DNA of 20,467 nt, from positions 1 through 20,467 of the IMG/VR virus record IMGVR_UViG_3300036761_001128. One strand, written 5' to 3'. A program made the position numbers and the translations under genes. This document shows positions 1 to 20,467 of this stretch, one piece after another. Each line of letters begins with the position of its first letter. The stretch's first letter is position 1. The notes under the pieces were generated by a model. That model worked only from the letters and a program-made list of their open reading frames with translations. It made no database searches and was not told where the DNA came from. This stretch comes from a virus.

Positions 1-283
1 GGTAGCGCATTTTCAAGCCAAAGAATTGAAACTCCGTCGAGGTAAAGGAGCCGGACAAGGCCGAGGCCAGGTCGTGTGCGGCTTGGAGCGCGGTGCCGTC
101 AAAGAGTTGTTGGGTCCGTGGGGTGCCGGGGGTATAGTGCCAGCGGATCGAGGCGCGAGAGGGACGCATCAGGTGCGCGAGGTTCTGCCATTTCTGTTCA
201 TAACTTGCCCGACGTTGTATAAGGGCATCATGTCTCTTGAAACGCTGCGTAAGTTTGTCAGGCTGTAAGAATGGTAATGCCAT
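1..283 (-). CDS. Portal (head-tail connector) protein, N-terminal part, cut by window edge
   Basis: The reading frame opens with ATG at 283 and runs without a stop to the left edge, giving about 94 residues. It starts MALPFLQPDKLTQRF, followed by an R-R-x-x-Y-E-x-K-W helix, a MRPSR segment and then G-T-P-R-T-Q-Q-L-F-D-G-T-A with a following LASALSGSFTS stretch. That order (basic helix, W-x-x-L, GxxR...FD.TA, LAS.L.G.LT) is typical of T7-like head-to-tail connecting proteins. The portal forms the dodecameric ring through which DNA enters the capsid. The start lies 2 bp after the HNH stop codon and has no strong Shine-Dalgarno, so translation probably depends on coupling. The plus-strand ORF here is its shadow. 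Family assignment rests on remembered motif pattern only. Confidence 0.8.
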   Translation of the reverse strand, partial: MALPFLQPDKLTQRFKRHDALIQRRASYEQKWQNLAHLMRPSRASIRWHYTPGTPRTQQLFDGTALQAAHDLASALSGSFTSTEFQFFGLKMRY

Positions 284-285
284 CG

Positions 286-732
286 TTATATGCGTGCAGC
301 TCTACGCCGCAGTACTTCTTTTTTGAGGTTGCAGTTAGCGCACAGCACTTGATACCCAGAGGGGTAGTCGTGCTTCCTTAGATGGTTATAAAGTTTATCC
401 CCACCACAAGAAACCATAAACAACTTTCCGGTTCTTGAAGCCCTAACAGTTCGCTCCTTACAGCCATCGTTGTTAACGTGGTCTAAGCACAGAACATCTA
501 GGTCTCCATGCCCACACCACTTACAAACAGCATCGCCATTTGAGTACATATTGATGGCCGCTTCTTTGTTTAGAAAACGATAGTCATTGGTTTTCTTCCT
601 GTTCACGGCCAGATTGTCTTGACGATATTGCGCCGAGTATGCTTGGCGATTTTTATTTTCACGGTTTAGCTGCAAGATGTGTCCGCGGTTAGCGTAATAA
701 TACTGACTTTGATATTGAGGGCTGTGGTTCAT
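286..732 (-). CDS. HNH endonuclease, probable free-standing homing type
   Basis: 148 residues. A basic, asparagine- and tyrosine-rich N-terminus is followed by a zinc-ribbon type HNH core: C70-K-W-C73, then L-D-H-V-N-N-D-G (residues 83-90, with the H of the HNH triad), L-Y-N-H-L-R-K (114-120) and C131-A-N-C134-N. This is the arrangement of phage HNH nicking or homing endonucleases that cut DNA near their insertion site. The start overlaps the upstream gene's stop (ATGA). It sits between a small head gene and the portal, a place where such genes often intrude. Its base composition is clearly more AT-rich than its neighbours, suggesting separate acquisition. It could instead assist terminase cleavage, as HNH proteins do in some phages, but it is far from the large terminase gene's start. 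Confidence 0.85.
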   Translation of the reverse strand: MNHSPQYQSQYYYANRGHILQLNRENKNRQAYSAQYRQDNLAVNRKKTNDYRFLNKEAAINMYSNGDAVCKWCGHGDLDVLCLDHVNNDGCKERTVRASRTGKLFMVSCGGDKLYNHLRKHDYPSGYQVLCANCNLKKEVLRRRAARI

Positions 733-1109
733 CCGAGGACCGACCTCCGTGGTTGGGCCGGTTGGAGCGTGGACGCATTGACACTCTGGCCTGGCTGATA
801 ACTGCCGAGGACAGAACTCTGTCGTTTCGCGGCACGGGCGCGTCGGCTTTCCGCGTCTGCGGTCTGCACGGCGGCCGCTGCCGCCTTGGCTTTATTGGCG
901 ACATCAATGGCGGAGGTATCGAGTCCAGGGGGTGCAGGACTCACGGCTTTCACCAGTCCCAATCCTGGAGGGATTGCCGTCAGTACATTGCCTCTATCCA
1001 TACGGTCTCGACCTGGCTGAAAGGGTTTCTCACGCGCGAGTTCACTGAAGCCACCCGTTGAGACTGCGGCGACCGAACGCAAGAGAGTATCGCCCACGCC
1101 CCCGCCCAT
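729..1109 (-). CDS. Small head-region phage protein of unknown function
   Basis: 126 residues starting MGGGVGD. The middle is alanine- and lysine-rich and probably helical (around residues 65-95). The C-terminus carries a repeated tripartite signature, R-Q-S-S-V-L-G and then R-R-S-V-L-G at the very end. I recall similar short proteins with R-x-S-x-L-x-S...K-T-L-L-G tails next to portal genes in podoviruses; none has a function I can name. The start is fixed by the TGATG overlap with the nine-codon ORF upstream, and the end overlaps the HNH start by ATGA. It is the first substantial gene downstream of the promoter at 1178-1207. Confidence 0.6.
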   Translation of the reverse strand: MGGGVGDTLLRSVAAVSTGGFSELAREKPFQPGRDRMDRGNVLTAIPPGLGLVKAVSPAPPGLDTSAIDVANKAKAAAAAVQTADAESRRARAAKRQSSVLGSYQPGQSVNASTLQPAQPRRSVLG

Positions 1110-1138
1110 CAGTAGCCTCGCTTCTTTTTCTTGGCCAT
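1109..1138 (-). CDS. Nine-codon basic ORF (MAKKKKRGY)
   Basis: Reads M-A-K-K-K-K-R-G-Y-stop. A GGAGG ribosome-binding site lies 5 bases upstream of the ATG (about 1144-1148), and the TGA overlaps the next gene's ATG as TGATG. It is the first start codon on the transcript expected from the promoter at 1178-1207. It may be a real micropeptide, a leader that loads ribosomes for the 126-residue gene, or the remnant of a longer gene. Ribosome site and overlap are visible; function is not. Confidence 0.4.
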   Translation of the reverse strand: MAKKKKRGY

Positions 1139-1152
1139 GACGCCTCCATAAG

Positions 1153-1168
1153 ATTAGACGTTTCTAAT
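1153..1168. promoter_or_regulatory. Operator-like palindrome ATTAGA-N4-TCTAAT (copy 1)
   Basis: Perfect inverted repeat ATTAGA-cgtt-TCTAAT. It lies just downstream of the -10 element of the minus-strand promoter at 1178-1207, about +3 to +18, and ahead of the GGAGG of the nine-codon ORF. The same 16-bp pattern with a different 4-base centre occurs at 1430-1445. Position and symmetry are those of a dimeric repressor site; the binding protein is not identified. Confidence 0.55.
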
Positions 1169-1177
1169 AATGTGTAT

Positions 1178-1207
1178 CCTATACGCCACAGTTTATTCGC
1201 ATGTCAA
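1178..1207 (-). promoter_or_regulatory. Sigma70-type promoter for small head gene, HNH and portal
   Basis: On the minus strand a perfect TTGACA (1202-1207) is followed after 18 bases by TATAGG (1178-1183). The 16 bp TACCGCTTGACATGCG (1198-1213) recur exactly at the plus-strand promoter at 10641-10656. Transcription would start near 1171 and lead into the nine-codon ORF, the 126-residue gene, HNH and portal. The operator at 1153-1168 overlaps the early transcribed bases. Confidence 0.6.
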
Positions 1208-1224
1208 GCGGTACTGAACAGGAG

Positions 1225-1354
1225 AGGGGTGGTCACGTCCACCCATAACCACCTTATGCGTAGTAGCGGACACAGTCTGGGAGTTTGTGAGGGGTTGTCA
1301 AGTCCACCCATAACCACCGTATGCGTAGTAGCGGACACAGTCTGGGAGTGTGTT
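1225..1354. repeat. Two tandem 65-bp direct repeats
   Basis: Copies 1225-1289 and 1290-1354 abut with an exact 65-bp period and a handful of mismatches. The best conserved core is TCCACCCATAACCACC with the following TATGCGTAGTAGCGGACACA. Copy 1 contains GGTGGT...ACCACC arms that could form a hairpin; copy 2 has lost this symmetry. No coding potential. It could be a tandem protein-binding or regulatory element upstream of the 1178-1207 promoter, or a remnant duplication. Confidence 0.75.
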
Positions 1355-1429
1355 CCGAAAAGGGACTGGAGGAATGAGGCGTCCCGTCCCTGGGGACTGG
1401 AGGCATGACAGCCTGCGTCCCCTGCGAAC

Positions 1430-1467
1430 ATTAGAGGATTCTAATGTTGTTCTAATCTCGTTCTAAT
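1430..1467. promoter_or_regulatory. Second ATTAGA-N4-TCTAAT palindrome extended by 11-bp phased TCTAAT half-sites
   Basis: The palindrome ATTAGA-ggat-TCTAAT occupies 1430-1445, inside a longer AACATTAGA/TCTAATGTT inverted repeat. Two further TTCTAAT half-sites follow, with TCTAAT starting at 1440, 1451 and 1462: an exact 11-base step, one turn of DNA. A plus-strand extended -10 (TGcTACAAT, 1475-1483) follows but lacks a good -35. The array looks like a cooperative binding site for the same protein as the operator at 1153-1168. Confidence 0.55.
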
Positions 1468-1581
1468 GTTGGCGTGCTACAATAGGACGATCGCGCGAGG
1501 GAGTTCCCCTCAGAGACGAGAGAGACAGGCGGAAAGAGACACGGACCGTCGCCCCTTGGGGTCAGGCAGGGGTTCCCATTC

Positions 1582-3015
1582 TTATCTGAGAATCTCGGCT
1601 CCGTCTGGATCGAGGCCAAAGTCAGATTCGTATTCGCCCGTTTTGTCGTAGGTCATGGGATCGAACGTGGTCTGGTAGAAGTTGGGGACGCGCTCTGGCA
1701 GGTGGGTGCGCACGCCGAGGCAGAGGGTTTTGAGGGCGTCGGCGGCATGGGACGCCCATGAATGGTGGGGTTTGGATTCGTACTCCTGTTTCTCCTCATT
1801 ATACTTCTTATGATAACTCGCCAGACAGTCGGTGCCGCTATGGCCGCGATAGCGGATCTTCCCCGTGGTGGCGTCATGGAAGCGGAAGCGCGGGAACAGG
1901 CGACGGACGACGCCAATGCCTTCTTGGACATCGAGGCGCGGGGTGACGGTCACGCTCACGTGGACCTCTCGACACGCTTTCACCACAATCTCCTCCGCAC
2001 TCTTGCCCGTGCCCCATTCCGTCTTCGCCGCATCGTGCGGGAGGAACACCTCTTTGTGCTTCCACGGCTTCGCCATCATGTAGCGGAAGTAGTGAAAGAA
2101 GTCTTCGCCCGTGGCTTCGTAGTAGTCGATCAAGCGAATCTCGTCGCCAATCAACTGCGAGGACCAGATGGCGGTTTGGTCGTCGATCCCGATGTCCCAT
2201 CCGCTGATGACCGGGAAGGCCGGGTCGTGCGGGAAGTGGCCCACGCGATCCTGGAGGAACGCGTCACTGAGTAGGCGTCCATAAAAGCTGCCTTGCATGG
2301 GGGCGTCAAAGGACACGTAGTACTCTTGTTGGGCGAGGTCGGGGTCCATGCCTTGCTCGATTTCCTGTGCGACAAATTCAGGGGTAATCACGGGCGTCAC
2401 GCCGTCCTGCAAGGTGGTCGTGGTGATGTCGAGGTGCGAGAGGAACCAATCCTTCGGATGGTCCTTCGCGGTTTGGTAGAGCCGATAGCCGTGATTGCGT
2501 CCGCGTGGGGTATAGAGGAACCACGCCCAGCCGCCGTTCTCCGCCAGGATGGGGCGGGTGAGATCCCACGCCATCGGGTTCTGCACGGGATACTCCGTAA
2601 AGAGGCAGCCCACGGGATTAATGCCGATGAGGTTTTGATTGATGTTGTCGGTGCCGACGAGTTGAATCATCGAGCCGTTCGTCAACTCCAACCGCAGGTC
2701 CGTTTCGTTCTTCCCTTCGGTCCCCGGCTTCAGCAGTTCTTTCGGGATGTAGTCGAGGAACGGCGTGCCCGCTTTATCCATGCCCTTCCACACAATCTTC
2801 TTCGCCAACGAGAACGTGGGAAAGTAATAGTTATACAAGCCCACGCGGGTGAGCGCCCCCTGCATCAGGAGTTGCAGGCCGTGGAGGTCCTTGCCATGTC
2901 GGCGGGGCCAGATGCAGACGCCACGGAGCACGCCGTTCGCACGGGCCTTCAAGGACGCGAGTTGGTAGGGGCGAGGCTGAAACGGGAAGACGACGTTCTC
3001 ACCGCGTCGGGCCAT
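1582..3015 (-). CDS. terL: Terminase large subunit (packaging ATPase-nuclease)
   Basis: 477 residues. This motor pumps phage DNA into the prohead and cuts it. The ATPase half shows a Walker A-like W-P-R-R-H-G-K-D (residues 36-43), an atypical Walker B with catalytic glutamate G-C-L-F-T-E-Y-P (136-143) and the coupling motif Y-T-P-R-G-R-N-H (168-175). The nuclease half shows G-W-D-I-G (272-276), P-H-D-A-A-K-T-E-W around 326-334 and a C-terminal H-A-A-D-A-L, supplying the acidic metal ligands of an RNase H-like fold. Length fits the family. The ATG overlaps the upstream stop as TAATG, without a clear Shine-Dalgarno, so translation is coupled to the 49-residue ORF. A long plus-strand ORF at 2293-3018 is a GC-rich shadow. 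Confidence 0.95.
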   Translation of the reverse strand: MARRGENVVFPFQPRPYQLASLKARANGVLRGVCIWPRRHGKDLHGLQLLMQGALTRVGLYNYYFPTFSLAKKIVWKGMDKAGTPFLDYIPKELLKPGTEGKNETDLRLELTNGSMIQLVGTDNINQNLIGINPVGCLFTEYPVQNPMAWDLTRPILAENGGWAWFLYTPRGRNHGYRLYQTAKDHPKDWFLSHLDITTTTLQDGVTPVITPEFVAQEIEQGMDPDLAQQEYYVSFDAPMQGSFYGRLLSDAFLQDRVGHFPHDPAFPVISGWDIGIDDQTAIWSSQLIGDEIRLIDYYEATGEDFFHYFRYMMAKPWKHKEVFLPHDAAKTEWGTGKSAEEIVVKACREVHVSVTVTPRLDVQEGIGVVRRLFPRFRFHDATTGKIRYRGHSGTDCLASYHKKYNEEKQEYESKPHHSWASHAADALKTLCLGVRTHLPERVPNFYQTTFDPMTYDKTGEYESDFGLDPDGAEILR

Positions 3016-3164
3016 TAGGCGCGGATCGTGACGCGGTCGTGGGCGTCACGCACGGTCCCCGCACGAGCGGCGACCCGCCCGTGACGCGCGGGCTGTGGAC
3101 GCCCGACCTCGTCCGTCTCCTTCGTGGGACGGGTCTCGACACGGTCACCGGTCCAGGGGCTCAT
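3015..3164 (-). CDS. 49-residue basic ORF between terminase subunits
   Basis: Starts MSPWTGDRVETRPTKE and ends R-V-T-I-R-A. Its ATG overlaps the small terminase-like gene's stop (ATGA) and its TAA overlaps the large terminase ATG (TAATG), so it is framed exactly by both neighbours. It is rich in arginine and without hydrophobic segments, so a small soluble, possibly nucleic-acid-binding protein. Its strict coupling on both sides is the main reason to call it real. It may help packaging or simply carry ribosomes to the large terminase. I do not recognise a family. Confidence 0.6.
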   Translation of the reverse strand: MSPWTGDRVETRPTKETDEVGRPQPARHGRVAARAGTVRDAHDRVTIRA

Positions 3165-3767
3165 GTCGGCGTCTCCTCGGTCGGGGTCACATCAATCGTA
3201 TCCGGCTGCATCCAGTCGGGCAATTCGAGCGTGTGCACGACCGTCACGGTTTGCTTCGACGGCGGGGCCTTCAGGCCCAACACGTCCGTGAGCGTCCGCG
3301 CCGCTTCCAACTGCACCCGTAACGCCGGGGTCGTCCGCTCGTCCGTCACCCGCCCCTGATGCGCGTAGTACTGCGTCTCCGTCGCCTCCAACATCTGGGC
3401 GGCCTTCTGCATCGCGGAGCCCGCCAGCGCCGCCAGCGTCTCCTCCGTGTAGCCCGCCGCACTGAGCAACCGCTCCCTGGGCGAGTCCCCCCCGGGCATA
3501 TAACCCGTCGGGGATCTCAACGACGGCGTGGAACTCCGGGAACTTCGTGGCGCGGACAACAAGGAGTTCCGACGGATAGATGACGCGGATTTTCCGGCGG
3601 CACCAGGGGGTCTCGGCAATGGGGATGTAGCGGTAGTGGGCGGGGAAGCCGAGTCGGTCGGTCCAGAGCTTAAGCGTTTCATGCTTCATCCCTAACGTCT
3701 GCGCCGCGTACCGAAACCACACCGGATGCTCGCACGGCCCCACCCACTCGTTTAAGCGCACCTTCAT
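3161..3767 (-). CDS. Putative terminase small subunit, frame broken at a G7 run
   Basis: The N-terminal frame starts at 3767 (ATGA overlap with the lipoprotein gene) as MKVRLNEW and contains a helix-turn-helix-like stretch (Y-A-A-Q-T-L-G-M-K-H-E-T-L-K-L-W-T-D-R). It loses protein-like character at a run of seven G (3487-3493 on the plus strand as C). A second frame then carries D-S-P-R-E-R-L-L-S-A-A-G-Y-T-E-E-T-L, a helical middle, and a C-terminus with A-L-R-V-Q-L-E-A-A-R-T-L-T-D-V-L-G-L. The whole span is 607 bases, one more than a multiple of three; dropping one G gives a continuous 201-residue protein. DNA-binding start, helical body and place before the large terminase suggest the packaging-site recognition subunit. 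The second frame has its own ATG at 3499 but no ribosome site. Confidence 0.6.
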
Positions 3768-3997
3768 CGGATCGGATCGCCAGGACGATACCCGGTGGTC
3801 GGATACACCGGCTGCGCCCCAGGCACCCAAAAAATGTCCTTGGGCGTGCGAGGCATCCACTCGGGTCCCCTCGCGTGCGGCCCCTGCGGGACCATCCCCA
3901 GCGGCGGATCCGGCATGGGTGGGTAGGCCCACGGGTCCGGCTCTCGCACACACCCGATCAGACTCAGGAGCCCCAGACTCAGTAGCAGGACGCGCAT
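3764..3997 (-). CDS. Small proline-rich lipoprotein
   Basis: 77 residues. The N-terminus MRVLLLSLGLLSLIGC is a lipoprotein signal peptide with lipobox L-I-G-C at residues 13-16. The mature part is rich in proline (P-M-P-D-P-P-L-G). A GGAG ribosome site lies about 7 bases upstream, and the stop overlaps the next start as ATGA. Short proline-rich lipoproteins resemble Rz1-type outer-membrane spanins, but this one sits in the packaging operon, away from the lysis cassette, and has no obvious inner-membrane partner beside it. It might instead act in superinfection exclusion. Lipidation is well supported; role is inferred. Confidence 0.65.
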   Translation of the reverse strand: MRVLLLSLGLLSLIGCVREPDPWAYPPMPDPPLGMVPQGPHARGPEWMPRTPKDIFWVPGAQPVYPTTGYRPGDPIR

Positions 3998-4119
3998 ACC
4001 ACTCCTTCTACACCCCCTCCCCTCCCCCTGTCAATACCCAGCCCAAAAATACTCCACCGGCTGCGTCCCCTCCGTGCCTGCCCTCCACCCACTCGGCTCG
4101 GTGCCGCCCCCTCCGTCAT
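3979..4119 (-). CDS. Possible 46-residue ORF upstream of lipoprotein (weak)
   Basis: Frame MTEGAAPSRVGGGQARRG... ends by overlapping the lipoprotein start. A GGAGACGC-ATGA start context resembles the ribosome cassette used repeatedly at 10870, 11298 and 11944. Composition is very glycine- and arginine-rich because the DNA is G-rich on this strand, so it may be chance. Confidence 0.22.
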   Translation of the reverse strand: MTEGAAPSRVGGGQARRGRSRWSIFGLGIDRGRGGGVEGVVCASCY

Positions 4120-4237
4120 GCGTCTCCACCCCCTCTCACGGGTGCCGGTCTCACTGGATGTCCGAAAACCACTCTGCTCCCTGCAGGTCTACAGGCACAC
4201 ATGCGGACGCCGCGTTTTTCCCCTCCCCCCCCCCTCG

Positions 4238-4353
4238 GTACTACCTAGGGAGAAGATGCGAGGGACGTACGACCTAGGGAGATGATGGGAGGGGCGTACT
4301 ACCTAATGAGAAGATGCGAGGGACGTACGACCTAGGGAGATGATGGTGATGAC
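4238..4353. repeat. Four 29-bp tandem repeats (iteron-like)
   Basis: Units 4238-4266, 4267-4295, 4296-4324 and 4325-4353 abut exactly. Shared core: GTAC(T/G)ACCTAGGGAGA(A/T)GATG. Units 1 and 3 resemble each other (GTACTACC, GAAGATGCGAGGGAC), as do 2 and 4 (GTACGACC, GATGATGG), so there is a 58-bp higher-order period. Three of four contain the palindrome CCTAGG; unit 3 has CCTAAT. There are no spacers, so this is not CRISPR. Most likely binding sites for a replication or partition protein, or a regulatory array. Confidence 0.8.
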
Positions 4354-4681
4354 GCCGACGACTCGTACAGGGCTGCGTGAGGCTCTAGTCCCCCCGTCGT
4401 CCCCCCGTCGTGTCCGCTCGCGGTGCGGCGCGCGGCGCCGTGGTGAGTGGGTCGGCTGGCTAGGTCCCGGGCTCGGGGAGCGTGAGGGGATAAGAGGGGA
4501 AGGGGATTACGCCGTCGGCCGGGCGTGCGCCCTCGCTCGGCATGGCTGGGAGGCGGAGTGGAGGGTGCGCGTCACGCGGGGGGATCGAGACCGGCTGCGA
4601 TTCCTACGGCCTTGGTCGCCGCGCCCTTGTACAGGCCTACGGAATCCATGGCCTCACGAGGCGTTCGGCTCTAATAGAGAG

Positions 4682-4711
4682 ATCAGACTCCTTTTGAGGA
4701 GGCGGTGTCAA
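4682..4711 (-). promoter_or_regulatory. Candidate minus-strand promoter for packaging operon
   Basis: GCTTGACA on the minus strand (TTGACA at 4706-4711), then 18 bases, then TCTGAT (4682-4687, four of six matches to consensus). Right at the expected start lies the palindrome CTCTA-T-TAGAG (4669-4679), which includes an ATTAGA half-site as in the operator at 1153-1168. It would transcribe leftwards into the lipoprotein and terminase genes about 700 bp away. Confidence 0.4.
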
Positions 4712-4802
4712 GCATTATTTTTTCAGCCTTATATATTGCGGAGTTACGGCTTGACAGACAATGCATGACACGGCATGACAATAGAGGACACGGCCGCCTC
4801 CT
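4696..4802. repeat. Imperfect inverted repeat enclosing AT-rich patch and divergent -35 boxes
   Basis: GAGGAGGCGG at 4697-4706 is matched by CCGCCTCCTC near 4793-4802; with a short insertion the arms extend to TGAGGAGGCGG-TGTC against GACAC-GG-CCGCCTCCTCA. Inside, TGTCAAGC (from 4706) and GCTTGACA (to 4756) form a second inverted pair, giving back-to-back -35 boxes around the AT-rich patch at 4711-4738. A small hairpin CTCCT-TTTG-AGGAG lies at 4688-4701. Confidence 0.5.
4751..4779 (+). promoter_or_regulatory. Weak plus-strand promoter candidate
   Basis: GCTTGACA with a perfect -35 at 4751-4756; at 17 bases follows CATGAC (three of six), while the better GACAAT lies 20 bases away. GCATGACA occurs twice 10 bp apart (4763 and 4773). 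It would drive the plus-strand genes from 4962 on. The -35 and its mirror image are clear, the -10 is not. Confidence 0.3.
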
Positions 4803-4961
4803 CACGAGGGCAGCATGGACAGCATGGCCACACGGTGGCACAGGTGCGCCTCACGGCGTCGAGTCTGCTCCTCTCCCCCACACGACCGCGCAGGCGGCCC
4901 TCATGCGACCCACAACCGAGCGCATGATGTCGAGGCACAATCAGGGCGTACGGGAGAGCCC

Positions 4962-5324
4962 ATGACCGTCACCCCCCACCAGCTGAACGGCCCGGCACGG
5001 CCGAGCACGCAGGCGTCCACCCTGGATCCAGGCAGGCGGCACGAGGCACGAGAGTGGTGGCCGGACGAGGACGCCGACGGGCGGTGGGAGGATCGGAGGC
5101 AGTCCGTGCCAGGGGAGGAGCCACCCGTGCCTGGCCCACTCGCGCGAGCGGGGACGCCCAGGCGCTCCGTATTTGCAGCGCACCCAGACGCGAGGGCATG
5201 GCGCGCGCGAGTCTGTGCGGCACGGGAGACACGGACACGCCGATGGCGAAGGTCTCTGTGCCACGACCGCCACGGACGAGCGGGACGCCACGACACGCCT
5301 TCAGGCCTTCGAGGATACCCGTGA
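4962..5324 (+). CDS. Possible small ORF, frame uncertain
   Basis: ATG at 4962 has a GGGAG ribosome site 5 bases upstream. The frame MTVTPHQLNGPARPS... is GC-rich and becomes low in protein character after about residue 65. From about 5170 to 5406 a different frame looks more like a protein: D-A-T-T-R-L-Q-A-F-E-D-T-R-E-P-T-W-P followed by a hydrophobic tail S-L-L-T-W-G-L-L-G-A-F-S-I-L-C-G-W-T-V-T-L-S-stop (TGA 5404-5406). One gene with an indel, ending in a membrane anchor, would explain both parts. The DNA is GC-rich enough for long chance ORFs in all frames, so confidence is low. Confidence 0.3.
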   Translation: MTVTPHQLNGPARPSTQASTLDPGRRHEAREWWPDEDADGRWEDRRQSVPGEEPPVPGPLARAGTPRRSVFAAHPDARAWRARVCAARETRTRRWRRSLCHDRHGRAGRHDTPSGLRGYP

Positions 5325-5539
5325 GCCGACCTGGCCGTCTCTCCTCACCTGGGGACTGCTAGGGGCCTTCTCGATCCTATGTGGGTGGACGGTCACACTG
5401 TCATGATGGCCATACGGCCGGAACGGGATGCGATGACTCCGATCGACACAGCACCCGATCGAGGTCACGGGATCGAGTGGCATGGGCGGGTCCACGGGTA
5501 TGGCGATGACACGCAAGCGGGACGGCCTACCATCGCCTC

Positions 5540-5695
5540 GTGTCGGGCGTGGAAGTGGCGAAATTGGCCGACGATCGACAAGACTATTTTCCTCGTGGCA
5601 AGTGGGCCACGATCCAAAACATACAGGCGAGAATGGCCTTGTGCCTCGACATTGAATTAGCCAAGAGCAAAGAAGAAAGGAAGGTACGAACATGA
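5540..5695 (+). CDS. Short phage ORF with unclear start (possibly frameshifted)
   Basis: The frame ending at TGA 5693-5695 reads V-S-G-V-E-V-A-K-L-A-D-D-R-Q-D-Y-F-P-R-G-K-W, then A-T-I-Q-N-I-Q-A-R-M-A-L-C-L-D-I-E-L-A-K-S-K-E-E-R, a convincing helical protein. Only GTG codons (5540, 5549, 5555) are available after a stop at 5507-5509, none with a ribosome site. An ATG at 5403, coupled by ATGA to the preceding frame, opens another frame (MMAIRPERDAMTPID...) which could be the true N-terminus if one base is wrong near 5510-5530. The end overlaps the next start as ATGA. Function unknown. Confidence 0.5.
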   Translation: MSGVEVAKLADDRQDYFPRGKWATIQNIQARMALCLDIELAKSKEERKVRT

Positions 5696-5817
5696 CACGT
5701 CAAGAAAGTTTCCTGGCCATGAACAGAGATCGGGCTGATCGTGGAACCCATATCATCGACACCTATCGGCATATGCACGAGGAATGGTCCAGCGCAGAAC
5801 AGAAAGGCGACGCATGA
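5692..5817 (+). CDS. 41-residue hypothetical protein
   Basis: MTRQESFLAMNRDRADRG... ends in a charged, helical stretch with Y-R-H-M-H-E-E-W. It is coupled upstream by ATGA and has a GGAAGG ribosome site about 9 bases before the ATG. Its TGA overlaps another ATG at 5814 (ATGA). Soluble, no recognised domain. Confidence 0.5.
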   Translation: MTRQESFLAMNRDRADRGTHIIDTYRHMHEEWSSAEQKGDA

Positions 5818-5847
5818 ACCGCCACAACCCCCAATACAGTACCGCCT

Positions 5848-6000
5848 ATGACGCCGCTGACGCATTGCCCACCCAAGCAGCCCTTGTGCCTCGCGTGCCT
5901 CGCTGAGCTAGCGCGACGGCAGCGGATCAGCCGCGCCAAGCAGGGGCACCATATTGGTACCGCTAACAAAATGGTTGACACACAGAGAAAGGCCATGTAG
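5848..6000 (+). CDS. Small cysteine-motif protein, start uncertain
   Basis: The frame ending at TAG 5998-6000 contains Q-P-L-C-L-A-C-L-A-E-L-A-R-R-Q-R-I-S-R-A-K-Q, a C-x-x-C knuckle followed by a basic helix, about 50 residues from ATG 5848. A better-placed start at 5814 (ATGA overlap with the previous gene) opens a different frame, MNRHNPQYSTAYDAAD..., that stops after 30 residues at 5906. The two may be halves of one gene split by an indel near the C5 run at 5827-5831 or just after. Likely a metal-binding or nucleic-acid-binding small protein. Confidence 0.45.
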   Translation: MTPLTHCPPKQPLCLACLAELARRQRISRAKQGHHIGTANKMVDTQRKAM

Positions 6001-6003
6001 AAG
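5975..6003 (+). promoter_or_regulatory. Plus-strand promoter candidate upstream of early genes
   Basis: Perfect TTGACA at 5975-5980, a 17-base spacer, then TAGAAG at 5998-6003 (four of six). It sits at the end of the 5848-6000 gene and before a 320 bp stretch without clear genes, a sensible place for an early promoter feeding 6322 onward. Confidence 0.4.
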
Positions 6004-6321
6004 ATGCCACTAGACGAGAGATACGGTTGCAGCGTATCATTGTCGCCACTGTTTCGGGGGAAACCCCTTCACGCGGCCCAATGGATGTTGCTGCAACCAG
6101 CATTCAGCGGGCCGCTTCTTTTTGCCTCTCGTTCGCGCAGTTCTAACCGCTTCTTCTCGCGCAGCTTCACCCGCAAGCCAGATAGAAACACGATGGCCGT
6201 GTGGGCCTCTCGCCCCACAAGAGACGCTGTGCGAAACATCGCGTGCCGAGGCGATGGCGTGATGCTACTCACGCAAAACATTAAACTCGTTGGAGAGTCT
6301 TGGCCCCATTCCTCTCCTCCC
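6001..6321. other. Apparent non-coding leader region
   Basis: No gene I can support. An ORF opening at 6004 has no ribosome site and little protein character except for its 3' end, treated separately. GGGG-GAAA-CCCC near 6057-6066 can form a tetraloop hairpin but has no T run. Reads as a long 5' leader for the early operon, or a decayed gene. Confidence 0.35.
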
Positions 6322-6441
6322 ATGCTCAGCTCGTGTGCCCGTAGCACAGCGACAGATCGTAGCGCAATAAGTAATCCTGGCATCACTCCCGCTCTAATGA
6401 AGAGCAGAGGGAGAAAGAAAGGGGCCGGTGACTTCAGATGA
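6322..6441 (+). CDS. 39-residue basic ORF coupled to next gene (paralogue of 7578-7700)
   Basis: From ATG 6322 the frame reads M-L-S-S-C-A-R-S-T and ends A-L-M-K-S-R-G-R-K-K-G-A-G-D-F-R-stop. The end is nearly identical to that of the 40-residue ORF at 7578-7700 (A-L-M-K-S-R-G-R-K-K-G-A-G-V-F-T), and in both the TGA overlaps the next ATG as ATGA. The start is weak (no ribosome site), and the frame is open much further upstream. It could be a small basic protein, a regulatory leader peptide, or a by-product of the duplicated DNA element. Confidence 0.35.
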   Translation: MLSSCARSTATDRSAISNPGITPALMKSRGRKKGAGDFR

Positions 6442-6444
6442 ATT
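6374..6444 (+). repeat. 71-bp direct repeat, copy 1
   Basis: Matches 7633-7703 over 71 bp with 7 mismatches and no gaps; the central 35 bp are identical. It contains a small hairpin GCTCT-AATGA-AGAGC, a purine-rich AGAAAGAAAGGGG, and the ATGA that ends one ORF and starts the next, at the same offset (64 bp) in both copies. Confidence 0.85.
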
Positions 6445-6668
6445 TTCAATCGGTGTCATTATTCGATCAATTTTGGTCGCATTACCCCGCCCGTAACGGC
6501 AGGCCGAAGGTCGGGAAGCAGCCGACACTGTTGCTGTTCCGTGAGCTGGACGAGTCGGAGCAGGCCGACTGCGTGCAAGCGGGCATGTTTCAAGTCTACT
6601 CATCACCTCATGCGAGCCGGCGCGCCGTCGCCGGCAGATTGGACGAGCACCATGAGCAGCGTGACTGA
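6438..6668 (+). pseudogene. Truncated duplicate of the 10054-10434 gene
   Basis: The first 49 or so residues (MNFQSVSLFDQFWSHYPARN...) match the protein at 10054 (MNQAISLFERFWSHYPARN...) almost residue for residue through L-L-L-F-R-E-L and C-V-Q-A. After about 6587 similarity stops and the frame runs into unrelated sequence (G-M-F-Q-V-Y-S-S-P-H-A) before TGA at 6666-6668. No matching sequence is found in another frame just downstream, so this is truncation or recombination, not a simple frameshift. A shortened protein could still be made, since the start and leader are intact. Confidence 0.7.
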
Positions 6669-6693
6669 TATGACGGGCCATAGGACAGGCACT

Positions 6694-7581
6694 ATGACAG
6701 GCACACGGCTATCATTCCGGGGAGATGATTGCCTTAAACGTGCGGTGGTCGAGCGCGTGCGGGAGCATCAACGCTTGGATCAGATGGCCCAATCCATCTA
6801 TTGGGACGGCAGCAAGGGCTGTGCGATTGGCTGTGTACTGCACAGCAGCGAGCATATGGCGTTTGAGCAACAGTTGGGTCTGCCGGTGTTTCTCGCCTAC
6901 ATGGTCGAGCATATTTTTGAAAGACTACCGCTGGAGCAGGCGAAGGGATGGCCGTTGCGGTTTCTCGAGGCGGTGCCGGTCGGGGTGGACCTGACGTTGG
7001 TCTGTCCGCGCTACCTGCTGTGGCTCTTGAGTGATCCTGACGGAGTACGACGCTACGCCGATGCGCGGACGGTGCCGATCATGGATACGCTGGTGGCGAT
7101 GTATGCAAGACGGGTTGAGGGTATCCCGTTTGACGTGGCCGCCGCAAGTGACGCATGGGCCGCCGCACGGGCCGCCGCATGGGTCGCAGGGGCCGCAGGG
7201 GACGCCGCCGCACGGGCCGCCGCACGGGCCGCCGCATGGGTCGCAGAGGCCGCAGGGGACGCCGCCACACGGGCCGCCGCACGGGCCGCCGCATGGGTCG
7301 CAGAGGCCGCAAGGGACGCCGCCACAGAGGCCGCAGGGGACGCCGCATGGGTCGCAGAGGCCGCAGGGGACGCCGCCACACGGGCCGCCGCACGGGCCGC
7401 CGCATGGGTCGCAGAGGCCGCAAGGGACGCCGCCACACGGGCCGCCGCTATGCAAAGGCAGGCCGACTATCTCATCACGCTGCTCCAGGGCTATACGAGT
7501 CAGCCGTTGGCCGATCTGCCACCTTGCACCGAGCAATTACAGGCGCTCCATTTTACCGTGAAAGGAGGAGGCACGCAATGA
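6694..7581 (+). CDS. Alanine-repeat protein with conserved N-terminal domain, function unknown
   Basis: 295 residues from ATG 6694, preceded by AGGACAGG; upstream in-frame ATGs at 6652 and 6670 are possible but less well placed. The N-terminal domain (about 1-150) has Y-W-D-G-S-K-G-C-A-I-G-C-V-L-H-S, then L-G-L-P-V-F-L-A, H-I-F-E-R-L-P, W-P-L-R-F-L-E-A-V-P-V-G-V-D-L and L-L-W-L-L-S-D-P. I recall this pattern in uncharacterised bacterial and phage proteins, often followed by alanine-rich repeats. Here the repeat part (about residues 158-251) is five 18-19 residue units, then a short unique tail. The repeats predict a long amphipathic helix with regularly placed W, R, E and D. No enzyme motif is apparent. 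It ends in ATGA with the next ORF after a strong ribosome site. Confidence 0.75.
   Translation: MTGTRLSFRGDDCLKRAVVERVREHQRLDQMAQSIYWDGSKGCAIGCVLHSSEHMAFEQQLGLPVFLAYMVEHIFERLPLEQAKGWPLRFLEAVPVGVDLTLVCPRYLLWLLSDPDGVRRYADARTVPIMDTLVAMYARRVEGIPFDVAAASDAWAAARAAAWVAGAAGDAAARAAARAAAWVAEAAGDAATRAAARAAAWVAEAARDAATEAAGDAAWVAEAAGDAATRAAARAAAWVAEAARDAATRAAAMQRQADYLITLLQGYTSQPLADLPPCTEQLQALHFTVKGGGTQ
7165..7446 (+). repeat. Five tandem 57-bp (one 54-bp) coding repeats
   Basis: Units 7165-7221, 7222-7278, 7279-7335, 7336-7389 (54 bp) and 7390-7446 encode variants of ARAAAWVAEAAGDAATRAA. Codons are drawn from a tiny set (GCC, GCA, CGG, GGG, GAC, ACA, GTC, TGG, GAG, AAG). The unit is itself built from a shorter GCCGCACGG-like element. 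The repeat keeps all frames open on both strands, so the many other ORFs here are artefacts. Confidence 0.9.
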
Positions 7582-7700
7582 CTAGCATGCGCCGTAGCGC
7601 AACGATAATATCGAATAGTGGCGCAAGAGAAGATCCTGGCATCCCCCTCGCTCTAATGAAGAGCAGAGGGAGAAAGAAAGGGGCAGGTGTATTCACATGA
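7578..7700 (+). CDS. 40-residue basic ORF (paralogue of 6322-6441)
   Basis: MTSMRRSATIISNS... ending A-L-M-K-S-R-G-R-K-K-G-A-G-V-F-T. Its ATG overlaps the alanine-repeat gene's stop (ATGA) and is preceded by a strong GGAGGAGG at about 7565-7572; its TGA overlaps the next ATG (ATGA). It therefore has better translation signals than the first copy. The C-terminal half lies in the 71-bp repeat. Small, strongly basic; perhaps nucleic-acid binding or a coupling leader. Function unknown. Confidence 0.5.
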   Translation: MTSMRRSATIISNSGAREDPGIPLALMKSRGRKKGAGVFT

Positions 7701-7703
7701 ATT
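7633..7703 (+). repeat. 71-bp direct repeat, copy 2
   Basis: Second copy of the 6374-6444 element, 1259 bp downstream, again placed immediately before a gene start. The bracketed segment holds the truncated duplicate gene and the alanine-repeat gene, so recombination between copies would delete or multiply that cassette. Confidence 0.85.
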
Positions 7704-7849
7704 GGCTGATCGGAGATTATATTTTGGCGGTGTCGATGACCTTGAACGGCAGCATGGCGCTCGCCTACCTGTATCAAGGGCATTGGAAGCAAGCAGGCTA
7801 CTGGTTCGCCGCACTGCAACTCAACTACTGGCTGATGGGGATGAAATAA
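7697..7849 (+). CDS. 50-residue membrane protein
   Basis: MNWLIGDYILAVSMTLNGSM then A-L-A-Y-L-Y-Q-G-H-W-K-Q-A-G-Y-W-F-A-A-L-Q-L-N-Y-W-L-M-G. Two hydrophobic segments (about 3-26 and 33-48) separated by a short charged G-H-W-K turn, so probably a small inner-membrane hairpin. I recall similar tiny proteins with a G-x-W-x-x-A-x-Y-W loop in phage early regions, without known role. Start overlaps the basic ORF (ATGA) and the TAA overlaps the helicase ATG (TAATG), fixing both ends. Confidence 0.65.
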   Translation: MNWLIGDYILAVSMTLNGSMALAYLYQGHWKQAGYWFAALQLNYWLMGMK

Positions 7850-9171
7850 TGGACTATCAGACGTTCCTGAAAACAAAAATGAAACGCTTCGATGGTGAAG
7901 GTTTTGCCTGTGAACGATCACAGCTACCATCGGCCATGTTTGAATGGCAGCAGAAGATCGTGCAATGGGCGTGTAAGAAAGGGCGCTGTGCGCTCTGGGC
8001 CGATACGGGACTAGGGAAGACGATTATGCAGTTGGCCTGGGCCGATCAGGTCGTGCAACAGACAGGGCAATCCGTCTTGATCTTGACGCCCTTAGCTGTC
8101 AGTGCGCAGACCGTGAAAGAGGCGACTCGCTTCGGCTTGCACGCGACGATTGCGCATGGAGCCGAGGGGATACAGGGGCCAGGCATCTACGTGACGAACT
8201 ATCAAAAGCTGCATCGGTTCGATGCGTCGATCTTTGGTGGCGTGGTGCTGGATGAGTCGAGTATATTAAAATCATTTCAAGGGAAAACCAAAACGCTATT
8301 GACGGAGACCTTTGCCATCACGCCGTACAAGCTGGCCTGTACGGCCACGCCAGCGCCGAACGATCAACTCGAACTCGGCAATCATTCCGACTTCCTCGGC
8401 ATCATGCCCCAGAAGGAAATGCTGGCACGCTGGTTCCTGAATGACTTGATGGGCAATATGTCTTGGCGCTTAAAGGGCCATGCCAAGCAGGACTTCTGGC
8501 GTTGGGTCGCGTCATGGGCCTTGGTCCTCCGTTCACCATCGGACTTGGGCTATGACTCCACCGGCTATGATCTGCCCGCCCTGAAGATTCATCATATCAC
8601 CATTCCCACCGAGGGCATTCGTATCAACGGGATGCTCTTTGCCGATGCGAGCTTGTCGGCCACGACATTGCATGAAGTCCTGCGACAGACGGCACCGATT
8701 CGGGCCAGGAAAGCGGCAGAGATTGTGGAAGGATTGAAGTCTGAAAGCTGCTTGCTCTGGACGCATACCAACTATGAAGCGGATGAGATTCGCCAGGTGA
8801 TTCAGACCGATGAAGTGCGAGGGTCTGATAGTGATGCGCACAAGGAATTGATGCTCTTGGGGTTTGCCGATGGCACGGTGACGCGACTATTGACCAAGCC
8901 ATCGCTGGCCGGATTCGGCATGAACTGGCAAGTCTGCCACAACATGATCTTCGTCGGCATGGATTACAGCTATGAGAAATTCTATCAGGCCGTGCGTCGA
9001 TGCTGGCGCTATGGGCAAACCAAGGAAGTGAACGCCTATCTATTGTGTACCGATATGGAGTGGCGGCTGTTCGACTCACTGAGCAAAAAGCAGGCGAGCC
9101 ATACCCAGATGCAGGATGAAATGATTGCCATGATGAAGGAGGAATATGCTGAACTTACGAATCAGAGGTGA
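7849..9171 (+). CDS. SNF2-type superfamily 2 helicase/translocase
   Basis: 440 residues. Motifs in order: I A-D-T-G-L-G-K-T (51-58), Ia around L-I-L-T-P-L (78-82), II V-L-D-E-S-S (133-138; DEAH-like box with S), III T-A-T-P-A-P-N-D (165-172), V L-A-G-F-G-M-N-W and VI Y-Q-A-V-R-R-C-W-R-Y-G-Q near the C-terminus. T-A-T-P-A-P-N-D plus a G-N-H-S-D-F-L-G stretch is typical of a phage branch of SNF2-like ATPases. It should move along double-stranded DNA using ATP. The start MDYQTFLK overlaps the membrane gene's stop (TAATG); an earlier in-frame TTG/ATG extension is rejected because it covers that gene. It overlaps the methyltransferase start by 26 bp, implying joint function, for instance modification or restriction-like remodelling of DNA. 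Confidence 0.9.
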   Translation: MDYQTFLKTKMKRFDGEGFACERSQLPSAMFEWQQKIVQWACKKGRCALWADTGLGKTIMQLAWADQVVQQTGQSVLILTPLAVSAQTVKEATRFGLHATIAHGAEGIQGPGIYVTNYQKLHRFDASIFGGVVLDESSILKSFQGKTKTLLTETFAITPYKLACTATPAPNDQLELGNHSDFLGIMPQKEMLARWFLNDLMGNMSWRLKGHAKQDFWRWVASWALVLRSPSDLGYDSTGYDLPALKIHHITIPTEGIRINGMLFADASLSATTLHEVLRQTAPIRARKAAEIVEGLKSESCLLWTHTNYEADEIRQVIQTDEVRGSDSDAHKELMLLGFADGTVTRLLTKPSLAGFGMNWQVCHNMIFVGMDYSYEKFYQAVRRCWRYGQTKEVNAYLLCTDMEWRLFDSLSKKQASHTQMQDEMIAMMKEEYAELTNQR

Positions 9172-10057
9172 GGAAGTCTCAAAACAATCCGGCGAGGACT
9201 GGACGTTGTACCACGGCGACTGCGTGCGCGTGGTCTCAGCCTTGGAGGATGAGAGCATCGGCCTCTCGGTCTTCTCTCCCCCGTTCTCGAATCTCTATAT
9301 CTACTCGGACTATTTGGAAGATATGGGGAACTGTGCGACCCATGAGGAGTTCTTTGCGCACTTCTCCTACTTGATTGAGCAACTCTATCGCGTGACGAAA
9401 CTGGGCCGACTCTGTGCTGTCCATTGTAACGATCAAACGCGGCAGAAGGGCATTGAAGGCGTCTGCGGTCTGTACGATTTCCCTGGCGAGATCATTCGCC
9501 AGTTTGAAGCGAAGGGCTGGACATTTCATAGCCGCGTGACCGTGTGGAAAGATCCGGTGATTGAAATGCAGCGGACCAAGAACATCGGCCTGCTGCATAA
9601 GCAGATCAAGAAAGACTCCTGCGCCTCACGCATGGGCCGCGCTGATTATATTCTGACGTTCCGCAAGAACGCGCTGAACGAAGCGAACTACCCCGATCCG
9701 GTGACTCATACCGCTGAGGATTTTCCGGTTGAACAGTGGCAACAGTGGGCCTCGCCTGTTTGGATGGATGTCCGTCAAACGCACGTCTTGCAATACCGAG
9801 ACGCCAAAGACGATGAGGACGAGCGGCATATCTGCCCCTTGCAGCTCGATGTGATCGAGCGGTGCATTGCGCTCTGGTCGAATCCTGGCGATGTGGTGCT
9901 CAGTCCGTTTGCTGGCATTGGAAGCGAAGGGTATCAGGCCTTAACGATGAAACGAAAATTCATTGGAGCAGAACTGAAGGATTCCTATTTTGATGTGGCT
10001 GTGCGAAACATGGAGACAGCCATTGCCGAACGTCAACAAGGATTGTTACCACTATGA
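9146..10057 (+). CDS. DNA methyltransferase, N4-cytosine/N6-adenine class, beta-type
   Basis: 303 residues. Catalytic motif IV is S-P-P-F (44-47), preceded by L-Y-H-G-D-C; the AdoMet-binding motif I is S-P-F-A-G-I-G-S-E-G (253-262), followed by F-I-G-A-E-L. Motif IV before motif I is the beta arrangement of amino-methyltransferases. SPPF leaves the target base (C or A) open. No restriction endonuclease is adjacent, so it is probably an orphan enzyme that protects phage DNA or marks it, working with the overlapping helicase. Start is supported by AAGGAGG about 4-8 bases upstream, inside the helicase gene. Its end overlaps the next gene as ATGA. Confidence 0.9.
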   Translation: MLNLRIRGEEVSKQSGEDWTLYHGDCVRVVSALEDESIGLSVFSPPFSNLYIYSDYLEDMGNCATHEEFFAHFSYLIEQLYRVTKLGRLCAVHCNDQTRQKGIEGVCGLYDFPGEIIRQFEAKGWTFHSRVTVWKDPVIEMQRTKNIGLLHKQIKKDSCASRMGRADYILTFRKNALNEANYPDPVTHTAEDFPVEQWQQWASPVWMDVRQTHVLQYRDAKDDEDERHICPLQLDVIERCIALWSNPGDVVLSPFAGIGSEGYQALTMKRKFIGAELKDSYFDVAVRNMETAIAERQQGLLPL

Positions 10058-10434
10058 ATCAAGCTATCTCATTATTTGAGCGGTTCTGGTCGCATTATCC
10101 CGCACGCAACGGCAGGCCCAAGGTGGGCAAGCAGCCGTGTCTGTTGCTGTTCCGTGAGTTGGAGGAGTCCGAGCAAGCGGAGTGCGTGCAGGCCGCGAAG
10201 CATTATGCGAAGGCGAGCAAGCCGAAAGCTGATGGGTCGTTCACGCCGGAAGCGAGAGACGCGATCCGCTTCCTCAAGCAGGACTGGTGGCGGGATTGGG
10301 TGGAGGGGCCTGCGGTGGTCTGTAACTTTCGCATGACTCCGGCCTGTAGTAGCGCGGTACTGGACGGCACCGAAACCTGCGAGTTTCATATTGCGTATAG
10401 AGCCAAGCTGGAAAGGCTGAAGGTGGGGACGTGA
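10054..10434 (+). CDS. Phage early protein with FWxxYPxRxG motif (replication-associated?)
   Basis: 126 residues. The N-terminus S-L-F-E-R-F-W-S-H-Y-P-A-R-N-G-R-P-K-V-G resembles the F-x-x-F-W-x-x-Y-P-x-K-x-G-K element seen in several phage replisome-organiser or DnaT-like proteins. A helical region E-E-S-E-Q-A-E-C-V-Q-A-A-K-H-Y follows, then W-W-R-D-W-V and two cysteines (T-P-A-C, E-T-C-E-F-H) that could bind metal. It is coupled to the methyltransferase by ATGA and to the next gene by GTGA. A truncated copy lies at 6438. Role in replication is suggested only by the motif. Confidence 0.6.
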   Translation: MNQAISLFERFWSHYPARNGRPKVGKQPCLLLFRELEESEQAECVQAAKHYAKASKPKADGSFTPEARDAIRFLKQDWWRDWVEGPAVVCNFRMTPACSSAVLDGTETCEFHIAYRAKLERLKVGT

Positions 10435-10631
10435 ACATTGTCAGGATGCGAGGCTGTATCCATCGCAAGGTGCATGCCAATGTCGTGACGGATTGTGGAC
10501 TCTGGAATCAATACGTGCATGAAGGGCCGTCCTATTTTACCTATGACGATGATACGCCGCGAGTCCGTTGCCCCGCGTGCTTCATCAAGTACTATCAACG
10601 ACTGAATAAGCTGGCCGCGAGGCGGGCGTGA
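10431..10631 (+). CDS. Small zinc-binding-type protein
   Basis: 66 residues from GTG 10431, which overlaps the previous stop as GTGA; an ATG at 10446 is an alternative start. Likely metal ligands are C-I-H-R-K-V-H near the N-terminus, D-C in the middle and C-P-A-C toward the end. The pattern H-x-K-V...T-D-C-G...R-V-x-C-P-A-C is common among tiny phage and actinophage-like proteins of unknown function. It closes the first early operon; an intergenic promoter follows. Confidence 0.6.
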   Translation: MNIVRMRGCIHRKVHANVVTDCGLWNQYVHEGPSYFTYDDDTPRVRCPACFIKYYQRLNKLAARRA

Positions 10632-10646
10632 GGCAAAAGATACCGC

Positions 10647-10675
10647 TTGACATGCGCTATACACCAGTGTATACT
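10647..10675 (+). promoter_or_regulatory. Strong sigma70-type promoter with overlapping operator palindrome
   Basis: TTGACA (10647-10652), exactly 17 bases, TATACT (10670-10675). A perfect palindrome TATACAC-CA-GTGTATA (10658-10673) fills the spacer and overlaps the -10, so a bound dimer would block RNA polymerase. The 16 bp at 10641-10656 are identical to the minus-strand promoter near 1198-1213. It drives the genes from 10697 through the Bet recombinase and nuclease. Confidence 0.75.
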
Positions 10676-10696
10676 CTGGTCATTGGAGGTTAGGCA

Positions 10697-10852
10697 ATGC
10701 GAAAAGAATGTGATCTCACGGGCTGCAAGAAGAAGTTTATCCCGCGCACAGAAGAACATCGTTTCTGTTCCTCGAAGCATAAGAATCTCTGGCATGCACG
10801 GGAACGGCAACGCATCATGGTCATGGTGCGACAGTTAGGAGTAGGGAGATGA
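10697..10852 (+). CDS. 51-residue zinc-finger-like protein
   Basis: M-R-K-E-C-D-L-T-G-C-K-K-K-F-I-P-R-T, then H-R-F-C-S-S-K-H-K-N-L-W-H. The C-x4-C-x-x-x-F...F-C-S-x-x-H arrangement is a small treble-clef or zinc-ribbon knuckle, with H in place of the last cysteine. Good ribosome site (GGAGG, 10684-10688). First gene after the strong promoter. The stop overlaps an 11-codon ORF (ATGA). Probably a regulator or a nucleic-acid-binding accessory; no target known. Confidence 0.65.
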   Translation: MRKECDLTGCKKKFIPRTEEHRFCSSKHKNLWHARERQRIMVMVRQLGVGR

Positions 10853-10884
10853 ACATATTAAGGCAGGCTAAGGAGACGCGATGA
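10849..10884 (+). CDS. 11-codon ORF bridging two genes (MNILRQAKETR)
   Basis: Starts by ATGA overlap with the 51-residue gene and ends by overlapping the next ATG. Its last codons (K-E-T-R-stop) are simply the ribosome cassette AAGGAGACGCGATGA read in frame, as at 11298-11312 and 11944-11958. It may be the stub of a deleted gene whose 3' junction was kept, or just a ribosome bridge. Confidence 0.35.
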   Translation: MNILRQAKETR

Positions 10885-11312
10885 TGGACGATCTGCTGGA
10901 CACGATAGATCGGTTACGCAAGGAGCTGGCGACGGCCAAGGCCAAGATTGCAGAGTTGGAGCAGGAATGTGAACAGGAACATTGCGATATTTTAGTCTGT
11001 ACTGAATGCGGGCGTACATCCAAACATGGATGGATCGGGGTCGTCTATGAAAGCACGCCGAATAGTGCAGAAGAATATGATACGAAATGTCCTGAGTGTG
11101 GTTCGATGAGTCTGGATGAGGATGCGCGTAGTGTCGTGAACGAATTAGATACGGCCAAGGCGGAGCTGGCGACTTCACGGCGGGAGGGATTTGAGGCCGT
11201 GATCGCCCAGTTCCCGATCATGGGCCATAAAGATCAATATGAAGAAGGGCAAATGGATGAGCGTGATGCCATTACGGGCTGGTGCCGTGCCCAGTTAAAG
11301 GAGACGCGATGA
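10881..11312 (+). CDS. Coiled-coil and zinc-ribbon early protein
   Basis: 143 residues. An N-terminal coiled coil (about 3-33: heptads of L, I and A with K-A-K-I-A-E-L-E-Q-E) leads to C-T-E-C-G-R (about 40-45) and C-P-E-C-G (about 70-74), a four-cysteine zinc ribbon. A second helical part with A-K-A-E-L-A-T-S-R-R-E-G follows, then D-E-R-D-A-I-T-G-W-C. ATG 10881 or 10884 may be used; both are in the same frame. Preceded by AAGGAGA and followed by the same cassette. Likely a dimeric DNA- or protein-binding accessory; unknown. Confidence 0.6.
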   Translation: MMDDLLDTIDRLRKELATAKAKIAELEQECEQEHCDILVCTECGRTSKHGWIGVVYESTPNSAEEYDTKCPECGSMSLDEDARSVVNELDTAKAELATSRREGFEAVIAQFPIMGHKDQYEEGQMDERDAITGWCRAQLKETR

Positions 11313-11485
11313 AGTCCCGCGCGGCACTGATCTCCCTGGCCCCTGCAATGCTCGACGTGCGGCTGCGCGACAGCCAACAGGTCGCGCCGGTACGGACTGA
11401 GGAGCAGGTGGCCATCGACATGCTCGTTCGTCTGGTCGCGTTGGGAATTTTGGTCAGTGTGTGCTTGGTCTTGGCGTTTCACTGA
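11309..11485 (+). CDS. 58-residue protein with C-terminal membrane anchor
   Basis: M-K-S-R-A-A-L-I-S-L-A-P... has a soluble first half and one hydrophobic segment near the end (M-L-V-R-L-V-A-L-G-I-L-V-S-V-C-L-V-L-A-F-H). Start fixed by the AAGGAGACGCGATGA junction. Tail-anchored topology with the N-terminus in the cytoplasm is likely. Function unknown. Confidence 0.6.
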   Translation: MKSRAALISLAPAMLDVRLRDSQQVAPVRTEEQVAIDMLVRLVALGILVSVCLVLAFH

Positions 11486-11495
11486 GGAGGGCAGG

Positions 11496-11672
11496 ATGGA
11501 TCGCTATGATGCCTGGTTGACCTCGCCCCCTGAGTGTTCCCATTGCGGGGGCGAGCATAGCCGCCGCTACTGTGCCGACCTCAAGGAATTAGAGGCCGAA
11601 GCCGCCGAGAGGAAAGCCGACGAGATGCGCGATGCACGGATGCTCAAGCGGTTGCACCCAGAGGATGACTAA
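11496..11672 (+). CDS. 58-residue protein with N-terminal zinc knuckle
   Basis: M-D-R-Y-D-A-W-L-T-S-P-P-E-C-S-H-C-G-G-E-H-S-R-R-Y-C: a CxxC...H...C knuckle, then a highly charged helix (L-K-E-L-E-A-E-A-A-E-R-K-A-D-E-M-R). Strong GAGGAGG ribosome site about 8 bases before ATG 11496, which is why this start is chosen over an upstream in-frame one. Unknown role. Confidence 0.6.
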   Translation: MDRYDAWLTSPPECSHCGGEHSRRYCADLKELEAEAAERKADEMRDARMLKRLHPEDD

Positions 11673-11673
11673 C

Positions 11674-11958
11674 ATGGACGCGATTTCAGAAATGTTTACT
11701 GAACTGAGACAGCAACTCCCGCCGCTGCCGGATCTCATCAGCAACGGGGATGCTCGACAGAACTGGCTGCATGATATGCGGCTACTGATCCAGGCACTCC
11801 CCACGCGGCAGCAACGGGCGGCAGCGGTGATCCAGGTGGCTGACGATTTGTGTACGCTTCGGTATCCAGGGCTGCCGTTGTCGATGGCCGTGAGCTGGCT
11901 CTGTGGGCAGTTTGGGATTGCACCGGAGGAGATGACGATTGAGGAGGAGACGCGATGA
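11674..11958 (+). CDS. 94-residue hypothetical protein
   Basis: M-D-A-I-S-E-M-F-T-E-L-R-Q-Q-L-P-P-L-P... largely helical, with a W-L-H-D-M-R-L-L-I-Q-A-L-P segment and a C-terminal acidic tail ending E-E-E-T-R. No cysteine motif and no membrane segment. ATG 11674 starts 1 bp after the previous stop. Ends in the repeated ribosome cassette (variant GAGGAGACGCGATGA). I do not recognise it. Confidence 0.55.
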   Translation: MDAISEMFTELRQQLPPLPDLISNGDARQNWLHDMRLLIQALPTRQQRAAAVIQVADDLCTLRYPGLPLSMAVSWLCGQFGIAPEEMTIEEETR

Positions 11959-12110
11959 ACGCCAAGGATGCGATGATCGAACTGGAAGTGAACTGCCCGC
12001 AGTGCCGAGGGACGGAGTATTGCCGGTATCACGTCGAGCCGAGCTTCGCCTATCCCGAAGCGTATTATTACCATTGCGAGGACTGTAACTACACATCGGA
12101 GCCAGAGTAA
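11955..12110 (+). CDS. 51-residue zinc-ribbon protein
   Basis: M-N-A-K-D-A-M-I-E-L-E-V-N-C-P-Q-C-R-G-T-E-Y-C-R-Y-H...Y-H-C-E-D-C-N-Y. CPxC and CxxC knuckles about 30 residues apart form a classic zinc ribbon, resembling the transcription-elongation or Ogr-like type in size. Coupled on both sides: GATGA upstream, TAATG downstream. Possibly binds DNA or RNA polymerase; unproven. Confidence 0.65.
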   Translation: MNAKDAMIELEVNCPQCRGTEYCRYHVEPSFAYPEAYYYHCEDCNYTSEPE

Positions 12111-12295
12111 TGGAAACCTACAGCCAAGCCAAGCGAGCCAACTGGCCGCGACCCACCTGTATTGTGTGCCATGCGCCCTGTGCCTACGACCGGGAGTTTC
12201 GAGGGGCCACACTGTGCCAAAGTTGCTACCGCGAGGAACCCTTATTCATCACAAGGAAGGAGCTATTATGCAAGCCGTTGCCGTCCATAGCCTAG
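12110..12295 (+). CDS. 61-residue zinc-finger protein
   Basis: METYSQAKRANWPRPTCIVC then H-A-P-C-A-Y-D, and L-C-Q-S-C-Y-R-E-E. Two CxxC knuckles 24 residues apart; the L-C-x-x-C-Y-R pattern is like those in GATA- or HNH-like zinc fingers without the catalytic histidines. The start overlaps the previous stop (TAATG); the last 28 bp overlap the recombinase gene. Unknown function. Confidence 0.6.
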   Translation: METYSQAKRANWPRPTCIVCHAPCAYDREFRGATLCQSCYREEPLFITRKELLCKPLPSIA

Positions 12296-13071
12296 ATAGT
12301 GAGAAAGTGGCCCTGATTAAGCAGACCGTCGCCAAGGGCGCGACCGACCTGGAACTGGACCTGTTCCTCCACGCCTGTAAGCGCACGGGCCTGGACCCGC
12401 TCATGCGCCAGATTTACGCCATTAAGCGCAAGAACAACAAGACGGGCAAAGAGGAAATGTCGATTCAAACGGGCATCGACGGCTACCGCCTCATTGCCGA
12501 CCGGACTGGGCAGTATGCGGGCAGCGATGAAGCGACCTATCTCCTGGGCGAGGATGGATTCCCCGATGTGGCCTCAGTGACGGTCTATAAACTCGTTGGG
12601 GGACTCCGGTGTGCCTTCAGTTCGTCGGCGCGATGGAAGGAATATGCCCAACCGACCGGCCAGATGTGGCAGAAAATGCCGTTCCTCATGCTGGCGAAGT
12701 GCGCGGAAGCCTTAGCGTTACGAAAGGCGTTTCCCGCTGAACTGAGCGGCGTCTATACCCATGAGGAGATGATGCAGGCCGATACCGCCCCTGCGACCCC
12801 TGGACTCACCTATGACAAGAAGTACCCTGGACCCAATATCGTGCCTCCACAGGCCAGCACGGGGCCCTCTGAGCGTACTCCTGGGGTGGACCTGGGGCAA
12901 GACCTGGCGGACAAGGTGGCGTTGGCGCAATCGGTGGCGGAATGTGCGGCGGTGGGGAACGAGATTGAGGCCGCCATTCTGGTATCCGATGAGGATAAGC
13001 GGGCGTTGCGGGTGATGGTGAGTCAACGGCTCACGGAATTGACCGTGCCTGCGAAGGCCAAGAAAGGCTAA
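12268..13071 (+). CDS. bet: Single-strand annealing recombinase, Bet/RecT family
   Basis: 267 residues. The family binds single-stranded DNA and anneals complementary strands in phage recombination and replication. Diagnostic stretches: D-L-E-L-D-L-F-L-H-A-C-K-R-T-G-L-D-P-L-M-R-Q-I-Y-A, then Q-T-G-I-D-G-Y-R-L-I-A-D-R-T-G-Q-Y and P-F-L-M-L-A-K-C-A-E-A-L-A-L-R-K-A-F-P. The C-terminal quarter is variable, as usual. The start is M-Q-A-V-A-V-H-S with AGGAAGGAG 7 bases upstream; the longer frame from 12166 is a shadow of the zinc-finger gene. A matching exonuclease is not evident, but the PD-(D/E)XK nuclease at 13877 lies in the same operon. Confidence 0.9.
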   Translation: MQAVAVHSLDSEKVALIKQTVAKGATDLELDLFLHACKRTGLDPLMRQIYAIKRKNNKTGKEEMSIQTGIDGYRLIADRTGQYAGSDEATYLLGEDGFPDVASVTVYKLVGGLRCAFSSSARWKEYAQPTGQMWQKMPFLMLAKCAEALALRKAFPAELSGVYTHEEMMQADTAPATPGLTYDKKYPGPNIVPPQASTGPSERTPGVDLGQDLADKVALAQSVAECAAVGNEIEAAILVSDEDKRALRVMVSQRLTELTVPAKAKKG

Positions 13072-13073
13072 TC

Positions 13074-13445
13074 ATGCCTCCCTGCCAGAAATGCTATGGA
13101 TTCGTCGCGGTCCTCGCCGATGATTGCCTGTGCATGAACTGTGGATGGAGGCCCCCATTGACCCCCCGCCCCACGGTCTATCGGGAGACAGGCAGCCAGT
13201 GCGAGTGCGAGCGGCAGACGGACGGGGTGAGCGGGACATGCAAACTCTGCCGCTACAGCGGCCATGCGGCGAAGATAAAGGCGGGGCATGCCAAGACGAC
13301 CATTCAACATATCTGTAAACGGGACGCCTGCGACGTGCTCTGCGACCCGGGGAAATTCTATTGTCCGTTCCACCGCCCCAAAGCCCGTTCGCACAAGCGG
13401 CGCAACGGCCCCACGCTGCCGGTGATTCAAGAGGCGACAGGATGA
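13074..13445 (+). CDS. Cysteine-rich multi-zinc-knuckle protein
   Basis: 123 residues with at least 14 cysteines: C-Q-K-C near the start, C-L-C-M-N-C-G-W, C-E-C, C-K-L-C, then C-K-R-D-A-C...C...Y-C-P-F-H. The first two knuckles form a zinc ribbon; the later R-D-A-C-D-V-L-C and K-F-Y-C-P-F-H make a second metal site. Basic C-terminus (S-H-K-R-R-N). Follows the recombinase by 2 bp and is coupled to the next gene by ATGA. Presumably nucleic-acid binding. Confidence 0.65.
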   Translation: MPPCQKCYGFVAVLADDCLCMNCGWRPPLTPRPTVYRETGSQCECERQTDGVSGTCKLCRYSGHAAKIKAGHAKTTIQHICKRDACDVLCDPGKFYCPFHRPKARSHKRRNGPTLPVIQEATG

Positions 13446-13681
13446 AGGGGAAACCCTCCCCGTACCGGCTCGACGACTGTGACGGATGCCGCGCCCTGCA
13501 CCGGCGCTTGGAGCAGGTCACGACGAGTGTGCGTCGCGTCGGGTACGACACGGTCGAGGCGCTGGCCGACGCCTATTGCGCGGTGATGAATCACCGCACG
13601 GATCTCCGGGACCAACTCGCACAGGCCAAGGCCGAGATCGAGGACTGGCGCAGCAAGCTCCAGAAGGCGTTGACACGTTGA
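13442..13681 (+). CDS. 79-residue coiled-coil protein with a CxxC
   Basis: M-K-G-K-P-S-P-Y-R-L-D-D-C-D-G-C-R-A-L-H-R-R-L-E-Q-V: a CDGC pair near the N-terminus and a long C-terminal coiled coil (L-R-D-Q-L-A-Q-A-K-A-E-I-E-D-W-R-S-K-L-Q-K-A). The Q-A-K-A-E-I pattern recalls the coiled coil of the 10881 protein. Start fixed by ATGA. Unknown. Confidence 0.6.
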   Translation: MKGKPSPYRLDDCDGCRALHRRLEQVTTSVRRVGYDTVEALADAYCAVMNHRTDLRDQLAQAKAEIEDWRSKLQKALTR

Positions 13682-13694
13682 CCAAGACGGCATC

Positions 13695-13880
13695 ATGGAG
13701 AGCGACGTGATAAAGCTAAAAACGCATTATAGCGGTAAGCAGTCCCGTGCATTCTGGAAGCATATTGATACGTTTTACCGGATAGGTGGGGCGTGGGATG
13801 AAGCCTATCAACTGGGAGTCTTGTTGCAAAATATGGAATCGTTTGTATTGAAACGACTCGATAGGTTAAGGCCATCGTGA
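13695..13880 (+). CDS. 61-residue hypothetical protein
   Basis: MESDVIKLKTHYSGKQSRAF then W-K-H-I-D-T-F-Y-R-I-G-G-A-W-D-E-A-Y-Q-L-G-V-L-L-Q-N. Soluble, mixed charge, probably helical. Ribosome site is weak. Stop overlaps the nuclease start (GTGA). No family recognised. Confidence 0.5.
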   Translation: MESDVIKLKTHYSGKQSRAFWKHIDTFYRIGGAWDEAYQLGVLLQNMESFVLKRLDRLRPS

Positions 13881-14356
13881 GACAGAGCCTCATCACAGAA
13901 CAAGATCTGGAACGGTTCAACGAGAATATGCGGAAGATCAAGGGCACGGTGGGGAATGCGAATGCGAACAGGGAGGACCGGCTTGGGCCTGTGAAGAACG
14001 TCGCACCTACGGTCGCCTCACCCCAATATCGCAGCAAGTGGGAAGCGGCGTACGCCAACAAACTGGAGTTAGAGAAGCGGGCGGGGCATATTACCGGATG
14101 GCGGTATGAACCGTTCTCACTATGGCTACCTGGGAAGATACGGTATAAGCCAGACTTTATGGTGTGGCGTGAGTGTGGCGATGGATACGGAAAGGTAGCC
14201 CGGATAGAGATTGAAATTATCGAGGTGAAGGGATGGAGCCGCAACCGTCGTGACGGCATCACGCGCCTCAAGATTGCGGCGGCGCTATTCCCCTGCTTCG
14301 TGTGGCGCATGGTCTACAGAACTAAAGGCGGGGGATGGGACGGGGAGTACCTCTAG
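13877..14356 (+). CDS. PD-(D/E)XK nuclease, DUF1064-like
   Basis: 159 residues from GTG 13877 (GTGA overlap). The core shows E56 in S-K-W-E-A-A-Y, R-Y-K-P-D93-F-M-V, and I-I-E116-V-K118-G-W: the E...PD...ExK signature. Around it W-R-Y-E-P-F-S-L-W-L-P-G precedes and A-A-L-F-P follows, matching the DUF1064-type phage endonuclease layout. Likely acts on branched or unmodified DNA during replication or recombination, in an operon with the Bet recombinase. It ends the plus-strand block; its TAG overlaps the stop codon of the opposite-strand gene. Confidence 0.8.
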   Translation: MRQSLITEQDLERFNENMRKIKGTVGNANANREDRLGPVKNVAPTVASPQYRSKWEAAYANKLELEKRAGHITGWRYEPFSLWLPGKIRYKPDFMVWRECGDGYGKVARIEIEIIEVKGWSRNRRDGITRLKIAAALFPCFVWRMVYRTKGGGWDGEYL

Positions 14357-14574
14357 GGTTTCTCCGTACACAGTTTCAGGGCCGCCTTGAGGCGGATGTT
14401 CTCCATGAACAGTGCCTCGTGTTCTTCCAGCAAGGCGCGGCGGCAGTCCCGTGACGTGATCTCGCGCTCGACCGTCACAGGGTCAGGTTTTGGCTGACAA
14501 CTCCCGAAGCCGGTCAAGCAAAGCATCGACAGCATCAGTGTCGCCACGGTCCAACGCAATTTTATATGCTGCAT
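14353..14574 (-). CDS. Rz1-like lipoprotein (putative outer-membrane spanin)
   Basis: 73 residues. N-terminal signal with positive residues, hydrophobic stretch T-L-M-L-S-M-L-C-L-T-G-F-G-S-C and a lipidation cysteine at 26, then P-K-P-D-P. The rest is a charged coiled coil (E-E-H-E-A-L-F-M-E-N-I-R-L-K-A-A-L). GGAGG lies about 6 bases before the ATG. It overlaps the upstream gene by about 90 bp in another frame, as Rz/Rz1 pairs often do, and closes the lysis cassette. Lipobox is not perfect (F at -3), so confidence is moderate. Confidence 0.6.
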   Translation of the reverse strand: MQHIKLRWTVATLMLSMLCLTGFGSCQPKPDPVTVEREITSRDCRRALLEEHEALFMENIRLKAALKLCTEKP

Positions 14575-14686
14575 GAATGACCTCCAACTCGTGTTCGCGC
14601 TTCATCGCCGCCAGTCCGGTTGGATCGACGACGAAGCCGAAGATCTTTGTCAGCAGCATCGCGACCGCGCCCACATCGCCTGGCAT
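14483..14686 (-). CDS. 67-residue lysis-cassette protein, possible spanin partner
   Basis: M-P-G-D-V-G-A-V-A-M-L-L-T-K-I-F-G-F-V-V-D-P-T-G-L then a charged helix K-R-E-H-E-L-E-V-I-H-A-A-Y-K...L-L-D-R-L-R-E-L. A hydrophobic N-terminal stretch followed by a coiled coil would suit a small inner-membrane spanin, nested with the lipoprotein gene. I recall similar D-P-x-G-L-x-A-M-K-R-E proteins in phage lysis regions without proven role. Start fixed by TAATG. Confidence 0.5.
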   Translation of the reverse strand: MPGDVGAVAMLLTKIFGFVVDPTGLAAMKREHELEVIHAAYKIALDRGDTDAVDALLDRLRELSAKT

Positions 14687-14961
14687 TAGGGCACCTTCAC
14701 GGTCGCGGCCACGTCATCCAGCGGCACGAGCACGGCGGGATCAATCTTGTTCTTGAACGCGAGGACATCGACCGCACGCACGATATTCTGGACCCTGCTG
14801 GCGTCCGCCGTGGAGATGAACCCACCGGCCACGATGAGCGGTTCGATGACCTCACAGACGCCCGCAATCGGCGGATACAGCCCGCCGATGATTTTACAGA
14901 TCAGGTAGCCGATGGCGTAGCCGGTCGTTTTCCAGTTCACTGTTTGGATAAATTCCGACAT
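14686..14961 (-). CDS. Small membrane protein, holin-like candidate
   Basis: 91 residues. One or two hydrophobic segments (about G-Y-A-I-G-Y-L-I-C-K-I-I-G-G-L-Y and P-L-I-V-A-G-G-F-I) in the first half and an acidic second half. Sits directly after the other holin-like gene (1-bp gap) and ends in TAATG overlap. Could be a holin, antiholin or accessory membrane protein. Confidence 0.5.
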   Translation of the reverse strand: MSEFIQTVNWKTTGYAIGYLICKIIGGLYPPIAGVCEVIEPLIVAGGFISTADASRVQNIVRAVDVLAFKNKIDPAVLVPLDDVAATVKVP

Positions 14962-14962
14962 G

Positions 14963-15175
14963 CTAGCCGACCTTCGTGCCGTTGTCGGTGGTCAAGGCCC
15001 CGACTGTGGTGGGACCGGCGAAGGCGGCGGCGAGGATCGACACCCACTGCACATTGCTGAAGTTACAGCCCGCCTGACTCATCACCGCCGCGATAATGCC
15101 CATGGCGATGACGCCGACGGCGGACCCGCCCAACGTCGATTTCCAACTCCCGAAGATGCGTTGTAGGATGCTCAT
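14963..15175 (-). CDS. Holin-like protein, two membrane segments
   Basis: 70 residues: M-S-I-L-Q-R-I-F-G-S-W-K-S-T-L then membrane segment G-G-S-A-V-G-V-I-A-M-G-I-I-A-A-V-M and second W-V-S-I-L-A-A-A-F-A-G-P-T-T-V-G-A-L, with a charged C-terminal end. A very strong ribosome site (AAGGAGG, about 5 bases upstream) selects this start over the long upstream extension, which overlaps the coiled-coil gene. Size and two membrane segments suit a class II holin, forming holes that release the endolysin. No experimental family motif. Confidence 0.6.
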   Translation of the reverse strand: MSILQRIFGSWKSTLGGSAVGVIAMGIIAAVMSQAGCNFSNVQWVSILAAAFAGPTTVGALTTDNGTKVG

Positions 15176-15191
15176 GGTATTCCTCCTTGGG

Positions 15192-15581
15192 TTATTTGAC
15201 CGTCTGTTGCTTCTGCTGCACGGCGGCGCGAGTCTCTTGGAGTTGCCGCTCCAGGTCGGCGCGTTCCTGGCCCAGCCGTCGGTACTCGTCGCGCATGACG
15301 CCAGGGGCCTTGTTGATGTTCCCGCCATAGTTCTTTTCCAGTTCCCACTGACGCTGCCTGATGTCCTTCATGTTGTCTTGCACGATCTTAGATTCCAGTC
15401 GTTCCCCGACCAACACGATGTTGTCGGTGTTGGCGTCGATCTTTTGGAGCAGATCGTGCGCCGTGGAGATCCCACCATACGCGCCTGCGAGGACTGAGCC
15501 GGTGACGATCAATCCTCCCGCAATCACGCCCCAATGTTCCAGCATATAGACCATCCCTGTTGAGTGTTTCGTGCGGGCCAT
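15192..15581 (-). CDS. Membrane-anchored coiled-coil protein (inner-membrane spanin-like)
   Basis: 129 residues. One N-terminal membrane helix (G-V-I-A-G-G-L-I-V-T-G-S-V-L-A-G-A-Y) and a long periplasmic coiled coil with E-R-A-D-L-E-R-Q-L-Q-E-T-R-A-A-V-Q-Q-K. This topology is that of an Rz-type i-spanin that pairs with an outer-membrane lipoprotein. Start coupled by TGATG to the preceding gene. Confidence 0.55.
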   Translation of the reverse strand: MARTKHSTGMVYMLEHWGVIAGGLIVTGSVLAGAYGGISTAHDLLQKIDANTDNIVLVGERLESKIVQDNMKDIRQRQWELEKNYGGNINKAPGVMRDEYRRLGQERADLERQLQETRAAVQQKQQTVK

Positions 15582-15883
15582 CAGCGGTCTCGCCGGACTT
15601 CCTTCAGCACCGCGTCCAACTTCACGTAGATTTCCTTTTGCCCCTCTTTGAGTTCCGCGAGGATGAGGGAGGTGTTGACTTGGCAGGCTTTGACGACGGC
15701 GAGTTGGGTGTTGTGTTCAGCGTGCAGATCGCTGAATCCTTCCATCTTGCATTCCATCTCAGCCATGCGCGTATGCAACTCCTTTTTGGCGTGACTGAAC
15801 CACGCCATTGCCGACCCCACTCCCGCTATTCCCGCCACGACGACCGTGATGACATCACTAATCGTGACCGTGGGCTCATTCAC
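15581..15883 (-). CDS. Membrane-anchored coiled-coil protein
   Basis: 100 residues from GTG 15883. N-terminal membrane helix (V-I-T-V-V-V-A-G-I-A-G-V-G-S-A-M-A-W-F) then a coiled coil with T-R-M-A-E-M-E-C-K-M and a C-terminal K-L-D-A-V-L-K-E-V-R-R. Similar layout to the next gene, so the two may be paralogous spanin or holin-associated proteins. It overlaps the preceding gene by 8 bp. Confidence 0.55.
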   Translation of the reverse strand: MNEPTVTISDVITVVVAGIAGVGSAMAWFSHAKKELHTRMAEMECKMEGFSDLHAEHNTQLAVVKACQVNTSLILAELKEGQKEIYVKLDAVLKEVRRDR

Positions 15884-16025
15884 GCTTCACCGGCTGTTTC
15901 GCGCCCTTGCGTTTAGGACAGTACCGTGTCGCGTGCGCGTAGCCTTCGTCGTGCCTGAGTTCTTGCAGGCAGAGCGGGCACAGATACGGTTCGCCTTTCT
16001 TGCGGCGTATGAGGAGCTTCTTCAT
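15876..16025 (-). CDS. 49-residue zinc-ribbon protein
   Basis: M-K-K-L-L-I-R-R-K-K-G-E-P-Y-L-C-P-L-C-L-Q-E-L-R-H-D-E-G-Y-A-H-A-T-R-Y-C-P-K-R-K. CPxC, H and C residues form a compact C2H-C type knuckle between two basic ends. The start overlaps the endolysin stop (ATGA) and the stop lies inside the next gene's start. It is an odd member of a lysis cassette. Not in most ORF lists because of its length. Confidence 0.6.
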   Translation of the reverse strand: MKKLLIRRKKGEPYLCPLCLQELRHDEGYAHATRYCPKRKGAKQPVKRE

Positions 16026-16384
16026 ACTTGGACCTGTGAGGCGCGGCCTGTTGGCGAATCAGGGTAATAATCCCAACATACGTCAGCCGGGTGCGTCGTC
16101 GAGATGCCAATGTGAATGAAGGTATTGCCAATCCCGATGCGCCGCACGCCCATCGAGAACAGTTCCCGGAGCATCTTGTACCGCGTCGTGGACCGTTGGC
16201 AGAGCACGTCCGCCGCCATCGAGGGGTCTGCCGTATGTTCACTCACGGCCACGCCACCGACCTCGCGGTTATGCTCGACGGTGCGATAGCCACTGGTCAC
16301 TTGAATTTCAAAACCTAATCGATGCTCTAATAGCGTCAGTACGGCCATTAAATCTGGGTGAAGATTTGATGTTTGACCTGTCAT
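16022..16384 (-). CDS. Endolysin, peptidase M15 family
   Basis: 120 residues. The family cuts peptide bonds of peptidoglycan cross-links with a zinc ion. Visible: S-G-Y-R-T (31-35), the zinc motif around S-E-H50-T-A-D-P-S-M-A-A-D59-V and the late zinc ligand F-I-H91-I-G-I. Helical parts and length fit M15_3-type phage endopeptidases. No signal peptide, so release needs a holin; several membrane genes follow. Start fixed by ATGA. Confidence 0.85.
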   Translation of the reverse strand: MTGQTSNLHPDLMAVLTLLEHRLGFEIQVTSGYRTVEHNREVGGVAVSEHTADPSMAADVLCQRSTTRYKMLRELFSMGVRRIGIGNTFIHIGISTTHPADVCWDYYPDSPTGRASQVQV

Positions 16385-16551
16385 GCTGAAATCCCTAGAT
16401 ACGCTTGAAACATCAACGTCAGCCGCTTCACCTGGGCGGCGGTCAGTTCCTCGCTAATCACCATGGCCGCCATATAGACCCCATCACTGGCATTGATCGT
16501 CCCGGCAGCACTGGTTTGGAAATTCCCCACCGCTGCCGTCTTGTTGTTCAT
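16381..16551 (-). pseudogene. C-terminal remnant of a LamG-like tail protein (56 codons from an internal ATG)
   Basis: The frame M-N-N-K-T-A-A-V-G-N-F, then G-V-Y-M-A-A-M-V-I-S-E-E-L-T-A-A-Q-V-K-R-L-T-L-M-F-Q-A-Y-L-G resembles the last strands and closing helix of LamG/concanavalin-like domains (...A-x-x-x-R-A-L-T-x-x-E-V-x-x-L). It is open upstream to 16605 without a start (N-A-N-S-G-G-A-Y-V-A precedes the ATG). A 13-codon ORF (16548-16589, MTRTPTVAEPMSP), with AGGAGG upstream, ends by ATGA at this ATG, so the remnant may be translated by coupling. It ends with ATGA into the endolysin. Best read as the tail of an older receptor-binding gene, displaced by the present spike. Confidence 0.5.
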
Positions 16552-16634
16552 GGCGACATAGGCTCCGCCACTGTTGGCGTTCGTGTCATCGTCTCGCCCT
16601 CCTGATTAGTTACTCACATCCGCCGCCGTGCGGC

Positions 16635-18761
16635 CTACTCCGTCCGTATCTCTAGCTCGGAGTTCCAGGTGATGTTCGTGGCGGCAACCCCTGTAATTCT
16701 GCCTCTGGCAAAGTTCCCTGTCACATCAATCGTCTGGTCCCATGCCGCGTTGCTTTCCACCTCGTAGGTCGATTGCACGGCCCCTTGCAATACCGCCCCG
16801 GCTCCATCTCGATAGATCAGCGCCGACTTGTTGTACATGGCGCGGTCGCTGGCATCATCTTTCATGCCCACCGTGCGAAGCGTGATCTGGGCGGCGGAGT
16901 TGTCGTTGAGCAAGGCATAGAACACGTTGGTGACGGTCGCGTTCGTGGTGGCTTGCCCGTGGAAGCGGTGGCGCACGTAGAGGCGCGTGGGCATGTAATC
17001 AAAGAACAGCCCGTCGCTCGTCTCGTGCCCCTTGGCTTCGTTGTCGATGATGCGAATATCGCTCACGGTCTGCGCGGCGGAGTTGTCGTAGTACACAGGA
17101 TATTTCTGGTGCTGCCCCGCGTTGTTGGTCATCTTGTTGTTGGAGACCGTCACCGAACCGAGCGTGGCCCCTGCCGCTGATTTGATGTAGACGCCAGAGA
17201 CGTTGGCCGTGTTCGACGTGTTGTTATCTTCGAGGTGATTGCCCGTGACCAGCACATTCTGCGCGGCTTCGACTTGAATCCCTGCGGAGGAATTTAGATA
17301 ACAATAATTCCCCTCGACCAGAACATTGTTGTCGCTCTGCACGAAGATGCCTTGGGAGCTAACATTCACGCCGTTGCTGTAGACGATGTTCCCCCGCACC
17401 AGGTAGCGCCCAAATTGTTGCGACGAGGCGGCTGAATTTCGCACCGCAATGCCGTAGCCTTCGACGGTGCCCTGCCCGTTGCTGTAAACCGTATTACCCT
17501 CGATGCGCACATACATCGAGTTGTAGTAGGGGCCAGTGCCAGTCGTGGCGGCGTAAATGCCAATCCCCTGACATAGGGAGACGTAGTTACCGACGATGGA
17601 GATATTGATGCCACCGAGGCACTGGATGCCAGGGGTGTTGGTGTTCCCCGTACACGACCTGACATGGTTTCCTCTCACGGTAAAATTCTTCGTTTGCGTG
17701 GAGGTGTTGACCCCAGATTTGGTGGTCGCTTCAATCAGACAATGCTGAATCGTGCCAGAGGAGCCGATTTCACCAATGGCCCCCGCCGACGTGCCAATCC
17801 CGTTCACGCCTTGGGTTCCCGATTCGCCAGGCGTTCCGCCGCCTGTGACCCAGACGTGATCCACGAGGACATCGATGGCGTTGTTGAGCGTGATGAGTCC
17901 GGCGTCCAACTGCCCCTTGAGCGAGCCGTCCACTTTGAAGTCACGCAACACCACGCCGTTGATTGCGGCATAGGCCACACCCTGGACGAGGATAGGGAGA
18001 AAGCGAGTGACCGCCGAGTCCGCCTTAATAATCGACCCCCAGCCTGCCCCCACGAGCTGCATCGTCTTGGTGATGAGGAGTCGGTCAGTTGTTTTATACG
18101 TCCCAAGCGGGAGGAACACGGTGCCGCCCGTCACTTGTGCCGCTGTGATCGCGGCATTGATGGCCACAGTGTCATCGGTCGTACCGTCCCCAATTGCGCC
18201 ATAGTCCTTGACGTTGAATATCTCTGCAAACCGTGTCGCCAGCAGGCGGGCCGTGGTGGAGCCGGTGGCGGTGACGGAGGTGCCGCTCGCGGTTTGCCCA
18301 TCGACCACTGAGGGATTGCCACTGCCATCGAAGGTAAAGTATTTATTGGCCCGAGTCGCCACCACGGGGATACTCGCAATCGAGGCTTCCGTCACCGGCA
18401 CCGTGAGAGACCGCGTGAGCCGCTCGTCGAACTGCTGGTTCCCCATCACGGCGAGATCGAGGTTCTTCTCCGTCGTCTTGGCGGGGAACGCCCCTGCCAC
18501 GTCATAGACGGAGAGCTGCGTGAGAGGCACCACGCGCAGCAACAGGACTTGGACGCCGGTCCCAGGGGCCACGGTAAAGGTGACGTAATTCGCGGTCCAT
18601 GGGGACAGGATGCCGCCCACGGTGTAGCCCGTTGTGGCGAGCACCCCGTCTCGATAGACTTCGAGATGGGCCGCCGCGTAGAGCAAGCGGTTAAAGTAGA
18701 AGACGGTGCTCACACTGTCGCCCGTCGCCACCACGCGGTTACTCGTGCTCGTCAGTGCCAT
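16635..18761 (-). CDS. Tail spike, T7-fibre-like N-terminus with pectate-lyase-like beta-helix
   Basis: 708 residues. The first 120 residues (M-A-L-T-S-T-S-N-R-V-V-A-T-G-D-S-V, ...T-T-E-K-N-L-D-L-A-V-M...D-E-R-L-T-R-S-L) match the virion-attachment domain of T7-type tail fibres. From about 182 (F-N-V-K-D-Y-G-A-I-G-D-G-T-T-D-D-T-V-A-I) comes the Pectate_lyase_3 start, then many short beta-helix repeats (V-x-G-N-x-V-x-x-C, G-I-x-V-x-x-S). The C-terminal part (about 590-708) is a probable trimerisation or receptor domain. Spikes of this type bind and often degrade surface polysaccharide. Ribosome site GGAGG 6 bases upstream. The gene overlaps the remnant ORF at its 5' end. Confidence 0.9.
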   Translation of the reverse strand: MALTSTSNRVVATGDSVSTVFYFNRLLYAAAHLEVYRDGVLATTGYTVGGILSPWTANYVTFTVAPGTGVQVLLLRVVPLTQLSVYDVAGAFPAKTTEKNLDLAVMGNQQFDERLTRSLTVPVTEASIASIPVVATRANKYFTFDGSGNPSVVDGQTASGTSVTATGSTTARLLATRFAEIFNVKDYGAIGDGTTDDTVAINAAITAAQVTGGTVFLPLGTYKTTDRLLITKTMQLVGAGWGSIIKADSAVTRFLPILVQGVAYAAINGVVLRDFKVDGSLKGQLDAGLITLNNAIDVLVDHVWVTGGGTPGESGTQGVNGIGTSAGAIGEIGSSGTIQHCLIEATTKSGVNTSTQTKNFTVRGNHVRSCTGNTNTPGIQCLGGINISIVGNYVSLCQGIGIYAATTGTGPYYNSMYVRIEGNTVYSNGQGTVEGYGIAVRNSAASSQQFGRYLVRGNIVYSNGVNVSSQGIFVQSDNNVLVEGNYCYLNSSAGIQVEAAQNVLVTGNHLEDNNTSNTANVSGVYIKSAAGATLGSVTVSNNKMTNNAGQHQKYPVYYDNSAAQTVSDIRIIDNEAKGHETSDGLFFDYMPTRLYVRHRFHGQATTNATVTNVFYALLNDNSAAQITLRTVGMKDDASDRAMYNKSALIYRDGAGAVLQGAVQSTYEVESNAAWDQTIDVTGNFARGRITGVAATNITWNSELEIRTE

Positions 18762-18849
18762 GCGTGCCTCCTGTCAGTTTAATGTAGAAGGTCTTGGTCA
18801 CACTGTCGCCGGTGGCGACGACGCGGTTCGAGGAGGAGGTCAGTGCCAT
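18739..18849 (-). pseudogene. Remnant duplicate of the tail-spike N-terminus (36 codons)
   Basis: Reads M-A-L-T-S-S-S-N-R-V-V-A-T-G-D-S-V-T-K-T-F-Y-I-K, matching the first 24 residues of the spike at 18 positions, then runs out of frame into the spike start and stops at 18739. At seven of the 18 shared residues the codons differ, including two serine family switches (TCC/AGC, TCG/AGT). That is too much silent change for a recent copy. It points to two diverged spike genes sharing this attachment segment. ATG 18849 has no strong ribosome site. Confidence 0.75.
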
Positions 18850-18862
18850 AATTATTCCTATT

Positions 18863-20467
18863 TTACGGACTGATTGATGGTGCTGATAATCGTCCCGGTG
18901 CAAACCTGTTTGGTTTTGTCGGCCATCCTTCTTGTTGTCTCTCCGTTTTCATATCAAGTTTATTACGGATTTCCTCATATTCGTTAAGGAATGCGTCTTT
19001 TCCTGACTGACGATGGTTTGACACTATTTGTTGGACTTGCCGTTCAGCTTCCGTATCATCAAGGGATTCACTATCCCCTGCCCATGTTGATAGATCCTCT
19101 GGTAATCCGTCCGTCACGGCATCAAGATATTTGTCGTATAGGTTTGCTGAGAGTGGGACGCCATCAATTTCCTTTGCCGGTTTTGTCAGGACGATATTGT
19201 GTGCCTTGAGGGCTTGCCATATTGCAGGATCTTCTGATTCCAACCCATGACTAAACGCATTCCACCATCCCCCGCGTCGGTAGATGATCCGTCCAAGTGC
19301 ATTCTTCTCTGCGGGTAAGGTATCGGAAAGTCCTGGCGTCATTTGTTTCAGATGGTCAATGGTGTCAATCGCCAAGCGTGTTTGAGGATCTAGCCCGCCT
19401 GTGATCTGTCGCAAGGCACCTGAATAGGGCACCGTGGCACTGACAAACGCATGATTGAACCAGTCTGAATACGACTCAAAATCCCCAGAGAGCGCCGTAT
19501 TGAGTGTGCCCACTAATCCTTGCGTCCACTGTTTGATGCCCACATTCCCGACGACGGCCAACGCCAGAGCTTGAAATCCTTCATTCAGTTGGTCGATCTT
19601 GTCTGGAGGCGTATAACTCATTAAGTCCACCATATCGGCTACGGACGACGTGAGGGTGCAGAAGGGTTCAAAGGCGGTACAGGAACGATAGGATTTCGTC
19701 ACAGGGTCCCACCACGCATTCGGAATTTTCCCTGTTGCCTCTATCCAATGTTGTTTGGCATCTTGTCCACGAGGTCCATTGCCCGTAATCAACCCTTCCC
19801 TAGCTAACCCATACATCGTATCTAGCATAACGGTTGAGAATCCGATTTTCGCCAATTGCGTCAATCTCCGTGTCCCACCCGCATTGATTTCCGCACGGAC
19901 TGCCGGAGAAATAAGAGACAACGGACCAGTGTATTCAGCTGCCATCTTCGACACATTCGCCATGATGTTCGTAAACGGCATGAGCCATCGTCCCACAGGG
20001 AATCCTGATGGAAACCCAGCTTCACGAGGTCCAATCGTCAAGGTATCGGCGATTCGTCCCACGGATTTCGCTGCTGTGCCTAATTCCTCCTGCAACGCCA
20101 CATATTGGGAGAACCGTTTGGCATCCTCAACCAATTCTGGGTACCGATCTGGATTCGCCATCACGTCCCGCCTGATATTCTGCACACGTTGTACAGCTTC
20201 CACCCCGGTGAGTCCTTCTTGTTCCACCGTTTGATAGGCCAAGCGCAATGCCAGTGCACGGAGTTCTGCTTGATGCGCTCCCACTTTGTTTGCGGTATCG
20301 CCAGCTAAGAGCATCCTACCGCCCAACGTCGAGGCGAGGTCAATCCCTTGTGTCGTCCACCGCCGAGCGGAGGTTGACATCCACGAGGTCGCAAACCCCA
20401 TCGGACCAGTCGTATAGAGCCAGAGCGCGGTATCAGAGACTTGTGGTATCGTATGTTCAAGTTTGGA
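18863..20467 (-). CDS. Giant internal virion protein, C-terminal part (5' end outside window)
   Basis: At least 534 residues; the frame is open through 20467 (S-K-L-E-H-T-I-P-Q-V... precedes the first ATG at 20401), so the apparent start is internal. A segment W-L-M-P-F-T-N-I-M-A-N-V-S-K-M-A-A-E-Y-T-G-P is like the P-F-x-x-T-P-x-N hydrophobic hinge of large phage internal virion and polyvalent proteins that line the DNA-ejection channel. The surrounding region is alanine-rich and partly amphipathic. It precedes the spike in transcription. Base composition is lower in G+C than the spike gene. Stop is TAA at 18863-18865. Exact family needs the rest of the gene. Confidence 0.6.
   Translation of the reverse strand, partial: SKLEHTIPQVSDTALWLYTTGPMGFATSWMSTSARRWTTQGIDLASTLGGRMLLAGDTANKVGAHQAELRALALRLAYQTVEQEGLTGVEAVQRVQNIRRDVMANPDRYPELVEDAKRFSQYVALQEELGTAAKSVGRIADTLTIGPREAGFPSGFPVGRWLMPFTNIMANVSKMAAEYTGPLSLISPAVRAEINAGGTRRLTQLAKIGFSTVMLDTMYGLAREGLITGNGPRGQDAKQHWIEATGKIPNAWWDPVTKSYRSCTAFEPFCTLTSSVADMVDLMSYTPPDKIDQLNEGFQALALAVVGNVGIKQWTQGLVGTLNTALSGDFESYSDWFNHAFVSATVPYSGALRQITGGLDPQTRLAIDTIDHLKQMTPGLSDTLPAEKNALGRIIYRRGGWWNAFSHGLESEDPAIWQALKAHNIVLTKPAKEIDGVPLSANLYDKYLDAVTDGLPEDLSTWAGDSESLDDTEAERQVQQIVSNHRQSGKDAFLNEYEEIRNKLDMKTERQQEGWPTKPNRFAPGRLSAPSISP

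Follow-up and report, generated by a model that had tools for sequence, protein, structure and literature searches.

The receptor-binding proteins of T7-like podophages are modular, and their specificity moves horizontally (PMC8262889; PMC7693777). Klebsiella phages KP32 and K11 and Pectobacterium phages Q19 and PP47, for example, combine a conserved N-terminal anchor with an exchangeable C-terminal specificity domain. Tailspike exchange on a conserved anchor is already known; a scar readable at both ends is not often seen, and a partial literature search found no description of the same two-ended scar. Swaps of receptor-binding genes determine which hosts a phage can infect, and as a rule they are deduced only from genome comparison. 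RecT/Redbeta-type enzymes are known to recombine phage DNA that is 22% diverged and to drive mosaicism, divergence of this order being accepted by RecT and Redbeta in lambda and Phi80 (PMC3945230).

We analyzed a 20-kb IMG/VR fragment from a T7-like podovirus, hereafter the window, which is the complete record (20,467 bases, end repeats absent). Its minus strand carries a T7-like late block in the order internal virion protein C-terminus, spike, endolysin, lysis-type genes, terminase, and portal. As in the modular T7-like tailspikes, an anchor plus beta-helix spike is placed after the internal virion protein genes. However, in KP32/K11 and Q19/PP47 the anchor is kept while the C-terminal domain changes, whereas in the window a whole gene would have entered with its own anchor and ribosome site, the old anchor start being left behind. 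Since both cut ends are readable in one genome, the positions of the joins can be read, and they indicate exchange of a whole gene plus its ribosome site, not merely of a C-terminal domain. The locus is of value as an example in good preservation, and possibly as a signature for searches. The features concerned are as follows.

18863..20467, minus strand: internal virion protein D-like gene, C-terminal part, in the T7 gp16 position (PHROG internal virion protein, E 3e-11)
18739..18849, minus strand: 36-codon stub ORF, codons 1-24 read as a diverged second allele of the spike virion-anchor start (sequence comparison)
18762..18777, minus strand: left join, 16 nt past the last matching stub codon, including the spike AGGAGG at 18772-18767 (sequence)
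16635..18761, minus strand: intact 708-residue tailspike, anchor about 1-140, pectate-lyase-like beta-helix about 181-563 (Pfam, anchor profile)
16606..16634, minus strand: right join zone, at most 29 nt, from the spike stop to the headless coding frame (sequence)
16381..16605, minus strand: headless C-terminal coding remnant, 74 codons (codon score)
16022..16384, minus strand: peptidase M15 endolysin, next after the old fibre module (PF08291, E 8e-14; PHROG endolysin, E 4e-17)

The internal virion protein piece has tblastn matches to internal virion proteins of T7-like phages. Its GC3 (18863-20401, minus strand) is 0.50, falling to 0.35 over the last 100 codons, against 0.60-0.83 in the other measured late genes, and this gene may itself be an exchanged module. 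GC3 was set aside as a sign of a foreign segment: only the internal virion protein gene is low, and stub, spike, and terminase are alike, so that this measure does not settle the direction of transfer. Rfam and tRNA scans of the window gave no matches.

Two diverged starts of the spike anchor

The spike body matches Pfam Pect-lyase (E 7e-18) and Beta_helix (E 4e-14), both above cut-off, and is thus a right-handed beta-helix. Its N-terminal anchor of about 140 residues matches the fibre of Manatee Spring podovirus at 43% (E 2e-23) and is retrieved at E 5e-43 by an anchor profile built without the window. The best solved relative of the anchor family is the Dpo31 tailspike of Cobetia phage Carin1 (PDB 28lx/8ck1), annotated as a validated depolymerase. 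The anchor profile, in which Carin1 is itself one row, matches Dpo31 in the PDB at E 1e-42, and the window spike alone does so at E 4e-8.

Upstream of the spike, the initial annotation had reported a 36-codon remnant repeating the spike N-terminus, and this was reproduced. The stub ORF (18849-18739, minus strand) translates as MALTSSSNRVVATGDSVTKTFYIKLTGGTHGTDEHE followed by a stop, and is identical to spike residues 1-24 at 18 of 24 residues and 53 of 72 nt (74%), with 7 synonymous and 6 replacement codon differences among the 24 codons. The likeness reaches E 5e-10 in BLASTP and a local score of 88, against a shuffle maximum of 48 (n = 2000), and chance is excluded as its source. Each start has a Shine-Dalgarno-like motif of its own, AGGA (18859-18856) for the stub and AGGAGG (18772-18767) for the spike. 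The two copies are spaced 88 nt start to start, their likeness covers the first 72 nt only, and the sequences upstream of the two ATGs are unrelated.

Under a model of neutral decay, about 12.5 of 24 residues would still be identical after 19 random changes, and at least 18 identities have a probability of 0.00085. A decaying duplicate would not have conserved the protein to this extent, and both starts therefore appear to have diverged as working alleles under selection on the protein. This agrees with the earlier proposal that the silent differences mark two separated alleles and not slippage. At the nucleotide level, the 74% identity between stub and spike exceeds that of either, 58% (stub) and 64% (spike), to the fibre of the closest relative having a tail module (L013).

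The position of the stub was then set against that of fibre genes in other phages. Although terminase relatives of the window are 82-94% identical, only L013, a whole 17.9-kb contig, extends to the tail module; aligning the terminase against bacterial genomes gave no matches. We compared 13 relatives with related anchors, 12 of them with readable upstream sequence; YeP5 was left out of the distances because its record begins at the fibre. In 12/12 readable relatives, the distance between the preceding gene and the start of the anchor-bearing fibre is between -20 and +82 nt. L013 carries an intact 553-residue fibre, its anchor 65% identical, that shares 20 nt with the internal virion protein gene; the overlap is 4 nt in Manatee Spring podovirus, and ten further phages range from -4 to +82 nt. 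The latter value is that of Carin1, which has a single fibre start and no stub, whereas the window has one. The stub ATG, 13 nt past the internal virion protein stop, fits this spacing, and the spike start, 101 nt past it, fits less well. Searched with a profile of the relatives' anchors, none of the 13 showed a second anchor start; in the window, the stub is the next-best match to the anchor profile, in the right register but weak (E 0.1). Given its canonical position and the lack of a second start in relatives, the stub is best read as the start of the old fibre, in an arrangement peculiar to this genome: the three pieces do not recur as separate intact genes among these relatives, where a single fibre start was seen in 12 and no second anchor in 13. 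The canonical stub position and the protein-conserving divergence together support the initial annotation in its main claim, that the tailspike replaced an older receptor-binding gene.

The headless downstream frame

Downstream of the spike, the frame 16605-16381 has no start codon at its head, a TAA standing just before it (16608-16606), and its TGA (16381) overlaps the endolysin ATG by 4 nt (ATGA). No out-of-frame control window reaches its codon score of 0.443 bits/codon (95th percentile of these windows, 0.025), and 82% of true in-frame windows score lower. Judged by codon usage, this frame is the downstream end of a genuine gene. The C-terminus described earlier as headless, open to 16605, and LamG-like is thus confirmed as a coding C-terminal end, but the LamG label was not confirmed: neither Pfam nor PHROGs gave a LamG match, Laminin_G_3 (PF13385) included, at E<=10. 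A LamG-type end is suggestive only, the remnant coming fifth among 301 in a comparison with a home-made profile of phage LamG sequences, with only its last 40 residues leaning to LamG (20 of 3000 shuffles score equally well). Structure prediction on the remnant alone was uninformative (pLDDT 58).

A single gene with a stub-like start and a remnant-like end, which the earlier note had suggested looking for, was not found among the relatives searched; viral and bacterial contigs, screened by anchor alignment and anchor DNA patterns, held no gene joining both remnants. No homologue of the remnant was detected by phage tblastn (E<=10) or in viral contigs, and no relative of it among endolysin neighbours in 31 loci; one weak match (L019) was rejected because it lies outside the fibre gene of that locus. 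Close relatives of the tail region are almost absent from the viral and bacterial collections. Nor did any relative show the remnant as part of a different, non-fibre gene. Stub and remnant may be the two ends of the same old gene, or may come from different genes.

The strongest competing explanation, possible though less likely than not in our estimate, involves two events or two genes: the stub would come from the old fibre and the headless tail from another downstream gene, such as one for an additional receptor-binding protein or an accessory virion protein, which that exchange or a different one had truncated. A further virion-type gene directly follows the anchor-bearing fibre in Lederberg, phiVC8, VP2, and ZP6, and the headless tail is without a detectable homologue, both of which favor this explanation. 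However, it needs one gene more than the single-gene reading does, and the ATGA overlap and compact gene order are compatible with either.

Joins and proposed route of exchange

The sequence left between recognizable pieces is 16 nt on the left and at most 29 nt on the right, so that the incoming piece corresponds to approximately one gene plus its ribosome site. The left join is displaced by about 90 nt and falls 24 codons inside the old gene. This speaks against the route first proposed, recombination through the conserved anchor, which would leave one hybrid anchor, whereas two anchor starts are present. A homologous crossover in the anchor is ruled out by the complete incoming gene with its own Shine-Dalgarno and by the second anchor start. 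Gene replacement itself is well supported.

We propose the following course of events. In the T7-like ancestor, a single fibre gene bearing the anchor would have followed the internal virion protein gene directly and preceded the endolysin, with or without one further gene between. A complete tailspike gene from a related phage would have been joined in, carrying its own ribosome-binding site and little else, the left join falling 24 codons into the old fibre gene and the right join just before the final 74 codons of whichever gene stood ahead of the endolysin. As the incoming gene was whole, the phage would have remained viable while its receptor specificity changed, and the severed ends of the resident gene or genes would have stayed as scars. 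Selection for a whole, expressed spike would retain such sloppy, displaced joins. The likely mechanism is annealing by the RecT of the phage itself, or else illegitimate joining, when relatives infect the same cell, because a second stub of the same type occurs in this genome (see below).

Taken as a whole, this account of a tailspike brought in by displaced joins, with resident gene ends left as scars, is in our view probable. The two starts, their protein-conserving divergence, the stub position, the coding tail, the RecT gene, and the second stub are seen in the sequence; which way the gene moved, that it did so in one event, that both ends belonged to one old gene, that RecT was the agent, and that host specificity changed are inferred. 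The displaced joins count against the account, since phage mosaics are mostly homology-driven in the system described in PMC3945230.

Two further explanations both appear improbable, and to a similar degree. The stub ORF could act as a functional leader, translation through the overlapping spike start coupling or regulating spike expression; its stop lies 22 nt downstream of the first base of the spike start codon, and in a predicted fold the spike Shine-Dalgarno is base-paired to stub codons (RNA structure z -2.2). However, with an opening energy of 11.3 the spike start does not stand out among genes of this genome (8.2-16.4), and 14% of synonymous stub recodings reach that value, and hence a leader acting through RNA structure is not claimed. 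Alternatively, the locus could be an assembly chimera of two co-occurring strains, as might be suspected of a single metagenomic contig holding two such junctions. This would need an exact shared k-mer at non-homologous places, namely around fibre codon 24 of one strain and in the spike leader of the other, whereas the two starts are 74% identical without a long exact match and the pieces keep a sensible order, ribosome sites, and the 4-nt gene overlap. Finally, slippage, in which a local tandem duplication of the spike's own start left a decaying upstream copy, is suggested by the direct tandem placement 88 nt start to start but is largely refuted and very improbable, given that the likeness (74% identity) ends at 72 of 88 nt with unrelated sequences before both ATGs, that the protein is conserved beyond what a decaying stub would show (P = 0.00085), and that the headless tail is left unaccounted for.

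A second stub, gene X, and RecT

Self-comparison of the window revealed another truncated start, in the early region, and profile searches a recombination gene.

6446..6580, plus strand: second scar, a 45-codon diverged start of gene X (self-comparison)
10054..10434, plus strand: intact gene X, 126 residues, unknown function, with the matching start (self-comparison)
12166..13071, plus strand: RecT-family single-strand annealing protein (PF03837, E 6e-29; PHROG, E 5e-49)

The stretch 6446-6580 matches codons 3-47 of gene X at 38 of 45 residues and 81% nucleotide identity, with 14 silent differences. Third positions hold 20 of the 26 differences between the copies, and none of 20,000 neutral simulations was as conservative. 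Helicase and methylase genes lie between the gene X stub and intact gene X. The stretch directly upstream of the stub (6356-6444) recurs in front of the helicase gene, at 7615-7703 (plus strand), and consequently the helicase-methylase-gene X block may be a displaced insert, joined in the same manner as the spike. The repeat itself, standing ahead of two genes, is 89 nt long and 84% identical with an exact 19-nt core, AGAGGGAGAAAGAAAGGGG, and is possibly a promoter or leader element.

Like the temperate phages in which relaxed RecT/Redbeta recombination was described (PMC3945230), the window has a RecT-family gene, and its exchanged alleles are 19-26% diverged; it differs in having displaced joins rather than allelic crossovers, and in that the action of RecT is here presumed. 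With a second stub and a RecT gene in the same genome, one recombination habit in this lineage, in which RecT would play a part, is the economical reading, and the second stub, belonging to an early gene, suggests a shared, testable mode of exchange. We tentatively extend this to a broader conjecture that we consider unlikely as it stands: the lineage would gain genes again and again when exchange with close relatives is displaced (unequal), probably via its own RecT; each event would leave, immediately before the cargo, a diverged start from the allele that was displaced, and stubs of this kind would serve as a general fossil by which swaps of receptor-binding genes can be searched for.

Several other features were observed in the window. 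An ORF at 6541-7581 (plus strand) contains a long Ala/Trp-rich repeat of related 12- and 21-nt units, 11 overlapping copies of which were found. An HNH-like ORF (286-732, minus strand) lies between terminase and portal; it carries the motif CKWCGHGD...DHVNNDG...CANCN, has no Pfam match, and sits in a stretch that does not align to two other loci, L006 and L007, whose terminases are 93-94% identical to that of the window. Downstream of the terminase gene, a 65-nt tandem duplication at 1224-1353 is 94% identical, and 29-nt spaced tandem repeats of the GTACGACCTAGGGAGATGATGG type occupy 4238-4346, where the two transcription directions meet.
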